DNA of 64,000 bases from Terriglobia bacterium (GCA_020073705.1 JAIQES010000023.1:1-64000); one strand, 5' to 3'. Shown: positions 1 to 64,000, counted from the stretch's first letter. Notes: generated by a model not told the origin, from the letters alone. Numbers and translations: made by a program.

Positions 1-209
1 CTCGAGCCCTACTGGACGTACACGAAGAGTGCGCCCATCGACGAGGGACGCATCACGGTCACGAAAAACGCGGACGACAAGTAATTGAGCTCATGCGCGG
101 GGACCACATCGTGGTGCGGAAGGCGCCGGAAAAGCTGCGTTTAGTGCGGGCCGCAAAGAAAACGTATTTTGAGATCCTGCGAAACAAACTGAAGTGGGGC
201 GAGCGCTGA
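1..209 (+). pseudogene. nadK: C-terminal end of NAD kinase, apparently frameshifted
   Basis: The last 38 codons (93-209) read MRGDHIVVRKAPEKLRLV, then a YFEILRNKLKWGER end. This matches the C-terminus of bacterial NAD kinases, where a GD turn is followed by the signature YFxxLRxKLxWG. That frame, read upstream of about position 84, gives an unlikely His/Arg-rich peptide, while frame 1 (1-84) gives a plausible peptide ending ITVTKNADDK and then TAA. The simplest reading is one missing base near 80-92, either real or a sequencing error. The rest of the gene lies outside the window. It converges on lysA. The family assignment rests on the C-terminal motif only. Confidence 0.45.
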
Positions 210-287
210 GGCCACAGCTTGTTTCTGTCTTTCCCCTGTTTCCTCTTTTCCGAAATCAGTGTTTGCCTGTGTGCGTCTGTGGATTTC

Positions 288-1589
288 CTATTCCCCGCGA
301 ACAAGATCGGCGCGGGATTCGCGCCGCCGTATGACACGGAAACGGCGCCCAGTGACGAGGACTTCGACAGGGCGCGGGCGGGAGTTGTAGTTTGACGCCT
401 CGACAAAACCGTAAGCCCCGGCTCCCCACAAAACCAGCACATCGCCGGAAGTGACTTCTCCCAGAGGCCAATCCTGGACAAAACAGTCGCCGGATTCACA
501 GACCGGGCCGACTATATCGGCGCGAGTGAGGGCTCCTGCTCTTCGACGCATACGGGTAATGGAATGCGTGGCGCCATAGAGCGCCGGCCGCATGAAATCG
601 TTCATCGCAGCGTCCACCACGACGAAAGTCTTTCCCCGGTTGTGTTTGGTGTAAAGCACGCGCATCAAGATCACGCCCGCAGGGCCAATCAGCGAACGCC
701 CCGGTTCGATCAGCAAGTGACAGCCAAGCGGTCGAACCGCGCGCATCAGCTCGGAAGCATAGGCGGCCGCCTCGGGTGGCTGCTCCGTGGTGTAACGAAT
801 GCCGAGTCCCCCGCCGCAATCGAGATAACGGAGCGTAATGCCTTCGCGTCCCAGGTCGCGGACAAATTCCGCCAGGCGCACCAGCGCGCGGCGGTATGGC
901 GCAAGCGTCAAGATTTGCGAACCGATATGAGCGCTGATCCCCTGCCACTCGATCCACCGCGAGTCACGGTGCTCCAGATAGAGGCGCCGCGCGCCGTCCC
1001 AGTCAATGCCGAATTTGTGGCGATGGTGCCCGGTCGAGATGTGTGGGTGGCCGCCGGCCTGGACATCCGGATTGACGCGAATGGACGACGGGGCGCGCAC
1101 GCGGAGACGCGACGCTTCGGAGGCAAGCAAGTCGAGTTCAGCGGGCGATTCCACGTTGAACAGCAGGATGCGGGCACGAAGCGCCTCGCGGATTTCTTCG
1201 CGCGATTTGCCGGCGCCGGAAAAGACGATACGGTTTCCAGGAACGCCAATGCGGCGCAAGCGGTACAGCTCCCCGCCGGAGACAATATCGAAACCGCTGC
1301 CGAGCGCAGCGAAGACACGCAAGATGCCGAGATTCGAATTAGCCTTGACCGCGTAACAGATTGTGTGCGGGAGCGCGCCGAATGCGGAGTCCATGCGCCG
1401 GTAGGCCTGCTCGATGCTCGCGCGGCTATACAGATAGGCGGGGGTTCCCACCTGCTTGGCGGCTTCATCCACCGGAACGCCCTCGCAATATAGACGCGAT
1501 CCGCGATACGAGAAGCCGGGGGTATAGCGCACCGGATCGGCCGGTCGCGGCACACGGCGCCCGCGCGAATCAGAAGTTCGCGCGCTCAC
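288..1589 (-). CDS. lysA: Diaminopimelate decarboxylase
   Basis: Decarboxylates meso-diaminopimelate to L-lysine with PLP, the last step of lysine synthesis, in the cytoplasm. The 433-aa protein has the alanine-racemase-fold barrel with the PLP lysine in YAVKAN (K82), HIGSQI at 221-226, the glycine-rich phosphate loop CGGGLG near 258-263, EPGRS at 295-299 and the catalytic Cys in CESGD (C364). The GTG start overlaps the TGA stop of the upstream phosphatase (GTGA), so translation is probably coupled. The N-terminal 25 residues are Arg-rich and extend beyond the usual family start, so a start slightly downstream is possible. Confidence 0.95.
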   Translation of the reverse strand: MSARTSDSRGRRVPRPADPVRYTPGFSYRGSRLYCEGVPVDEAAKQVGTPAYLYSRASIEQAYRRMDSAFGALPHTICYAVKANSNLGILRVFAALGSGFDIVSGGELYRLRRIGVPGNRIVFSGAGKSREEIREALRARILLFNVESPAELDLLASEASRLRVRAPSSIRVNPDVQAGGHPHISTGHHRHKFGIDWDGARRLYLEHRDSRWIEWQGISAHIGSQILTLAPYRRALVRLAEFVRDLGREGITLRYLDCGGGLGIRYTTEQPPEAAAYASELMRAVRPLGCHLLIEPGRSLIGPAGVILMRVLYTKHNRGKTFVVVDAAMNDFMRPALYGATHSITRMRRRAGALTRADIVGPVCESGDCFVQDWPLGEVTSGDVLVLWGAGAYGFVEASNYNSRPRPVEVLVTGRRFRVIRRRESRADLVRGE

Positions 1590-3337
1590 TTGACCTTCAT
1601 CACCACCAGCGTGCGATCGTCCGTGATGGCGCCTCCCTGTGTGAACTCCTGCACCGCCTCGAGCATGCGGTCAGCCAGTTCGGCTGAAGAAAGATGTGTG
1701 TTCTCGCCGATGAGTGTTTTCAAGCGGGCGGCCCCGAACAACTTCCCGTCCCGGCTGCTCGCCTCGGTGAGTCCATCTGAGTAGAACACGAGAATATCGC
1801 CGGGATTCAGCGTGACGCTCCATTCGTCGTACGTGACATCGTCAAAGATGCCAATCGGGAACCCGTTGAGCTTAATGTGCTCGACACGGCCATCTTTCCA
1901 GAGAAAAGGGTACGTCTGGCCCGCATTGGCGACGCGGAGCTTGCGGCGTCCTTTCTGCCACGTGGCAAAGCAGATGGTCATGTAGCGGCCCTCGATGCGG
2001 CGGTCGCAAACGAGCTGATTCAACTGCCGAAGGAGTTCCGCGGGCTGGAGCTTGTGCGGAGAAAGGCTCCGAAGAATGCCGGTCGCGACGGCGCCATAGA
2101 GCGCCGCAGCGCTGCCCTTTCCGCTGACGTCTCCTAGCGCGACACCCAACTGCTGCGTGCCGTAGGAAAGGAAATCGTACAGGTCGCCGCAGACTTCCCG
2201 GGCGGAAAGAATCCGCGCGGCAATGTCCAGACCGAAGTCAATGCTGGGCACGGGACGCAGCAGCGCGTTTTGCAAGCGCTGCGCGGCGGTGAGTTCGCGT
2301 TCCATGCGGGCCTCGTCGCGGGCGAGCTTCTCGTACAAGCGCGCGTTTTCCAATGAGACGGCCAGATGCGCGGCAAGAATCGTGAGCGTCTGGACATGGT
2401 CCTCGGTGAAATAATTCGTTTGCGGGCTCTCCAGGTCGAGTACACCGACCACGCGGCCCTTGTGAATCAGGGGGATGGCCAGTTCGGATCGCGTCTCGGG
2501 ATTCACCATGATGTAGCGCGCGTCGAGTGTGACGTCCGGAACACGAACGGGCTGGCCGGAAGAAACCGCCGCGCCGACAATGCCTTCATTGGCGCTGACG
2601 CGCAGCTTCCCCTGCGCACTCTGGCCGTATTTCACGTCCAGGCGGTGGCGGAACACGTTGGTCCGCTCGTCGTAAAGCAGGATTCCTAGAATCTGATAGT
2701 CGATAACGCGTTTCACGAGTTCCGCGGCGCGGCGAAGCACTTCCTCTACGTCGAGAATGGAATTGGCCTCGCGTGCCACTTCGTTGAGGACCAGGAGCGT
2801 GTCGGCTTGGCTGCGAACGCGCTCGAATAGGCGCGCGTTTTCAATGGCGACGGCCAAACGGCTGGCCATCAGCGTCAAAATGCTTTGCTGATCGCGTGTG
2901 AAGTAATCAACCTGTGTACTCTGGATGTCGAGCACGCCGATGGATTGGCCTTTCACGATCAGGGGAATAACCAGCTCCGACCGGACCGAATCGATGATGT
3001 TGATATATCGCGGGTCTTCGCGGACATCCGGGACGCGAACCGCCCGGCGTGTGGCCGCCGCCGTTCCCGTAATGCCCTGCCCGATCGGGATTTGCCAGTC
3101 CTTGCTTGCTTCTTCACCGTAGCCGATGGTAAAGCGGTGGTAGAGACGCTGCGTGCTTTCGTCCAGCAGCATCACACCGAAAATTTCGTAGTCGATCATA
3201 CGCTTCACCAGCGAGGCGGTCTTCCGCAGCACTTCGTCGAGGTCCAGCGAGGAGTTGATTTCCTCGCTGAGCTCGGCCAGCGTCGCGAGGACCTCTGCGG
3301 GCATGTTAAGCGGTGGTTTGGTCGGTGCCAGATCCAT
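1586..3337 (-). CDS. Tandem-GAF PP2C/SpoIIE-type serine phosphatase
   Basis: A 583-aa cytoplasmic signalling protein. Two GAF domains (about 25-170 and 185-335) share paired motifs such as RVPDV and ELxIPL and presumably sense a small ligand or redox state. A short coiled linker (about 335-360, MERELTAAQRLQNALL) leads into an RsbU/SpoIIE phosphatase domain with metal-binding motifs GDLYDF (384-389), GDVSGKG (402-408), SDGLTEA (520-526) and a terminal DDRT. Such enzymes usually dephosphorylate an anti-anti-sigma factor, releasing a stress response. No STAS partner is adjacent, but an RsbW-like ATPase is encoded at 34048-34497. It is translationally coupled to lysA. The ligand is unknown. Confidence 0.9.
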   Translation of the reverse strand: MDLAPTKPPLNMPAEVLATLAELSEEINSSLDLDEVLRKTASLVKRMIDYEIFGVMLLDESTQRLYHRFTIGYGEEASKDWQIPIGQGITGTAAATRRAVRVPDVREDPRYINIIDSVRSELVIPLIVKGQSIGVLDIQSTQVDYFTRDQQSILTLMASRLAVAIENARLFERVRSQADTLLVLNEVAREANSILDVEEVLRRAAELVKRVIDYQILGILLYDERTNVFRHRLDVKYGQSAQGKLRVSANEGIVGAAVSSGQPVRVPDVTLDARYIMVNPETRSELAIPLIHKGRVVGVLDLESPQTNYFTEDHVQTLTILAAHLAVSLENARLYEKLARDEARMERELTAAQRLQNALLRPVPSIDFGLDIAARILSAREVCGDLYDFLSYGTQQLGVALGDVSGKGSAAALYGAVATGILRSLSPHKLQPAELLRQLNQLVCDRRIEGRYMTICFATWQKGRRKLRVANAGQTYPFLWKDGRVEHIKLNGFPIGIFDDVTYDEWSVTLNPGDILVFYSDGLTEASSRDGKLFGAARLKTLIGENTHLSSAELADRMLEAVQEFTQGGAITDDRTLVVMKVK

Positions 3338-3497
3338 AAATTCTTAATGCGTGTACTGCGCTCAAAACGCGCAAGTGTGAAACGCATTTCCTCGAAGTTA
3401 AGAAAATCCAGTATAGCAGGTGGGGATTACGATCTCGTGAAAAACCGATGACACATCGGGAGTTCGCCTGGCAAAGTATCCGGTCAAGATGGCGCGA

Positions 3498-4232
<735 letters not shown>

Positions 4233-4268
4233 GGCAATAATAGTGGTGCGACTCGCCGGGCTGCCGCA

Positions 4269-4811
4269 TCAAGACGGCGGAAGCGAGAGCACACAAACAT
4301 CCTTGAGGTTGCGGTACCGCTCGGCATAGTCCAGGCCATACCCAACGACAAATTCGTTGGGAATCTGAAAACCTACATAATCCGCCTTCACATCCTTGAT
4401 GCGGCGCTCCGGTTTATCGAGCAGCGCGGCTATGCGAAGCGATTTGGGTTTGCGCTGCTGAAGCACGCGCAGCAGGTATCCCAGGGTGAGTCCAGTGTCC
4501 AGGATGTCCTCAACCACAATAACATTCAAGCCCTCAATGCTCGTGTCGAGGTCCTTGACGAGGCGTACCTGCCCCGAGGTCTGGCTGCCGTCGCCGTAAC
4601 TGGAAACCGCCATGAAATCGAGCGAAACTTCGACACGAATCTGGCGGATCAGGTCGGACAGGAAGATGGCCGCGCCTTTGAGGACACCGATCAGGTGTAC
4701 GCGCTGGCCCTTAAAATCCTTGGAGATCTGCTGGCCCATCTCTCGAACGCGTTTCTGGACCACGCTGCTGCGCAAGAGGACCTTCAGATGTTCCTGGCCA
4801 CGGGAATGCAC
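4269..4811 (-). CDS. hpt: Hypoxanthine phosphoribosyltransferase
   Basis: Converts hypoxanthine or guanine with PRPP to IMP or GMP. The 180-aa type I PRTase has the PRPP loop VVEDILDTGLTL (about 98-109), the flexible-loop SSYGDGSQTSG (about 70-80), and the C-terminal purine-binding region with the typical NEFVVGYGLDY. The start is GTG at 4811, chosen because alignment to the family begins about ten residues later. It is the promoter-proximal gene of the hpt-deoC pair. Confidence 0.94.
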   Translation of the reverse strand: MHSRGQEHLKVLLRSSVVQKRVREMGQQISKDFKGQRVHLIGVLKGAAIFLSDLIRQIRVEVSLDFMAVSSYGDGSQTSGQVRLVKDLDTSIEGLNVIVVEDILDTGLTLGYLLRVLQQRKPKSLRIAALLDKPERRIKDVKADYVGFQIPNEFVVGYGLDYAERYRNLKDVCVLSLPPS

Positions 4812-5042
4812 TGTGGACCTCCTCCGCTCGGCGCGGTTACTCTAGCTCAGGCAGAGGGAAAGCTCAAGCAACGCGAACCTAGGCTAACCACGGATAACCT
4901 ACCAGATCCTCATAAACGCCATTATCGGCAACGGGCTCCTATACCAAAATGGAACTCTAGCAATGGCGAAGGTTTCTTGAGTCCAAGATTGCAACCTGTG
5001 GTTCTATTTCGCATCCAACAACGTATGCGTAGGAAGGAGACG

Positions 5043-6179
5043 ATGACTCACAGAATGCTTGCTGCCTCTTTCCTCTTCTTAATTGTGATATTCGGGGTCG
5101 CTCGAGGCCGCACACAAGAAAATGAAACAGCTCAGACCGCTGCTACCACGGCCTTACCCGCACCAGTTCAGAGAATCCTAACAAAGGATCCTGAATACAT
5201 GAAGTTGCTTATTCCACCTCTAGGTGATGATTTCCTTCGGACCTACAGCAAGGGGTATAGAGAAAAGTCAGCGGAGATTGAGGCCAGGGTTGCCGACATC
5301 AGCGATGAGAATCTTCGTAGCCGAGCGCGCAGCGATGAATGGGCCAGGGTGCTGAAGAAAGACCGAGACAGATTCAGAAACGAAGCAGAAGTAACTTTCA
5401 ATGAGGCGAAGACTTTATTTTCGCAGAAGCATCGAGACGGTTTGTTCGAAGTCGGGCACGTAACCTACGATGAAAATAATAATTCGCTAGCGGTGAAGAC
5501 AAGTCCAACGGCCCCGATCGAGGCTAATTTCCGTGTGGCTATGAATGGCGCAACGATAAACCAGATTTATGACAAGTTTCACCAAATTGCTAGCCAAGAG
5601 ACCGACCAAAAAGCTCATGAATACATTTCCAAGGCAGGAGTTGGTTCTATGTGTTCGAGAAACCCTGACTGGTGTTACAACCTTGCAAAAGAAGATATTG
5701 AACGAAACCTACGATCCGAGCGAATGGTTGTTGTAGCGCAAGGGGACTTGGCGGACAAGAAAATTGATCGTCTTCTTCTCGTAGACTATGACACCGAAGC
5801 GGTTCTTCTGGAACTGGACCCCCATCTTTCAGCCCTCAATAATGTGGCGTGGCGTTTTTCTGTTGGATTGGTCCTCACCATTTCAACAGAGTTGCGGTCC
5901 ACCGAAACACAGGTCCAGCCTGTAACTGCCGCCTCCACCGAACCGGGACCTTCGCCTAACCAACATATGGAAGGCACCAGTAACGGAAACATGGGCGAGT
6001 CCGTGTCAAACACGCCGATTTCCTCAAACATTCCTCCAACGCGCATTCGCGTCCCTGGCAAGGTGACGGCGGCGACGATCGTCGCCCAGACGAAGCCCCA
6101 ATATCCTCCGCAGGCACGTGCTGGTCATGTTCAGGGAGACGTGGTCCTTCACGCGATTATCGACAAGGAGGGAAAATAA
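5043..6179 (+). CDS. Exported protein with truncated TonB C-terminal domain
   Basis: The start is ATG 5043, preceded by AAGGAG 6-8 bases upstream. The product is 378 aa. An N-terminal signal segment (about 5-22, MLAASFLFLIVIFGVA) is followed by a charged helical region (about 60-130), an unidentified middle domain with a Cys pair (SMCSRNPDWC), a Pro/Ser/Thr linker and then the start of a TonB C-terminal domain (KPQYPPQARAGHVQGDVVLH). The domain stops at IIDKEGK, before the expected second half. In the next frame the sequence continues as KITGIRL for about 14 codons, resembling the missing strand, so a frameshift probably removed the domain end. The base composition is more AT-rich than the flanks. 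The function of the middle domain is unknown. Confidence 0.7.
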   Translation: MTHRMLAASFLFLIVIFGVARGRTQENETAQTAATTALPAPVQRILTKDPEYMKLLIPPLGDDFLRTYSKGYREKSAEIEARVADISDENLRSRARSDEWARVLKKDRDRFRNEAEVTFNEAKTLFSQKHRDGLFEVGHVTYDENNNSLAVKTSPTAPIEANFRVAMNGATINQIYDKFHQIASQETDQKAHEYISKAGVGSMCSRNPDWCYNLAKEDIERNLRSERMVVVAQGDLADKKIDRLLLVDYDTEAVLLELDPHLSALNNVAWRFSVGLVLTISTELRSTETQVQPVTAASTEPGPSPNQHMEGTSNGNMGESVSNTPISSNIPPTRIRVPGKVTAATIVAQTKPQYPPQARAGHVQGDVVLHAIIDKEGK

Positions 6180-6377
6180 CAGGCATCAGATTGCAATGTG
6201 GATGGCTGACTCCGTGAGGCATCAAACATCCCACGAGAACGTTCGGAATCCTTAAACCGGATCCTGCCCAAGAAAGCTCTCTCGGAAACGAGCCCACCAC
6301 TCAAATGTTGCTGACTGCGGGAAATAGATTCTTCATTGAATCTGATGCCACCAACGTGGCACCCTTGATCTTCATTT

Positions 6378-7412
6378 ATGACCTTGCCTGGTAAGAATTC
6401 GAGCGTCTGGCCCGGCAGCCGCGTAGTTGTGACGGGCGGCGCCGGATTCATTGGCAGCGTCCTGGTCTGGGAACTCAATCGGCGCGGATGTTCGAACGTC
6501 GTGATCGCAGACTTTCCGGCACAAGGCGAAAAACGCCGCAATCTCGCGGGTTTGCAATATACGGAGTATCTCGAACCCTGGACTCTGCTCGCCCAGCTGT
6601 CCTCGGGATCACTCGGAACCTTCGATTTCGCCTTTCACCTGGGCGCGTGTTCTTCCACGACGGAGGCGAACGAGGAATATCTGCGCGAAAACAATTACGA
6701 ATATACGCGCAAACTTGCGGAATGGGCGCTGCGCGCAGGCACGCGCTTTGTCTATGCCTCATCCGCTGCGACGTATGGAGACGGAAGCGCGGGCATGGAC
6801 GATACGGACCCTGGTCAACTGGAACGCTTGCAGCCTCTGAACCTCTACGGCAAATCAAAGCACTGGATGGATCTCCATGCGTGGCGGCAAGGCTGGTTGG
6901 ACCGCATCGTGGGGCTGAAGTATTTTAACATCTTCGGCCCGAACGAAAATCACAAGGGAGATATGCGAAGCGTGGTCTGCAAGAGCTACTCACAGGTGTT
7001 GGAAACGGGCGTGATTCGTCTTTTCAAGAGCTACCGTCCGGAATACCGCGACGGCGAACAACGGCGCGATTTCCTCTATGTCAAAGATGCTGTCTCCATG
7101 ACGCTACACCTGGCAACAAATCCGGCCGCCAACGGCATTTTCAATATCGGCTCGGGCAAGGCGCACACATGGAATGAATTAGCCTGCGCTGTCTTTGCCG
7201 CGCTCGGGCGCGAACCACGCATTCAATACGTCGAGATGCCGGAAGCGATCCGCGATAAGTATCAGTACTTCACCCGGGCAGACATACGGAAGCTGCTCTC
7301 CACCGGCTACCATCAACAAATTACGCCACTGGACGATGCCGTGCGCGATTACGTTGTGAATTACCTTATGCTGGCTAATCCGCTCGCCGGCAATATTCCT
7401 GGCTCTTTATAA
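6378..7412 (+). CDS. hldD: ADP-L-glycero-D-manno-heptose 6-epimerase
   Basis: Epimerises ADP-D-glycero-heptose to the L-glycero form used in the lipopolysaccharide inner core. The 344-aa short-chain dehydrogenase-fold protein has the NAD(P) motif GGAGFIGS (20-27), HLGACSSTTE (88-97), the catalytic YGKSK (157-161), and the HldD-specific FNIFGPNE with downstream HKGDMRSV. No clear Shine-Dalgarno precedes ATG 6378, but the Rossmann strand fixes the start to within about ten codons. The gene supports a Gram-negative host. No other heptose genes are adjacent. Confidence 0.93.
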   Translation: MTLPGKNSSVWPGSRVVVTGGAGFIGSVLVWELNRRGCSNVVIADFPAQGEKRRNLAGLQYTEYLEPWTLLAQLSSGSLGTFDFAFHLGACSSTTEANEEYLRENNYEYTRKLAEWALRAGTRFVYASSAATYGDGSAGMDDTDPGQLERLQPLNLYGKSKHWMDLHAWRQGWLDRIVGLKYFNIFGPNENHKGDMRSVVCKSYSQVLETGVIRLFKSYRPEYRDGEQRRDFLYVKDAVSMTLHLATNPAANGIFNIGSGKAHTWNELACAVFAALGREPRIQYVEMPEAIRDKYQYFTRADIRKLLSTGYHQQITPLDDAVRDYVVNYLMLANPLAGNIPGSL

Positions 7413-7479
7413 GCGATTCCCGGCATGGCCATCAGCGAAGCGAGGAATTTCTCTTTATTTAAGACCCAGGAAACGAGAG

Positions 7480-7508
7480 ATTCCTCGGCACGCAGCGTGC
7501 CTTGGAAT
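7480..7508. repeat. Imperfect palindrome, probably a dispersed intergenic repeat
   Basis: GGCACGC and GCGTGCC form a perfect 7-bp stem around a single A at 7494, flanked by ATTCC and GGAAT that pair after two mismatches. It sits in the gap between hldD and the next, convergent gene. The CCTCGG...TTGGAATGAC context looks like short dispersed palindromic repeats I have seen between genes of soil Acidobacteria. That resemblance is memory, not a search. It could also act as a weak bidirectional terminator. Confidence 0.45.
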
Positions 7509-7642
7509 GACAACGTTTTGAGTTTTTCCGCAGCCTGCTAAGTTGGAATTCTTGCGCGATCGTGGCCAGCAGCAAAATCGCCTACTTTCTATGTCGAGAA
7601 CACCCTGCTTTACCGACTCAAGACTGCACGAAATTCTCGGCA

Positions 7643-8761
7643 CTACGCCATCATCGGAATTTTCAGTAGCTTGCACATGTTTCCGCCGAGGATCGCGATC
7701 CGATCGGCATCGCTCAGCCCGGGCGTGGCAAAGACGTGATCCACCGGAGTCGTCGACCACGGAAAGGGGTAATCGGTGCCCAAGCCGATCTGATTGACAC
7801 CGACTACCGCGATCAAATGACGCAGCGCCTCCGGCGTGAAGACTATCGAGTCCACGTAAATTTGCTTTAAATATTCGGTGGGGTGCTTCTTGATGTTCTT
7901 TTTACATTCCGTGGGAAAAACCAAGCACCCATGATCCATGCGGTCGGCATAAGAGGGCAGATAGCCGCCACCATGTGCCGCGCAGATCTTTAAGTTGGGG
8001 AATCGATCCAGCGTTCCTTCGAAAATCATGTGCGAGAGAAAAATCGTGGTTTCCAGCGGGTTCCCGATCACATTTCCCAGGACACCATTTCCCTGAACCC
8101 GGTTGCGGATACCGGTCTGGTTTGCGCTGTTTTGAGGATGCACAAATATCGGAACCTGCAACTCCTCGGCCTTAGCCCAGAAGAGATCATACTTGGGCGA
8201 GGACAATTCCTCTCCGCCCGGCACACTGCAACCGATAGCGCCGCCGCGCAGTCCCCAGCGCTTGACGCCCTCTTCCAACTGCTGCGCCGCCAGTTCCGGG
8301 AACTGCAACGCGACCGAGGCAAATGCCACGAAGCGGTCGGGATGAGTCGCGCATATCGCCGCCAGTTTTTCGTTTTGAAGATCGACCAACCGGTGAGCGA
8401 GGTCCCTGTCGGCAGAGTACCAAAATGAATTGATACTGAGGGCCTGAACGTCGATGCCTTCCTTATCCATCTCCTGCAGGCGCCCGGGCCCCATTCCTGC
8501 CTCGTCGTAGTTACCGAGAGTGAATCCGTTGCGCCCTTCGAGCGGCGTGCCCTTCAGCAGGTCGGTAGCCTCCGGCACGATAACGTGACAGTGCACGTCC
8601 ACTGTCTTGACCCGGCGGTTGCCCACCATGACCTCACGGCGCTTGGTGGCACCTCCCGCCTGTCCGGGCCCGCCTACGGCATTGCTGACGCCGCGGCCTA
8701 GAAGTAACATTCCGGCGGATGCACCGGCCATATTCCTAAGGAACTCCCTACGATTGGGCAT
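7643..8761 (-). CDS. Tat-exported amidohydrolase-2 (ACMSD-like) family protein
   Basis: The start is taken as ATG 8761 because a Shine-Dalgarno (GAGGAGAG) sits just upstream and the protein then begins with a twin-arginine signal, NRREFLRNMAGASAGMLLLG. Mature residues carry the amidohydrolase metal ligands: DVHCH (HxH), a lysine/His region FVHPQ, AHGGGYLPSY and GTDYPF. Members decarboxylate or hydrolyse cyclic and aromatic acids; the substrate is not evident. A periplasmic Tat-exported member is less usual. Two secreted proteins on the same strand (the metallo-beta-lactamase-fold enzyme and the NHL protein) lie upstream, suggesting a shared extracytoplasmic degradation role. Confidence 0.85.
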   Translation of the reverse strand: MPNRREFLRNMAGASAGMLLLGRGVSNAVGGPGQAGGATKRREVMVGNRRVKTVDVHCHVIVPEATDLLKGTPLEGRNGFTLGNYDEAGMGPGRLQEMDKEGIDVQALSINSFWYSADRDLAHRLVDLQNEKLAAICATHPDRFVAFASVALQFPELAAQQLEEGVKRWGLRGGAIGCSVPGGEELSSPKYDLFWAKAEELQVPIFVHPQNSANQTGIRNRVQGNGVLGNVIGNPLETTIFLSHMIFEGTLDRFPNLKICAAHGGGYLPSYADRMDHGCLVFPTECKKNIKKHPTEYLKQIYVDSIVFTPEALRHLIAVVGVNQIGLGTDYPFPWSTTPVDHVFATPGLSDADRIAILGGNMCKLLKIPMMA

Positions 8762-8922
8762 TGCTCTCTCCTCAGCCGGAATGCTCCGGCAATCTCTGAA
8801 TTTGAAATCCTCCACCAATCTCGCTGTCAGTGGTGCCCACAGAGGCAGGGTTCACGCATCATTCGTACAGCACAGCACGCATCGCCTGGTCCGAGCCGAT
8901 CCCTGAAAAACTTAACAGGGGG

Positions 8923-10095
8923 TTAGCAGGCATGCGCAAGGTGGCTTTCCATGCGCTCGAGCGGGATCATCTCCGCCGCTTTGCCCTGCGCCGTCTTGAT
9001 CTGGTTGTATTCCTGTATGGCTTCTCTGATTCCCCCCGTATTTATGTCCGGGGTAAGGGAGCCGTTCCATTCGTCGTAAAGGCGGACCGTGTCCGTGATG
9101 ATGAGTTGGGTGCCAATCCAGTTGTCGAACCGGCCCAGGCGGATATCAGCGGCAGCGGCACCGGGAGTCATTTTGGCGTCGTACCGCTTGCGAGCCTCTA
9201 CGGTGAGTGTGCGGAAATAATCGGCCATTTCGTTCAGTTCCTTCTTACCGCCGATGGGACCGTGGCCGGGAACAATCACATCAACGTCCATCCCCAGGAT
9301 CTTGTCACAGGTCTCAATCCACTTGCTGACGTGGCCGTTCTGAGCAAAGGGCGCGACCCAGAAAAAGCCAATGTCGCCGGCGAACAGGATCTTCTGCTTC
9401 GGCAAATAGGCCATCATATCGCCCCACGTATGCGCGGGTCCGGCATTCATGAATCGGACTTCGGTGTCGCCGACGAAGACGGTCATGTCGTCCTTGAACG
9501 TCAGCATCGGCACCACGAGCTTGCGCGGCTCGACCACATCGGCAATTTTCCCGTAGGGTCCGGGCGTGGGGCTCCACATCTTGGGCGTACTTGGAATCGC
9601 TTTGAGCACCTCCTGGCGGCAGTAGGGATGGCTCCAGACCTCGGCATTCTGAAAAAATTGGAGGCCGGCGGTGTGGTCGCCATGATGGTGCGTCAGCAGC
9701 AAACGGCCGAAATCCTTGCCGGTAGCCTGTTTGCATGCCGCGATGTACGACTTGGCCGGAATGGGCCCTTGCGTGCCGTCGATGCCCCACATGTAATCGG
9801 GGCCAGCGATCATGCCGGGGTTCGAAACGCCGAAGTTGGATATGTTCGGGCCTCCTCCCTGCGTGTACGCGTAAACGTTGGGCGCGAGCTGCCGAAGTTC
9901 CTTGGACCAACTGGGCGGCATGGGATAGTGCGGATCCGTCGGAGGGCCCGTGGGCTGAAGGTCTTGCGCTGCAAGGTTCGCAGCCTCACCAGATCCTGCG
10001 AGAATTGCGGCGGCCCCGAGGAGCCCTCCAGCTCCCAACTGAATCGCTTCGCGACGGCTCAGGCCCGCTTTTCTAAAATCATCTCGCGTCAACAT
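8923..10095 (-). CDS. Tat-exported metallo-beta-lactamase-fold hydrolase
   Basis: 390 aa. The N-terminus SRREAIQLGAGGLLGAAAIL is a twin-arginine signal, so folded export is likely. The zinc-binding THHHGDHTAG (about 135-144) is the HxHxDH motif; further ligands are expected in GPAHTWGD (about 218) and GHGP (about 275). Start ATG 10095 has GAGGAAAA upstream. The domain order is that of quinoprotein-relay-type and glyoxalase-II-like zinc hydrolases rather than true beta-lactamases. It is 161 bp from the amidohydrolase start and in the same direction, so the two may share a transcript. The substrate is unknown. Confidence 0.87.
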   Translation of the reverse strand: MLTRDDFRKAGLSRREAIQLGAGGLLGAAAILAGSGEAANLAAQDLQPTGPPTDPHYPMPPSWSKELRQLAPNVYAYTQGGGPNISNFGVSNPGMIAGPDYMWGIDGTQGPIPAKSYIAACKQATGKDFGRLLLTHHHGDHTAGLQFFQNAEVWSHPYCRQEVLKAIPSTPKMWSPTPGPYGKIADVVEPRKLVVPMLTFKDDMTVFVGDTEVRFMNAGPAHTWGDMMAYLPKQKILFAGDIGFFWVAPFAQNGHVSKWIETCDKILGMDVDVIVPGHGPIGGKKELNEMADYFRTLTVEARKRYDAKMTPGAAAADIRLGRFDNWIGTQLIITDTVRLYDEWNGSLTPDINTGGIREAIQEYNQIKTAQGKAAEMIPLERMESHLAHAC

Positions 10096-10271
10096 TCGTT
10101 TTTCCTCACCGCGAATTCTACTCTCAATTTCCGATGATCGGAAGCCCTGGAACCAGGTTCAGGGGCGGCCCCTCCGAGCGTTCTGCTTCCAGGGATGCTC
10201 CCCACGGGCTGGCGATCACCTGCCCCTGGCGCGTCGAATCCTCGAGCTGTGGGCTGACGATTCGAGGGGAT

Positions 10272-11363
10272 CTACTTCTTTGACTTCAGAACCAGCTTCT
10301 GCACTCGCCAGTTATTCATGTCGGCAACGTAAATTGTGTCCTCCGACGGGCAAGCGAGGCCGTGCGCCCAATTGAACTGGCCCAGTTCGTGACCTGACTC
10401 GCCGTAGACCCCCACGATCTTGCCTTCCGGCAGCGCTATCTTGTAGAGCCGTCCGGGTTCGGCGTCAGTGGTATAGAGATACTGAGTCGGAGTGTTGGTA
10501 ATACAGATCGTCCACGGGGCAGTCTCATCCGGCCGGTCAGGCAACAAGTTGCCCAGGACCGGGTGACGCATCTTGTTGTAGGGGACGTTCAGGAAAATGA
10601 ACTTCTTGAAATTCCCGTCCAGGTCAAACACCTGAATGCGCCGGTTGCCGCGATCAGCCGCGTACACGTTTCCCGCGCGATCGATGCCGATGTTGTGCGG
10701 ATTGGAGAACTGGCCGGGGTTTTCGTTGGCGTGTACTCCACCTTTGCCAGCCGAGCCCCACCTCTTGATCCAGTTCCCGTGCTTGTCGAACTTGGCGATT
10801 TCCGAGTTGAAGTAGCCGTCGCTGACGTAGATGTTGTCGTCAGCATCCCAGGCGACGTCGGTCGCACCGTTGAAGAAGCCATCCACGGGAGTGGGCGGCG
10901 GATCGGCGTGCCGGTAACGGGGCTCGTCCGGCCCTTCATCCCGCCGCCCGAGATTCATCAATACGATTCCCTCCGGGTTCAACTTAATCACGGTCATGGC
11001 CGCCTTGTCGACGATCCACAGGTTGTCATACTTGTCGAATCGGACAGAATGCGCATAGGCCAGGCCATACACGCCATGGGCAATCTCTCGCACGAAATTG
11101 CCCTTTTCATCGTATTCGAATATGCTCGTGGTGGCGTTGCCGTAGACCGGGCCACCGGTCGACGAGGTCCCGGGGTGATTCAGAACCACGACGCGCCCCA
11201 TGGAATTGACCGCCACGCTAAGCACTTCTCCCAAATTTCTATCGGGAGTGATCTTCAAGAAAGGCACGGACTCGAACGGGAGATCGGGTACGCTTGGACC
11301 CATCTGGGCGAATGCCGGCGTGCCGAGCAGGGCGAGTAGACATCCAATCCATAACTGTTTCAT
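10272..11363 (-). CDS. Secreted NHL-repeat beta-propeller protein
   Basis: A 363-aa protein with a cleavable signal peptide ending at AFAQ (about residue 20). Repeated NHL-type strands follow, for example HSVRFDKYDNLWIVD, TDVAWDADDNIYVSDG, HNIGIDRAGNVYAADR and HGLACPSEDTIYVADMN, giving a likely six-bladed propeller. The layout resembles peptidyl-glycine alpha-amidating lyase and related periplasmic NHL proteins, but lyase activity cannot be claimed. It lies upstream of the two Tat-exported hydrolases on the same strand. A perfect palindrome sits 72 bp upstream of its start. Confidence 0.82.
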   Translation of the reverse strand: MKQLWIGCLLALLGTPAFAQMGPSVPDLPFESVPFLKITPDRNLGEVLSVAVNSMGRVVVLNHPGTSSTGGPVYGNATTSIFEYDEKGNFVREIAHGVYGLAYAHSVRFDKYDNLWIVDKAAMTVIKLNPEGIVLMNLGRRDEGPDEPRYRHADPPPTPVDGFFNGATDVAWDADDNIYVSDGYFNSEIAKFDKHGNWIKRWGSAGKGGVHANENPGQFSNPHNIGIDRAGNVYAADRGNRRIQVFDLDGNFKKFIFLNVPYNKMRHPVLGNLLPDRPDETAPWTICITNTPTQYLYTTDAEPGRLYKIALPEGKIVGVYGESGHELGQFNWAHGLACPSEDTIYVADMNNWRVQKLVLKSKK

Positions 11364-11434
11364 GGAGGCTCCAAACCTCGTTGTGATTTAAGTTTAAATT
11401 TCGACAACCGATCCGTCTAATTAGTCCGAGAATC

Positions 11435-11464
11435 ATTCTATTGCGGCGCGCGCCGCAATAGAAT
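11435..11464. repeat. Perfect 30-bp loopless palindrome
   Basis: Two 15-base arms, ATTCTATTGCGGCGC and its exact reverse complement, meet without a loop. It lies between the stop of the TonB receptor gene (11614) and the start of the NHL gene (11363), both leftward. It could be an operator for the NHL cassette, a binding site for a dimeric regulator, or a terminator for the receptor mRNA. No T-run follows on the leftward strand immediately after the dyad, which weakens the terminator reading. Confidence 0.75.
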
Positions 11465-11613
11465 TAAGCCGGAATTTCCGATTAAGACCACTCGCTTGTG
11501 CATCGTACGCTTCTCCTGCCCTGGACACAACGAATCTGCCACCGGAGCAGGCTCCAGCAGCAAAGCTGTCAAATCAGGGATACCGTAAGCGGATCAAACG
11601 CACAATCCCGTCT

Positions 11614-13950
11614 TCAGAAGCCTACTTTTAGGCGAGCGCTGACGCTGCGTGGGATTGAAACTGCGGTGCCGGAAAAAAGGCTAGCGAAATTCAAGACATT
11701 CACTCGGTTGGTGAGATTGTTGGCTTCTAGTTGCAGCAACATTTCCTTCCCTTCTTTATGGAATAGCGTGGCGCCAGCTGCGGCATCGAACGAAAAGTTG
11801 GGGCGCACACGCCCAGCGGCGAAATTCACCCTGTTCAAAATGGCAGCACCGTATTGAGCCAGAGCAGCGTTGTAATCGATGGGTCCATTCAGATTCACAG
11901 GAAAGCCGCTCCCATATTCGGCAGTGGTCGCAAACCACAACTTTTCTAGGGGCTGAAAACGCACGCGGGCTCGGACAGTGTTCCGCTGGTCCTGGGAAAT
12001 GGGGAACTTACTTGTGTCTGAGACATCCGAAGCTTGGGCTCCGAGGAACAGCCCGCCTGTGATGGGTCCCTGGCCGACACCCTTCTGATTGGAGTAGCTC
12101 ACAAATCCCGAGAAGCGACCCCAGCGCGGCACGGCAATCTGGGCTTCCTCTCCGTAAATCTCCGCGCTGGAGAATGCAATCGGGAAGCTAACACCGGTAT
12201 CGAGCAGCGTGTCGTCGTCTGAAAAATTATGAAAATTCCGGCGGAACACGTTGCCGTCAATCCGTAGTTTGCCTGCAAACGACTTCTTGAAACCCAACTC
12301 GTAATAGTTTGCGCGGCCTGGCTGCACCGGAAGCCTCAGAACCAGGCTACTCAACGAATCCAGTTGCGGCGAGCTCGCCAGCAACAAGTTCTCCATAGCG
12401 GGAGTCTGAAAGACGCGGTCGTACGAGGCATGAACCAGCAGATGGAGCGAAGGAATGTAGCGCGAAACGCCGATCCGGGGACTCCAAGCCGATTCGTTGA
12501 CCGCAAATCCGTAATGGTCAAACCGCAAACCGGCGCTCAGGTTCCAGTGCCCCAAGCGAATCTGGTCCTGGACATAGGCGGACGGCTCCATGTCCCATCG
12601 CCGGTCAGAAAACTGGAATTGCAATCGTGTGCCCGGATCAAATTGCGTGGGATCGGTGATTTGATACTGCAACGCTTCGTGCACGGGACTGAAGATTCCG
12701 TCCACGCCGATCTTCCATTCGTGCCTTCCATGATGGCCCGCGAGGTCCGTGCGCACGTACCCTTCGCGGTAGCCACGATCCTGCGAGACGATGACTGGAG
12801 TTGACTGTGGATTCGACGAAAGAAGCGCGCTCGTGTCGCGCACACTCGCCGCCACGCTCAAGAGTATGTCCGTCGAAAAAGCATGCGTGTAATGCACCTG
12901 GCCGCTCGTTTCCTTCTGCGCAGCATCTTGCCGTTGACCTGCCTCTTGCTGAATGAGCTCGTTCGGCACAATATAGCGAACCGCGTGTTGTGATACGGTC
13001 AGGAACAGGCGGTTGCTATTTGAAAGGTCACGCTCGTAGGACGCGGAAAACCCTCCCGCATTTCCCAGATTCGTATAGTTTCCGAGAACCGGCGGGTCCA
13101 AATATCGATCCGTATGAAATCCGTCTCCGCTGACCGAAAATCTATTTCCCCCACTTGCATAAAACAATGCAGCGTGTCCGGAACCTGTCGAGAAGCTGCC
13201 TCCTTCCGCGTCGAATTCCCCATGCAAGCCGGCGGGGTTGTTCTTTGGAGACGCAACCTCTATAACGCCACCTAGCTTTCTGCCGTACTCGGCAGGAAAA
13301 CCCGCGGTCATCACGCGCATGGACTCCACATCACCCGATTCGAACGGGGGCGCAAAAGCCGGCGAGCGATTCTCCGTCAGCGGCAGACCATCCACGACAA
13401 ACTGAACGGCATATTCCGAGCCGCGCGGATGCAAAACTCCGTTGGCCTCATACAGCCACCCGGGCTGCGCATCCACCACGTTCAGCACCCCGCGCCCCGG
13501 CTGAGGCGACAATTGCTCGCTAATCGATTGCGAGCCAACCGTATAGACTGTTCCCGTGCTGGATGGGTCGAACAGAGTTCCCGCCTCAGATACTTCCACC
13601 TGGGTCTCGACGGGCGTCAGTCCCAGCGTCACGAACAGTTGCTGCGGCAGCAGCGACCGAATTTCGACCAATTGTGTCGAACGAACGAACCCTGCGTGTG
13701 TCAAACTGACTCGATACACACCGAACGCCAGACCCTGCGCGATGTACCGGCCGTCGTCTCCCACTTCAAAATTCAGCCGGAACTGATTCCCTTCGCTCAC
13801 CAATTCACCTGCCGCCGCGAGCGCCGCCCCTTGCGGGTCGTGTACCTCTATCCGAAGCTCTCCCCGATCCCATTGCGCGGCAGCCGGAAGAACGAGCAAA
13901 CACATCATCCCCAGAAGCACGATCAGTTGTCGTATGGACCGCATCGTCAT
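11614..13950 (-). CDS. TonB-dependent outer-membrane receptor with N-terminal CnaB-like domain
   Basis: 778 aa. A signal peptide ends at PAAAQ. A carboxypeptidase-regulatory-like fold follows (about 30-110, ELRIEVHDPQGAALAAAGEL), then a plug domain (about 120-240, with VQFVVDGLPL and GFPAEYGRKLGGVIEV) and a long beta-barrel ending in the aromatic C-terminus LKVGF. This architecture is typical of acidobacterial receptors that import large substrates such as oligosaccharides or peptides; the ligand cannot be read from sequence. It is shorter than many of these receptors, which often exceed 1,000 aa. It is possibly linked to the downstream secreted hydrolases. Confidence 0.88.
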   Translation of the reverse strand: MTMRSIRQLIVLLGMMCLLVLPAAAQWDRGELRIEVHDPQGAALAAAGELVSEGNQFRLNFEVGDDGRYIAQGLAFGVYRVSLTHAGFVRSTQLVEIRSLLPQQLFVTLGLTPVETQVEVSEAGTLFDPSSTGTVYTVGSQSISEQLSPQPGRGVLNVVDAQPGWLYEANGVLHPRGSEYAVQFVVDGLPLTENRSPAFAPPFESGDVESMRVMTAGFPAEYGRKLGGVIEVASPKNNPAGLHGEFDAEGGSFSTGSGHAALFYASGGNRFSVSGDGFHTDRYLDPPVLGNYTNLGNAGGFSASYERDLSNSNRLFLTVSQHAVRYIVPNELIQQEAGQRQDAAQKETSGQVHYTHAFSTDILLSVAASVRDTSALLSSNPQSTPVIVSQDRGYREGYVRTDLAGHHGRHEWKIGVDGIFSPVHEALQYQITDPTQFDPGTRLQFQFSDRRWDMEPSAYVQDQIRLGHWNLSAGLRFDHYGFAVNESAWSPRIGVSRYIPSLHLLVHASYDRVFQTPAMENLLLASSPQLDSLSSLVLRLPVQPGRANYYELGFKKSFAGKLRIDGNVFRRNFHNFSDDDTLLDTGVSFPIAFSSAEIYGEEAQIAVPRWGRFSGFVSYSNQKGVGQGPITGGLFLGAQASDVSDTSKFPISQDQRNTVRARVRFQPLEKLWFATTAEYGSGFPVNLNGPIDYNAALAQYGAAILNRVNFAAGRVRPNFSFDAAAGATLFHKEGKEMLLQLEANNLTNRVNVLNFASLFSGTAVSIPRSVSARLKVGF

Positions 13951-14113
13951 TTCGCGAACTTCCGCGGAAATCTTAACACCGAGGGTGTTCCACGCAGGAT
14001 AGGCTCTTCAGCTAGCTCAATTATAAGAATAACGCAAAATACTCCGTCGCACTTCGAACGTGAAATTGGGACATCACGCCCCGAGTAAGGGCTTGGCTGT
14101 CATCTAGCTTGGG

Positions 14114-15346
14114 TCACGAATGAGTCAGAGAGTGGAGGAAAATCGTAAGATAACGTTTTACGTTGCTTGTAATCAAGAAGTGCTCGCGCACATGATCGTG
14201 GCCCTGCTCCCCAAGCTTCTGTGCCAGAGCGGGATTCGATAAGAGGAATCGAATCTGATAGGCCGTTCCTTCGATGGAGTGTACCAGCAATCCCGTATGC
14301 TTGTGGATCACCTGAGCAGGAATGCCTCCCACCGCCGATGCCACAACGGGTTTCTTCTTCCACAATGCTTCCGTAACGGTCAGACCGAATCCCTCGCGAA
14401 GACTTTTCTGCACGATCACAGTAGAGGCGCGCTGCAGGGCATTAATTTCAAGAGCACTCCAGGGCGGCAGGTTAAGGAGATGAATGTCCGGATCGTTCTT
14501 GGCTTCGCGGCGGACCTCTTCCAGGACGATTTCGCCCTCTGGATCGTCGGACGCACTCCCCCCGGCCAACACGAGCTGGCAATCCATATATCGCTTGACG
14601 ATTTGATAGGCGTGCACGACGCCCACCGGGTCCTTCAACCGGTCAAACCGCGAAATTTGTGTGACGATGGGGCGGCTTGCATCAATTCCGTAGCGCACCA
14701 AGACACTGCTTACCCACTCCGGATCCAGGTCAACATTTTTTTCCGAGAGCGGATCAATACACGGATGGAACAGATATTGAGGAATTGGAAGCTGGCGCGC
14801 GAACGCTGGTGAGGAGAAAAGCGCAGCATCGTACCGGTAGACAAAGGGTCGGAGGAAACTCCAGACATCCGCGTTCGGATGAGACAGGTCAATGTGGCAG
14901 CGCCAGATCCAGTGTCCCTCCTGCTTTGAGCGGGCTTCAATCAGGGCTACCGGTTGAGGATCGTTGATCACCGTGAATTCGCAATCAAATTGAAGTCGTT
15001 GGCGGTTCAGTTCATTGGTCGCAAGGAACAAATCGAAGTCTTCTTTTCGAGCTTGGTAGGGGCCGCCATGCAGGGCGTTGTGAAACGCCTTTGTGACTTC
15101 GAAGAAATCCTGGCCGCCAGTGATGACGTCCCAACGCGGCTGGAGCCCCAGCTCCTGGATCAACGGAATCACGCGATTCAGCATTTCCGCCACTCCGCCA
15201 CCCATCGCCGTGGAGTTGACCATCTGGACCGTGCGGCCAGACAACTGCCCGGCGAGCGCGCGCAGTTCGTCGATTTCGGGGGCTCCGAGCAAAGGAACAT
15301 AGTCATCGAGGCGCATCACATGGACTTCCGCTTTTGTGACGTTCAT
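14114..15346 (-). CDS. GT4 glycosyltransferase, trehalose synthase TreT-like
   Basis: 410 aa, last gene of a three-gene operon. The N-terminal half carries VNSTAMGGGVAEML, typical of TreT and kin. The C-terminal GT-B half has VTQISRFDRLKDP and the nucleotide-sugar motif SLREGFGLTVTEALWKKKPVV with the E-x7-E pair. TreT joins NDP-glucose and glucose into trehalose. The start ATG overlaps the stop of the DUF5752 gene (ATGA), so translation is coupled. The combination with OtsA points to trehalose or a related glucoside. Which product this enzyme makes is inference. Confidence 0.85.
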   Translation of the reverse strand: MNVTKAEVHVMRLDDYVPLLGAPEIDELRALAGQLSGRTVQMVNSTAMGGGVAEMLNRVIPLIQELGLQPRWDVITGGQDFFEVTKAFHNALHGGPYQARKEDFDLFLATNELNRQRLQFDCEFTVINDPQPVALIEARSKQEGHWIWRCHIDLSHPNADVWSFLRPFVYRYDAALFSSPAFARQLPIPQYLFHPCIDPLSEKNVDLDPEWVSSVLVRYGIDASRPIVTQISRFDRLKDPVGVVHAYQIVKRYMDCQLVLAGGSASDDPEGEIVLEEVRREAKNDPDIHLLNLPPWSALEINALQRASTVIVQKSLREGFGLTVTEALWKKKPVVASAVGGIPAQVIHKHTGLLVHSIEGTAYQIRFLLSNPALAQKLGEQGHDHVREHFLITSNVKRYLTIFLHSLTHS

Positions 15347-15999
15347 GCCGCAAGCTCCCGATCAACGAATGTGAAAAGCTTTGCTCTCGCGCCTTCCACT
15401 GTATTCGTGTAGACGTCGATGTAATTGGTGCGCTGCGCTAAAGTCGGCAGGCCTAGTTCGTTTTCAAACCACAACGAGAAATCATTCGTGCGCAATCCCA
15501 GGCGCAGCCGTGAAACCAGGAAATGGTAATGAAAGGATTGATTGCTGAGATGCTCTAGCCCGCGACGAAATTCCTCGAGCGTCCAAGCCTCCGAAGTATG
15601 AGGGATCGTCACTTCGACACTCTCGCAAAAATAGAATGGCTCGAACGCCACCCGCCCGACCTCCTCCGAACGAGAGCGGCAATAATCGTCAGTAATGCGA
15701 AGCAAGTCGCTCCGCAGGTCGTTGAGCGTGAGATATCCGCGAATATCGGGTGCCGCCAGCTGTTCGGCGAGCACCGGATAATTCAGTGCCGCGAGAACCC
15801 ATTGCGCGAAATCATTCGAAAAACCCTCCGTGAGAAAGTGATGCCGTCCCAGGCTTTGAAATGTGTGGTAGAAGATCGACCCACCACTGCACTTTTCCAA
15901 GCCATCCCGCAGTTCGCCGAGAGTCGTGGCCGTTTGATTTTCGATCCGCGTCAGATACGAAACCGTGACAAACCGGAATGGATGATCTGCCTTCTTCAA
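15343..15999 (-). CDS. DUF5752 family protein
   Basis: About 218 aa, no signal or membrane segment. Two internally similar halves are visible: LGELRDGLEKCSGGSIFYHTF with later NDFAQWVLAALNYPVLAEQL, and LEEFRRGLEHLSNQSFHYHF with NDFSLWFENELGLPTLAQR, so the fold is a tandem duplication. I place it in DUF5752 from this repeated pattern. The start is probably TTG 15999, because GGCGGAGG lies 7-8 bases upstream; a GTG at 16020 would put that Shine-Dalgarno inside the gene. It is sandwiched between otsA and the treT-like gene and coupled to the latter, so it probably serves that pathway. The biochemical role is unknown. Confidence 0.75.
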   Translation of the reverse strand: MKKADHPFRFVTVSYLTRIENQTATTLGELRDGLEKCSGGSIFYHTFQSLGRHHFLTEGFSNDFAQWVLAALNYPVLAEQLAAPDIRGYLTLNDLRSDLLRITDDYCRSRSEEVGRVAFEPFYFCESVEVTIPHTSEAWTLEEFRRGLEHLSNQSFHYHFLVSRLRLGLRTNDFSLWFENELGLPTLAQRTNYIDVYTNTVEGARAKLFTFVDRELAA

Positions 16000-16097
16000 G
16001 AGAGTTCCTCCGCCAATCACTCCAGAAAGACGCGCACCTCCTCCGGATCTCTAAGCCGGAAGCGAGTGTCTGTCCGCGTAGCAGGGCCTATCAGAGC

Positions 16098-18356
16098 TCA
16101 CCTGGTTTCCACCATTTCCCGAGTGTCAAGCCGGATTTCAGAGAGCTCTGATATCAGTTCTCCGGCCCAGCGATAGACGTTGTGCTCCCGCACGACCCTG
16201 CGCATACGCTGCATGCGTACGCACCTTTCTTCTAGAGGCATTTCCAAAGCCCGGCGGATCGTCTCGGCCATTTGGTCAATGTCGTAAGGATTGACCAACA
16301 GGGCATCATGCAATTCCCGGCTGGCACCGGTGAATTGACTGAGGATCAGGACGCCGTCCTGATCCTTCCGGGCAGCCACAAACTCCTTGGACACGAGATT
16401 CATCCCGTCATGCAGGGAGGTGACGAAACAAAAATTCGCAGCTCTGTAAAACGGTTCGATCTCCTCATGGCTGTGATGCCGGCTGAACAGAACAATCGGT
16501 CTCCATTTTTCGGTCTGAAACCGCCGGCTGATTCGGTCCGCCTCGGCAGCGACTTCGTTGAGCAAGTCTTGATAACGCTTGATATTCAAGCGGCTGGGTG
16601 CACCGAATTGAACAAATGTGAACTGTTCGAGGTACTGAGGATACTTTTCGAAAAAGCGCTCGATAGCGCGGAACCGCTCCACAATTCCCTTGGTATAATC
16701 AACTCGATCCACACCTACGCCGAGGAAGAGAATGTCCGATCCCAGCTTCGCCAGTACGTCAGCTCGGTTCTCTTCGGGAGAAACTTCCATTACCGACTCC
16801 GGGCATTCCGGAAGTCCCACGCTGATCGGGTGCGCACGCACCAAAGTGAAATGATCGTTCCGATTCACCGCAAAGCGGTCCCATTCGATCCGGCACTCTA
16901 ACGATTGCTCCACGGTATCCAAAAAATTGTTGCAGTGCGCCTGAATATGGAAGCTCACCAGGTCTGCCCCCAGCAGTCCATTGAGAAGCTCGCGTTCCCA
17001 AGGGCAAATTCGGAATGCCTCGGGATTGGGCCATGGAATGTGCCAGAAGATGGCGACGCGGGCGTCGGGACGCTTCGCTTTGATGAGCCTAGGCAGCAAA
17101 GCAAAGTGAAAATCCTGAATCAAAACAAAAGGCCGGTCTGCGCCCGCAATCTCTTCCAGAACGGCCGCCGCAAATTTCTCATTGACGCGCTGATAGTGCT
17201 CCCAATCATCGGCACGGAATACAGGCCGCGTATGTGCGATATGACAAAGCGGCCAGAGGCCTTCGTTTGCAAAGCCAAAGTAATAGCCGTTTTCTTCCTC
17301 CTTGGTGAGCCAGATGCGGCGGAGTGTGTAATGGGGGTGATCGGGAGGAACGCGCAGTCGGTCTTGCGCATCTACAGTTTCCCGGTCCGCCTCCGCGGAA
17401 CCGTATGCGATCCATGTGCCATCACATGCGCATAAAATGGGTTCGAGAGCCGTCACCAGACCACTCGCTGGAACCCGAGCCTCGATTCCCTTGCCGCCGT
17501 ACACATGTTGGTACGGCTCACGGTTTGAGACTACAAAGAGGGAACTGCCGCGGAGTCGCCGCTCAATACTGGCGTGCAATCGCTCAGCCGTCCACAGAGA
17601 ATCACCTGCCTCGCGCAACTGCGCCTCTTCTTTGGCGGCCGCTCGCGCCTCAGCGAGTTTTTGCGCCAAACTAGCTGCCTCGGTGGACAACGGTCCGAGG
17701 AAACTTTCCGCTATTCGGAGCGGGAACGGCACAACCTTGCCGTTGCGCAGATCTCTCATCCATTTGGCCACTCTAGTGATCGGCCCGACAATCGTCCACC
17801 GGATCACAAAGGAGGTAATCAATATGATCAAAAGGAGCTGAGCAACCACATGCCACAGAGTCTCGCGCCAGATTCGAGCGCTCTGCGCTTCGATGTAGGA
17901 GGTGTCGTAAAAGGTAAAAAGGACGCCCACAATTTTCGATTCGCGGTGCAATGGCAGCGCATAAATGTACATCGTTGACTGGGCGATTTGTTCGTAGGCA
18001 CCTATGCCTTGATCCTGTTCTTTGATCTGCGTAAATACGCTAGGCGGGTTGTTCGCGTGCGAGCCAAGTTTGGAACTGACAGCAAGAACCTTTCCCTTTT
18101 CATTGTATACTGCAACACCAGCGAGGCGCTCGCGACTCCCGAATCGTTCCACGATTCGCTGGAGTTGGTCCACGGAGCCCCACTGCAAGACAGGCTCCAC
18201 GGTCTCTTGCAGGCTTTCTGCGAGGATCTCCGCGCGTCTTTCGAGGTCTGCGCGCAATCCTCGTTTTTCTGACCGGACCTGGTTCTGGGCAACAATGAAA
18301 GTGACAATGGTAATCGCCACCGCAAGGATTGGAATAAGACGGAGAGTGAGCTTCAT
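16098..18356 (-). CDS. otsA: Trehalose-6-phosphate synthase fused to a membrane sensor and HAMP segment
   Basis: 752 aa. Residues 8-24 and about 168-187 are hydrophobic membrane spans bounding a roughly 140-residue predicted periplasmic sensor (VAVYNEKGKVLAVSS, PLHRESKIVGVLFTFYD). A HAMP-like helix pair (about 188-240, starting VGPITRVAKWM) and a linker follow. A full GT20 domain occupies about 272-740: VSNREP, GLVTAL, WHIPWPNPEAF, VDRVDYTKG (R551, K556 for UDP-glucose phosphates), LHDGMNLVSKE and LSQFTGAS. It makes trehalose-6-phosphate from UDP-glucose and glucose-6-phosphate. Ordinary OtsA is soluble and about 460-480 aa. It is the first gene of the operon, 98 bp before the DUF5752 start. 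No otsB phosphatase is seen in the window. Confidence 0.9.
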   Translation of the reverse strand: MKLTLRLIPILAVAITIVTFIVAQNQVRSEKRGLRADLERRAEILAESLQETVEPVLQWGSVDQLQRIVERFGSRERLAGVAVYNEKGKVLAVSSKLGSHANNPPSVFTQIKEQDQGIGAYEQIAQSTMYIYALPLHRESKIVGVLFTFYDTSYIEAQSARIWRETLWHVVAQLLLIILITSFVIRWTIVGPITRVAKWMRDLRNGKVVPFPLRIAESFLGPLSTEAASLAQKLAEARAAAKEEAQLREAGDSLWTAERLHASIERRLRGSSLFVVSNREPYQHVYGGKGIEARVPASGLVTALEPILCACDGTWIAYGSAEADRETVDAQDRLRVPPDHPHYTLRRIWLTKEEENGYYFGFANEGLWPLCHIAHTRPVFRADDWEHYQRVNEKFAAAVLEEIAGADRPFVLIQDFHFALLPRLIKAKRPDARVAIFWHIPWPNPEAFRICPWERELLNGLLGADLVSFHIQAHCNNFLDTVEQSLECRIEWDRFAVNRNDHFTLVRAHPISVGLPECPESVMEVSPEENRADVLAKLGSDILFLGVGVDRVDYTKGIVERFRAIERFFEKYPQYLEQFTFVQFGAPSRLNIKRYQDLLNEVAAEADRISRRFQTEKWRPIVLFSRHHSHEEIEPFYRAANFCFVTSLHDGMNLVSKEFVAARKDQDGVLILSQFTGASRELHDALLVNPYDIDQMAETIRRALEMPLEERCVRMQRMRRVVREHNVYRWAGELISELSEIRLDTREMVETR

Positions 18357-18700
18357 CCCTTCCTCCCATTAATTCCAACAACGCGAGAAAGTGGTGCCGG
18401 ATGCCTATCGCCACATGCAGCTGGATATAGTTTATTGTCAGTATAGCTCGGTACCATTGGATGCAGCAACTAACGGACCAGATCGAACGAAAAGAAGGTC
18501 TTTACTTGCAGTCACTTAGCAATGAGGCAGAAAAGTTGGCGTGAAATCTCTTCCCAATCGCCGACAAGAGTACTCATGCTTACGGTTCTGGCTTGGAGAA
18601 TTTCTTTGCCCACTCCGGCGGGATTGGCCTTGCCTCCATCCCCCCTGGCTTTCCGGCAGATAGAACCACGCACACCCGCGTCTCTCACCACGTATTCATT
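18357..18700. other. Intergenic region upstream of the otsA operon
   Basis: 344 bases between the otsA start and the 3' end of the mpg gene, both leftward. It should hold the otsA promoter. I see no clear -35/-10 pair, no strong hairpin and no credible short gene. Rightward open frames crossing it continue as antisense through mpg and are not believed. Confidence 0.5.
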
Positions 18701-19327
18701 TCACTCTCTCAATCGTTTCGGGCCACTTACAAATGGATTCCCCCGCTCGTAGAAACGGAGAAGGCGGTTCACCTCGCGCGTGATGCCGATTCGTGTGCTC
18801 GTTCCGATGGGACCGGCGCGTCGAATGGATGCACCAAGCCAGAGTCTGCCCCCGGCGCACAACTCCACTCCATCGCACCGTTTATCGATATCCATCGCGT
18901 TCGCGAGACGCCCTGGACCGCGAGCAAGGTCGAGCAGACGGTCTGTTCCGCGACGCCGCTCCATGAAACCGATTCCCTCCAATGGCTCAAGTGCCCGCAA
19001 CAATACTCCAGCGCCCACGCCAGCCTTCTCACTGGAGATATTCATCATGAAACAGGAACCGTATGTAAAAAAAACGTAAGCGTGACCGTGCTGGAGAAAG
19101 AGCGAGCGAATACTGGGAGTCGCACCGCGGAATGCGTGTCCGGCCGCATCACCAACTGGATAGGCCTCCGTCTCGACGATGCGGCCACTTATGCGGCCCT
19201 GTGGCAAATCGTGCACCAGCGTCTTGCCGATCAGGTACCGCGCCAGTGTGACCGTATTCTCGGGCAATTCCGAGCGGCGGAGACGCCGGATGCGAAGGGG
19301 AACCTGCGTCTGGGCTTTGCGCACCAT
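18701..19327 (-). CDS. mpg: 3-methyladenine DNA glycosylase, AAG/Mpg type
   Basis: Removes alkylated purines (3-methyladenine, hypoxanthine) from DNA in base-excision repair. The 208-aa protein has the catalytic glutamate in GRIVETEAY (about 48-56), the base-flipping YVFFTYG region, ALEPLEG, and the conserved LARGPGRLANAM. Length is normal for bacterial AAG. The start ATG 19327 directly abuts a GGAGG, unusually close, so a GTG one codon later or another start may be used. It stands alone. Confidence 0.92.
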   Translation of the reverse strand: MVRKAQTQVPLRIRRLRRSELPENTVTLARYLIGKTLVHDLPQGRISGRIVETEAYPVGDAAGHAFRGATPSIRSLFLQHGHAYVFFTYGSCFMMNISSEKAGVGAGVLLRALEPLEGIGFMERRRGTDRLLDLARGPGRLANAMDIDKRCDGVELCAGGRLWLGASIRRAGPIGTSTRIGITREVNRLLRFYERGNPFVSGPKRLRE

Positions 19328-19560
19328 CCTCCAATTCCCTACGCGCCTGTGTTTGACTTCGGGTACGCGGCCGCCAGGACATCAGTTCACCAGCCCGATA
19401 CCGGCGTTGGACTCGGAATGCGCGACATGACGTTGGAGGGCAGCAACGAAACAAAACAGGCCACTCTGGTCAACGTTTAGCTCAGCACATACACGCTAGG
19501 AACTGTTTCCCCCGCCTCAAGTCTTCGCATCTGGCCGCTGAAAATGCAATTGCCGCCACC

Positions 19561-20019
19561 CTACTTCTGCTGGATTGACTCCAGGTACTTGGTCAGGTTA
19601 TCGAGCCGCACATTGCCAAAATCTTGATCCGCTTCGATCTGATGAAAAATAGGCCCCCAAACAGGCATCTCCCGAGAACCATGAGAGATCGAAACTTCGT
19701 CGCCGGTAATGAAATTGCGCACGCGGGCGATTGGAAACTTCCCTCCATTGTTCTTCGCCAGCACGGTCAAGTCGGGAGCCTTCGCTTTCAAGGCTGGCGC
19801 GACCGGGCCGCCGCCTTTGCCATCTGAGCCGTGACAAGCAGCGCAATGGGCGCGAAACAAGTCCGGGCCTTTCACTGAATAGATCAGCCTCTCGTATTGA
19901 CTTCTCGTTCCGGGCTTCGTCTGTGCCCTTGCAGACGCACCGCAAAGCACGGCGCAACTCAATGCACACCCCAGCAGAAGCCGTGATCCTGTATAGATTT
20001 CCACTTTGGCCATCCTCAT
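19561..20019 (-). CDS. Periplasmic monohaem cytochrome c
   Basis: 152 aa with a signal peptide (about 10-33, ending ARAQ). One CxxCH haem site is present, CAACHG (about 59-63), with the likely axial Met in SREMPVWGP (about 117). This is a small class I cytochrome used as an electron shuttle. Start ATG 20019 is tentative; a second Met lies two codons in. It lies 96 bp downstream of the YncE-like gene and in the same direction, so co-transcription is possible. The redox partner is unknown. Confidence 0.9.
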   Translation of the reverse strand: MRMAKVEIYTGSRLLLGCALSCAVLCGASARAQTKPGTRSQYERLIYSVKGPDLFRAHCAACHGSDGKGGGPVAPALKAKAPDLTVLAKNNGGKFPIARVRNFITGDEVSISHGSREMPVWGPIFHQIEADQDFGNVRLDNLTKYLESIQQK

Positions 20020-20114
20020 GGCAACGGGAATTCCTAATTTTAAAAATAGAGCCTCTCCGGCTCGCGCTAGAGCGAGAGCCGGATTGTGATGAATCGCGGC
20101 CTTGTGACTGCCGC

Positions 20115-21173
20115 CTACTGCGCCAGCTCCAAAATCACAAACGAGCCTGCTATAGGCTGCGGACGCGGCCGGGGATTGTCCGCCGTCGGAGGCGCCGCCG
20201 CCTTGAAGTCTGCCGTCACCGTAAAGACATGGTGGGTCTTCGGATCCAGGGCCATGGTCCGAGTGCCGAACTGAGTGGTGACGTTGCCGACAACGCTGTA
20301 TTTATCTGGCGAATCCTGGTGGATAACGGACACCAGACCTTCGCGGCATGAGGCAAACAGCAGGCCCGTGGTCGGATCAAACCCATTGCCGTCCGGGTCT
20401 CCCCCGATCGGTGGGGATGCGACCACTTTGCCGGTGTCCGCGTTCACGACCACCATCACCTTGTCGCAGGCCACGAAGAGGCGACGGTGTGCGGTGTCCA
20501 TAGCAAGGGCGGAAGGCTCTTCGCAGGGAGCGAGCGGCCACGATCCCTTGACGGCCAGCGTTTTCGCGTCAAATTCCGTTATTGTACTTTTGTCTTCGAT
20601 GTTCACGAAGACATTGCCCTTACCGTCCAGCGCAGGTTCCTCGGGCTTGCCGCCAAGCGCCACGGTGCCGACGACCTTCCCTGTCGTTGCGTCGATCACA
20701 GTCGAGTCCTTGGACTTGCCGTTAAAGGTGAAGACCCGCTTCGTCATGGGGTCGTAGATGATGGAGTCTGGGTCTTTGCCCTGGATCGGGATTACCGAGG
20801 TGGGCTTCAGTGTTTTCAAATCGACGATGGTCACTGTGTTCGCGTCTCCATTGCTCGTGAATCCGCGACCGAGGTCGGTCGCGAGCGCGATACCATGCAT
20901 GTTCTTGGTGTTAGAGGCAGGGATGTCACCGATAATCTTCCCGCTTACCTCGTCGACAACCATCATGTGCATCCCACGCGAGACATAGATGCGATGCGCA
21001 TCGGGATCCACTTTGAGGTAGTCCCATCCGCCGTCGCCACCCACAGGCATTCTTCGTACGACTTTATAGCCCGAGTCCGGCGCGGCGTAGGCTCCGGCAG
21101 CGGAAAGAAGCAGTGAGGAGCAGGAAAGAACACAAGCCAAAAAGAACAATCCTGAAAAACGCTGTCTTAACAT
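20115..21173 (-). CDS. Secreted YncE-like beta-propeller protein
   Basis: About 352 aa from ATG 21173, chosen because AGGGAGG lies 8 bases upstream; the open frame extends 26 codons further without signal. A signal peptide (FFLACVLSCSSLLLSAAGAYA) precedes repeated VVDxxSGKxxGxI blades, for example MMVVDEVSGKIIGDIPA, TVIDATTGKVVGTVALGG and VVVNADTGKVVASPPIGGDPDG. This is the YVTN/YncE seven-bladed propeller family. Members are periplasmic, sometimes linked to metal or quinone chemistry, and mostly unexplained. It precedes the cytochrome c gene. Confidence 0.83.
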   Translation of the reverse strand: MLRQRFSGLFFLACVLSCSSLLLSAAGAYAAPDSGYKVVRRMPVGGDGGWDYLKVDPDAHRIYVSRGMHMMVVDEVSGKIIGDIPASNTKNMHGIALATDLGRGFTSNGDANTVTIVDLKTLKPTSVIPIQGKDPDSIIYDPMTKRVFTFNGKSKDSTVIDATTGKVVGTVALGGKPEEPALDGKGNVFVNIEDKSTITEFDAKTLAVKGSWPLAPCEEPSALAMDTAHRRLFVACDKVMVVVNADTGKVVASPPIGGDPDGNGFDPTTGLLFASCREGLVSVIHQDSPDKYSVVGNVTTQFGTRTMALDPKTHHVFTVTADFKAAAPPTADNPRPRPQPIAGSFVILELAQ

Positions 21174-21368
21174 TCGAAGTACCTCCCTATCGAACAGTTC
21201 TAGTCTCCGAGTAAATTCATTTGAGAACCGACGAAGCGTCACTCCGCCCAAGAAATAGAATCTCGGTGAACTCGCAGACCCCCAGATTCTCCCTCCTTGC
21301 AGGCGTCATGATTGCTTCTCCTAGCTCTTACGAATCTCGGGTGAGAAATATTTCATCTTCTAAACCGA

Positions 21369-24300
21369 TTATTGGCGCTCGCGAGTCAGATAGAATTGCA
21401 TCGCTGGAGTGATAATCAATGACAGCACCATCGAGATCAGGATACCACCGATCACTGCGATGGCCAGAGGTTGCAGCATCTGGGAACCCGCACCCAGCGC
21501 TAGCGAGAGCGGCAACATGCCTGCCACGGCTGCCATCGCCGTCATCACGATCGGACGAAGCCGGCGGCGACCGGCTTGAATCATAGCCTCTTCAGCCGAG
21601 AATCCGAAAGCGCGGAACTTCTGGTTGGCATCGAGCAAGAGAATTCCGTTCTTGGCGACAATCCCGACCACCATGATCAAGCCCATGAACGAAGTGACAT
21701 TGAACGTGGTCCGCGTGATCAGCAGCGCCAGGAAGACACCCGAGGTCGACAGGACCGCTGAGGAAAGGATCGCCACAGGCGCGGAAAACGATCGAAACTC
21801 GAAGAGCAGGACAAGGAAAATGAGCACCAATGCGAGCAAGAGAACAATCACGAGATCGTGGAAGGACTTCTGTTGCTCCTTGAAGGTGCCTCCGTACTCG
21901 ACGCGAATCGAGGGAGGCAGATGCATATCGGCCACGACCTTCTGCACCGCCGCCACGCCAGTCCCCAGGTCCACGCCTTCCAGCCGTGCCGTGACTTCTT
22001 TTTCCCGTTGCAAGTTGTCGCGGAGAACCTCGGTCTGGCCGGGCAGTTCGCTGATCGTGGACACCGAACCAAGGGTTGCAGTTCCGCCGTTCGAATTGAC
22101 GAGAATCGTATCGCGCATCGCTTCCAGCGAAGCCCGGTTCGCCGCCGGATATCGGACACGCAAGGTGTAGGGCCGGTCGCCAATGATCACAGGTGCGGTC
22201 GCGGGTTCACCATCCACTATGGCTGAGGCGACCACGGTAAGCTGGTCGGGTGTGAAACCTGCCTTCGCCGCGGTTTGGGTGTTCACGGTAAACATGACAG
22301 CGGGCCCGCTGGTCGTATTTTCGATTCCGTCCTCGATGTCCACAACTGGCTTCTTGTAGCCGACCTGCACTCTGCCTAGCGCATCTCCTACCCGCGGTGC
22401 ATAGGTGGCCAAAAGATCCGGGTCAGGTGAAAACAGCTTGATCACTATGGGCTGTGGAGATCCGGTCAGGTCGGCGATCATGTCCTGGAGCACCTGAACG
22501 AATTCGACGTCGACGGCCGGCTCCTGTGTCGTGACTTTAGCGCGTATCTCGCTGACAATTTCATCGATCCCGCGGCTCCGCTTGTCCTTAAGCTTCACCG
22601 AAATGTCTCCGGTGTTGGGCTCGGTGACGGCTGCGAGTCCCAACTGCAATCCCGTGCGCCGCGACGTACTTTCGACCTCAGGGGTGGAGCGGCAGATTTG
22701 TTCGAGGTGTGCGACCACGCGGTTGGTTTCCTCGAGCGAACTGCCGGCCGGCGTGATGTAGTCGAGGATAAAACCGCCTTCATCCATGGCCGGCAGCAGG
22801 TCGCTGCCCAGCGCGTTGAAGCACACATAGGATACAGCGATCAGAATCACGCAGAGCCCTCCCAACCACACGGGATGCTCCAATGCACGGCGCATCCAGC
22901 GCTCGTAGAACACGATGATGCGTTCGAACCATCCTCCCTTCAGGGAAGATTCTTCCGCGGCCATCATGCGTTTGATCTGTTCGATTTCCGAAGACTCGCC
23001 GGCACCCGCCGGACCTTCTGTCCCTTCATGTCCCGAATTTGCATGACCCGCTTCCGCCGTTTTCCCGCGACGGATCAGGTGGACTCCCAGGTTCGTCGAC
23101 CATGTCAGGGCCAGTACCAGCGAAGTCAGCAATGAAACACTCATGGAAATCGCCAGAGCGCGGAAGAAGGTCCCCGTGACTCCCGTGATCGAGATTAGCG
23201 GGAGGAAAACCACGATCGGGGTGAGAGTCGACCCAATCAGCGGAATCGTGAGCTCTTTCAAAGCGCTGGCGGTCGCTTCGAGCGGTCCTTCGCCGCCATC
23301 GCGATGCAATACAATGTTCTCTACGACCACAATCGCATCATCGATGATTAGTCCGCCGGCGGCCGCCAACCCTCCCAGAGTCATCATGTTGAAGCTTTGT
23401 CCCAATATCTTCATCGCGATAAAAGTTACAAATATCGCCACGGGGATGACGAGACCGGTCATGAGTGCGGTGCCCCAGTCGCGAAGAAACAGCCAGATGA
23501 TGAATCCCGCGAGCACAAGGCCGATGATGATCGCATCGCGCACGCTGGCGATCGATTCTCGGACAATGTTCGACTGGTCGTAGAAAACACGCAGGTCAAC
23601 GCCCGAAGGAAGAGTCGGGCGAATGTTTTCGATTTCCTGATGGACCTCGTTCGCGACCTCCACCGTATTGCTATTTGGCTGCCGATTGATGCTGACCAAG
23701 ACCGCGGGCTTTCCGTTCGCGGTGACGACCGTATAGACCGGCGCCGAAGAAGGGGCAACTGTGGCGATGTCCCGAACCCGAACGGGCACATCGTTCACAT
23801 TCTTGATGACCATGTCAGCAATTTCGCCCGGAGAGTGAACCTGAGAGTTGACGAGTCCCAGGAAAAGCTGGTGATTGCGGGTCAAGAGCCCGGGCGAATC
23901 GATCAAGTTCGTGCGATTGGCGGCATCCAAAATGTCTTGCAAAGCGACGCGAGACTTCAGCATCCGGGCAGGATCCGGCGTGATTTGAAATTCCGGTACC
24001 TGACCGCCCTGAACCAGGACCGTCGCAACACCATTCATCCGGTTCAGTCGCGGCTTGATGTCGTATGTCGCCATTTCCCACAACTGCGTCTGGGGAACTT
24101 TGTCTGATGTAAGGCTGTAGCCGAGAATCGGGAAACTCGCGAAATCGAGCCGATGGGTTTGAATCTGGGCCGTTGACGGGAGAGTGTTTTGAATACGAGC
24201 TACAGCGGAATTAACCAGCTGGAGCGTCAGAATCATATCCACGTTCCAGTTAAAGAACAAATCCACTTCGGCTGACCCGCGGCTGGTAATGGAGCGGACG

Positions 24301-24560
24301 TCTTCAAGACCCGGCACGCTATTGACCGCGTTTTCGAGAGGGCGGGTGATGGTCACTTCCATCTGGTCGATCGGCATAACGCCGTTATCCACGCCGATGA
24401 TGATCCGAGGAAAGTCGGTCGCCGGGAAGACAGCAATCGGCAATGTAAAAGCCTCATAGATCCCGACAACTGCCAGCGTGAGGATCAGAAAGATGATTGA
24501 TTTAGAATGCCGGGCAAACCAATAGCGAGAACCCTCACTGAGAGGCCGGATGGTTGTCAC
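21369..24560 (-). CDS. RND-family efflux pump, inner-membrane transporter
   Basis: 1,063 aa, full AcrB/CusA-like layout: TM1 (about 22-40), large periplasmic domain, the TM2-TM6 block (about 345-505), a cytoplasmic insert rich in Gly/Glu (about 510-550), TM7 and a second periplasmic domain, then TM8-TM12 ending ITPAMQFYL. The proton-relay pair lies in GGLIIDDAIVVVENI (TM4). The GTG start overlaps the TGA stop of the adaptor gene. With the adaptor and TolC genes upstream it forms a complete tripartite exporter using the proton gradient. The substrate class (drugs or metals) is not clear. Confidence 0.94.
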   Translation of the reverse strand: MTTIRPLSEGSRYWFARHSKSIIFLILTLAVVGIYEAFTLPIAVFPATDFPRIIIGVDNGVMPIDQMEVTITRPLENAVNSVPGLEDVRSITSRGSAEVDLFFNWNVDMILTLQLVNSAVARIQNTLPSTAQIQTHRLDFASFPILGYSLTSDKVPQTQLWEMATYDIKPRLNRMNGVATVLVQGGQVPEFQITPDPARMLKSRVALQDILDAANRTNLIDSPGLLTRNHQLFLGLVNSQVHSPGEIADMVIKNVNDVPVRVRDIATVAPSSAPVYTVVTANGKPAVLVSINRQPNSNTVEVANEVHQEIENIRPTLPSGVDLRVFYDQSNIVRESIASVRDAIIIGLVLAGFIIWLFLRDWGTALMTGLVIPVAIFVTFIAMKILGQSFNMMTLGGLAAAGGLIIDDAIVVVENIVLHRDGGEGPLEATASALKELTIPLIGSTLTPIVVFLPLISITGVTGTFFRALAISMSVSLLTSLVLALTWSTNLGVHLIRRGKTAEAGHANSGHEGTEGPAGAGESSEIEQIKRMMAAEESSLKGGWFERIIVFYERWMRRALEHPVWLGGLCVILIAVSYVCFNALGSDLLPAMDEGGFILDYITPAGSSLEETNRVVAHLEQICRSTPEVESTSRRTGLQLGLAAVTEPNTGDISVKLKDKRSRGIDEIVSEIRAKVTTQEPAVDVEFVQVLQDMIADLTGSPQPIVIKLFSPDPDLLATYAPRVGDALGRVQVGYKKPVVDIEDGIENTTSGPAVMFTVNTQTAAKAGFTPDQLTVVASAIVDGEPATAPVIIGDRPYTLRVRYPAANRASLEAMRDTILVNSNGGTATLGSVSTISELPGQTEVLRDNLQREKEVTARLEGVDLGTGVAAVQKVVADMHLPPSIRVEYGGTFKEQQKSFHDLVIVLLLALVLIFLVLLFEFRSFSAPVAILSSAVLSTSGVFLALLITRTTFNVTSFMGLIMVVGIVAKNGILLLDANQKFRAFGFSAEEAMIQAGRRRLRPIVMTAMAAVAGMLPLSLALGAGSQMLQPLAIAVIGGILISMVLSLIITPAMQFYLTRERQ

Positions 24561-25864
24561 TGATCCTCTTCCTCCTCTTCCGGCATCTTTGGCGCCTGGA
24601 CTTGAATGACGACTTTAGACATGTCATCCAGTTTATCAAGCTCGAAAGCTCCTACAGTCACTACGCGCTCCCCGCCCTGGAGTCCGTCGGTAATTTGCAC
24701 GTCGCCAGCATCGCGGATGCCCACTTTGACCTTCTTCTTGTGGGGCTTATTGTCCGTGTCCAGTACGATCATGGACGTTACTCCGTCCGTGCTGGTCAAC
24801 AGGGCTGCCACAGGGGCGACAATCGCATGTGGCACAGTTTCGCCTATCATGGTTACGCGCGCGCTGACGCCAGGTTTCAGGCGCCCTCCCGAGTTGGCAG
24901 CCTGCACCCAGACTTCGACGGTTGTGCTGTTCGGGTCCAAAGCAGGGCTCACCAGGGTGACCTTGGCTTTTACGGCTGCCCCCTGCCCCGGGACTGAGAT
25001 GGTGGCCTCGTCCCCTGCTTTCAAGTGCGAGGCATCCTCCTGCGAGATATGAGCACGAGCAATGACTTGAGATAAATCCATGACCGTAATGATCGGAGAG
25101 CCGCTCGGCGCCGTCTCTCCCGCATAGAAGGGCCGGTCGGTAACCACTCCGTTGATGGGGCTGACAATCCTGGAATAGCTCAGTTGGGCTTCAGCGCTTG
25201 CGGTATCGCCCTTGGCAGCAAGCAGTTGTGCCTCCGCTACCTTGAGGTCCGACTGCTTTTGCGCGAGGTCGTATGCATTCCGGGCCTGGGTCAGAGCGAT
25301 GCCCGCGTCTTCGACATCTTTCGCGGAAACGGCTCCTTCCTTATAGAGCGCCTGACGACTGTCATAAATCCGTTGCTGAGCGTCCATAGTCTGCTTCGCA
25401 AGTTTGAGGTCTTGTGCGACTTTCTGGACTTGCATGTCGTAGGTTGCCTGAGCCTGCTGGTATCCGCCCTGGCTCTTCTGTTGCGCGCCGGTCAAATCCC
25501 GATTTTCGAGTTCCGCGAGCAATTGCCCGGCCTTCACCCTGCTTCCGCGATTCACATAAAACTTTTTGACCGGTGCGCTGACTTTCGGCACGATCGCCGC
25601 TTGGTCACGGGGATACAGCGTCGCATCAGCGCTGATCTTCAGTTGGATCGCCTCATTTTCCGCGGCGCCGACCTGCACCGTGACGGTTGGGGCTTCCTCG
25701 GGTGCCTCTTTGGCTCCGCATCCTGAAAATAGGAGGCCGGCCACGAGAGCAATGCCCATAAGGCCGCCAGGCCACCAGCCGGTGTGATTTGCAATGCCAT
25801 AGAATCTTGAATCACGGGGCGCTGTTTTTGTTTTGTCCATGATCATGTCGGTGTTTTTTAGCAT
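24557..25864 (-). CDS. RND efflux periplasmic adaptor (membrane fusion) lipoprotein
   Basis: 435 aa. A hydrophobic segment ends in the lipobox LLFSGCG (Cys near 49), so the protein is likely lipid-anchored. The barrel-sandwich half-motifs (KVSAPVKKFYVNRGSRVKAGQLL and SRIVSPINGVVTDRPFYAGE) flank a long helical hairpin (about 120-225). Beta-barrel and membrane-proximal domains follow, with an acidic tail EEEEED. It links pump and TolC channel. It begins 3 bases after the tolC stop and overlaps the pump gene, so the three are one operon. Confidence 0.93.
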   Translation of the reverse strand: MLKNTDMIMDKTKTAPRDSRFYGIANHTGWWPGGLMGIALVAGLLFSGCGAKEAPEEAPTVTVQVGAAENEAIQLKISADATLYPRDQAAIVPKVSAPVKKFYVNRGSRVKAGQLLAELENRDLTGAQQKSQGGYQQAQATYDMQVQKVAQDLKLAKQTMDAQQRIYDSRQALYKEGAVSAKDVEDAGIALTQARNAYDLAQKQSDLKVAEAQLLAAKGDTASAEAQLSYSRIVSPINGVVTDRPFYAGETAPSGSPIITVMDLSQVIARAHISQEDASHLKAGDEATISVPGQGAAVKAKVTLVSPALDPNSTTVEVWVQAANSGGRLKPGVSARVTMIGETVPHAIVAPVAALLTSTDGVTSMIVLDTDNKPHKKKVKVGIRDAGDVQITDGLQGGERVVTVGAFELDKLDDMSKVVIQVQAPKMPEEEEEDQ

Positions 25865-25867
25865 GGT

Positions 25868-27352
25868 TCAGAAACTTCCAGTCAATGTCTGAAGAGTCGC
25901 CAAGGCGGCTCGATAGCGGGCTTGGGCGTCGATGTAAGCATTTCGGGACGAGAGCAGCGCATCCTGGGCATGGACTACATCTAACACGCCGGATGCCCCT
26001 CCCACATACCGCAAATTGATGAGCCGTAGGCCTTCAGCGGCCAGTTCAGCAGTGTGACGTGAAGCGTCCACGGTGGTCCGGGCGACGGTTGCCTCGTTAT
26101 AGGCGGCGTAGAGTTCGCTAATCCGCAGCCGCTGTTCCAGGCTCAACGTCGCCTTCGCGGTTTGCTGCTTATATTCTGCTTGGTGCAACTTGCTGCGCAA
26201 TGTCCCCCAGTCCCATACCGGAATAGTCAGCGCGGCAGTGACAAAGTAGCCGAGGTTCGGTACGGGACCCACCTCCCGGAACCCGGCGCGCGGACAACGC
26301 AGCGAAAAACAATTCGCTTCGATTCCATAGTCGGTATCTACGACCAGTGTCGGAAAAAACGCAGTCTTCGCGGCCCTAACGTCCAGATCGGACTCTCGCG
26401 CAGTCTCGATAGCCACGCGGAGGTCGGGATTCTCCTTTTCGGCCATCGTCTGAACCTCCGCAAAAGCCGGCAATGCCTGTGCGGAATCGAGATCGTCCAC
26501 GACGCTAAAATTTTCATTCAACGTGGGGAAGAGGATCACTGCAAGGATCAGGCGGGCGTCCTCCATCATCAGCTTCGCTTCGTCGAAAGCCTGCGCCTGC
26601 AGCCGATATTGAATCTCCGCCTGGACGGTATCGCTGTGGGGTGACTCCCCCTCGCGTTCCGAGGCCTGCGTGATATCAAGAAAGTGCTTCGCCTGCTCGA
26701 TGGCCTGCTGGGCGGTTGCGTACTTTCGCTGCGCCACGACCAAGGCATAGAAATCCTTGCTGACGGTCACCGTCAATCCCCGCCGGGCAATTTCGGCCTT
26801 GGCTTTGGCCAAAGCCTCTGCTGCCCTCGCCTTCTTAAGCCCCGTTGCCATGAATGTGCCCGGCGAAAGGTCCTGATGGAAAACTCCCCAGGCGCGATAC
26901 ACGTGGACGCCGTCGTTCGTGACATATCTTCCGTCGGGAATAAGTCCGCCGTTGCCCTGTGTCCCGAGGTACTGCACAGAGGCGTTGACGGACGGCAGCA
27001 GTGCGGCCCTTGCCTGGACGCTGTCTTCATGTGCACTCTTCGCGTCGGAAACAGCCGATAGATACCCTGGGTCATTCTTTCGCGCCCGCTCGAGCGCGTC
27101 CTGCAGAGTCACTGTGATGGGCGGGGCAGATTGGCCCGGCCCCGGCGGCTGCAGCAGCTGCAACTGCGATTCAGCTGTTCCGGCAGGTACTGTCGTCTGA
27201 GCAAGAGCCTGCGAGTGCGGAACGGTGAACGCAACCATCATGCCGATGGCCAAAATGGTGGAATGTCTCACAGAGGGGGCACTATTGGTACGCCGCTTGG
27301 CAAGGCTGCAATTGATAAGCATGCATCTATCAAGCCAACTGGCTCTACTCAT
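25868..27352 (-). CDS. TolC-family outer-membrane efflux protein
   Basis: 494 aa. ATG 27352 is preceded by GAGGAGC with 7-base spacing. An unusually long basic N-terminus (about 30 residues) leads to a signal segment ending QALAQ. Two OEP repeats follow: VTLQDALERARKNDPGYL near 82 with helices to about 270, and ENPDLRVAIETARESDLDVRAAKTAFFPTL with helices to the end. It is the first gene of the tolC-adaptor-pump operon. Confidence 0.92.
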   Translation of the reverse strand: MSRASWLDRCMLINCSLAKRRTNSAPSVRHSTILAIGMMVAFTVPHSQALAQTTVPAGTAESQLQLLQPPGPGQSAPPITVTLQDALERARKNDPGYLSAVSDAKSAHEDSVQARAALLPSVNASVQYLGTQGNGGLIPDGRYVTNDGVHVYRAWGVFHQDLSPGTFMATGLKKARAAEALAKAKAEIARRGLTVTVSKDFYALVVAQRKYATAQQAIEQAKHFLDITQASEREGESPHSDTVQAEIQYRLQAQAFDEAKLMMEDARLILAVILFPTLNENFSVVDDLDSAQALPAFAEVQTMAEKENPDLRVAIETARESDLDVRAAKTAFFPTLVVDTDYGIEANCFSLRCPRAGFREVGPVPNLGYFVTAALTIPVWDWGTLRSKLHQAEYKQQTAKATLSLEQRLRISELYAAYNEATVARTTVDASRHTAELAAEGLRLINLRYVGGASGVLDVVHAQDALLSSRNAYIDAQARYRAALATLQTLTGSF

Positions 27353-27684
27353 TCGAATTGCTCCTCATTCCCTCGTAGCGTGCTGAAAGCGATGCGGCGA
27401 ATTCTAAACTTTGCCGCCCGGGAAAAGCAAGTGTCACGCACCCGAAAAACAGGCGATGCGTTCTTACCGCAATTCCCCCCGGGTCAGCTCGCGCCTCGTA
27501 AGCCACGTTAAATTGACTGCGCGCAAAACGGTCCCTGCGAACCTCCCGGTCCTTTCGGGAATCTCATCCTGGGTTCGTCTAAAGTGCCCACCGACGACTG
27601 AGCCACACCCAACCCCACTTCATAAAAAGCGAACGTCTTATCAAGCATTCCTGACACTGCAAGACCAGTTCGCAAGCTTTGCAC
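27353..27684. other. Intergenic region upstream of the RND operon
   Basis: 332 bases between the start of tolC (leftward) and the end of the acyl-CoA synthetase gene (leftward). It should contain the efflux promoter and any operator. I see a Shine-Dalgarno for tolC but no convincing promoter, dyad or small gene. No divergent regulator gene is present. Confidence 0.5.
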
Positions 27685-29469
27685 CTATGTATCTACGTAC
27701 AGCCCTTCAATAAGTTTCGCGTAACGTTCGTCAATTACCCGGCGCTTGAGTTTGAGCGTGTAGGTGAGGTGGCCATCGTCGAACGTGAAGTCATGGTCGA
27801 GCAGCGCGAAGCGCTTAATCGTTTCGTACTGAGCCAAGTGAGTCGTGAGACGCCTGATTTCCTCCCCGATCAGGTTGTGCACCCAGGGATCGGCGGCGAG
27901 TTCGGCGTGCGTGGGAAAGGCGCGCCCCTGCTGGCGCGCGGCGGCCTCGACGTTCGGAAAATTGGGCACGATGAGAGCCGCGATGAATTTGCGCCTGTCG
28001 CCGACCAGAACGGCGTTCAGGATCAGCGGGCTTGATTTCAGCAGGCCTTCAATCGGCTGCGGCGCGACGAATTTTCCCGCGGCTGTCTTGAACAAGTCCT
28101 TCTTGCGGTCGGTGATGTACAGGTAGCCGTCCGCGTCCAGATGCCCAATATCGCCGGTCGCGAGCCATCCGTCGGGTGAAATCACGGCGCGCGTGTCTTC
28201 CGGTTTCTTGTAATAACCCTGCATGACGCACGGGCCGTGCACAAAAATCTCACCGTCCTCGGCGATGCGCACGCTCACGTTGGCAATCGGTTTTCCGACC
28301 GTTCCCACCTTGTTTGCGCCCGGACAATTCGAGCTGACCACCGGTGAAGTCTCGGTCAGACCGTACCCCTGATAGACAGGCACGCCCACGGTCCAGAAAT
28401 ATTCGGCGAGCTCACGGGAAAGGGGTCCGCCACCAGAAATGAACGCGCGCATGCGGCCGCCCACCCCGTCCCGGATTTTGGAATACACGACCCGGTCGGC
28501 GATGCTCCAGCGGAATCGCAATCCGAGTGGCGCGCCCTCGCCGTAAGCGCGCCACCGTACCGAGCGCAGGGCCACGCGCATGGCCCAATCGAAAAGGCGC
28601 CGCTTGACACCCGTGTTCTCATGGCCTCTCTGCATGATGTTTGCATAGGTCTTCTCGAACACGCGCGGGACCGCAGCCGCCAGGGTCGGGTGCATCTCCA
28701 CCAGCGCCTGCGGGAGGTCCTCCATGCGCTCGACGTAGGCGACGGGAACGCCGCGAAACAGATAGGCATAGGTCATGACGCGTTCGTAGACGTGCGAGAG
28801 CGGAAGGAAGCTCACGGCGATATCAGCGGGCGACATCCGGTAGGCCTCGGCGGAAACCTCCTCATTCGAACTGAAATTATTGTGGGTCAGCATGACGCCC
28901 TTGGGCTCGCCCGTCGTGCCGGAGGTATAAATAATCGTCGCGAGTTGATCGGAGGTCACCCTCGCCGCGCGGAGGCGGTATTCGGCGACCGCCTCGTCAC
29001 CGGTAGCCGCGGCGAGCGTTTCATAGCGGAGAACGTCGCCGCCCAGATCCGCTGGCGCAGCAGCACAGATGATGTGCTTCACTGAGGTGAGCCGGTTGCG
29101 GCATTCGAGCAACCGGCGTGACTGCATCTCTCCCGCGACGAACACGATCTCCGCGCCGGAGTGATTCAGTATGTACACAATCCGATCGGGAGATTCGTTG
29201 AAATAGATGGGGACATCAGCAGCCCCCAGCCCCAGAATCGCGAAGTCGGCGATATGCCATTCGGGGCGGTTCGGCGCGAACAAGCCGACTCGATCTCCGG
29301 GTTTGACGCCGAACTGCTCGAGAGCATTGGAAATTCCGGCAATGCGCCGCAGAAATTCGGCGGACGACACGGGTTCCCAGCTCCCGTTGGCTTTGAACAT
29401 CACCGCGCGGTCATTGGGCAGCCGGTCGATCGCGCTCAGCAGTTTTTCCGTGAGTGTCGCGTAGGCCAT
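27685..29469 (-). CDS. Long-chain fatty acid-CoA ligase (AMP-forming)
   Basis: About 594 aa. The start ATG 29469 ([14 protein letters not shown]) matches the usual family N-terminus; ATG 29487 is six codons upstream. It activates fatty acids through an acyl-adenylate. Motifs are the P-loop [18 protein letters not shown], the Gly-rich [23 protein letters not shown], the ATP-binding TGDIGHLD, and [19 protein letters not shown] with the catalytic-lysine region. It belongs to the FadD15/FAA1-like long-chain branch. It is transcribed divergently from hutU with an 87-bp gap. No beta-oxidation genes adjoin it. Confidence 0.92.
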
Positions 29470-29556
29470 GGTGTAGTACGAGAACATTACCGCACGAATC
29501 TCTGCGGGTGCAATCAAACTTCCTCGTGCGATAAGATGAGCGCGAGAAAGGACGCG

Positions 29557-31233
29557 ATGACGGATTCCACCATCGAGACACCTCCAAGCCGCGGCGTTAT
29601 CCGCGCGCCGCGCGGCGTCACGCTTTCTTGTAGGGGCTGGCAGCAGGAAGCGGCGTTGCGCATGCTCATGAACAACCTCGACCCCGAAGTGGCCGAGCAT
29701 CCGGGGGACCTGGTCGTATACGGCGGCACCGGCAAGGCAGCGCGCAACTGGGCTTGCTACGACGCGATCGTCGCGTCGCTGCGCGGGCTCGAAAATGACG
29801 AGACACTCCTGGTGCAGTCCGGTAAGCCGGTCGGAATCTTCCGCACGCACCAATATGCGCCTCGCGTGCTAATCGCCAACGCGAATTTGGTAGGCCACTG
29901 GAATAACTGGGAGAAATTCGGCGAACTCGACCGCGCCGGGCTGACCATGTACGGCCAGATGACGGCCGGAAGCTGGATGTACATTGGAACGCAGGGAATC
30001 CTGCAAGGCACGTACGAAACGTTCGCGGCGGCCGCGCGGAAACATTTCGGCGGTGATCTGGCCGGAAAACTGGTCGTCTCCGGCGGGATGGGAGGGATGG
30101 GGGGCGCGCAACCGCTTGCGGCGACGCTCAACGGCGGCGCGTTTCTCGGGATCGATGTGGACCCGGAACGCATCAAGCGCCGGGTCAAAACCGGCTACTG
30201 CGACGTGATGGTCAACGATCTCGACGAAGCGCTGCGCATCCTGAAAAACGCGGTGCGCAAGCGCGAACCGGCGTCGGTAGGGCTGTTCGGCAACTGCGCG
30301 GACCTGGTTCCCGCGCTGGCCAAAAGGGGTGTCGTACCCGATCTGCTCACCGACCAGACTTCGGCGCATGATCCACTCAACGGTTACGTGCCGCGGGGCC
30401 TCGACGTCGCCGCAGCGGCCGAACTGCGCCAGCGCGATCCGGACGAATACCGCCGCCGCGCGCTCGATTCGATAGCCGCGCACGTGCGCGGCATGCTGGA
30501 ATTACAGAAACTCGGCGCGGTGACGTTCGACTACGGCAACAACATCCGCACGTTCGCCTTCCAGCAGGGAGTAAAGGACGCCTATGACTTCCCCGGCTTT
30601 GTGCCCGCGTATATCCGGCCGCTGTTCTGCGAAGGACGCGGGCCGTTCCGCTGGGTGGCGCTTTCGGGCGAGCCGTCCGACATCTACCGCACCGATCAGC
30701 TCGTGCTCGAGATGTTCCCGCAGAACGAATTGCTGGCGCGATGGATTCGCCTGGCACAGAAGTGCGTGCGGTTCCAGGGGCTGCCCGCGCGAGTCTGCTG
30801 GCTCGGCTACGGCGAGCGCGTGAAATTCGGGCTCGCGCTCAATGACCTGGTCGCGCGCGGTGAGTTGCAGGCGCCGATTGTCATCGGCCGCGACCACCTC
30901 GACTGCGGCTCGGTAGCGTCGCCCTATGGCGAAACCGAAGCCATGCGCGACGGCTCGGATGCCATTGCCGACTGGGCTTTCCTCAATGCCATGCTCAATA
31001 CCGCCAGCGGCGCCTCCTGGGTCTCGATCCATAACGGCGGGGGTGCCGGCATCGGCTACTCGCAACACGCGGGGCAAGTGATTGTCGCCGACGGTACGCC
31101 GGAGATGGGCGCGCGCATCGAGCGCGTCCTGACCAACGATCCCGGCATCGGCGTCGCTCGTCATGCGGATGCGGGCTACCCCGAAGCCATCGCTTTTGCC
31201 CGCAAGGCCGGCGTAAGAATTCCGATGAAGTAG
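29557..31233 (+). CDS. hutU: Urocanate hydratase
   Basis: Hydrates urocanate to imidazolone propionate, step two of histidine degradation, with a tightly bound NAD. 558 aa from ATG 29557, preceded by GAAAGG; ATG 29536 is also possible. Family landmarks are [33 protein letters not shown], the NAD loop [33 protein letters not shown], and [25 protein letters not shown]. The C-terminus (GVRIPMK) is complete. Downstream lies a hutI fossil and then ftcD. hutH is not in the window. Confidence 0.96.
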
Positions 31234-31394
31234 AGGAGGCCTATACGTTGCGGCGTCACGCGCACATCGGCTCCATCGAAGTTGGCGAATATGCGGACCT
31301 GGCAATCTTCGATGTGGAGGACTACCTCGAAATACTGTACTATTTTGGTGTTAACTGCTGCGTGATGGCAGTGAAGCGCGCCGAAATTGTGTAA
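31233..31394 (+). pseudogene. hutI: Imidazolonepropionase (hutI) C-terminal fossil
   Basis: About 53 codons just after the hutU stop read [20 protein letters not shown], then ADLAIFDVEDYLEILYYFGV and end MAVKRAEIV before TAA. Imidazolonepropionases end with this pattern (GSIExGxxADLxIFDxxxYxxIPYxFGVN). The entire catalytic N-terminal part is missing, and the stretch between EEAYT and LRRHAHIGSIE lacks the usual Asn/Ala-rich helix. No start codon or usable Shine-Dalgarno places it as a gene. It is seen as a deletion remnant between hutU and ftcD. Confidence 0.8.
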
Positions 31395-31434
31395 TCCCCG
31401 AAAGAACCTGACCGGCGCAATTCCCCAGGGCCTC

Positions 31435-32973
31435 ATGAAACGCCTGATCGAATGCGTACCGAATTTCTCCGAAGGGCGCGACACACGTAAAGTGGACGCG
31501 CTCGTCGACGCGATGCGCAGTGTGCCGGGGGTCCTTGTGCTCGACCGGGAGAGCGACGCGGATCACAACCGCTCCGTGATCACGCTTGCCGGTGAACCCG
31601 AAGCAGTCGCCGAGGCGGCGCTTCGCGGAGTAGGCAAGGCCGCCGAGCTGATCGACTTGACGCGGCAGACCGGGGCTCATCCGCGCATTGGCGCAACCGA
31701 TGTCGTGCCGTTCATTCCTATCGAAGGATATACGATGGAAGACTGCGTAGCGCTGGCCCGGCGCGTGGGCCGCGAAATCTGGGAGCGGTATCGGATCCCG
31801 GTCTATTTTTACGAGGCGGCGGCGACGCGACCTGAACGAGTAAACCTCGAAAATGTCCGCAAGGGGGAGTTCGAGGGCTTGCGCGATGATGCGCTGCGCG
31901 ATCCGGACCGCGCACCCGATATTGGCGAACCCCGGCTGCACGCGACCGCGGGCGCGACCGCGGTGGGCGCGCGAAAGTTCCTGATCGCCTACAACATCCA
32001 TTTAGACACGCACGACGTCTCCGTCGCAAAGAAAATCGCGAAAGCGATCCGATTTTCAAGCGGCGGGCTGCGCTATGTGAAGGCGATGGGCGTGGACCTG
32101 AAGGCGCGGGGCCTCGCGCAAGTTTCCATCAACCTGACCGATTTCGAACAGACTCCGCTACACCGCGTTTTCGAAATGGTCAAGCGCGATGCCGAACGCC
32201 ACGGTTGCGCGATTGTGGGAAGCGAGATCGTCGGCTTGCTTCCCCGGAAGGCCATTGAGCTGACGGCTGAGTTTTACCTGCAACTCGAGAATTTTTCTCC
32301 GGCCCTCGTGCTTGAAAATCGCTTGGGTTCTGCGCTGGAAGCCATGCCGCTGCAAACGTCCGGTCAAGGAAACCTGGCCGCGCTGGCGCAGCCATTGCTC
32401 GATGCCGTTTCTCGGCCCACAGCGGCGCCGGGCGGAGGGGCCGTGGCCGCGCTGGCTGGAGCGTTGGCCGCGAGTCTCGGAGAGATGGTGGCAGGCCTTT
32501 CGCGCGAGAAAAAATCGCAGGCGGAGTTTACCGAAGACTTGAGGGCCTCGGTTCCGGCCATGCGCCAGGCGGCCCGCAAGCTTGCCAAGGCAATGGACCG
32601 TGACGCTGAATCATATGCAGCCGTGTTGGCGGCGTTTAAGCTGCCAAAAGAAACCGCCGAGGAGCGGGCGCGGCGCGAAGCGGCAATTGAGCGCGCGACC
32701 CGGCACGCCGCCGAGATACCAATGGAAACGGCCGTTGCTGCCGTGGAAGTATTTGAAAAGCTGGTGCAACTCGAAGCCCTTGCCGCGCCGTCTATGCTTT
32801 TAGACTTGCATGTTGGTCGCCTGATGGCGGCGGCAGCCGCACGTGCTGCTCTGGAAAATGTGGCGACCAACCTTGCGTCTATCGACGATTCGGCATACGT
32901 TTTAGATATGAAGTCCCGCACGGCAGCGGTCGAAGCGCGGCTGGCAACGAGTCCGGTAACGGCAGGTGACTGA
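31435..32973 (+). CDS. ftcD: Bifunctional glutamate formimidoyltransferase / formimidoyl-THF cyclodeaminase
   Basis: 512 aa from ATG 31435 (MKRLIECVPNFSEGRD, the standard N-terminus). Residues 1 to about 300 are formiminotransferase with N and C subdomains (HNRSVITLAG, GAHPRIGATDVVPF, KFLIAYNIHLDT, RYVKAMGV, EIVGLLP). A linker leads to the all-helical cyclodeaminase from about 325 (RPTAAPGGGAVAALAGALAASL). It moves the formimino group from formiminoglutamate to tetrahydrofolate and closes it to methenyl-THF, feeding one-carbon metabolism. It follows hutU and the hutI fossil on the same strand. The mammalian-type fusion also occurs in bacteria. Confidence 0.94.
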   Translation: MKRLIECVPNFSEGRDTRKVDALVDAMRSVPGVLVLDRESDADHNRSVITLAGEPEAVAEAALRGVGKAAELIDLTRQTGAHPRIGATDVVPFIPIEGYTMEDCVALARRVGREIWERYRIPVYFYEAAATRPERVNLENVRKGEFEGLRDDALRDPDRAPDIGEPRLHATAGATAVGARKFLIAYNIHLDTHDVSVAKKIAKAIRFSSGGLRYVKAMGVDLKARGLAQVSINLTDFEQTPLHRVFEMVKRDAERHGCAIVGSEIVGLLPRKAIELTAEFYLQLENFSPALVLENRLGSALEAMPLQTSGQGNLAALAQPLLDAVSRPTAAPGGGAVAALAGALAASLGEMVAGLSREKKSQAEFTEDLRASVPAMRQAARKLAKAMDRDAESYAAVLAAFKLPKETAEERARREAAIERATRHAAEIPMETAVAAVEVFEKLVQLEALAAPSMLLDLHVGRLMAAAAARAALENVATNLASIDDSAYVLDMKSRTAAVEARLATSPVTAGD

Positions 32974-33019
32974 TTCCCTTCTGGAACCGAACCGTGCGTC
33001 GCAATGCAGGAGGAGACAG

Positions 33020-34024
33020 GTGCACATTAAAAAGATCCTTTCGACGACAGTTCTCATCGCGCTGGTATGCGCTGTGCCTGGAACGTCCCATGCCGGCAGT
33101 CTTGGCTCCGACATTCTCAGCATGTTCCCGAAGGATGTCGGTGAGTTGGCATACGCCGATTTAAAACAGGCTCGGCAGTTTTCCTGGTTTTCACAACTTA
33201 AGGAGCAGATGCTGCCTGCGAAATTCCGCGAGTTTGAGCAATTCCTCGCCTCGGCAGGCGTCGATCCGAATACCCAGGTGACCGAATTGGCGTGGGCGCT
33301 GATACCCGGCACGGCCACCACCGATACCGGTGGCGGGGCGGTCCCGAATAGCGAGCAGATTGTCGGCATTGCGCTCGGGCAGTTTCAACCTTCTTCTGCA
33401 GAGGCCTATTTCACGTCGAAGAAGCTCCCGATCGTCAAGATCCGGACATTCTCGCTGTTTGCGTTTGGCGGCGGCAGCGGGCCCAACGACCTGTTTTTCT
33501 TCTTCATCGATTCAAACACAGCCGCGTTTGGTCAACGGCAGCAGCTTGAGAAGATGATTGGCGCGCGATACGGCGAGGCGCAGGGATTGTATGCGAACAC
33601 CAATATGTCGTCGCTGGTGGACCAAGCAAATGGAAGCGGTATGGTTTGGGCCGTGCTCAACCCGGCCTACACGCGATTGGCGATGCAGCAGCTCGTGCCA
33701 GAGACCTCGCAATTCCCCGCAGCCGGGCAACTTACCTCCAAGCTCAAGGCGATGACGATCAGCATCAACGGGAGCAGCGGCGTCGACGCGAAGTTCGAAG
33801 CCGTTTGCGGCTCCACCGATGACGCCAATACATTCGCGGCACTGCTTCAGGCGGGATTGATGTACCGAAAGTATCAGGTCGGGAACAAGAACCCGGAACT
33901 GGGACAGTTACTCGACAGCGCCCAGGTCACGCCCTCGGGCGACCGGCTCGATCTAAAGCTTTCACTCACCGATGACCAGGTGCTGTCCCTGATCCGGCGG
34001 AATACCTTTGCCGTGGCCATGTAG
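33020..34024 (+). CDS. Exported protein of unknown function
   Basis: 334 aa from GTG 33020, preceded by GGAGGAGA, which fixes the start; the frame stays open upstream and overlaps ftcD by 8 bases. A signal peptide (KKILSTTVLIALVCAVPGTSHAG) leads to a soluble mixed alpha/beta protein with MFPKDVGELAYADLKQAR, a Thr/Gly loop, a Phe-rich strand (NDLFFFFID) and PSGDRLDLKLSLTDDQVLSLI. I recognise no catalytic motif. The repeated pattern of predicted strands ending in a self-comparison of model values resembles acidobacterial secreted proteins that carry no name. It lies immediately after ftcD. Confidence 0.75.
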   Translation: MHIKKILSTTVLIALVCAVPGTSHAGSLGSDILSMFPKDVGELAYADLKQARQFSWFSQLKEQMLPAKFREFEQFLASAGVDPNTQVTELAWALIPGTATTDTGGGAVPNSEQIVGIALGQFQPSSAEAYFTSKKLPIVKIRTFSLFAFGGGSGPNDLFFFFIDSNTAAFGQRQQLEKMIGARYGEAQGLYANTNMSSLVDQANGSGMVWAVLNPAYTRLAMQQLVPETSQFPAAGQLTSKLKAMTISINGSSGVDAKFEAVCGSTDDANTFAALLQAGLMYRKYQVGNKNPELGQLLDSAQVTPSGDRLDLKLSLTDDQVLSLIRRNTFAVAM

Positions 34025-34047
34025 TGGCACGGCCTTCTTGCCCCGAG

Positions 34048-34497
34048 CTATTTCCTCTTCCGTTTGATGGTTCCGCGCTTGCGCTGTAAGAACTTCACCA
34101 GTGTCGTACGCCCGACGCCATCTTCAGAGTTGAACATCACACGGTCCACGCGCTCAAGCAATTCCACGCCGTTCAGTCGGCCCGATTCTCCGGCCGATGC
34201 AATGGGAGGCGTGACGGTCTCGAGGCCAACGGCGGGGATCAGCTGTCCTCGATGGTGAATGGAAACTTCGATGCGATCTGCGAAGGTGTCGATGGTGATT
34301 TCAAGTCCTCCGCCGGCATCCGGGAGTTGCAAGAGGGCTTGACGGCAAACGTCTTCGAAGGCTTCGCCAAGCTCATCGCAACCTCCCGCATCGAGCCCCG
34401 CGCGCGCCGCCTCAAAATGCACGGCAGTGCATATGGGAGCGATCAGGCGGGGATCCCGGTCAAGATGGAACACGACGCGTGTCGAGTCAGCTGTCAT
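34048..34497 (-). CDS. RsbW/anti-sigma-type HATPase-like protein
   Basis: 149 aa from ATG 34497. An N-terminal helix (LIAPICTAVHFEAARAGLDAGGCDELGEAFEDVCRQALL) aligns with the N-box region of anti-sigma-factor kinases. A beta strand follows (GGLEITIDTFADRIEVSIHHRG), then a C-terminal GVELLERVDRVMFNSEDGVGRTTLVKFL, matching the end of HATPase_c_2 domains. The canonical Asn of the N-box is not obvious (ELGEAFEDVCRQAL), so ATP binding may be altered. The start overlaps the Cys-rich gene by 11 bases. It may work with a SpoIIE phosphatase such as 1586-3337. Confidence 0.7.
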   Translation of the reverse strand: MTADSTRVVFHLDRDPRLIAPICTAVHFEAARAGLDAGGCDELGEAFEDVCRQALLQLPDAGGGLEITIDTFADRIEVSIHHRGQLIPAVGLETVTPPIASAGESGRLNGVELLERVDRVMFNSEDGVGRTTLVKFLQRKRGTIKRKRK

Positions 34498-34666
34498 GAG
34501 TGTCCGCAACGTGAACGTCGCATGCTTCCCGGCAATCCGGGCAGTAGTATTGGCCGTCCACACAAAGCCGGATACCCTCCACTCCCTGGCAGTAGCAGCA
34601 GTAGCGGTCGCAAGCGCACTGTTGCTCCGGCTTATCGCACTGCGAGCAGAGAACCGTACTTTGCAT
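34487..34666 (-). CDS. Small Cys-rich zinc-binding-like protein
   Basis: 59 aa, begins MQSTVLCSQCDKPEQQCACD and ends ACDVHVADTHDS. Eleven cysteines lie at 7, 10, 17, 19, 23, 24, 26, 35, 42, 45 and 49, with CxxC pairs at 7/10, 23/26 and 42/45, fitting one or two zinc-ribbon-like sites. A GAGGGA lies 8-9 bases before ATG 34666. The 3' end overlaps the start of the RsbW-like ATPase gene, so the two are probably translationally coupled. I recall similar small proteins in soil Acidobacteria but know no function. A chance ORF with this Cys pattern is unlikely. Confidence 0.75.
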   Translation of the reverse strand: MQSTVLCSQCDKPEQQCACDRYCCYCQGVEGIRLCVDGQYYCPDCREACDVHVADTHDS

Positions 34667-35221
34667 ATCTTTCCCTCATCAAGGTGGCCGGGATGGTAAC
34701 AAATCCGGCTGCCAGAAAACCTCAGAGAAGACTATAGGCCACCCCGGCGCGCCAGAACAAGCCACAAGTGCCGTGCTGCACAACATCTCCCTGCAGCCTC
34801 ATCTTCGCCCGGACGGTGCCAAGCCTGAAAGCCAGTAGTAGTCTCATTTGCTGATGACATTACTACCCAAGATCTCTTGAGTTGTTCTTGTTCGCTCCTT
34901 CCGTTTCCCCGCGCGTTTCGACGGCGCAGTCATTCCCGCTCATCTCGGAATCATCAATCAAAGGTAAATAATTCGTGCTAGGAGGGCCAATTCTTGTTGA
35001 ATCACCGTGCAAGCTGCCGTGAGAAACGCAGAATCCGCGCGATCAGCACAAATAGGCCATGCATTGAAAACTGGGCCCCAGGATTGCATGCCGAGGCGGT
35101 CAGTTGTATATTGCCGGCTGGCCCGGAAACCAAAATGGAAATCCCAGATAAAGGTGCCAATCCGTGCGGCCAAAACGAAAATTCCCGCTTACGCATTCTA
35201 TTGAACGCAGTGGAGGTATGT
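34667..35221. other. Divergent intergenic region
   Basis: 555 bases between the Cys-rich gene (leftward) and the CnaB/cytochrome gene (rightward). The rightward frame of the latter stays open from 34994, but the first 76 codons look non-coding and lack a Shine-Dalgarno. The region must hold promoters for both directions; I see no clean consensus box and no strong dyad. Confidence 0.45.
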
Positions 35222-37390
35222 ATGGCGCAGCGGAGCCGACTTAACAGTTTTGTCATGCGAGGAACCGGAATAGTCCTATTCCTGTCTTTGATCCTCGCAA
35301 TTGCACACTCGCAACGGGCGGATCAATCCGTCGCCGTGGCCATAGACAGCGATGACATCGGTGGCGTGGTAACGAGCGCCAATGGACCCGAGGCAGGCGT
35401 CTGGGTGATCGCCGAGACGCGGGAGCTGCCGGTGAGATACATCAAGATCGTTGTCACCGACGACCAGGGCTGCTACCTGATTCCCGATCTGCCGAAAGCG
35501 ACCTATAGCGTCTGGGTGCGCGGCTACGGCCTCGTGGATAGTCCGAAAGTATCGGCCGAACCAGGCCGGAAATTGAACCTCACTGCAATCCTCGCTCCCA
35601 ACGAAGCTGCGGCAGCGCGCTACTATCCGGCGATCTACTGGTACTCCATGCTAAATATCCCGCCTGCGGATCAATTCGGAGGCAAAGGCGCCATCCCAGC
35701 CAATGTCACGCAAACCGACTGGCTCAACGACTTGAAAAACAACGGCTGCGTGGGCTGCCACCAACTGGGCCAGCTCTCGACGCGAACGATTCCTCCGAGC
35801 CTGGGGGTGTTCGCCTCGCCCGAACAGGCTTGGATGCGTCGAGTGCAATCGGGGCAGGCGGCCGAAACTATGATCACGCTGTTGTCCCAGATGGGCCCGC
35901 TGGCAATCAAGAACTTCGCAGATTGGACCGACCGTATCGCCAAAGGCGAGTTGCCGCGTGCCAGGCCGCAGCGGCCACAAGGCGTGGAGCGCAATCTTGT
36001 CGTGACACTGCGGGACTGGATGGACGAGAAGCACTACCTGCATGACCTGATCTCCAGCGACAAGCGTTATCCCACGGTCAACGCCTACGGGCCGCTGATT
36101 GGGTCACCGGAATATAGCTCCGATCTCATCCCCATTCTGGATCCGGTCAAGAATACGGCCACGACATTCCATGCGCCAGTTCGCGATCCTGACATGCCGG
36201 CCAGTACCAGTCCAGGATTCAGTCTATCCGCGGCTCCGAAGCCGATTCAGCCGTCCGCCTATTGGGGCGACGAGATCCTCTGGACCAGCAGAATCAATAA
36301 CCACAACTCAATGTTTGGCAGGGATGGAAGGTTGTGGCTTGCGGCAGCGGTACGCGGGCCGCATAACCCTGATTTCTGCAAGGCGGGCTCCAACCAGCCG
36401 TCGGCCAAGCTATTCCCGCTGGAGGAATCGCTTCGGCAATTGGCCGTGTTTAACCCCAAGACTAAGGACTACCAGTTCATTGATACCTGCTACGCTACGC
36501 ACCACCTGGAGTTTGGTTTTGACGCTAACGACACGCTGTGGACCAGCGGCGGCGGCCCAGTGGTGGGATGGCTTAACACGAAGATGTGGGACGCCACCCA
36601 CGACGCAGCCAAGTCGCAGGGCTGGACAGCGCTGATCCTGGACACTAACGGCAACGGCAAGCGAGATGCCTACGTCGAGCCCAATCAGCCGGTGGACCCC
36701 ACTAAAGACAAGCGCATCGAGGCCGGCTGGTACGCGGTGATGCCGTCCCCGGTAGACGGCTCTGTTTGGGGAACCTTCCGCGGAAATCCTGGCGCGGTGG
36801 TAAGGCTTGTGCCGGGCCCCAATCCCCCACAAACTGCGCTGGCCGAAATCTACAACGTGCCACTGCCCGGCTTTGGCGTGCGCGGCGGTGACATCGACAA
36901 GAAAGGCGTCGCGTGGGTGTCACTTGCCAGCGGCCACCTCGGCAGTTTTGACCGTAGCAAATGCAAAGGTCCGCTCAACGGGCCCAAGGCGACCGGCGAT
37001 CACTGCCCCGAAGGCTGGTCGTTCCATAAATACCCCGGTCCCGGCTTCGAGGGGATAGGAGATAACAGCGCGGAAGCCAGCTACTACACGTGGGTGGACC
37101 AGCACAACATCTTCGGTTTGGGCGAGGATGTGCCGATGTCCACCGGCAATCTCAACGACGGCCTGATCGCCTATGTGAATGGCCGCATGGTGGTGTTGCG
37201 CGTGCCCTATCCGATTGGCTTCTACGCCAAAGGATTCGATGGCCGTATCGACGATCCAAGGGCCGGCTGGAAGGGGCGTGGATTGTGGGCAGCGAACGGT
37301 GACCGCGTGCCTTGGCTCATCGAGGGTGGCAAGGGGTCCAAGCCGCTCGCGGCGCACTTCCAGTTGCGGCCAGACCCGCTCGCGAAGTAG
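35222..37390 (+). CDS. Secreted CnaB-like / haem-c / beta-propeller protein
   Basis: 722 aa from ATG 35222 with GTGGAGG upstream. A signal segment (about 12-30) precedes a carboxypeptidase-regulatory-like domain (about 42-120, GGVVTSANGPEAGVWVIAET and YSVWVRGYG). Next is a single haem site, NGCVGCHQLG (about 176-185), inside a cytochrome-like helical region, then a large region of propeller-type strands (DGRLWLAAAVRG, FDANDTLWTSGG, KGVAWVSLASG). The layout suggests a periplasmic redox protein, perhaps a dehydrogenase accessory or lyase-like propeller. No substrate can be named. Confidence 0.78.
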   Translation: MAQRSRLNSFVMRGTGIVLFLSLILAIAHSQRADQSVAVAIDSDDIGGVVTSANGPEAGVWVIAETRELPVRYIKIVVTDDQGCYLIPDLPKATYSVWVRGYGLVDSPKVSAEPGRKLNLTAILAPNEAAAARYYPAIYWYSMLNIPPADQFGGKGAIPANVTQTDWLNDLKNNGCVGCHQLGQLSTRTIPPSLGVFASPEQAWMRRVQSGQAAETMITLLSQMGPLAIKNFADWTDRIAKGELPRARPQRPQGVERNLVVTLRDWMDEKHYLHDLISSDKRYPTVNAYGPLIGSPEYSSDLIPILDPVKNTATTFHAPVRDPDMPASTSPGFSLSAAPKPIQPSAYWGDEILWTSRINNHNSMFGRDGRLWLAAAVRGPHNPDFCKAGSNQPSAKLFPLEESLRQLAVFNPKTKDYQFIDTCYATHHLEFGFDANDTLWTSGGGPVVGWLNTKMWDATHDAAKSQGWTALILDTNGNGKRDAYVEPNQPVDPTKDKRIEAGWYAVMPSPVDGSVWGTFRGNPGAVVRLVPGPNPPQTALAEIYNVPLPGFGVRGGDIDKKGVAWVSLASGHLGSFDRSKCKGPLNGPKATGDHCPEGWSFHKYPGPGFEGIGDNSAEASYYTWVDQHNIFGLGEDVPMSTGNLNDGLIAYVNGRMVVLRVPYPIGFYAKGFDGRIDDPRAGWKGRGLWAANGDRVPWLIEGGKGSKPLAAHFQLRPDPLAK

Positions 37391-37489
37391 CCCGTCCCGA
37401 CGAGGCGCTGCCCAAAAGCCTGTTTTCTTGACACTCTTCAAACTCGCATGTTAGTTTCAATTTTGCGCTGCAATCTCTGAGAAATCTGC

Positions 37490-38599
37490 GTGACGTCTCC
37501 AACCACGACACAACTTCGCAAGACCGCGTTGAATGCCGTGCATCGGCGCTTGCACGCCAAGATGGTCAACTTCGGCGGATGGGATATGCCGGTGGAATAC
37601 TCCGGCATCCTCGCCGAACACATGGCGACGCGCACGGCCGCAGGCCTGTTTGACGTCAGCCACATGGGCGAAATCGAAGTGCGGGGGCAAGACGCGCTCG
37701 ACCTAGTGCAGCACGTCACCTGCAACGATGCGGCGAAGCTCGCCCCCGGCCAAGCGCAGTACTCCGGACTGATGACCGCGCAAGGCACCTTCGTGGATGA
37801 CCTGCTCGTACACCACATTTCCGGCACGCACTATCTCCTCTGCGTCAATGCGGGCAATCAGGAGAAGGACTTCGAATACATTTGCGCGCATAACCGCTCG
37901 ACCACCCAGGTCGAGAATGCTGGGGAACGGTATTCGCAACTCGCCCTTCAGGGTCCGAAAGCGCTGCGAATTCTGCAGCGCTTCACAACTGTGCCTCTCG
38001 AATCCATCCACTACTACCACTTTACTTCCGGCGCCGTGGACGGCGTCAATTGCCTGATTGCGCGCACCGGATATACGGGAGAAGACGGCTTCGAGATTTA
38101 CTTTGCACCTGAATATTCCGAGAAGCTGTGGTTCAATCTTCTGGAGGCGGGCGCGGGCCACGGACTGCTGCCCTGCGGCCTGGGAGCGCGGAACACACTG
38201 CGTCTGGAAGCGTCGATGTGCCTTTATGGCCACGAAATCGATGACACTACGACGCCGTGGGAGGCCGGCCTTGCCTGGATCTGCAAGCCGGAAAAAGGTG
38301 AATTCCTCGGGCGTGAGGTTCTCATTTTGCAAAAAGAAAAGGGTGTGGAACGCACGCTCGTCGGTTTCGAAATGCAGAATCGGCTGATCGCGCGTGATGG
38401 ATGCCGTGTGTCCATTGACGGCAAGCTGTCCGGCCGCGTAACCAGCGGATCCCCCGCGCCGTTCCTGAAAAAGAATATTGGCATGGCCTACGTTCCACCC
38501 GCATTCGAGGCGCCCGGAACTACAATTACCATCGAGATCCGGGGGAATCAGGCGCCAGCGCGGATTGTTTCGATGCCGTTTTACAAGCGTCCGAAATAA
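37490..38599 (+). CDS. gcvT: Glycine cleavage system T protein (aminomethyltransferase)
   Basis: Transfers the methylene unit from aminomethyl-lipoyl GcvH to tetrahydrofolate, releasing ammonia. 369 aa from GTG 37490. Family motifs: FGGWDMPVEYSGILAEH, GLFDVSHMGEIEV, the catalytic-Asp region TFVDDLLVH, ARTGYTGEDGFEIYF, RLEASMCLYGHEID, and the C-terminal GRVTSGSPAPFLKKNIGMAYV. First gene of the gcvT-H-PA-PB cluster. Confidence 0.96.
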   Translation: MTSPTTTQLRKTALNAVHRRLHAKMVNFGGWDMPVEYSGILAEHMATRTAAGLFDVSHMGEIEVRGQDALDLVQHVTCNDAAKLAPGQAQYSGLMTAQGTFVDDLLVHHISGTHYLLCVNAGNQEKDFEYICAHNRSTTQVENAGERYSQLALQGPKALRILQRFTTVPLESIHYYHFTSGAVDGVNCLIARTGYTGEDGFEIYFAPEYSEKLWFNLLEAGAGHGLLPCGLGARNTLRLEASMCLYGHEIDDTTTPWEAGLAWICKPEKGEFLGREVLILQKEKGVERTLVGFEMQNRLIARDGCRVSIDGKLSGRVTSGSPAPFLKKNIGMAYVPPAFEAPGTTITIEIRGNQAPARIVSMPFYKRPK

Positions 38600-38662
38600 A
38601 ATGATCGCACTGACCGGGCGAAGTGCCGGGACCTGCCGTGCACACATTTCTAAGGAGCTGTG

Positions 38663-39061
38663 ATGTACCCAAGCGACTATCGCTACACCAAGGAACATGA
38701 GTGGATTAAAATGTCCGGCGACACGGGCACGATCGGAATTACAGACTACGCGCAGCATGAATTGGGCGACGTCGTTTATGTCGAACTGCCGGCCGCCGGC
38801 ACGAAGATCACCGCCGGACAATTGTTTGGCACGATTGAATCCGTCAAGGCTGTGAGTGAGATTTACGCCCCGGTGTCTGGGGAAGTCATCGAGGCGAACC
38901 TCGCGCTTTCGAATGCTCCGGAAACCGTCAATTCGGACCCGCACGGCGCCGCGTGGCTCATCAAGATTAAGCTCGCCGCCCCCGCAGAGGCCTCGAAGTT
39001 GATGGATGCGGCTGCGTACCAGACGTTCATCTCCGATAAGGAAAAGGAAACCTCGGCCTGA
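38663..39061 (+). CDS. gcvH: Glycine cleavage system H protein
   Basis: Lipoyl carrier that shuttles the aminomethyl group among P, T and L proteins. 132 aa from ATG 38663, with AAGGAG 5-6 bases upstream; an in-frame GTG immediately precedes it. The lipoylation lysine is in [18 protein letters not shown] (about residue 63). [16 protein letters not shown] and the C-terminal helix are normal. The last base of its TGA is the first base of the gcvPA start (TGATG). Confidence 0.96.
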
Positions 39062-40407
39062 TGCGCTATCTTCCGAAGAGTCCAGCCGAGCGCCAGGAAA
39101 TGCTCGTGGCCATCGGCGCGCGATCCATCGACGACCTGTTCGCGTCCATCCCCGCGGAGTTTCGTCTGAAAGCGCCGTTGAATCTTCCCGGACCGATGTC
39201 CGAGCACGAGATCATCGAATACTTCCGCGCGCGCGCAGCCGAGAATTCTTGCGGGTATACGAGCTTTCTTGGTGCGGGCGTTTACAACCATCTGCGCTCG
39301 GTGGTCACGGACTCGCTGATTCAGCGCGGGGAATTCCTGACTTCCTATACACCCTATCAGGCCGAGATCAGCCAGGGCACACTTCAGGCCATTTTCGAAT
39401 TTCAGACGCTGATGTGCCAGTTGACGGGCATGGAGGTCGCTAACGCCTCGATGTGGGACGGCTCGACGGCAAACACCGAAGCCGTGCTGATGGCCGAGCG
39501 GCTCACCGGGCGGCGCCGGGTGGTTGTGGCGCGGTCGCTGCACCCCGAATATCGCCAGGTTCTGGACACATACACGCGCAACCTGGGCCTGCGCATTCAG
39601 GAGGTCGGATTCACGCCATCGGGCCAGATCGACGCTGCGCGTCTTGAAACGGCAATCGACAACGAAACCGCCGCCGTCATTGTGCAGTCGCCGAACTTTT
39701 TTGGCGTGCTTGAGCAGGTACCGCATCTGGGCGAACTCGCGCACGCAAAGGGAGCCTTGCTGGTAACGGCCATCACGGAGGGCGTGTCGCTCGGCGCCGT
39801 GCGGCCCCCGGCCGGAGCCGACATCGTGGCGATGGAAGCGCAGAGCTTCGGCCTGCCGCCGAGCTACGGCGGGCCTTATGCCGGAGTAATCGCCACGCGC
39901 GACAAGTTTGTGCGGCAGATGCCGGGGCGCCTTGCCGGCGAGACGGTGGACACGGCCGGGCGGCGCGGTTATGTGCTCACGCTGGCCACGCGCGAACAGC
40001 ATATCCGCCGGGAAAAGGCGACGTCCAACATCTGCACGAATCAGGCCCTCTGCGCGCTTGCCGTGGCGATCCACCTCTGCCTTCTCGGCAAGGAGGGCTT
40101 GAAAGAGCTCGCGGAACAGAATCTCGCCAAGGCGCGATTTGCGCTTCAGGAACTTGAGAAAATTCCCGGCGTTCGCCGGGCGTTTTCCGGCCCTTTTTTC
40201 AACGAATTTGTCGTCGAACTGCCGCGGTCAGTGAAGATGGTGAACGCGGCGCTGCTGCGGGAAAAAATCATCGGACCGCTACCCCTCGGCAGTTTCTACG
40301 CGGACCTAACCAAACGCGCGCTGTTTTGCGTCACCGAGACGACGCCACGCGCCGAAATCGAACGCATGGCCGCCGCTCTTCGACAGATTCTGTCGAAGCC
40401 GGTATGA
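39061..40407 (+). CDS. gcvPA: Glycine dehydrogenase (decarboxylating) subunit 1
   Basis: 448 aa, the N-terminal-type half of the split P protein. It lacks the PLP lysine, which is in subunit 2. Motifs: [92 protein letters not shown] and [21 protein letters not shown]. With gcvPB it decarboxylates glycine. The start overlaps the gcvH stop by one base, indicating coupling. Confidence 0.96.
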
Positions 40408-40413
40408 GTTGAT

Positions 40414-40433
40414 GTCGCGGCTGAAGCCGCGAC
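40414..40433. repeat. Perfect GTCGCGGC hairpin between gcvPA and gcvPB
   Basis: GTCGCGGC, loop TGAA, GCCGCGAC: an 8-bp perfect stem 7 bases after the gcvPA stop. There is no T-run, so it is not an obvious intrinsic terminator. A stem of this type (GTCGCGGCTnnAGCCGCGAC) is, from memory, a common dispersed element in related soil genomes. Here it lies inside an operon and could tune expression of gcvPB or mRNA stability. Confidence 0.6.
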
Positions 40434-40475
40434 CCACAAAGCGCAGTTGTGAGACGTTTTCCAGGGAGACTTGCA

Positions 40476-41984
40476 TTGAGTGATCGCATCAAGAAAGCAG
40501 GACGCCACGTCAGCCAAAACGAAGGGCTGATCTTCGAACAATCGGCGCTCGGTAAGCGCGGGATCGAATTTCCGCCTCTCGATGTACCCGCCGTGGACGC
40601 GCGCGCCGCGTTAGGCGCGGCCTACGCGCGAGAGGGTATCGAACGATTCCCCGAAGTCAGCGAAATCGAAGTCATTCGCCATTTCACGCGCCTTTCGACG
40701 TGGAACCATGCGATCGACCTGGGCATGTACCCCCTCGGGTCGTGCACGATGAAGTACAACCCTCGCGTGAACGAATTCGTCTCGCGACTGGACGGCATCG
40801 CCACCGAGCATCCCTATCAGCCGCAAGAACTCTCCCAAGGCTGCCTGAAGATTCTGAAGATGTTGCTGGACTGCCTCGTCGAGATTACTGGCATGGACGC
40901 CGGCACGCTGGAGCCCGCCGCCGGCGCTCAGGGAGAGCTGACCGGGCTGTTGCTGATTCGCGCATATCTCGAGGACACGCAGGGCCAACCGCGCAAAAAG
41001 GTCCTGATCCCGGACTCTGCGCACGGAACCAATCCAGCATCGGCGGTGATTGCTGGATACGAAGTCGAAAATGTGCCCTCGGATGAGCGCGGCCAGATTG
41101 ACATCGCGAGCCTGAAGAAAATCGTGAACGGCAACGTCGCGGCCATGATGGTCACCAACCCTTCGACCCTCGGCGTGTTCGAACAAAACATTGCCACGGC
41201 GGCCGAATTGCTGCATGCGCACGGCGCCCTGCTGTACATGGATGGCGCCAACATGAACGCGCTCGCCGGTGTGGCGCGTCCGGGTGACTTCGGCGTGGAC
41301 GTGATGCACCTGAACCTACACAAGACATTTTCGACGCCGCATGGCGGGGGCGGACCGGGCGCGGGCCCGGTCATGGTCAAGAAAATCCTTCAACCTTACC
41401 TGCCGATTCCGGTTTTGACCGAAAAGAGCGGCCGGCTGGCGCTTGAAAACCACCGGCTGAAATCCATCGGCCGGGTCCGCGCGTTTGGCGGAAATTTCGG
41501 TGTTTTGGTGCGCGCCCTCGCCTACGTGCTGGCGTATGGTCCGGGCATCCGCCAGGCGACCGAAGACGCGGTCCTCAACGCCAACTACATTCGAAATAAT
41601 CTTGAGGACGTGTACGACCTGCCGTACAAATCCCCCTCGATGCATGAGGTCGTCTTCAGCGACGCTCGGCAGAAGAAGAACGGCGTGAATACGACGGACA
41701 TCGCGAAGCGGCTGATCGACTATGGCTTCCATCCGTATACGACCTCGTTTCCGCTGATCGTGCCGGGCGCGCTGATGATCGAGCCAACAGAGTCGGAATC
41801 GAAGCAGGAATGCGACCTGTTTGTGGGCGCGATGCGCGCGATTGCCGAAGAAGCAGCCACGAATCCGGAACTGGTCAAGACTGCACCACATTCCACGCGC
41901 GTCAGCCGTCTCGACGAGGTCTCCGCCGCGCGCAAACCGATCCTGCGTTGGAGACCGTGCCCATCAGGTCCTTGCCTACGTTGA
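40476..41984 (+). CDS. gcvPB: Glycine dehydrogenase (decarboxylating) subunit 2
   Basis: PLP-bearing half of the split P protein, about 502 aa. The start is taken as TTG 40476 because CAGGGAGA lies 5-6 bases upstream; GTG 40449 would add nine residues. Motifs: GMYPLGSCTMKYNPRVNE, EPAAGAQGELTGLLL, DSAHGTNPAS, YMDGANMNALAG and the PLP lysine in HLNLHKTFSTPHGGGGPG (about 290). The C-terminus passes the usual RKPILRWRP end by nine residues (CPSGPCLR), perhaps through loss of the ancestral stop. It completes the cluster with gcvT-H-PA. The L protein is not present. Confidence 0.95.
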   Translation: MSDRIKKAGRHVSQNEGLIFEQSALGKRGIEFPPLDVPAVDARAALGAAYAREGIERFPEVSEIEVIRHFTRLSTWNHAIDLGMYPLGSCTMKYNPRVNEFVSRLDGIATEHPYQPQELSQGCLKILKMLLDCLVEITGMDAGTLEPAAGAQGELTGLLLIRAYLEDTQGQPRKKVLIPDSAHGTNPASAVIAGYEVENVPSDERGQIDIASLKKIVNGNVAAMMVTNPSTLGVFEQNIATAAELLHAHGALLYMDGANMNALAGVARPGDFGVDVMHLNLHKTFSTPHGGGGPGAGPVMVKKILQPYLPIPVLTEKSGRLALENHRLKSIGRVRAFGGNFGVLVRALAYVLAYGPGIRQATEDAVLNANYIRNNLEDVYDLPYKSPSMHEVVFSDARQKKNGVNTTDIAKRLIDYGFHPYTTSFPLIVPGALMIEPTESESKQECDLFVGAMRAIAEEAATNPELVKTAPHSTRVSRLDEVSAARKPILRWRPCPSGPCLR

Positions 41985-42134
41985 GCTCGTAATGCGGATG
42001 GGCGGGAACCCTGAATTCCAATACTTATGCTATGTAGAGGGTATTGCATAACTTCTCTAAGTTAATGATTCGATGGGATCTACACTGGTATTCAACAGCC
42101 GATATTCAATTGGTTACACCTTGCATTAATTAAC

Positions 42135-42165
42135 GTTGTGACAACCTTTTCGTCCATGCTAGCAT
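42135..42165 (+). promoter_or_regulatory. Possible promoter with GTTGTGACAAC dyad
   Basis: An 11-bp palindrome, GTTGTGACAAC (42135-42145), contains a -35-like TTGTGA (42136-42141). TAGCAT at 42160-42165 lies 18 bases downstream as a possible -10. The barrel-protein gene starts at 42263, leaving a leader of about 90 bases. The match is partial, so the promoter is tentative; the dyad could be an operator overlapping it. Confidence 0.35.
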
Positions 42166-42262
42166 CGCCATGGGCCGGAAGTGCCAGACGCTTTTTCGGA
42201 CGCCTATTCTGGATTCAGGGGGAATAAGTGCATTTTATCTTACTATCGAGGAGGGTTTTGCG

Positions 42263-42808
42263 ATGAAGCGACTAGTGTGTTTGATGAGTCTGGTTCTGGC
42301 AGTTAGTCTTTCTGCGGCGGCACAAGATGCGCCAAAAGCAGAGGTGTTTGGTGGCTATTCGTATCTACGGGGCAACCCGGGGCTTGGCGCTCCTGGGATT
42401 AACCTAAACGGAGGAAGCGGTTCGATCTCGTATAATCTCTCTTCAGCTGTCGGGATTGTCGCTGACGTCGGCGGCTACCATTTCAGCAACGGCTACGGGT
42501 CGGGCATCGGCGGCAACGTTATCAGCTACCTGTTTGGCCCGAAATTCGTGTATCGGTCTTCTGGCAAGGTCGAACCATTCGCTCAGGCCCTATTCGGCGG
42601 CGCGCGGCTCAGCGTGGCCGGGTTCAGTAACAACGCCTTTGCTATGGCTTTGGGCGGCGGGGTTGATGTAAAGGCTACCGAACACGTTGCGATTCGATTG
42701 ATTCAAGCCGAGTACGTCATGACGCGATTCAACATTGTTGGTGTTGCAACTGATCAGAACAATGCACGCATTTCTGCGGGCATCGTTTTTCGGTTCGGCG
42801 GCAAATAA
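42263..42808 (+). CDS. Small outer-membrane beta-barrel protein
   Basis: 181 aa from ATG 42263, with a strong GAGGAGGG Shine-Dalgarno 8-15 bases upstream. The signal peptide ends at SAAAQ (about 21). Alternating amphipathic strands follow (KAEVFGGYSYLRG, GIVADVGGYHFS, NVISYLFGPKFVYR, FAQALFGGARLSV, VAIRLIQAEYVMTRF), closing with a C-terminal aromatic strand (SAGIVFRFGGK). This fits an eight-stranded OmpA/OmpW-like barrel. The strong ribosome site and following terminator suggest a well-expressed monocistronic gene. The role is unknown. Confidence 0.85.
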   Translation: MKRLVCLMSLVLAVSLSAAAQDAPKAEVFGGYSYLRGNPGLGAPGINLNGGSGSISYNLSSAVGIVADVGGYHFSNGYGSGIGGNVISYLFGPKFVYRSSGKVEPFAQALFGGARLSVAGFSNNAFAMALGGGVDVKATEHVAIRLIQAEYVMTRFNIVGVATDQNNARISAGIVFRFGGK

Positions 42809-42835
42809 ACATCAGGCAAAGGTGATCCTCGAGGG

Positions 42836-42875
42836 GGAAGGCCGGCAATTTCGCCGGCCTTCCGATCTTGTTTGA
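42836..42875 (+). terminator. Intrinsic terminator after the barrel-protein gene
   Basis: GGAAGGCCGGC, loop AATTTC, GCCGGCCTTCC: an 11-bp perfect stem 27 bases after the stop at 42808. GATCTTGTTTGA, moderately T-rich, follows. Confidence 0.8.
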
Positions 42876-43072
42876 TGCTGGGTGGCTCGGAATTGCCGGA
42901 ATCGCGAATAGGCATTTCACGTCCGGACGCCTAACATACCGCACTTGGACTAACCGGGAACGACTTCAAACAATCCTAGCCATGGAGTGAAAGCGAAATC
43001 CCCTGGTTTCAAGAACAACCACATCTCACGCGCCATGCGAATCTTCATCGGACCCAATAGATAAAATTCTGG

Positions 43073-43109
43073 CACACAAAAAACGCCCGGGTCCGCATCC
43101 CGGGCGTTC
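43073..43109 (-). terminator. Strong leftward intrinsic terminator without an obvious gene
   Basis: On the leftward strand AACGCCCGGG, loop ATGCGGA, CCCGGGCGTT forms a 10-bp perfect stem, followed by TTTTTTGTGTG. No annotated leftward gene ends just before it; the nearest, the ATPase gene, already has its own terminator 200 bases upstream. Confidence 0.8.
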
Positions 43110-43309
43110 ATTGTTTCTTGCTCTTGTCAGGAAATTACCCTGCGACAATTGGTTCGAGCTCGCGTGTTACAAATATTTGTGCGTTTTCACTAGCAGCACT
43201 GGCTGTGCTGTGCGCGCCTGGAGCGCGTACGGCCCGGCCACGTGGCGCCGGGATCACAACACTCTGACCTGCCCTGTGGAACGATAGGCACTGTTGAACA
43301 GGTGCTTTC

Positions 43310-43351
43310 GCAAACAATAAAGAGGGCGGCCCGTTTCACCGGGCCGCCCTC
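43310..43351 (-). terminator. Intrinsic terminator of the ClpB-like ATPase gene
   Basis: A 12-bp perfect stem, GAGGGCGGCCCG with loop GTGAAA on the leftward strand, is followed by TTTATTGTTTGCG. It begins 25 bases after the ATPase stop at 43376. Confidence 0.85.
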
Positions 43352-43375
43352 AAAGATTCGTCGGGTTCGAGGCTC

Positions 43376-44602
43376 CTACTGCGTGTCGATCTTGCGACGG
43401 CCGGAAGCTACCGGGGAAGGTCCGCCTGACGGCAGGGCTGCAGGGGCCTTCGCTTCGCGGACGACAACAACCGCGGGAGCTTCGACAATCTTCCCGCCAG
43501 TTGCTTTCGCTGCCTGCGCGCTAGCACTTCTGGCCAATTTCGTCGCCGCTGCCACCACAGCACCTTCACCTTCCTTCTGAAACGAAAGATGCATGGTCTT
43601 GCCGTCCCAATCCACGACGAGCATGTCGCCGAGACGCACCTGCTCGGTCGCCAGCAGGTTCGCCAGCGGATACACCACATACTTCTCGATCGCCCGCTTC
43701 AGGTGTCGCGCCCCGTACTTGAGGTCCGTCCCTTCCTGCAGCAGGAATCTCCTCGCCGCCGGCGTCACACGGAACAAGAACTGTCCCCTCCCGGTGTCCA
43801 GCACTCGCTGTTGCACCAGCCCCAACTCTATCTCCAGGATCTGCTCCAACTGCTCCGAATGCAGCGGATGAAACACCACTACCTTGTCCAGCCGGTTCAT
43901 GAACTCCGGCGAAAACTTCTTCTTCGCCGCTTCCTGCGCCGTCCGCTCCACCTTCACGTCCAGCTTGTCCTCCGTCTTGTCCGAGGGCTGCACAAAACCC
44001 ATGCCCCCCGTCATCAGCTCCGTGATCTCTCCCCCGCCCAGATTCGACGTCAGAAAGATCATCGTGGCCGACAGGTCCACCCGCCGGTTGTCCCCCAGCG
44101 TCAGCGTCGCCTTATCCAGTATTCCCAGCAACAACTGCCACAGCGCGTCCGATGCCTTTTCGATCTCATCAAACAGCAGGAAACTCAGCTTCAGCTTCTC
44201 CGTGTGATACTGCGCCAACGCTTCCTGCGTGATCAACGGGTGTGTTTCCCGGTGCCCCAGATATCCTGGAGGCGAACCGATCAACTTCGCGATCTCGTGC
44301 GAGTGCTGAAACTCCGCACAGTCCACCTTGATCACCGCTCGCGGGTCACCGAATAGAATTTCCGCGGCAGCTTCCACGATCCGGGTCTTTCCCGATCCGG
44401 TCGGTCCCAGAAACAACAGGTTCCCCACTGGCCGCCCCGTCGAGCTCATCCCCGCACAGTACACCTGGTACAGGTCCACGAGCGCACGGACTCCCTCTTC
44501 CTGGCCGACGATCTTGTCCTTCAGCGCGGCCTGGAATTCCTGCGACTCCACGCTCCTAAGAGTGGGGTCCAATTGTTGATGTGATGCGCGGTTGCTGCTC
44601 AT
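43376..44602 (-). CDS. Stand-alone ClpB-D2-like AAA+ ATPase
   Basis: 408 aa. It has only one AAA+ module of Clp/Hsp100 class: IVGQEEGVRALVDLY (about 31-45), Walker A GPTGSGKT (66-73), the substrate-pore-like GSPPGYLGH (about 108-116), Walker B FLLFDEIEKA, sensor 1 LTSN, FMNRLDKVVVF, and sensor 2 YGARHLKRAIEKYV in a D2-small domain (about 310-350). The first ATPase domain and middle coiled coil of ClpB are absent, and no ClpP loop is seen. The tail (from about 370) is Ala/Pro-rich. It is likely a protein-remodelling machine. Its start overlaps the 151-aa gene (ATGA). Confidence 0.85.
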   Translation of the reverse strand: MSSNRASHQQLDPTLRSVESQEFQAALKDKIVGQEEGVRALVDLYQVYCAGMSSTGRPVGNLLFLGPTGSGKTRIVEAAAEILFGDPRAVIKVDCAEFQHSHEIAKLIGSPPGYLGHRETHPLITQEALAQYHTEKLKLSFLLFDEIEKASDALWQLLLGILDKATLTLGDNRRVDLSATMIFLTSNLGGGEITELMTGGMGFVQPSDKTEDKLDVKVERTAQEAAKKKFSPEFMNRLDKVVVFHPLHSEQLEQILEIELGLVQQRVLDTGRGQFLFRVTPAARRFLLQEGTDLKYGARHLKRAIEKYVVYPLANLLATEQVRLGDMLVVDWDGKTMHLSFQKEGEGAVVAAATKLARSASAQAAKATGGKIVEAPAVVVVREAKAPAALPSGGPSPVASGRRKIDTQ

Positions 44603-45054
44603 GGCCTACCTCCAACCGGCTGCCCAAATTTCCGGGCAGCCAATAAGCCCCGTTGCGGGGCGCGATCAAATTGGTCGAGTTTGACTCCAACGGTGGAGTG
44701 CAACAGACGAAGCTGCATAATGATTTCCTGGCTCGCCTCCGGGGCTTGCGAAACATCCAGCAAGGGCGGAAACAGATCGGCAAGGTCAAGATTCAGGTTG
44801 CGCAGAGTGGAAATGAGTCTCTGGACTTGGTTTGATTTTGGGTCAAATAGCTCCACTCGATTGTTGACCTGCTCGCGAAGCTGACTCCAGTCTACATCCA
44901 CAAAAGGATGCGAGCGGGAAACCTGACGCATGACGTCGTCAGTGATTCTCGGCCGTTCGCCGAGCTTGGCCAGGTGCAGCTGTTTCACCCGGCCGCCTTC
45001 GCGGACGTTATGGACCAGATAGAAGCTGTTCCCTTTGCGCCGAAGAAAAGCCAT
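44599..45054 (-). CDS. Unknown protein coupled to the ClpB-like ATPase
   Basis: 151 aa. The N-terminal 40 residues (MAFLRRKGNSFYLVHNVREG, then VKQLHLAKLG) form a small basic beta module like that at the N-terminus of some IS1634/IS4-type transposases. The rest is helical: VDWSQLREQVNNRVELF, VQRLISTLRNLNLDLADLFPPLLD, ASQEIIMQLRLLHSTVGVKLDQF. No catalytic motif is seen. The four-base overlap with the ATPase gene, and its position first in the operon, suggest an adaptor or substrate-delivery protein for that ATPase. That function is inference. Confidence 0.7.
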   Translation of the reverse strand: MAFLRRKGNSFYLVHNVREGGRVKQLHLAKLGERPRITDDVMRQVSRSHPFVDVDWSQLREQVNNRVELFDPKSNQVQRLISTLRNLNLDLADLFPPLLDVSQAPEASQEIIMQLRLLHSTVGVKLDQFDRAPQRGLLAARKFGQPVGGRP

Positions 45055-45723
45055 AGTTCACTCCTGGCAGAGACGCCGAATCTGTAGTGTACGTCTTATC
45101 CACTACAGGCGTCAATTCCGATCTCGTCTGGCTGCCATGGTTGCCTCGTATGAGTAACTCCCCCGCTCCATGGCTTTGCCCCCGTATACTGGTCCACGTT
45201 TCATGGATGCGGCGCGTCTTGCTCCTACGAGGTCATCCCGCCATTTCTCTTTGCCTCTTTAGCTTCAAGGTATTAGATGCATGAATACCGTCTCAAGTAT
45301 CCTGAGTGGTCTCCTCAAACCCATATTGGTTAGGTGGTCTCGTCAAACGCCCATGGCCATGACTTGAAACGATGGAGGGGCTATCCGGCAGGAAGGAACA
45401 TCATTGAAGTGGTTGGCTCTGACACGTTCAAATTCGAAGTGCTGGGACCTTGTCTAGAGACTAGTCAAGCTATTCCCCTCGGACTGATTCACTATACGAT
45501 TAAGCGGCATCCGCCTCGGTAATACGTGGGAGCGAGCCGCCTGGCCTTTTTATGAACTCACCCTGGCTTTCCTCCCCCCTCCGCGCTTTCAACATATTAG
45601 ACGCCGTATTTACGATTTCGGTTCCAACGTATGCCCCCAGGTCCTGATTCGCAAGGATCAAGACCACTATCCCGCGGGAGACCAGTATCGCTACAATAGA
45701 CGTTTCGATGTGAGCGAGACCCA
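45055..45723. other. Long gene-poor gap with an imperfect direct repeat and a doubtful ORF
   Basis: 669 bases upstream of the leftward ATPase operon and the rightward alkyltransferase-like gene. GTGGTCTCCTCAAACCCAT (45306-45324) recurs as GTGGTCTCGTCAAACGCCCA at 45334, a 28-base period. A leftward open frame ending at 45500 reads, after the antisense part, IETSIVAILVSRGIVVLILA then DLGAYVGTEIVNTASNMLKA, a protein-like composition that may be a decayed gene end. I found no credible start for it. Confidence 0.4.
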
Positions 45724-46059
45724 ATGTCCTGGGACTCTGTGTACACGCTGGTGAAAAAGATTCCGCGCGGGCGGGTCGCAACCTATGGCCGGATCGGAAA
45801 GGCGTTGAAATTACCCGGCGGCGCACGCGCCGCGGGACGCGCCATGGCCGCGTGCCCAGGCGGACAGGGAATCCCGTGGCACCGCGTCGTGGGCGCTGGC
45901 GGCCGCTTGCTGCTGCGCGAATCGCGTGTGTCGCTGCAGCGAAAGCTCCTCGAAAGCGAAGGCTTGCAGGTTGTGGAAAAACGCATCGAGGATTTCGCAA
46001 GCCGTGAGTGGCTCCCCAGCGCGATGGATCGTCGGGTTGAATTGAAAAGAAAGGGATAA
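45724..46059 (+). CDS. Alkyltransferase-like protein (ATL), MGMT fold without the acceptor cysteine
   Basis: 111 aa with the MGMT DNA-binding domain: VKKIPRGRVATYGRIGKAL and GRAMAACPGG. The acceptor motif PCHRV is replaced by IPWHRVV, with Trp in place of Cys, as in eAtl/Atl1 proteins. These bind O6-alkylguanine and hand it to nucleotide excision repair instead of removing the alkyl group. The Arg finger (GRIGKAL/GRAMA region) is kept. The C-terminal 30 residues are basic. It stands between a gap and an ABC exporter. Confidence 0.88.
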   Translation: MSWDSVYTLVKKIPRGRVATYGRIGKALKLPGGARAAGRAMAACPGGQGIPWHRVVGAGGRLLLRESRVSLQRKLLESEGLQVVEKRIEDFASREWLPSAMDRRVELKRKG

Positions 46060-46118
46060 CGAACCAGCAGAGACGTGATTCGCGCAGTTTGAACCGAATG
46101 TGTTATAGATAAGAACTT

Positions 46119-47042
46119 ATGCTGAGCACAGCGGTCATCGAAGTCGAGAACTTGACCAAACGCTACGGCGACGTAGAGGCCCTGCGCGGGGTGAGCTTTT
46201 CCGTCAGTGAAGGCGAAGTCTTCGGTCTGCTCGGACCGAACGGCGCTGGGAAGACAACCACAGTCGAAATCCTCGAAGGCCTGCGCACGCCTGACCATGG
46301 CCGCGTAAGCGTGTGCGGGCTTGATCCGCAACGCAGCGGCGCCGAGTTTAAGTATGTCATCGGTGCAGCGTTGCAGTCCACGGCTCTGCCCGACAAGATG
46401 CGCGTGCGCGAAGCCCTCGATTTGTTCGGGAGCTTCTACCCGCGCCGCCGCGGCACCCCGGAGTTGCTCAAGCGCTTCGGCCTCGAAGAGAAGCGGCACG
46501 CGTTCTATGCGCAGCTCTCCGGGGGACAGAAGCAGCGCCTGGCGCTGGCCATGGCGCTGGTCAATGATCCACGGGTGGTGTTTCTCGATGAGCCCACCGC
46601 CGGACTCGACCCTCAGGTGCGGCGTGAAATCTACGGCATCATCGAGGAACTCAAGAAGGAAAAGAAAACGATTCTGCTGACAACACATTACATCGAAGAA
46701 GCGGAACGGCTCTGCGACCGCGTTGCGATTGTGGACCACGGAAACGTCATCGCCCTGGGAACACCCCGCGAACTGAAGGAGCGCTCCGGCGCCGTCACGA
46801 GGATCACCGTGCGCATGTCCCGGCCTGAGACGAACGGCGCGCTGAGCACACTCGAAGGCGTGACCGAATGCCGCACCGAAGCCGACGACTATTTGCTGTA
46901 TTCCACACGAGTGCCGCGCACGATCGTCGCCCTGGTGAAACACCTCGAAGAGCGGAATAATGAACTGGTAAGTCTGGAAATCTCCGCCCCTTCGCTCGAG
47001 GACATCTTCCTCGAGCTAACCGGGAGAAGGTTGCGAGATTGA
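46119..47042 (+). CDS. ABC-2 type exporter, ATP-binding subunit
   Basis: 307 aa. Walker A GPNGAGKTTT (about 39-48), Q-loop region, signature LSGGQKQRLALA (about 134-145), Walker B VVFLDEPTAGLDP, H-loop TTHYIEEAE. The C-terminal extension (about 235-307, ending PSLEDIFLELTGRRL) is the usual DrrA/CcmA-like dimerisation tail. Drives export by the permease encoded next, whose TTG start overlaps its stop. The substrate is unknown. Confidence 0.94.
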   Translation: MLSTAVIEVENLTKRYGDVEALRGVSFSVSEGEVFGLLGPNGAGKTTTVEILEGLRTPDHGRVSVCGLDPQRSGAEFKYVIGAALQSTALPDKMRVREALDLFGSFYPRRRGTPELLKRFGLEEKRHAFYAQLSGGQKQRLALAMALVNDPRVVFLDEPTAGLDPQVRREIYGIIEELKKEKKTILLTTHYIEEAERLCDRVAIVDHGNVIALGTPRELKERSGAVTRITVRMSRPETNGALSTLEGVTECRTEADDYLLYSTRVPRTIVALVKHLEERNNELVSLEISAPSLEDIFLELTGRRLRD

Positions 47043-47929
47043 GCCATACCTGGGCACTCACGGTGAGCCGCATGCGCCTGGCAATGCGCAACCGCGCGTT
47101 TCTGTTTTTCAGCCTGATCATGCCGATTGCGTTCCTGTTCATCTACGCGGGGATTTTCGGAGGTGGCAACCGCCAGGCCGTGCCCTACCTGCTGGCCGAG
47201 GTTCTGGCGTTGACCGTGATGGGCAGCTTCTGGGGCCTGAGCGTTCAACTGGTAACGTTCCGTGAACAGGGCATCCTGCGCAGATTCCGGATTACGCCAG
47301 CGGGAGCCAGCGCGATGCTGGCTTCGAGTTTGATTTCGAACTACTTTATGACCTTGCCGACGATTGTCATCGAGTTCTTCCTCGCGCGCTGGGTCTTTCA
47401 CATGTCGGGTCTGGGCAACCTCACCTCTGTCTTCGTTCTGGTAACTCTTGGAACGATCAGCTTCGCTTCTCTCGGGCTGATTGTGGCCAGCGTCACGAAC
47501 ACGATGCAAGAGACGCAGATCATCAACCAGATCATCTGGTTCGTTTTTCTCTTTATTTCAGGCGCGACGATCCCTTTTCCGATTCTGCCGAATATCGTCC
47601 AAGCCGTTGCCGTCTACCTTCCAGCAACATACCTGGTCAGCGGCCTGCAACGCGCCATGATCGATAATACCGGTTTGGCAAGTCTCGGCTCGTATCTGGC
47701 GTCGCTGATCGGCTGTGCGTTAATCGCTTTTCTAATTTCAGCCCAGCTCTTCCGTTGGGACCCCGAAGCAAAAGCTCCGCGCCGCGCGAAGCTCTGGGCC
47801 CTATTTGCGATTATTCCCTTTCTTCTGCTCGGTGCTTGGGAGACAGCCAACGGGAGCTTGCGCAGCCATGCAATGAAAGACTTACAATCCATCACGCAAC
47901 CAGCCTCCCTGGAACGTCTGACGCGCTGA
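47039..47929 (+). CDS. ABC-2 type exporter, permease subunit
   Basis: 296 aa with six likely membrane spans: FLFFSLIMPIAFLFIYAGIF, the paired segment around LAEVLALTVMGSFWGLSVQL, YFMTLPTIVIEFFLA, VFVLVTLGTISFASLGLIVA, IIWFVFLFISGATIPFPIL, and a C-terminal span after LASLIGCALIAFLIS. The coupling helix TFREQGILRRFRITP is typical. It starts with TTG overlapping the ATPase stop (TTGA). It works with the ATPase above. A basic tail follows a last hydrophobic stretch FAIIPFLLLGAW, more than usual for the family. Confidence 0.9.
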   Translation: MSHTWALTVSRMRLAMRNRAFLFFSLIMPIAFLFIYAGIFGGGNRQAVPYLLAEVLALTVMGSFWGLSVQLVTFREQGILRRFRITPAGASAMLASSLISNYFMTLPTIVIEFFLARWVFHMSGLGNLTSVFVLVTLGTISFASLGLIVASVTNTMQETQIINQIIWFVFLFISGATIPFPILPNIVQAVAVYLPATYLVSGLQRAMIDNTGLASLGSYLASLIGCALIAFLISAQLFRWDPEAKAPRRAKLWALFAIIPFLLLGAWETANGSLRSHAMKDLQSITQPASLERLTR

Positions 47930-48021
47930 AGCTGGCACGGAGCACAAATCTCCACCGTCAATTTTGGTATTGCAGGTATAGCATTGACGCCCCTTGGTCC
48001 CAGGGGTGGCGCAGGGCCCTA

Positions 48022-48030
48022 TGCTATAAT
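48022..48030 (+). promoter_or_regulatory. Extended -10 promoter element upstream of ilvE
   Basis: TGCTATAAT is a perfect extended -10. No -35 match lies 17 bases upstream, consistent with an extended -10 promoter. Transcription would begin near 48037, leaving a leader of about 55 bases before the ilvE start at 48092. Confidence 0.6.
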
Positions 48031-48091
48031 CGTGCCGGTCGTTATGAGAGCAGTACAACATCTGTGTTAAATCGCAGCGTGGAGAACGCCG

Positions 48092-49039
48092 ATGGGCATG
48101 AAGCCGACTGAAAAAATATGGCATAACGGTAAACTGATCCGCTGGGAAGATGCCACGATTCACGTCCTTTCCCACGTAGTCAGCTATGCCTCCGCCGTAT
48201 TCGAAGGTCTCCGCTGCTACGAGACCAAGAACGGGCCGGCAATCTTCCGCGTGCGCGATCACATGCAGCGCATGATCAATTCCGGCAAGGTGTACCGCAT
48301 CAATTGGCCCTACACGGCGGAAGACCTGTCGAATGCCGCCGTCGAAGTCGTGCGCGTCAACAAGATGACCTCGTGCTACATCCGGCCCATTGCTCTGCGC
48401 GGCTATGGCGATATCGGCGTTGGCGGGCTGTCCGTGCCGACCGAGGTGTACATCGCATGCTGGGAGTGGGGACGCTACCTCGGCCCGGAAGCGATCGAAA
48501 ACGGCGTAGACGTCGGTGTCAGTTCGTGGAACCGCATGGCGCCCAACACGCTGCCAAGCATGGCCAAGGCAGCGTGCAACTATATGAATTCTCAGTTGAT
48601 TCACATGGAAGCTGCGGCCAATGGCTTTGCCGAAGGAATCGCGCTCGACACACAGGGTTTTGTGAGCGAAGGATCGGGGGAAAACATCTTCGTCGTGATG
48701 GACGGCGCATTAATCACGCCGCCAGTCGGGTCCAGCGTGCTGCCGGGCATCACCCGGAGTTCCGTGATTAAGTTGTGCGAAGATCTGCATATCCCGGTGC
48801 GGGAGCAGTTGGTTCCCCGCGAAATGCTGTATCTTGCGGACGAGGTTTTCCTCACCGGCACCGCAGCCGAAATCACCCCGCTGCGCTCGGTCGACCGCAT
48901 CATGGTCGGCAAGGGTTCGCGCGGTCCCATCACCAAGATTCTGCAGGAAGAATTTTTCGCGATCATCAGCGGCTCGCGGCCCGACCGCCACAACTGGCTC
49001 ACGCCGGTCAGCGTGCCTTTGGGCGCCGGGACCCGCTGA
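48092..49039 (+). CDS. ilvE: Branched-chain amino-acid aminotransferase
   Basis: 315 aa, PLP fold type IV. Reversibly transaminates valine, leucine and isoleucine with 2-oxoglutarate. Motifs: VVSYASAVFEGLRCYET, YIRPIALRGYG, the PLP-lysine region MAKAACNYMNSQL (about 158), DTQGFVSEGSGENIFVV with the family glutamate, LPGITRSSV, and FLTGTAAEITPL binding the phosphate. ATG 48092 has a GGAGA 7 bases upstream. Alone on its transcript, with a good extended -10 upstream. Confidence 0.94.
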   Translation: MGMKPTEKIWHNGKLIRWEDATIHVLSHVVSYASAVFEGLRCYETKNGPAIFRVRDHMQRMINSGKVYRINWPYTAEDLSNAAVEVVRVNKMTSCYIRPIALRGYGDIGVGGLSVPTEVYIACWEWGRYLGPEAIENGVDVGVSSWNRMAPNTLPSMAKAACNYMNSQLIHMEAAANGFAEGIALDTQGFVSEGSGENIFVVMDGALITPPVGSSVLPGITRSSVIKLCEDLHIPVREQLVPREMLYLADEVFLTGTAAEITPLRSVDRIMVGKGSRGPITKILQEEFFAIISGSRPDRHNWLTPVSVPLGAGTR

Positions 49040-49159
49040 AAGACGCCAAGCCGCGGCAAAGTCTGGAGTTTTGACGCTACCGTATCCCTCCCCGTGAAAT
49101 CGCGCGCCGCTGATCCCGGGGAAGCGTAATGAATTTTCACCGCCCGCATTCTCGGAGGC

Positions 49160-49855
49160 ATGTCCATGTACAGAAAGCCGCAAAAGCTTCTTGCTGAGTT
49201 CATTGGTACGTTTGCGCTGATCTTTTTTGGCGCCGGATCAATCTGTGCCGATCAGTTCCTCCGCGCAGGTGGGCAGGCCGGGGTCGGATTGCTGGGTATC
49301 GCGCTGGCACACGGCCTGGCGATTGGCATCCTGGTGACTTCGCTCGGCCACATCTCAGGAGGCCATTTCAATCCTGCGGTCACAATTGGATTCTGGGTGA
49401 CTCGCAAACTCTCCACGTTTGACACTCTGGCCTACTGGGTCGCCCAGCTTGCGGGCGCCGTGGCTGCCGCATATCTTCTGCGCCGGCTCCCGTTTGATGT
49501 TTGGGCCGCCGTGCAATTGGGTACGCCGGATCTGACTAGAGGCATTACGCGCACGAATGGCATGATCTTCGAAGGAATCATGACCTTCTTCCTCGTTTTC
49601 GTCGTTTTTGCGACTGCCGTCGATCCCCGTGGTGCGTTCAACAAGATTGCAGGCTTTGCCATCGGTCTAACGCTCACGATGAGCGTGCTGTTCGGCGGGC
49701 CTTTTACAGGGGCGGCGCTCAATCCGGCGCGCGCGTTCGGTCCCGCGCTGGCCGCAAATCACTGGACCAACCACGGAGTCTACTGGATCGGTCCGCTCGC
49801 CGGCGGTGTCGCAGCCGGCTGGCTATACGACACTCTGTTCCTGACAAAAGAGTAG
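49160..49855 (+). CDS. Aquaporin / MIP-family channel
   Basis: 231 aa with six spans and two half-helices carrying the NPA boxes: GGHFNPAVTIG (about 67-77) and GAALNPARAFGPAL (about 186-199). The residue after the second NPA is Arg, the selectivity-filter arginine. A water channel is more likely than a glycerol facilitator because the Asp of GlpF (NPARD) is replaced by Ala (NPARA). Start ATG 49160 has CGGAGGC just upstream. It stands alone. Confidence 0.93.
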   Translation: MSMYRKPQKLLAEFIGTFALIFFGAGSICADQFLRAGGQAGVGLLGIALAHGLAIGILVTSLGHISGGHFNPAVTIGFWVTRKLSTFDTLAYWVAQLAGAVAAAYLLRRLPFDVWAAVQLGTPDLTRGITRTNGMIFEGIMTFFLVFVVFATAVDPRGAFNKIAGFAIGLTLTMSVLFGGPFTGAALNPARAFGPALAANHWTNHGVYWIGPLAGGVAAGWLYDTLFLTKE

Positions 49856-50034
49856 CAGGCGTTTCGTTCGCGCCAGGCAAATCGAAATTGTACCCGCCCG
49901 CATCTAATAAACCGCGGTCATGTTCCAGAAGAATCGGCTGGCAAAGGTCAAGCCAATTATCAGAAGTGGCTTAGGTGGCGAACGCATTCGCCTGCGGGAG
50001 ATCTCGCTGGATTCTGCAGCCATCCCCCGTGGCA

Positions 50035-50040
50035 TATAAT
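50035..50040 (+). promoter_or_regulatory. Possible -10 box upstream of the MoxR/ChlI-like gene
   Basis: A perfect TATAAT 28 bases before the start ATG. No good -35 is seen. The short leader still leaves room for AGGGGA as Shine-Dalgarno. Confidence 0.4.
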
Positions 50041-50068
50041 CGATGGTGAATCAAATCAGGGGACCCCG

Positions 50069-51550
50069 ATGACCACAAAACCCGCAACGCTTGGTGAATT
50101 GCGCAAACTTCCGGGATACGCGCCCGGAGCAGCGCGCCGCACCGTCAAGGAAGAACTCCGCACAAACCTCTTGCAGAAACTCGAAACTGGAGAGCCGCTC
50201 TTCCCCGGCATTCTTGGATACGAGGAGACCGTTCTACCCCAAATCGCAAACGCGATTCTGGCTCGCCATAATTTCATCCTCCTCGGTTTGCGAGGCCAGG
50301 CCAAAAGCCGCATTCTGCGCGGCTTGGTGGATTTCCTGGACCTGGAAATTCCCTACATCGCGGGTTGCGAGATTCATGACAATCCGCAAGCGCCGCTCTG
50401 CCGCGCCTGCCGGGACCTGATTGCCGAGAGCGGCGACGGCACACCAATCGCATGGCTGCCGCGCGACGCGCGCTTTGTCGAAAAACTCGCCACGCCGGAC
50501 GTGACCATTGCCGACATCCTTGGCGACGTGGACCCCATCAAGGCGGCGCGATCGGGGCGCGCTTTGGGCGACGAACTCACGATCCATTATGGTCTGTTGC
50601 CTCGCGCCAATCGCGGCATCTTCGCCGTGAACGAACTGCCGGACCTGGCCGGAAAAATCCAGGTCGGCCTGTTCAACATCATGCAGGAAGGCGACATTCA
50701 GATTAAAGGCTACCCGGTCCGAATGCCGCTTGACGTTTTATTGGTTTTTACCGCCAATCCGGAGGATTACACCGCGCGCGGCAAGATCATTACGCCACTC
50801 AAGGACCGCATCGGCTCGGAAATTCGCACGCACTATCCCGCGACGGTCGAGGAAGGTGTCGCGATCACCGCGCAGGAGGCCTGGGTGAAACGGGATGGCG
50901 GCCGGTCTGCCGTCGAAGTCCCCGCCTATATCCGGGAAGTGGTCGAACAGATTGCATTCCTGGCGCGCGAGGACAAACGCATCGACCGCCGCTCGGGAGT
51001 CAGCCAGCGCTTGCCGATCGCGTGCCTGGAAAGCGTGGTCAGCGGCGCGGAACAAAGAGCCGTGCGCAACCAGGAGGCGCGGTCGTCGGCGCGCGTCGCG
51101 GACGTTTACGCCGCGCTCCCGGCCATCACGGGAAAGATGGAGCTCGAGTACGAAGGCGAGTTGCATGGCGCGGAAAACATCGCGCGCGAACTGATTCGTG
51201 GCGCCGTTGGCAAAGTCTTCACGAAGTATCTTGAGGGTGCGAATCTTCTGCCAGTCATCCAGTGGTTTGAGATGGGCGGCGAGTTGAAAGTGTCGGAAAG
51301 CGCTCCCGCCTCGGAAGCCCTCGCACAGCTCAAACAAATTCAGGGACTGATGGAGCAAATCGACCGTCTCGGCGTAAGCGGCCGAAGCGGTCCGGCCGGG
51401 ATAGCCGCCGCCGCGGAGTTTATCCTCGAGGGACTCTGGGCGCACAAACGCATCAGCCGCAACGAAGAGCGCGGGTTCCATGCGGAACGTCAGAAAGCGC
51501 CCGAACCGCGCGAGCAGCATCCGCGTCCACCGCGACGCCAGTTCAATTAA
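50069..51550 (+). CDS. MoxR/ChlI-like AAA+ ATPase
   Basis: 493 aa. The ATPase core resembles magnesium-chelatase subunit I and MoxR: P-loop ILLGLRGQAKSR (about 70-81, the GxxGxAKS form usual in this group), a Cys-containing insert (GCEIHDNPQAPLCRAC) that could bind metal, DILGDVDPIKAARSG, Walker B GIFAVNELPDL, sensor 1 VFTANPEDYT, and a lid helix region. The C-terminus is a helical, basic tail. It is paired 23 bases upstream of a VWA gene, the standard ATPase/VWA pairing used to insert cofactors or remodel complexes. The client is unknown. Confidence 0.85.
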   Translation: MTTKPATLGELRKLPGYAPGAARRTVKEELRTNLLQKLETGEPLFPGILGYEETVLPQIANAILARHNFILLGLRGQAKSRILRGLVDFLDLEIPYIAGCEIHDNPQAPLCRACRDLIAESGDGTPIAWLPRDARFVEKLATPDVTIADILGDVDPIKAARSGRALGDELTIHYGLLPRANRGIFAVNELPDLAGKIQVGLFNIMQEGDIQIKGYPVRMPLDVLLVFTANPEDYTARGKIITPLKDRIGSEIRTHYPATVEEGVAITAQEAWVKRDGGRSAVEVPAYIREVVEQIAFLAREDKRIDRRSGVSQRLPIACLESVVSGAEQRAVRNQEARSSARVADVYAALPAITGKMELEYEGELHGAENIARELIRGAVGKVFTKYLEGANLLPVIQWFEMGGELKVSESAPASEALAQLKQIQGLMEQIDRLGVSGRSGPAGIAAAAEFILEGLWAHKRISRNEERGFHAERQKAPEPREQHPRPPRRQFN

Positions 51551-51573
51551 GGCCAGGTCGATTAGGAGCAGCT

Positions 51574-52839
51574 TTGAAATATATCCGCTACACGAAGTAC
51601 ACGGGCGAGCCGGGCGGCGGCGTGGACTTGCAGGAACTGGTCAAGCGCCTGTCCGATTTCTTCCTCCAGAGCGGCTTCGAGTCGCAATTCTACGGCATTT
51701 CGGAGATGGACCCGGAGAAGTCGATGGAAGCGCTGCGCCAAGCCATCCAGCGCGCGCTGGAAGAGGGCGACCTGATTCCCGATCAGCAACTTCAGGACCT
51801 GCTGGACGGCACGCCCGAACAACAGGAAGCGAAGATGGAAGAGCTGATCGAGCAGTTGGTGGACCGGCTGATGGAGGAAGGCTACGTCACTGGCCAGCCA
51901 CAAGTGACACCCCCACCGGAAAAGACGCCGCGCGGGCAGGTGGGCCAGGGCCGCGACCGCGGCCGCGATACCGAGGCGCGATTCGAAATCACCGACAAGA
52001 CGATCGATTTTCTCGGCTTTAAGACGTTGAAGGACCTGATGGCATCACTCGGAAAGAGCAGCTTCGGCCGGCACGACACGCGCGACTTGTCTACCGGCGT
52101 CGAATCGGGCGGCATCTCGCGCGCCTATGAATTTGGCGACACGCTGAATCTCGACATCAGCGCAACTCTATTCAACGCCGTCCGCCGCGATGGTGCACGC
52201 GTTCCCATTGAGCTCGACTATCCGGATCTGATGGTGCACCAGACTGAATACCAGAGCTCGTGCGCCACTGTGCTCCTGCTGGATTGCAGCCACAGCATGA
52301 TCTTGTACGGCGAGGACCGCTTCACCCCGGCGAAAAAAGTGGCGCTGGCGCTCTCGCACCTCATCCGCACGCAGTTTCCCGGCGATTCGCTCCATCTGGT
52401 GCTCTTCCATGACTCGGCCGAAGAGATGCCGCTTGGCGAGCTGGCACGCGTGCAGGTCGGGCCCTACTACACGAATACGCGCGAGGGACTGCGGTTGGCG
52501 CGACGCATCCTCTTACGGCAAAAAAAAGACATGCGGCAGATCGTTATGATCACCGACGGAAAACCCTCCGCGCTGACTCTCGACGATGGGCGGATTTACA
52601 AGAACGCGTTCGGCCTCGATCCGTTCGTGGTGACACAGACGCTCGAAGAAGTCGGGCGCTGCCGCCGCTCGGGCATCTTGATCAATACGTTCATGCTCGC
52701 AAGCGACCACAGCCTCATCCACTTTGTGCAGAAGGTCACGGAGCTATGCCGCGGCAAAGCCTATTTCACCACGCCCTACACCCTCGGCCAGTACTTGCTC
52801 ATGGATTACATGCAGAAGAAGACTCGCCACATTCACTAA
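51574..52839 (+). CDS. VWA-domain protein, partner of the AAA+ ATPase
   Basis: 421 aa. The N-terminal 120 residues are acidic and helical, with a Gln/Glu/Asp-rich region. A Pro/Arg/Gly linker (about 108-130) leads to the VWA domain (about 225-400) with an intact [13 protein letters not shown] (DxSxS), plus the conserved Thr in [11 protein letters not shown] and Asp in MITDGKPS. It starts with TTG 51574, with TAGGAGC upstream. Expected to bind Mg-dependent clients and act with the ATPase just upstream. Converges with a tolC gene 30 bases on. Confidence 0.87.
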
Positions 52840-52869
52840 ATCCGCGTCGGACACGAAAACCGAATGATC

Positions 52870-54441
52870 TCACTCCATTTTCAGGAACTGCGGAAGGCTG
52901 CTCTCGGTTTGGCCAATGGCGCGGGCCAGGCTGAGCTTTGCCAGGTTGTGCGCAAACACGCTATTGATGTAATCAAGTTCCGCGCTCGAGATAGATTCCT
53001 GAGACTGTACAATTTCCACGTAGTTGACCACGCCGGTATCGAGGCGCAAGCGCATCTGCTCCAATGTCTCCCGCGTAAGCTGAAGATTTTTCTGGGACAC
53101 TTCGATCTGGCTTGCCGCCGCCTGTAAATCCAGGAAGGCTTCGCGCACCTGACGCTCGATTTGTCCTTTGGTGTCTTCGAGTTCGGCGCGCCGCTGGGCC
53201 AGTGCCGCCTTCGCTTGCTCGATGTCTCCCGGTATGCGGCCGCCTTGCCAGATCGGCACGCTGAGAGTTCCCGTAACGGCGTAGGTGCCATGCGCCTGCC
53301 CGGGGGTCGCCCCAATGGCGCCGTAGTCGGCGCTCACCGTGAGGGAGGGGAGACGCTCGTCGCGGGCTGCCGCTAACGCCCGCTCCGCCGCGCGCACCTG
53401 CGTCTCCGCCGCCTTCAAGTCGGCGCGATACTGCACGGCTTGCTCCAGAGCCTGTTCAACGGTGTAGGCAGGCGCAGGCGAATACGGGAGCGTGTCGGTG
53501 AGTTCGAGTTGGTCCGTAACGGGCAAGCCCGTCAGGCGCGCCAGGTTGAGTTTCTGTTTCGAAAGATCGTTTCGCAGAGAAGTCAGACGCTGTTGCTGCG
53601 TCAGCAGCTCGACCTGGCTCCGCGTCAAGTCAATTTGCGGAACGGTGCCGATCTGAAATTGCTGCTGTGTTTGATCGAGCAGAGCATTCGCCGTGTCCAC
53701 CTGCGCGTGCGCCGAGCCGACTCTGGCTTGCGCGGCAATCACCTGCAGGTAAGCGCCGCTGACGGCCAGCACCACAAGTTGCCGGGCGTCCTGCGCGGAG
53801 AGTTCGTCGGCATGAAGAGATTCCTTGGCGGCCCGGTAATTGTTGAGGACCGTAAAGTTCGCCACGGTCTGAGTAAGCTTTGCCCGCAGGTCCAGATAGT
53901 TGAAGGGACCCACCACTGCCGGAAACGCGAAGCCCGGGATCGGCGCGTTGAGACGAATTCCCACGGCCTGCAAGTTTGTGGTCTGGAAGTTCTCGATGGC
54001 GTTCGCCGTGATGTTGGGCAACAGGGAGCTGCGCGCGACTGTAGCCTTTCCATGCGCCTGGCGCACCGCTTGCGTCAAACCCACGGCGCCCAGGTTATAT
54101 TCAAGCCCTCGCTGGACGGCCTCGCGCAGCGACACTTTCCCCGTAAACGGCATCTTAGCCGTGCTGCTGGCGCTGCCCGCATAAGGACCCTGCACCTGCA
54201 CCGTGGGATTCAAAGTATTCACGCTCGTGGTGGTTCCTGGCACAGGCGTCTCCGTGGCCGCCACCGACCCGTTCTGTGCCCCGCGCCCCGACAGCGGAAC
54301 CTGATTCACTTGCGGACTTTGCGAGGGCGCGCTGGAACCTCCGAATTGAGCGAACGCGCAAATATCCAGCGCCACAATTGCAAAAATCGCCAGCATCACG
54401 CGCATGCCGGCAACAACCGCAGACTCCATTTGTCCCTTCAT
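52870..54441 (-). CDS. TolC-family outer-membrane protein
   Basis: About 523 aa from ATG 54441 (TGAGG is 11 bases upstream); the frame extends 53 codons further without signal. A signal segment (MLAIFAIVALDICAFAQ) and a Ser/Thr/Pro-rich stretch precede two OEP repeats: VSLREAVQRGLEYNLGAVGL with helices to about 330, and YTVEQALEQAVQYRADLKAA with helices to the end. Unlike the tolC at 25868-27352, no pump or adaptor is adjacent, so it may serve a transporter encoded elsewhere. Confidence 0.85.
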   Translation of the reverse strand: MKGQMESAVVAGMRVMLAIFAIVALDICAFAQFGGSSAPSQSPQVNQVPLSGRGAQNGSVAATETPVPGTTTSVNTLNPTVQVQGPYAGSASSTAKMPFTGKVSLREAVQRGLEYNLGAVGLTQAVRQAHGKATVARSSLLPNITANAIENFQTTNLQAVGIRLNAPIPGFAFPAVVGPFNYLDLRAKLTQTVANFTVLNNYRAAKESLHADELSAQDARQLVVLAVSGAYLQVIAAQARVGSAHAQVDTANALLDQTQQQFQIGTVPQIDLTRSQVELLTQQQRLTSLRNDLSKQKLNLARLTGLPVTDQLELTDTLPYSPAPAYTVEQALEQAVQYRADLKAAETQVRAAERALAAARDERLPSLTVSADYGAIGATPGQAHGTYAVTGTLSVPIWQGGRIPGDIEQAKAALAQRRAELEDTKGQIERQVREAFLDLQAAASQIEVSQKNLQLTRETLEQMRLRLDTGVVNYVEIVQSQESISSAELDYINSVFAHNLAKLSLARAIGQTESSLPQFLKME

Positions 54442-54621
54442 GAACCGCACCTCAGCCTTTCTGCTCGAATAGCGCATCGCCGCGAGCCTTGCTCCCCCGG
54501 CGTGGGTTGATTTCACCGCCAGTATGATAAGTGAATTGGCAGGTTTACGCTTGGGGGGAAGAAGCGCGCGGTGAGCAATACTTGCGGATGCCCGACCCAC
54601 GCGGTTGACAGCGGCAGTGTC

Positions 54622-54849
54622 CTACACGAAATGCTTGTTGGGAGTAACCGAAGCGTACGTCCCGCCGTAGGTCGTGCTGATCACCCGGCGCAGGGCATCG
54701 TATGAGTAGCAGATCGTGTCACCTACTGGATCGGTTTTCTTGACCATATCGCCCGCGTAAGAACCGCACGTAGAGTCTGAATCGTATGTGTAGCCGCCAT
54801 TCTCGCGGAGGCGAAAACACAAACGCAGCTCTGGCTTGCGAGGGTCGTT
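54622..54849 (-). pseudogene. Rhs/YD-repeat protein fragment
   Basis: About 75 codons read GDMVKKTDPVGDTICYSYDA, then LRRVISTTYGG and end TPNKHFV. This is a YD-repeat pair typical of Rhs proteins (DxxGxTxxYxYDxxxRxxxxTYG). No start with a Shine-Dalgarno exists and a TGA lies just upstream in frame. Rhs proteins exceed 1,000 residues, so this is a fossil. It abuts the end of the molybdenum-hydroxylase gene. Confidence 0.75.
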
Positions 54850-54852
54850 CTC

Positions 54853-57729
54853 TCAGTCGTCGCCCGGCGTGCTGACCACTTCCGAGATGGATTGTTTGGC
54901 GTGGATGGCGTTCATGATTCTTTCGGGAGTAATAGGCAGCTCCTTAATCCACACGCCGGTTGCATTGGCGATCGCGTGGGCCACGGCGGCGAGCACCGTA
55001 CACGTGCTTCCCTCGCCGATCTCCTTGGCCCCAAAAGGACCTTCCGGCTCGTAGGAATCCACTATGCCGCTGAAGACCTCGGGAGCGTCTTTGATCGTCA
55101 TCATCAGGTAACCGTGGAGGTTTGGGTTCAGGATATGGCCCATTTTGTCGAACTGCACGTCTTCCATGACGGTCTCGCTCGCGCCCATGACCATTGAACC
55201 CTCGACCTGCCCATGCACCATTTGCGGATTGATCGGAGTACCGCAGTCGTGGAAATCGGTGAACCGCTCGACCTTCACTTTGCCGGTTTCCAAGTCCACC
55301 GAGACCTCGCACACGGAACTTCCAAAGGAATAGGCGGGGCTGGTACCAACCGTGCCTCCTTTGAAATCCCCGCCCAGCCCATCGGGCGGTTTGTAACAAC
55401 CGGTGCCAACAAGCGGCCCCCGATCGTTGAAGTACTTTCGGGCTACCTCTTCCCAGGGCACGCTGCGTGTCTCATCACCCGCCACAACCATTCTGGCATC
55501 CCGCAGCAGCTTCACCTCGCCCTCGCTGCATCCGAGGATCGCCGCCGCATACGGCTTCATTTTTTCCACCACCATCGTCGCCGCGTGCTTGACGGCATTG
55601 CCGCCCATAAGGGTTACGCGTGAAGAGTATGCGCCCAGATCAATGGGCGAGATGTCGCTGTCCTCGCAGCGGGTGCGGATACGGGAGGGTGGAATACCCA
55701 ACTCCTCAGCGGCGACTTGCACCATGACCGTTTCGCCTCCTTGCCCGATTTCGGCCGCCCCGATCATCACGATCACAGCCATGCCATCCTCGTTCACCTT
55801 GACTATCGCATTGGCATGGGGAAAGATCGATTTCTTCACGAATGGCTCTCGGCCTTTTTCATGCGAGAGCTGCACTTGGCCTCGATAAATGGCGTAGCCA
55901 GCTCCCGAGACGAACCCTCCTGAGCCGATTCCAATCCCTCGGCCTTTTGGCAGCTTGCCGAACTTTTCCTTCCAGCCCGACTTCTCGCGCGCGGCCAGGA
56001 GCGTCGCCGTGAGCTCGCAGCTCTTGATGTCCAGATCGTTGACCGTCAAGGTGTTGGGAGTCATGGAGTTGCGCAGCCGAATCTCGATGGGATCAATTCC
56101 GAGATCTTCCGCGATCATATTGAACAATAATTCAAAGGCAAAGCGCGGCTGGGGCACGCCGTGCCCGCGAAAGGCCCCGCAGGCAGGCTTGTTCGTCATA
56201 ACCCGATAGCCGTGGTATTGGTAGTTGGGAATGTGATAGAGCGTCGGCATCATGCTGCCCGCATAATAGGCGGTGGCCACTCCGAAGGAAGTGTAGGCCC
56301 CGCCGTCCAGATAGATCTCGCTCTGGAAGGCCTTGATCTTACCGTCGCGGTCCACGCCCAGCTTCATCTTCATATGCTGCTTGTGACGCCCGCGACCGTA
56401 GTGCATCATCTGCTCGCGCGTAAAGGTCATCCGCACCGGCCGTCCTGTAATCCTGCTCAAGATGGCGGAGCAAAGGTCCAGTGGCGAAGTGGCCGCCTTG
56501 CATCCGAAGCCTCCGCCCACCGCCGGGCGAATGACCCGTATTTTGCCCAGCGGAATGTGGAGCACGTGGGCCAGCATGTACTGCACGTAATGCGGAGCCT
56601 GCGTGGAGGTATAGAGCACCAGTGTGCCGTCATATTCCCAGTAGGCCATTGCAGCGTGCGGTTCCAGTGGCTGTTGCTGGGTGTTGTTCCCGATAAACGT
56701 TTCTTCCCGAATGTGGTCCGAATCGGCAAAACCCTTCTCGAGGTCGCCAAAGGTTTGCTCGACCACCGTGTTGATGTTCCTCTTGTAACGCTCATGAAGC
56801 TGGGGAGCTCCCTCAGCGATGGCTTCCATAGCATCCAGCACCGGGGGCAGTTCTTCATATTCCACCTCAATCAGCCCGAGGGCTTTCTCCGCTGTTCTCT
56901 CGTCCACTGCTGCCACCGCCGCCACATTGTCCCCTTCGTGCAGAACCTTATCCTTCGCCAGGACATATTCGTCGTAGCGAGCGGGCGAAACACCGTACTT
57001 CGTATCCGGCACATCAGCCCCCGTGATGACTGCCAAAACACCCGGCAGCGCCTTGGCTTTGGAAACGTCAATGCGCTTGATCCGGCCATGCGCAATGGGC
57101 GAACCCAGGATCTTGCCATGAATCATGTTCGACCGCGCGATGTCGGCGGTGTACTGCGCCCGGCCCGTGACTTTGTCGGCGGCGTCCACGCGCGGCATGG
57201 AAAGCGTTATGCTGTTGAAGCGGCTGTTCTCGGCCACGACCTCCTTTTTGGCGCAGGTGCCGTCGTCGCGGTAGTTCTCACATCGCTGGACGGCCCGAAT
57301 GATGCCCGTGTAACCCGTGCAACGACACAAGTTGCCTGCCAGACCGTCTTTGATTTCCTGCACCGTGGGCCGAGGATTCTTTTCTAGCAGCGCGACCGAG
57401 GACAGGATCATCCCGGGGGTACAGTAACCGCACTGAACCGCGCCTTCCTCGACGAACGCTTTCTGGATGGGCGCCAGTTTTCCGTTGTGCGCGACGCCCT
57501 CAATAGTGGTGATTTGCTTGCCCTCCATTTGGCTGGCCAGCAAGAGGCAACTATTCATCGGCTCGCCATCCACCAGCACGGTGCAGGCGCCGCAGTCGCC
57601 CAAATTGCAGCCCTTCTTGGTTCCGGTCAGATTCAGCTTGTCCCGCAAGACATCCGCCAGGATCTCGCCCGGTGCAATCGACACCGCCCGATCGTAACCG
57701 TTAACCGTTAACGTGTATGTCCGTATCAT
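54853..57729 (-). CDS. Molybdenum hydroxylase, fused [2Fe-2S] and Mo-cofactor chain
   Basis: 958 aa. Residues 1 to about 165 form the two [2Fe-2S] domains: GCNLGDCGACTV with a fourth Cys in MNSC, and QCGYCTPGM with LCRCTGY. From about 185 comes the xanthine-oxidase-type Mo domain: GRAQYTADI, GGGFGCKAATSP, ACGAFRGHGVPQ, GAAEIGQGG, and the active-site Glu in FGAKEIGEGS. Separate small and large subunits are commoner, so this is a fusion. With the FAD chain upstream it forms a complete electron path. It resembles 4-hydroxybenzoyl-CoA-reductase-type enzymes more than CO dehydrogenase, which has an AYRCSYR loop; the substrate is not proven. Confidence 0.9.
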   Translation of the reverse strand: MIRTYTLTVNGYDRAVSIAPGEILADVLRDKLNLTGTKKGCNLGDCGACTVLVDGEPMNSCLLLASQMEGKQITTIEGVAHNGKLAPIQKAFVEEGAVQCGYCTPGMILSSVALLEKNPRPTVQEIKDGLAGNLCRCTGYTGIIRAVQRCENYRDDGTCAKKEVVAENSRFNSITLSMPRVDAADKVTGRAQYTADIARSNMIHGKILGSPIAHGRIKRIDVSKAKALPGVLAVITGADVPDTKYGVSPARYDEYVLAKDKVLHEGDNVAAVAAVDERTAEKALGLIEVEYEELPPVLDAMEAIAEGAPQLHERYKRNINTVVEQTFGDLEKGFADSDHIREETFIGNNTQQQPLEPHAAMAYWEYDGTLVLYTSTQAPHYVQYMLAHVLHIPLGKIRVIRPAVGGGFGCKAATSPLDLCSAILSRITGRPVRMTFTREQMMHYGRGRHKQHMKMKLGVDRDGKIKAFQSEIYLDGGAYTSFGVATAYYAGSMMPTLYHIPNYQYHGYRVMTNKPACGAFRGHGVPQPRFAFELLFNMIAEDLGIDPIEIRLRNSMTPNTLTVNDLDIKSCELTATLLAAREKSGWKEKFGKLPKGRGIGIGSGGFVSGAGYAIYRGQVQLSHEKGREPFVKKSIFPHANAIVKVNEDGMAVIVMIGAAEIGQGGETVMVQVAAEELGIPPSRIRTRCEDSDISPIDLGAYSSRVTLMGGNAVKHAATMVVEKMKPYAAAILGCSEGEVKLLRDARMVVAGDETRSVPWEEVARKYFNDRGPLVGTGCYKPPDGLGGDFKGGTVGTSPAYSFGSSVCEVSVDLETGKVKVERFTDFHDCGTPINPQMVHGQVEGSMVMGASETVMEDVQFDKMGHILNPNLHGYLMMTIKDAPEVFSGIVDSYEPEGPFGAKEIGEGSTCTVLAAVAHAIANATGVWIKELPITPERIMNAIHAKQSISEVVSTPGDD

Positions 57730-58607
57730 TGCTGTCCTCCAAGAGCCCGTTGTCGTGCGCTATCAAGTGCTCGACGCGTCAAGACGCTGACCAGTTCCTG
57801 CCGGTAAACAGCAGAACTGCGGATGTCCGAAATTGGTTTCGAAATTTTCGCGGCCTCCTCTGCTGCCCGGCGAAACGCCGCCTTGTCAGCGGCTTTGCCC
57901 ACCAGGGCCGCCTTTGCCGCTTTCACCAGCAGGGGGATGGGGGCCACCGCTCCCAGGCAGACGCGGGCATCTTGGATGATGCCCTTCTGATCCAGCAAAA
58001 GACTGGCCGCCACCGCCGCAACGGAGCAGCCGTTGGCCTCCCGCAACGCGAACGGAACGTAGGCCGCGCCGAACCGCGGCGGAGGATAGGGCAGGCGAAT
58101 CTCCGTGAGGATCTCCTCATCCCTCCGGACCGTTTTTCGCGGGCCGAGAAAGAAGTCCTCCAGCGGCACCTCTCGTTCTCCGGATAACGACCACAAGATT
58201 ACGGAGGCCTTCAACACGGTCAAAATCGGCGGCAGGTCTCCCGACGGAACGGCGCTGGCAATGTTGCCGCCCACAGTGGCCATGTTGCGGATTTGCGGCA
58301 CTGCCATATCCCGGACCGCATCCAGGATAGCCGGGAAGCGCTCCCAAATCGTTGTCGAGGCCCAGAGCTGGTGGGGCGTGGTAAGCGCTCCCATGCGCAG
58401 GCTCCCGTTGGTTGTCGCAAGACCACGTAAAGCGGCGATTCGATTGAGGGAAACGACATGGTTCGTGCCAACTCGGCCCGTCTTCAAGTCCACCAGCAGG
58501 TCGGTTCCTCCGGCCATCAAGCGGGCGTTGGGCGCGTACCGCGCCATGCATTCCGAGGCTTCCTTCAAAGTGTTCGCCTCATGGAACTCGATATCAGTTA
58601 AAAGCAC
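57726..58607 (-). CDS. Molybdenum hydroxylase FAD-binding subunit
   Basis: 293 aa of the CoxM/XdhB type. The FAD loop motifs ARLMAGGTDLLVDLK (about 28-42) and TVGGNIASAVPSGDLPP (about 116-132) are present, with the C-terminal CO-dehydrogenase-flavoprotein domain from about 180 (RFGAAYVPFALREANGCSVAAVAASL). Its stop overlaps the start of the Fe-S/Mo gene (ATGA), so both are made together. It is the first gene of the operon. No CoxF/XdhC-like maturation factor is adjacent. Confidence 0.9.
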   Translation of the reverse strand: MLLTDIEFHEANTLKEASECMARYAPNARLMAGGTDLLVDLKTGRVGTNHVVSLNRIAALRGLATTNGSLRMGALTTPHQLWASTTIWERFPAILDAVRDMAVPQIRNMATVGGNIASAVPSGDLPPILTVLKASVILWSLSGEREVPLEDFFLGPRKTVRRDEEILTEIRLPYPPPRFGAAYVPFALREANGCSVAAVAASLLLDQKGIIQDARVCLGAVAPIPLLVKAAKAALVGKAADKAAFRRAAEEAAKISKPISDIRSSAVYRQELVSVLTRRALDSARQRALGGQQ

Positions 58608-58724
58608 AGTTTTCCCTCCCTAGGCCTGAATCGTTGGTCAGATGTCACGGAATTGACTGCGAGCACGTCGAACGACTCGTCCTTTTCGCATGTTAAGAAA
58701 TATTTTCGAACCAGCGTTCAGTTC

Positions 58725-58763
58725 ATGGAATTTCTGCCCAATTGGGCCCAATTTCAATTCCAT
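58725..58763. repeat. Nested palindromes upstream of the molybdenum-hydroxylase operon
   Basis: Outer arms ATGGAATT (58725-58732) and AATTCCAT (58756-58763) enclose GCCCAATTGGGC (58736-58747), which overlaps AATTGGGCCCAATT (58740-58753). It lies about 120-155 bases upstream of the FAD-subunit start and 60 bases after the methyltransferase stop. It may be an operator or, less likely, a terminator. Confidence 0.6.
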
Positions 58764-58821
58764 GCACGAACATACGCCAGCCGGCCTATCGTGTCAATCT
58801 CAGGTAGTGGTACAGTTTGGC

Positions 58822-60363
58822 TTAGGCAAGCTTTCGATAGGGAATTTCTTCTCGCATTAATCGCTTGCAGGTTATCAACTCAATTTCAATGTCCTGTTCC
58901 CGTTTTAGGCGGGCAACTTCGGCTTGAGCGCCCTTGGTAAAATCGAACGCTATTATTAGGCCGCGTTTGTCCTTCTCACGTTCCAGCACGCCGACGAAGT
59001 TATCTATGACTGGTCTGCCCACAGACTCTATCTGTTTGACCTGAATCGGATGATTTTCCATAAATGTGAAACCATCAATGCCCATGTCCGCTATCTTTCG
59101 AGGACTGTGCCGCCCTTGCACGGCGTCCACAGCCCATGTCTGAAATTCCCGCCAGTCCAAGTCGTGAAGTTGTCTCTCATTTTCCACCATGCCGTGAATC
59201 TGAGTTATCGGAGCACCAATTTTTCGCAGCCGGTTTTCCACGACACGAATAGCGGATTGCGAAATGTCGATCCCGATCCAGCGGCGTGCAAGCCTTTGAG
59301 CAGCTTCTAAGGTTGTACCGCAGCCACAGAATGCATCTAGGACAACATCTCCAGGATTACTGCTCGCCTTGATAATCCTCTCCAGTAGAGCGACAGGTTT
59401 CTGTGTCGGGTATCCAACTGATTCACGAGCCGACTTGGATAGACCGCCAAGAGAAGGAACATCCTCCCAAATCGAATCCACCGGAACTCCCTTCAATTCC
59501 TTTTCGTAACGTTTAAGTTTCGGTACGCCCCCACCGTCAGAGATGTAAATTCTTCCATCCCGGTATAATCGTTCAAGCTCTCTTGGTTTTCTCATCCAGT
59601 GCCGTCCCCTGCCGATCTTTGCAGGGTCGAATCCTCGCCACACTTCCCCAGTTTCTCCGTTGCGGAGTCCTGCGCCCGTGATGTCAGCACGCCAATGCTT
59701 GCCTCGCGTTGCGACATACTCGTCCTCGAAGATAAAGTATTTGTCGAGGTACGCCTTTGGGTACGGCTTTAATTCGACATTAAAGATTGGTTTCCCGCCG
59801 TTGGAGTAGCGAAACAAATTGTCGTGGATATGCCCGAAACCATGAGTATCGGTGTGAGCCGTGGTCCTGCGCCAGATGATCTCGTTTTGAAAATTGTTGT
59901 ACCCAAAAATCTTGTCCATTTCTACTTTCATGTAATGACAGATATGCCAGTCAAGATGCAGGTAGAAGGTTCCTGTAGCCTTTAACTTCGCCTGCATTTT
60001 TCTAATTCGATCCGCCAGATAGCTCAGATACGTTTGTATCCCGCCCTTCCAGCGATCCTCAAAGGCATAGTGCTCTGCTTCTTCTCCCCAAAAGGTCTCG
60101 TAATACCGCTGACTGTAAAAAGGCGGATCAATGTAGATCAAGTCCACGGAACCATCCGGGATCAAATCCAACATGCTTAGACAATCGCCACGGTAGAGAT
60201 GATTCGAGACATCAATGTTCAACAGAGACAGTTGCGCCACACGCTCCAATCTGTTTGCTGGCGCTTGCGAAATTGCTGGTGGAGGTGAAGCTAAAGTAAC
60301 AGGCTCCGCACTTGGAATGCACACGTCAGCTGCGAATGTGATGAAGTCGTTACTACTCGACAT
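58822..60363 (-). CDS. DNA methyltransferase fused to an Mrr-like nuclease domain
   Basis: 513 aa from ATG 60363 (AGGAG 7 bases upstream; a GTG two codons earlier is also open). It is an N6-adenine/N4-cytosine beta-class methylase: catalytic motif IV DPPF (79-82) comes first and the AdoMet-binding DAFCGCGTT (343-351) later, with a target-recognition insert between. The C-terminal domain (about 415-513) looks like an Mrr/PD-(D/E)xK nuclease fold: ADMGIDGFTF and PIQVKQ (Asp 430 and QxK 441-443). It may be a single-chain restriction-modification enzyme or a methylase with a degenerate nuclease. Codon use is more AT-rich than neighbours and mobile-element remnants lie beside it, suggesting transfer. 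Confidence 0.88.
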   Translation of the reverse strand: MSSSNDFITFAADVCIPSAEPVTLASPPPAISQAPANRLERVAQLSLLNIDVSNHLYRGDCLSMLDLIPDGSVDLIYIDPPFYSQRYYETFWGEEAEHYAFEDRWKGGIQTYLSYLADRIRKMQAKLKATGTFYLHLDWHICHYMKVEMDKIFGYNNFQNEIIWRRTTAHTDTHGFGHIHDNLFRYSNGGKPIFNVELKPYPKAYLDKYFIFEDEYVATRGKHWRADITGAGLRNGETGEVWRGFDPAKIGRGRHWMRKPRELERLYRDGRIYISDGGGVPKLKRYEKELKGVPVDSIWEDVPSLGGLSKSARESVGYPTQKPVALLERIIKASSNPGDVVLDAFCGCGTTLEAAQRLARRWIGIDISQSAIRVVENRLRKIGAPITQIHGMVENERQLHDLDWREFQTWAVDAVQGRHSPRKIADMGIDGFTFMENHPIQVKQIESVGRPVIDNFVGVLEREKDKRGLIIAFDFTKGAQAEVARLKREQDIEIELITCKRLMREEIPYRKLA

Positions 60364-60372
60364 TGGCACACT

Positions 60373-60396
60373 CCTGTGCTAATTTCGGAGCACAGG
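60373..60396. promoter_or_regulatory. Hairpin covering the methyltransferase ribosome-binding site
   Basis: Read on the leftward strand, CCTGTGCT, loop CCGAAATT, AGCACAGG form an 8-bp perfect stem, and AGG is part of the AGGAG Shine-Dalgarno that ends 7 bases before ATG 60363. Folding would partly hide the ribosome site. It could limit methyltransferase translation. Confidence 0.6.
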
Positions 60397-60408
60397 CTAG
60401 TGCCCAAG

Positions 60409-60433
60409 ACCCCGACTGCAATCGGGGTTTTTT
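60409..60433 (+). terminator. Rightward intrinsic terminator antisense to the methyltransferase leader
   Basis: ACCCCGA, loop CTGCA/A, TCGGGGT then TTTTTA. It is 7-bp stem plus T-run on the rightward strand. No rightward gene ends before it, so it may stop antisense transcription, or the stem may act in the leftward leader. Confidence 0.7.
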
Positions 60434-60436
60434 ACT

Positions 60437-60661
60437 TTAGGCCGCAATATTAGCACTTCTGTCCAGCAAGGAAACTACTTCCTCAATCGACCAGACGTGA
60501 TCTGCGATCCCAGCTTCCATCGCGGGAGTGACGCGCAAGGTTTGATGAATCCGGCAGAAATTGTAGTGCATGTAGTGAAGGGCAATCGCCCAAATATGAT
60601 TATCTACTTTTTTGGGCGGGTGGCCCGGCCTTTTAATTCTTCCTTGCGGATGAGAGCGCAC
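60437..60661 (-). pseudogene. IS1-like transposase C-terminal fragment
   Basis: 74 codons, PPKKVDNHIWAIALHYMHYN then FCRIHQTLRVTPAMEAGIAD and VWSIEEVVSLLD. These match the C-terminus of the DDE transposases annotated as IS1-like (FSKKxxNHxxAxALHFMHYNFxRIHxTLRVTPAMAAG). The catalytic N-terminal part is missing and the upstream residues look out of frame. It is a fossil abutting the RAYT/REP element. Confidence 0.78.
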
Positions 60662-60715
60662 GACGGGATGATACCACTTCCATACGTTCGCTCGGAGTTA
60701 TGATACTAGGTTTGG

Positions 60716-60914
60716 GGTGCCCCGTTCTTGTGCGCTCCTGCGGACAAGGGCGGGGTTCTTGGCTGGAGAGTTCATGCCCAAAGGATTGAGACGCCGGTAC
60801 GGACAAGGTCACCTCCACTTTATCACCTGTAGCTGTTACCGGCGTTTGCCGCTGTTCGCTTCGGCTCGTTCAAAGAAAGCCCCAGCCTTCAAAAACCGAA
60901 GACTGGGGCACCCC
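60716..60914. mobile_element. REP-like element with inverted ends and a truncated RAYT
   Basis: GGGGTGCCCC (60716-60725) and GGGGCACCCC (60905-60914) are inverted copies 199 bases apart. Just inside the left end CCCCGTTCTTG pairs with CAAGGGCGGGG (two mismatches). At the right end GCCCCAGCCTTC (60879-60890) and GAAGACTGGGGC (60898-60909) form a 12-bp stem with one mismatch. The enclosed frame encodes a RAYT N-terminus. This is the structure of a REP-type palindromic element next to its tyrosine transposase. Confidence 0.65.
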
Positions 60915-60932
60915 TCACTTCAAAGTTGCTAA
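60774..60932 (+). pseudogene. REP-associated tyrosine transposase (RAYT) N-terminal fragment
   Basis: ATG 60774 opens MPKGLRRRYGQGHLHFITCS, then CYRRLPLFASAR, the standard Y1-transposase N-terminus with the His of the HUH-like HLHFITCS. After about 33 codons it runs into the hairpin repeat and ends after 52 codons. The catalytic Tyr region is lost, so it is inactive. Confidence 0.8.
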
Positions 60933-61074
60933 AAGGCCGGCCACCCGCGCTTGTTGGAAGAGCGAATCACGGTTACCTGTGATATTGTCTCCACCAGACA
61001 TCGTCAGCGACTGGGACAATTCCGAGTCCGGCAACCGGGCGGGAGACCCTACGATGCGTTGAAAAGGACACCAT

Positions 61075-61521
61075 ATGAAGATTCTTCTTGCGATCGATGA
61101 TTCCAAGTTCTCAGAAGCAGCAATACAAATGGTGGTTGGGCAAGCTCGGCCGCAGGAAACAGAAGTGCGGGTCCTGCATGTGCTTTTGCCGCCTTCTCTT
61201 TTGCTCGGCCGCGAAATGGGAGGTTACGATCCCGAGTTCGAGGCAGTCTGGAAAGCCCAACGAGAGCAAGCCAAAGCACTGGTAACAAAAGCCACCGGGA
61301 TATTGCGCACCTCGGGTTTTAATGTCACGTCAACCCTCGAAGAGGGTGATCCTAAGTCAAAAATCATCGATCTCGCCTCGAAGTGGAACGCCGACTTGAT
61401 CGTACTCGGCTCCCATGGACGAAGGGGTTTAGACCGCTTCTTGATGGGAAGTGTAGCCGAAGCTGTGGCCCGCCATGCTAAATGCTCCGTGGAAATAGTC
61501 CGAGTTCCTGCTGCACGATAA
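61075..61521 (+). CDS. Universal stress protein (UspA family)
   Basis: 148 aa, ATG 61075 with AAAGGACA upstream. The fold begins KILLAIDDSKFSEAA. The ATP-binding signature is intact: G-x2-G-x9-G-S in LGSHGRRGLDRFLMGSVAE, so it is of the nucleotide-binding type. It is homodimeric in the family and made in stress or stationary phase. It stands alone, convergent with the Fe-S oxidoreductase. Confidence 0.92.
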   Translation: MKILLAIDDSKFSEAAIQMVVGQARPQETEVRVLHVLLPPSLLLGREMGGYDPEFEAVWKAQREQAKALVTKATGILRTSGFNVTSTLEEGDPKSKIIDLASKWNADLIVLGSHGRRGLDRFLMGSVAEAVARHAKCSVEIVRVPAAR

Positions 61522-61659
61522 ATGCCTTCATTCTGCGTTCCGACATAGGCGTCTGATAGCTTCCGTTGGCTCGGCGTCCATGGTTTGCTGGTGCGTTCTA
61601 CGTTGCCTGGCGTCACCTACTCTGGCACAAACATGTTTGACACACATGGACATCCACGA

Positions 61660-63609
61660 TCAAGCAATAGTCTCAGGCTTTCCATTGCCGCTCCCCTTTT
61701 TTAAGCGACTCGCAACAATTTCGGCAAGGTCAAGAATAGCGATATCGTCACGTTTCGCATGAACGGCTGCATCGCGAAGCATAATGGGGCAGTATGGGCA
61801 GGCAACCGCGACCGTGGACGCCCCCGTTTCTGCAATCTGCGAAAATCGTTTTTGGTTCACTCGCTCTGCTGATTGTTCACGGCGGTCGTCAGTTATAAAA
61901 AGCTGCGCGCCCCCTGCCCCACAGCAGAACGTGTTTTGGCCATGATGTCTTGTTTCCGTAACTGAAACTCCGCAACTGTGGAGGATCTGCCTGGGCGCTT
62001 GGGTGATCCCTCGCCCCCTGGCAAGATAACATGGGTCGTGATACGTCACCGATCCGGGAGACGGCTCGAGGCGGAGCTTCGGAAGCAGACCCTCGATCAG
62101 TTCCGAATGATGTACCACGCGTATACCGAGCGCTGCATAGGAGTTGATCTGCCGGTAGTCCTTGTCCAGCATCGTCGTGCAATGGGGGCAGCACGAAACA
62201 ATTTTCTTGACGCCATTTTGGGCCAGGGTTTTCGTCAATTCTTCCGCTAATTGCAGGTAGAGGTATTCGTTGCCACCGCGCCGCGCCGGTTCTCCGCAGC
62301 AGGACTCCCGCGACAGTACGCCCCAAGACAGACTGGCTGAGTCAAGAATCCGCTTCATAGCAAACGCCACGTCCTGACCGTGTGGATCGAAATTCAAGCC
62401 GCAACCTAGCCAGAAAAGCCATTCTTGCTTTCCATCAAAGATTGGAAACTGTTTCCCTTCTATGAACTTCTTCCGGGTATCTTGCGTGATTCCCCAGGGG
62501 TTGTGCGGGGCCCGCTCCATGGTCGTAAACAGCGTCACGACCTTGTCGTTTGAGACCCGGCCCTCGCTGACTAAGCCCCGCCGGAGGTCTAGGATCTTGC
62601 GTCCCACGTGCTCGATACCAACTGGACAGACATACTCGCAGGCCCCGCAGGACAGGCACTGGAACAAGTCCTGTTCTTGAATGCAGACGGACCCTGCGTC
62701 TTTCTCTGCAGAGGTTCCGGCAATGACGTCACCGCCATGAAGAAGCCCTCTCTGCATGTCGAGGATGATTTCTTTGGGGCTAAGGGATCCGCCAATTTGG
62801 TTTGCGGGACAAAATTCAGTGCAGCGCCCGCACTCCACACAGGCGTTCACGTCGAGCACGTCCTTCCAACTGAGCTCCTTGAAGCGCACCAGGCCCAGGT
62901 CTTCACCATCTTCTCGAAGAGCCCGGACTCGGCTGGTCGTTTCAGGACGGAAGAAAACGGCGAAAGGGGCAAGGACGAGATGCAAGTGTTTTGACCGTGG
63001 AATGACAACGAGCAGGGCAAGGAACGAAAGCGTGTGAACCCACCAGTTTATTTTCCATGCCGTGCTCGGAACGGGGAACGTCTTCCACCCCAACAAATAG
63101 GTCACCATGAGCAGAGAAATCAGGATAGCGACAAGTCCCGATGTGGCGGAAAGTGCTCCAAGAGCTTTAGGCCTTAAGACGAATCGGCGGAACGAGAGAG
63201 CGATCATGCCAAGGAGCACGGCAATGGCCCAAACGGCGGCGAAGACACCATAAAACCCCGGCGCATTATCGGCGTGTTCGAGTCCACGTATGCCGAGAGA
63301 AAGATGTCTTAGGCTAACCCATGCGAAAGCGGCAAAACCCCAAACGACTAGCGCGTGAAAAATTCCGGCGACTGGCCGGTCGCGCACAACGCGGGATTGC
63401 AAGGCAACCTCGACAAAAATTCTCCAGAGTCGTTTCCCGACCGGTCCTGTAGGAATATTCCAGGGCTTGGGGAAATGCGAAAAGAGCCGCTGATTGAGCG
63501 TTCTGCAAAAGAGCCAAAGGCTCACGCCAGTCAGCGTTAGGAATACCACTCTTTGCGCGACATCGGAGAAAAGAACTGCGCCGAGGAGGGCAGGGATCAG
63601 GACCATCAC
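61660..63609 (-). CDS. Membrane Fe-S oxidoreductase (NarI-like / HdrD-like fusion)
   Basis: 649 aa. Five hydrophobic spans (about 5-35, 80-100, 122-145, 155-175, 190-205) form a nitrate-reductase-gamma-like cytochrome domain, with His residues in FHALVVWG and WWVHTLSF as likely haem ligands. Two [4Fe-4S] sites follow: CVECGRCTEFCP (about 262-273) and CLSCGACEYVCP. Two CCG (DUF224) domains end the protein: ESCCGEP with SCCPHC, and TFCCGAGG with ACPYC. It probably passes electrons between membrane quinones and a soluble or thiol/acyl partner. A Met repeat makes the exact start 63609 or 63606. Confidence 0.88.
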   Translation of the reverse strand: MMVLIPALLGAVLFSDVAQRVVFLTLTGVSLWLFCRTLNQRLFSHFPKPWNIPTGPVGKRLWRIFVEVALQSRVVRDRPVAGIFHALVVWGFAAFAWVSLRHLSLGIRGLEHADNAPGFYGVFAAVWAIAVLLGMIALSFRRFVLRPKALGALSATSGLVAILISLLMVTYLLGWKTFPVPSTAWKINWWVHTLSFLALLVVIPRSKHLHLVLAPFAVFFRPETTSRVRALREDGEDLGLVRFKELSWKDVLDVNACVECGRCTEFCPANQIGGSLSPKEIILDMQRGLLHGGDVIAGTSAEKDAGSVCIQEQDLFQCLSCGACEYVCPVGIEHVGRKILDLRRGLVSEGRVSNDKVVTLFTTMERAPHNPWGITQDTRKKFIEGKQFPIFDGKQEWLFWLGCGLNFDPHGQDVAFAMKRILDSASLSWGVLSRESCCGEPARRGGNEYLYLQLAEELTKTLAQNGVKKIVSCCPHCTTMLDKDYRQINSYAALGIRVVHHSELIEGLLPKLRLEPSPGSVTYHDPCYLARGRGITQAPRQILHSCGVSVTETRHHGQNTFCCGAGGAQLFITDDRREQSAERVNQKRFSQIAETGASTVAVACPYCPIMLRDAAVHAKRDDIAILDLAEIVASRLKKGSGNGKPETIA

Positions 63610-63688
63610 GAATCTCTCCTATACTTTTTCCTTTTTCAAATCTGGCCACAAAATAAGTCTGGGCCCAGTCGCGGTTCACAACCCGTTT

Positions 63689-63988
63689 TCAACCTGGCTG
63701 TCTGCGCGCCAGCATTTTCTCGGCTGCCAAGAACCTGCAACAACCGAAATCTACCTCATTCCGAGGCCGCTGATTTCGATATCGGCACGATCGGCCCCGT
63801 TCCAGAAACAATGGTGGTTCGCGTGCGAAGCCGGCAGCTCCTGGCGCACCCGCCGAGATAATATCACCCAGCCCCAGAGTCGCGATGCCCCAAACAGAAG
63901 TCTCGGCAAGATCGGCCTGCTCGATCCATTCGATGGCGGCGGTTATATTCTCGGCCCTGCATTTACTGAGTACGATCGGCAGACGGAC
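63689..63988 (-). pseudogene. Fumarylacetoacetate-hydrolase C-terminal fragment, frameshifted
   Basis: The leftward frame reads TLGLGDIISAGAPGAAGFAR and EPPLFL, matching the end of fumarylacetoacetate-hydrolase-type enzymes (TLxPGDVIxTGTPxGVGxxRxPPxFL). The following GDxxEVEIxGLG strand is found only in another frame (ADIEISGLGMR), so a frameshift lies near 63815. An in-frame TAG at 63989-63991 lies just upstream. It may be a decayed gene or poor sequence at the window edge. Confidence 0.45.
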
Positions 63989-64000
63989 CTACTCACCCAT

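Follow-up and report, generated by a model that had tools for sequence, protein, structure and literature searches.

The closest characterised system to the locus described here is the msc-gt-tpsp operon of Thermoproteus tenax, in which the trehalose-6-phosphate (T6P) synthase (TPS) must form a complex with a GT4 partner to be active and which includes a mechanosensitive channel proposed to let trehalose out of the cell on down-shift (PMC3634074). This operon organization was called unique to the Thermoproteales by its authors (Zaparty et al. 2013, PMC3634074). Sulfolobus acidocaldarius has several parallel trehalose routes, among them TreT and a TPS whose T6P phosphatase (TPP) is encoded separately (PMC7688234), and the title of one further paper points to a precedent for allosteric control of OtsA (PMC6879718).

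The stretch of DNA analyzed here, referred to as the window, comprises 64,000 nucleotides from a Terriglobia bacterium (GCA_020073705.1 JAIQES010000023.1:1-64000). Three genes lie on its minus strand, in the order and at the coordinates that the original prediction had given, with the following features.

16098..18356, minus strand: otsA-like gene of 752 amino acids, encoding a membrane-anchored trehalose-6-phosphate synthase with a putative N-terminal sensor.
18288..18344, minus strand: first transmembrane span, residues 5 to 23, which runs on into a long helix at residues 2 to 59 (hydropathy and model).
17910..18263, minus strand: predicted extracytoplasmic single-Cache domain, residues 32 to 149 (family profile, sCache_3_2 matches, and helix-sheet model).
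17802..17858, minus strand: second transmembrane span, residues 167 to 185 (hydropathy and model).
17646..17795, minus strand: divergent HAMP-like segment, residues 188 to 237, with conserved W199 and G206 and the AS2 coil (profile and alignment; low model confidence).
17541..17645, minus strand: signalling-helix-like coil and conserved SLWTAERL segment, leading from HAMP to GT20 (spacing analysis).
16140..17540, minus strand: GT20 catalytic domain, residues 273 to 739 (PF00982).
16021..16097, minus strand: 77-base gap between the otsA-like and DUF5752 genes, the site of otsB in the closest relative (L113).
15343..16020, minus strand: gene for a duplicated protein of the DUF5752/OrfY type, 225 amino acids, GTG start (PF19027, model, and match to 4cso).
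14114..15346, minus strand: treT, gene for a GT4 trehalose glycosyltransferring synthase of 410 amino acids (PF21269, 6zj4, and 2x6q).

Our main reading, to which we assign a probability of about 0.5, is that these genes form a membrane-linked trehalose module in which an sCache-HAMP input gates T6P synthesis and the DUF5752 protein ties TreT to the membrane or osmotic state. The T6P synthase would be carried on a chemoreceptor-like input in which two spans flank a periplasmic single Cache domain and are followed by a HAMP-like segment and a coil. An external change, perhaps an osmotic or envelope cue, would move the HAMP segment and the coil of a dimer and so set the activity of the GT20 dimer. 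TreT would form trehalose directly from NDP-glucose and glucose, and the DUF5752 protein (OrfY family), its near-obligate partner, may control it by coupling its action to osmotic conditions or to the state of the membrane, the same domain being built onto an MscS-type channel in other phyla. T6P would be removed by another phosphatase.

PF00982 matches the otsA-like protein with 386 bits (cut-off, 32.5) over residues 273 to 739, so that the GT20 domain begins where it had been placed, at about residue 272. Residues R279, G299, Y359, W368, D415, H439, R551, K556, R589, D650, and E658 are near-invariant in the otsA-like family and align to R9, G22, Y76, W85, D130, H154, R262, K267, R300, D361, and E369 of Escherichia coli OtsA, which we take to be the donor and glucose-6-phosphate (G6P) binding residues; the nucleotide-sugar residues are thus intact as claimed, with all of the E. 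coli equivalents present. The protein scores 417.7 bits against the NCBI OtsA equivalog TIGR02400, below the cut-off of 564.85, and therefore represents a diverged branch, most safely called an OtsA-like T6P synthase. Pairwise dN/dS values range from 0.05 to 0.09 in the GT20 domain and are about 0.1 in the sensor, pairs of otsB-less genomes included, with synonymous sites close to saturation in some pairs. The conserved residues and low dN/dS values predict that the T6P synthase is active and that both of its halves are under selection. An inactive GT20 domain is unsupported because the catalytic residues are intact and selection is strong. Identity as a glucosylglycerol-phosphate synthase was rejected, with 309.8 bits for that enzyme versus 417.7 and 479.6 for the OtsA models.

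Hydropathy analysis reveals the two listed spans in the first 265 residues of the otsA-like protein. When the full chain was folded, as the original prediction had proposed, the AlphaFold model (mean pLDDT, 84) gave a long transmembrane helix, followed by a sheet of the Cache type, a further long helix, and a coil ahead of GT20. A profile of 32 N-terminal sequences matches the extracytoplasmic Cache domain of WalK kinases over residues 32 to 149 (5is1, E value of 5.7e-5; 4ywz; 7dud), and 11 of the 32 relatives match sCache_3_2 (best, 4.7e-8); the sensor domain of the window protein alone falls below the Pfam cut-offs. The profile, the relatives, and the helix-sheet topology of the model together indicate a single Cache fold between the two spans, at the level of fold family and not of ligand-binding subclass. 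Cache domains in general may have small-molecule ligands or may sense cues of other kinds.

The HAMP assignment is based on several features of the family. Its profile weakly matches the HAMP structures of AF1503 at residues 187 to 244 (E values of 0.1 to 0.5), adjoining the significant Cache match, and its alignment carries the HAMP-like pattern GPI..hA.W...LR.G...D.L.PL..EV..LA..L in this segment. Pfam makes no HAMP call in the query and matches 2 of 59 members, at E values of ≤0.05. The distance from AS2 to W255 is mostly 33 or 26 residues (one heptad less), with 25, 31, and 32 also seen and seven members without a match left uncounted, and the spacing from W255 to the GT20 start is constant in 56 of the 59 members. 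The segment is divergent and model confidence is low at residues 190 to 250, observations that count against a gating module. Overall, we call the N terminus sCache-HAMP, with a HAMP part that is divergent and no more than moderately supported by these comparisons. The transmembrane span, extracytoplasmic domain, and second span of the predicted membrane sensor were recovered in order, and its HAMP segment appears at most in a divergent form that Pfam misses in the query.

The main rival to sensor gating is that the N terminus is a membrane anchor only, which places T6P synthesis near sugar uptake or a channel and has lost sensor control. About one-third of the sampled homologues are soluble and lack the sensor, which means that the GT20 enzyme does not need it; the functioning of these relatives, the degenerate HAMP as judged by Pfam, and the faster pairwise evolution of the sensor than of GT20 would all suit an anchor. 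However, a dN/dS value of approximately 0.1 indicates clear purifying selection on the sensor, the coil lengths change mainly in one-heptad steps with a fixed W255-to-GT20 spacing, and a folded Cache domain is unneeded for anchoring. We consider the anchor possible, at about one chance in four. Because the full-length chain is conserved, the Cache and HAMP matches occur in the right order, and both halves are selected, sensor gating is the most likely reading, at roughly even odds.

The product of the gene at positions 14114 to 15346 matches the TreT structures 6zj4 (416 bits, full length) and 2x6q (345 bits) and contains PF21269 (TreT N-terminal domain, 171 bits) and PF00534 (75 bits). The TreT N-terminal domain and the GT4 domain are thus both present at full length, in agreement with the earlier call of a TreT-like glycosyltransferase. 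The score against the Thermococcales TreT equivalog NF041139 was 377.8 bits, short of 775. The treT gene overlaps the DUF5752 gene by 4 bases, and the usual operon order elsewhere is otsA-otsB-DUF5752-treT. Among 87 loci with enough downstream sequence, counted irrespective of relatedness, DUF5752 and TreT are both present at 50, TreT alone is present at 1, and DUF5752 alone is present at 0, so the proposed check of DUF5752 neighborhoods returned a pairing with TreT at 50 of the 51 loci having either. Across this family's 89 genomes the two also co-occur, at times on a contig separate from that of otsA (L142 and L144). This co-occurrence suggests that DUF5752 functionally belongs with TreT.

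DUF5752 forms the C-terminal half of an MscS-beta-domain protein at five loci (L027, L029, L036, L050, and L058), and fusions of an MscS-type channel to DUF5752 occur in Nitrospirota, Deltaproteobacteria, and Chloroflexota. Complete mscS genes adjoin otsA or the operon at eight others (L030, L037, L049, L056, L057, L060, L068, and L074). The mscS link is found at a minority of loci and is absent at the window locus, whose genome carries MscS genes elsewhere, and this distribution counts against osmotic coupling. MscS fused to DUF5752 or encoded beside otsA gives the strongest independent hint of a tie to the osmotic or membrane state, and it is because of the fusions in the same operon and of mscS beside otsA that DUF5752 is read here as a membrane link. 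The activation of the T. tenax TPS by its GT4 complex was also counted for the membrane-linked module.

The original prediction noted no otsB nearby, and the absence extends genome-wide, with no PF02358 member in the genome of the window (G000), which is 97% complete, and none in most of the otsA-retaining genomes of genus g2. The closest relative (L113, OtsA 79% identical) keeps otsB between otsA and DUF5752; therefore, the lineage of the window most likely lost the gene, and the loss in genus g2 appears to be separate. In the same genome, no GH37 trehalase, TreS, or TreY was found over the cut-off. T6P must either be processed by a phosphatase that does not belong to PF02358 or serve a different purpose. 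The earlier suggestions that T6P is a signal or that the two enzymes make another glucoside are not needed, since the G6P-site residues are conserved, otsB is in the operon of many relatives, and a non-OtsB phosphatase is possible.

The second rival is an ordinary double trehalose pathway, in which OtsA with an unrecognised HAD phosphatase and TreT run in parallel and both are stress induced. The parallel routes of S. acidocaldarius (PMC7688234), the otsB genes in the operons of many relatives, and the conserved G6P site agree with such a pathway, to which we give about one chance in five. However, it leaves the sensor fusion and the tight DUF5752-TreT pair with its MscS fusions unexplained, and it is compatible with the membrane-linked module, not exclusive of it. 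A bolder form of the module is doubtful, namely, a kinase-free osmolyte circuit across about ten phyla in which Cache-HAMP gates a glycosyltransferase, the DUF5752 domain of an MscS tension sensor controls TreT, and OtsB-less lineages use T6P as an intracellular signal.

Slightly less probable again is a role for T6P itself as signal or end product in lineages without otsB, with the sensor protein making it when required and DUF5752 or TreT reading it. The lack of PF02358 in G000 and most otsA-bearing genus g2 genomes, together with strong GT20 selection there, is consistent with this role, as are two genomes (G025 and G036) that keep otsA without otsB, DUF5752, or TreT. In yeast and plants, T6P is a known signal. 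However, T6P accumulation is often toxic, a non-orthologous phosphatase is simpler, and no bacterial precedent was found in the open-licence literature searched.

The DUF5752 protein matches PF19027 with 173 bits over positions 2 to 207 of 208, and the claimed tandem repeat was borne out by an internal duplication of two repeats (local repeat score of 86 versus a shuffle maximum of 45). Its model (pLDDT, 90.9) has the fold of 4cso, the OrfY protein of T. tenax, with a Foldseek E value of 8.7e-16 and TM scores of 0.81 to 0.84, and VIA gives a Z score of 22.8 and an rmsd of 2.5 over 212 residues; a sequence profile links the two as well (E value of 8.7e-44). The protein thus has the duplicated 4cso fold at full length. 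All other VIA matches have Z scores of ≤3.6, and we claim no further fold relation. The structure 4cso was deposited under the name 'OrfY protein, transcription factor', and the DUF5752/OrfY protein could accordingly be proposed as a transcription factor regulating the operon. However, the domain is joined to an MscS-like membrane protein at at least five loci, 4cso itself is the sole strong fold match, with no known DNA-binding fold behind the name, and DUF5752 tracks TreT specifically. We regard a transcription factor as improbable, to about the same degree as a T6P signal.

Homologues of the otsA-like protein are found in 61 of the 89 genomes of the same family, and 49 of these 61 (own genome included) align from residue 1 or 2 to residue 743 or beyond. 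The genome scan yielded 68 loci across many phyla. In a GT20 tree of 99 rows, the long form occurs in Omnitrophota, Elusimicrobiota, Nitrospirota, Verrucomicrobiota, Kiritimatiellota, Myxococcota, Thermodesulfobacteriota (including the Geobacteraceae strains Geomonas paludis and Geobacter sp. AOG1), Bdellovibrionota, Pseudomonadota, and Acidobacteriota, so the membrane form is present in about ten phyla and is no one-off, with single phylum labels possibly wrong because most hits are metagenome bins. One clade comprises 30 soluble forms, and two of the four label changes in the tree are contigs cut at the edge (L036 and L044). A frameshift or misassembly joining a separate sensor gene to otsA, which the original prediction had named as a refutation, found nothing in its favour and is excluded for practical purposes by the single 752-amino-acid frame without internal stop, by one strong ribosome site, GGGAGGAAGGG, immediately 5' of codon 1 at the sensor start, and by the same architecture in the 49 family genomes, G. 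paludis, Geobacter sp. AOG1, and many other phyla.

If the gating is true, metabolic glycosyltransferases would join the outputs driven by Cache-HAMP modules, and an external cue would act on a compatible solute by a direct, kinase-free path. The MscS-DUF5752 fusion hints at a connection between membrane tension and trehalose synthesis, and it offers a first approach to the function of an orphan family whose structure is known (4cso) but which has no established role. These cells may tie osmolyte production directly to cues felt at the membrane.

All of the parts of the locus are known individually (GT20, Cache-HAMP, TreT, and OrfY). The otsA-like protein has the same GT20 fold, with every donor and G6P residue conserved, as the classical OtsA of E. 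coli and mycobacteria, which is a soluble protein of approximately 470 to 490 amino acids without Cache, transmembrane, or HAMP segments and, in E. coli, adjoins otsB. The treT product matches 6zj4 and 2x6q along its full length, whereas the gene in the window is translationally coupled to DUF5752 and adjoins a membrane OtsA. The input, from transmembrane span through Cache, second span, and HAMP-like segment to coil, resembles that of sCache-HAMP sensors (WalK-type kinases, chemoreceptors, and diguanylate cyclases), but the output is a metabolic glycosyltransferase and not a kinase, cyclase, or methyl-accepting domain. In the open-licence literature searched, where absence is a weak negative, no description of a HAMP-T6P synthase or sensor-GT20 fusion or of an MscS-DUF5752 fusion was found, nor was any publication on DUF5752 or on OrfY of T. 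tenax.

The T. tenax msc-gt-tpsp operon likewise combines a GT20 T6P synthase, a GT4 glycosyltransferase, and a mechanosensitive channel, with a proposed role in osmotic stress, and both TreT and OrfY (4cso, which has the fold of DUF5752) are present in the organism. However, TPS and TPP are fused in T. tenax, and no sensor or HAMP is described for the fusion protein, whereas the OtsA-like protein of the window has the putative sensor and no TPP domain, in a genome without PF02358. The glycosyltransferase of the T. tenax operon was described as closest to PimA, whereas the GT4 of the window is TreT. The T. tenax channel is a separate protein of 197 amino acids, whereas MscS is fused to DUF5752 in some bacterial relatives; the window operon itself, unlike that of T. 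tenax, contains neither MscS nor TPP. Judged from their sequences, the bacterial loci bring together a similar set of genes in other phyla: their GT4 enzyme is TreT, OrfY/DUF5752 is a member, and they include fusions undescribed for T. tenax.

No OtsB, DUF5752 or TreT was found in genomes G025, G036, G078 and G079 of the same family, all of which encode a membrane OtsA (otsA loci L118, L119, L128 and L129). At L028, another locus with an otsA relative, an open frame of 1,397 aa (3-4196), which extends past the contig start, carries a C-terminal GT20 domain and no other Pfam domain at an E value of 1e-5. The otsA homologues at G056:C137, G062:C431 and L089:5959-8204 are each split into two neighbouring pieces, perhaps through frameshift or decay.

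In the window, 11614-13950 encodes a 778-aa protein, which resembles an outer-membrane receptor by eye and in which no Pfam domain was found at an E value of 1e-5. A methylpurine-DNA glycosylase gene (18701-19327) lies upstream of otsA, and nothing suggests that the two share an operon.

MscS-type channels fused to DUF5752 are encoded within the trehalose operon at the following loci of otsA relatives:
L027:44-1174
L029:9069-10445
L036:2590-3996
L050:9013-10425
L058:6213-7595

GH37 trehalase homologues adjoin the otsA operon at three such loci:
L117:10164-11948, divergent, detected by phmmer only
L120:2682-4460, divergent, detected by phmmer only
L022:10558-12684, downstream of treT, detected by Pfam
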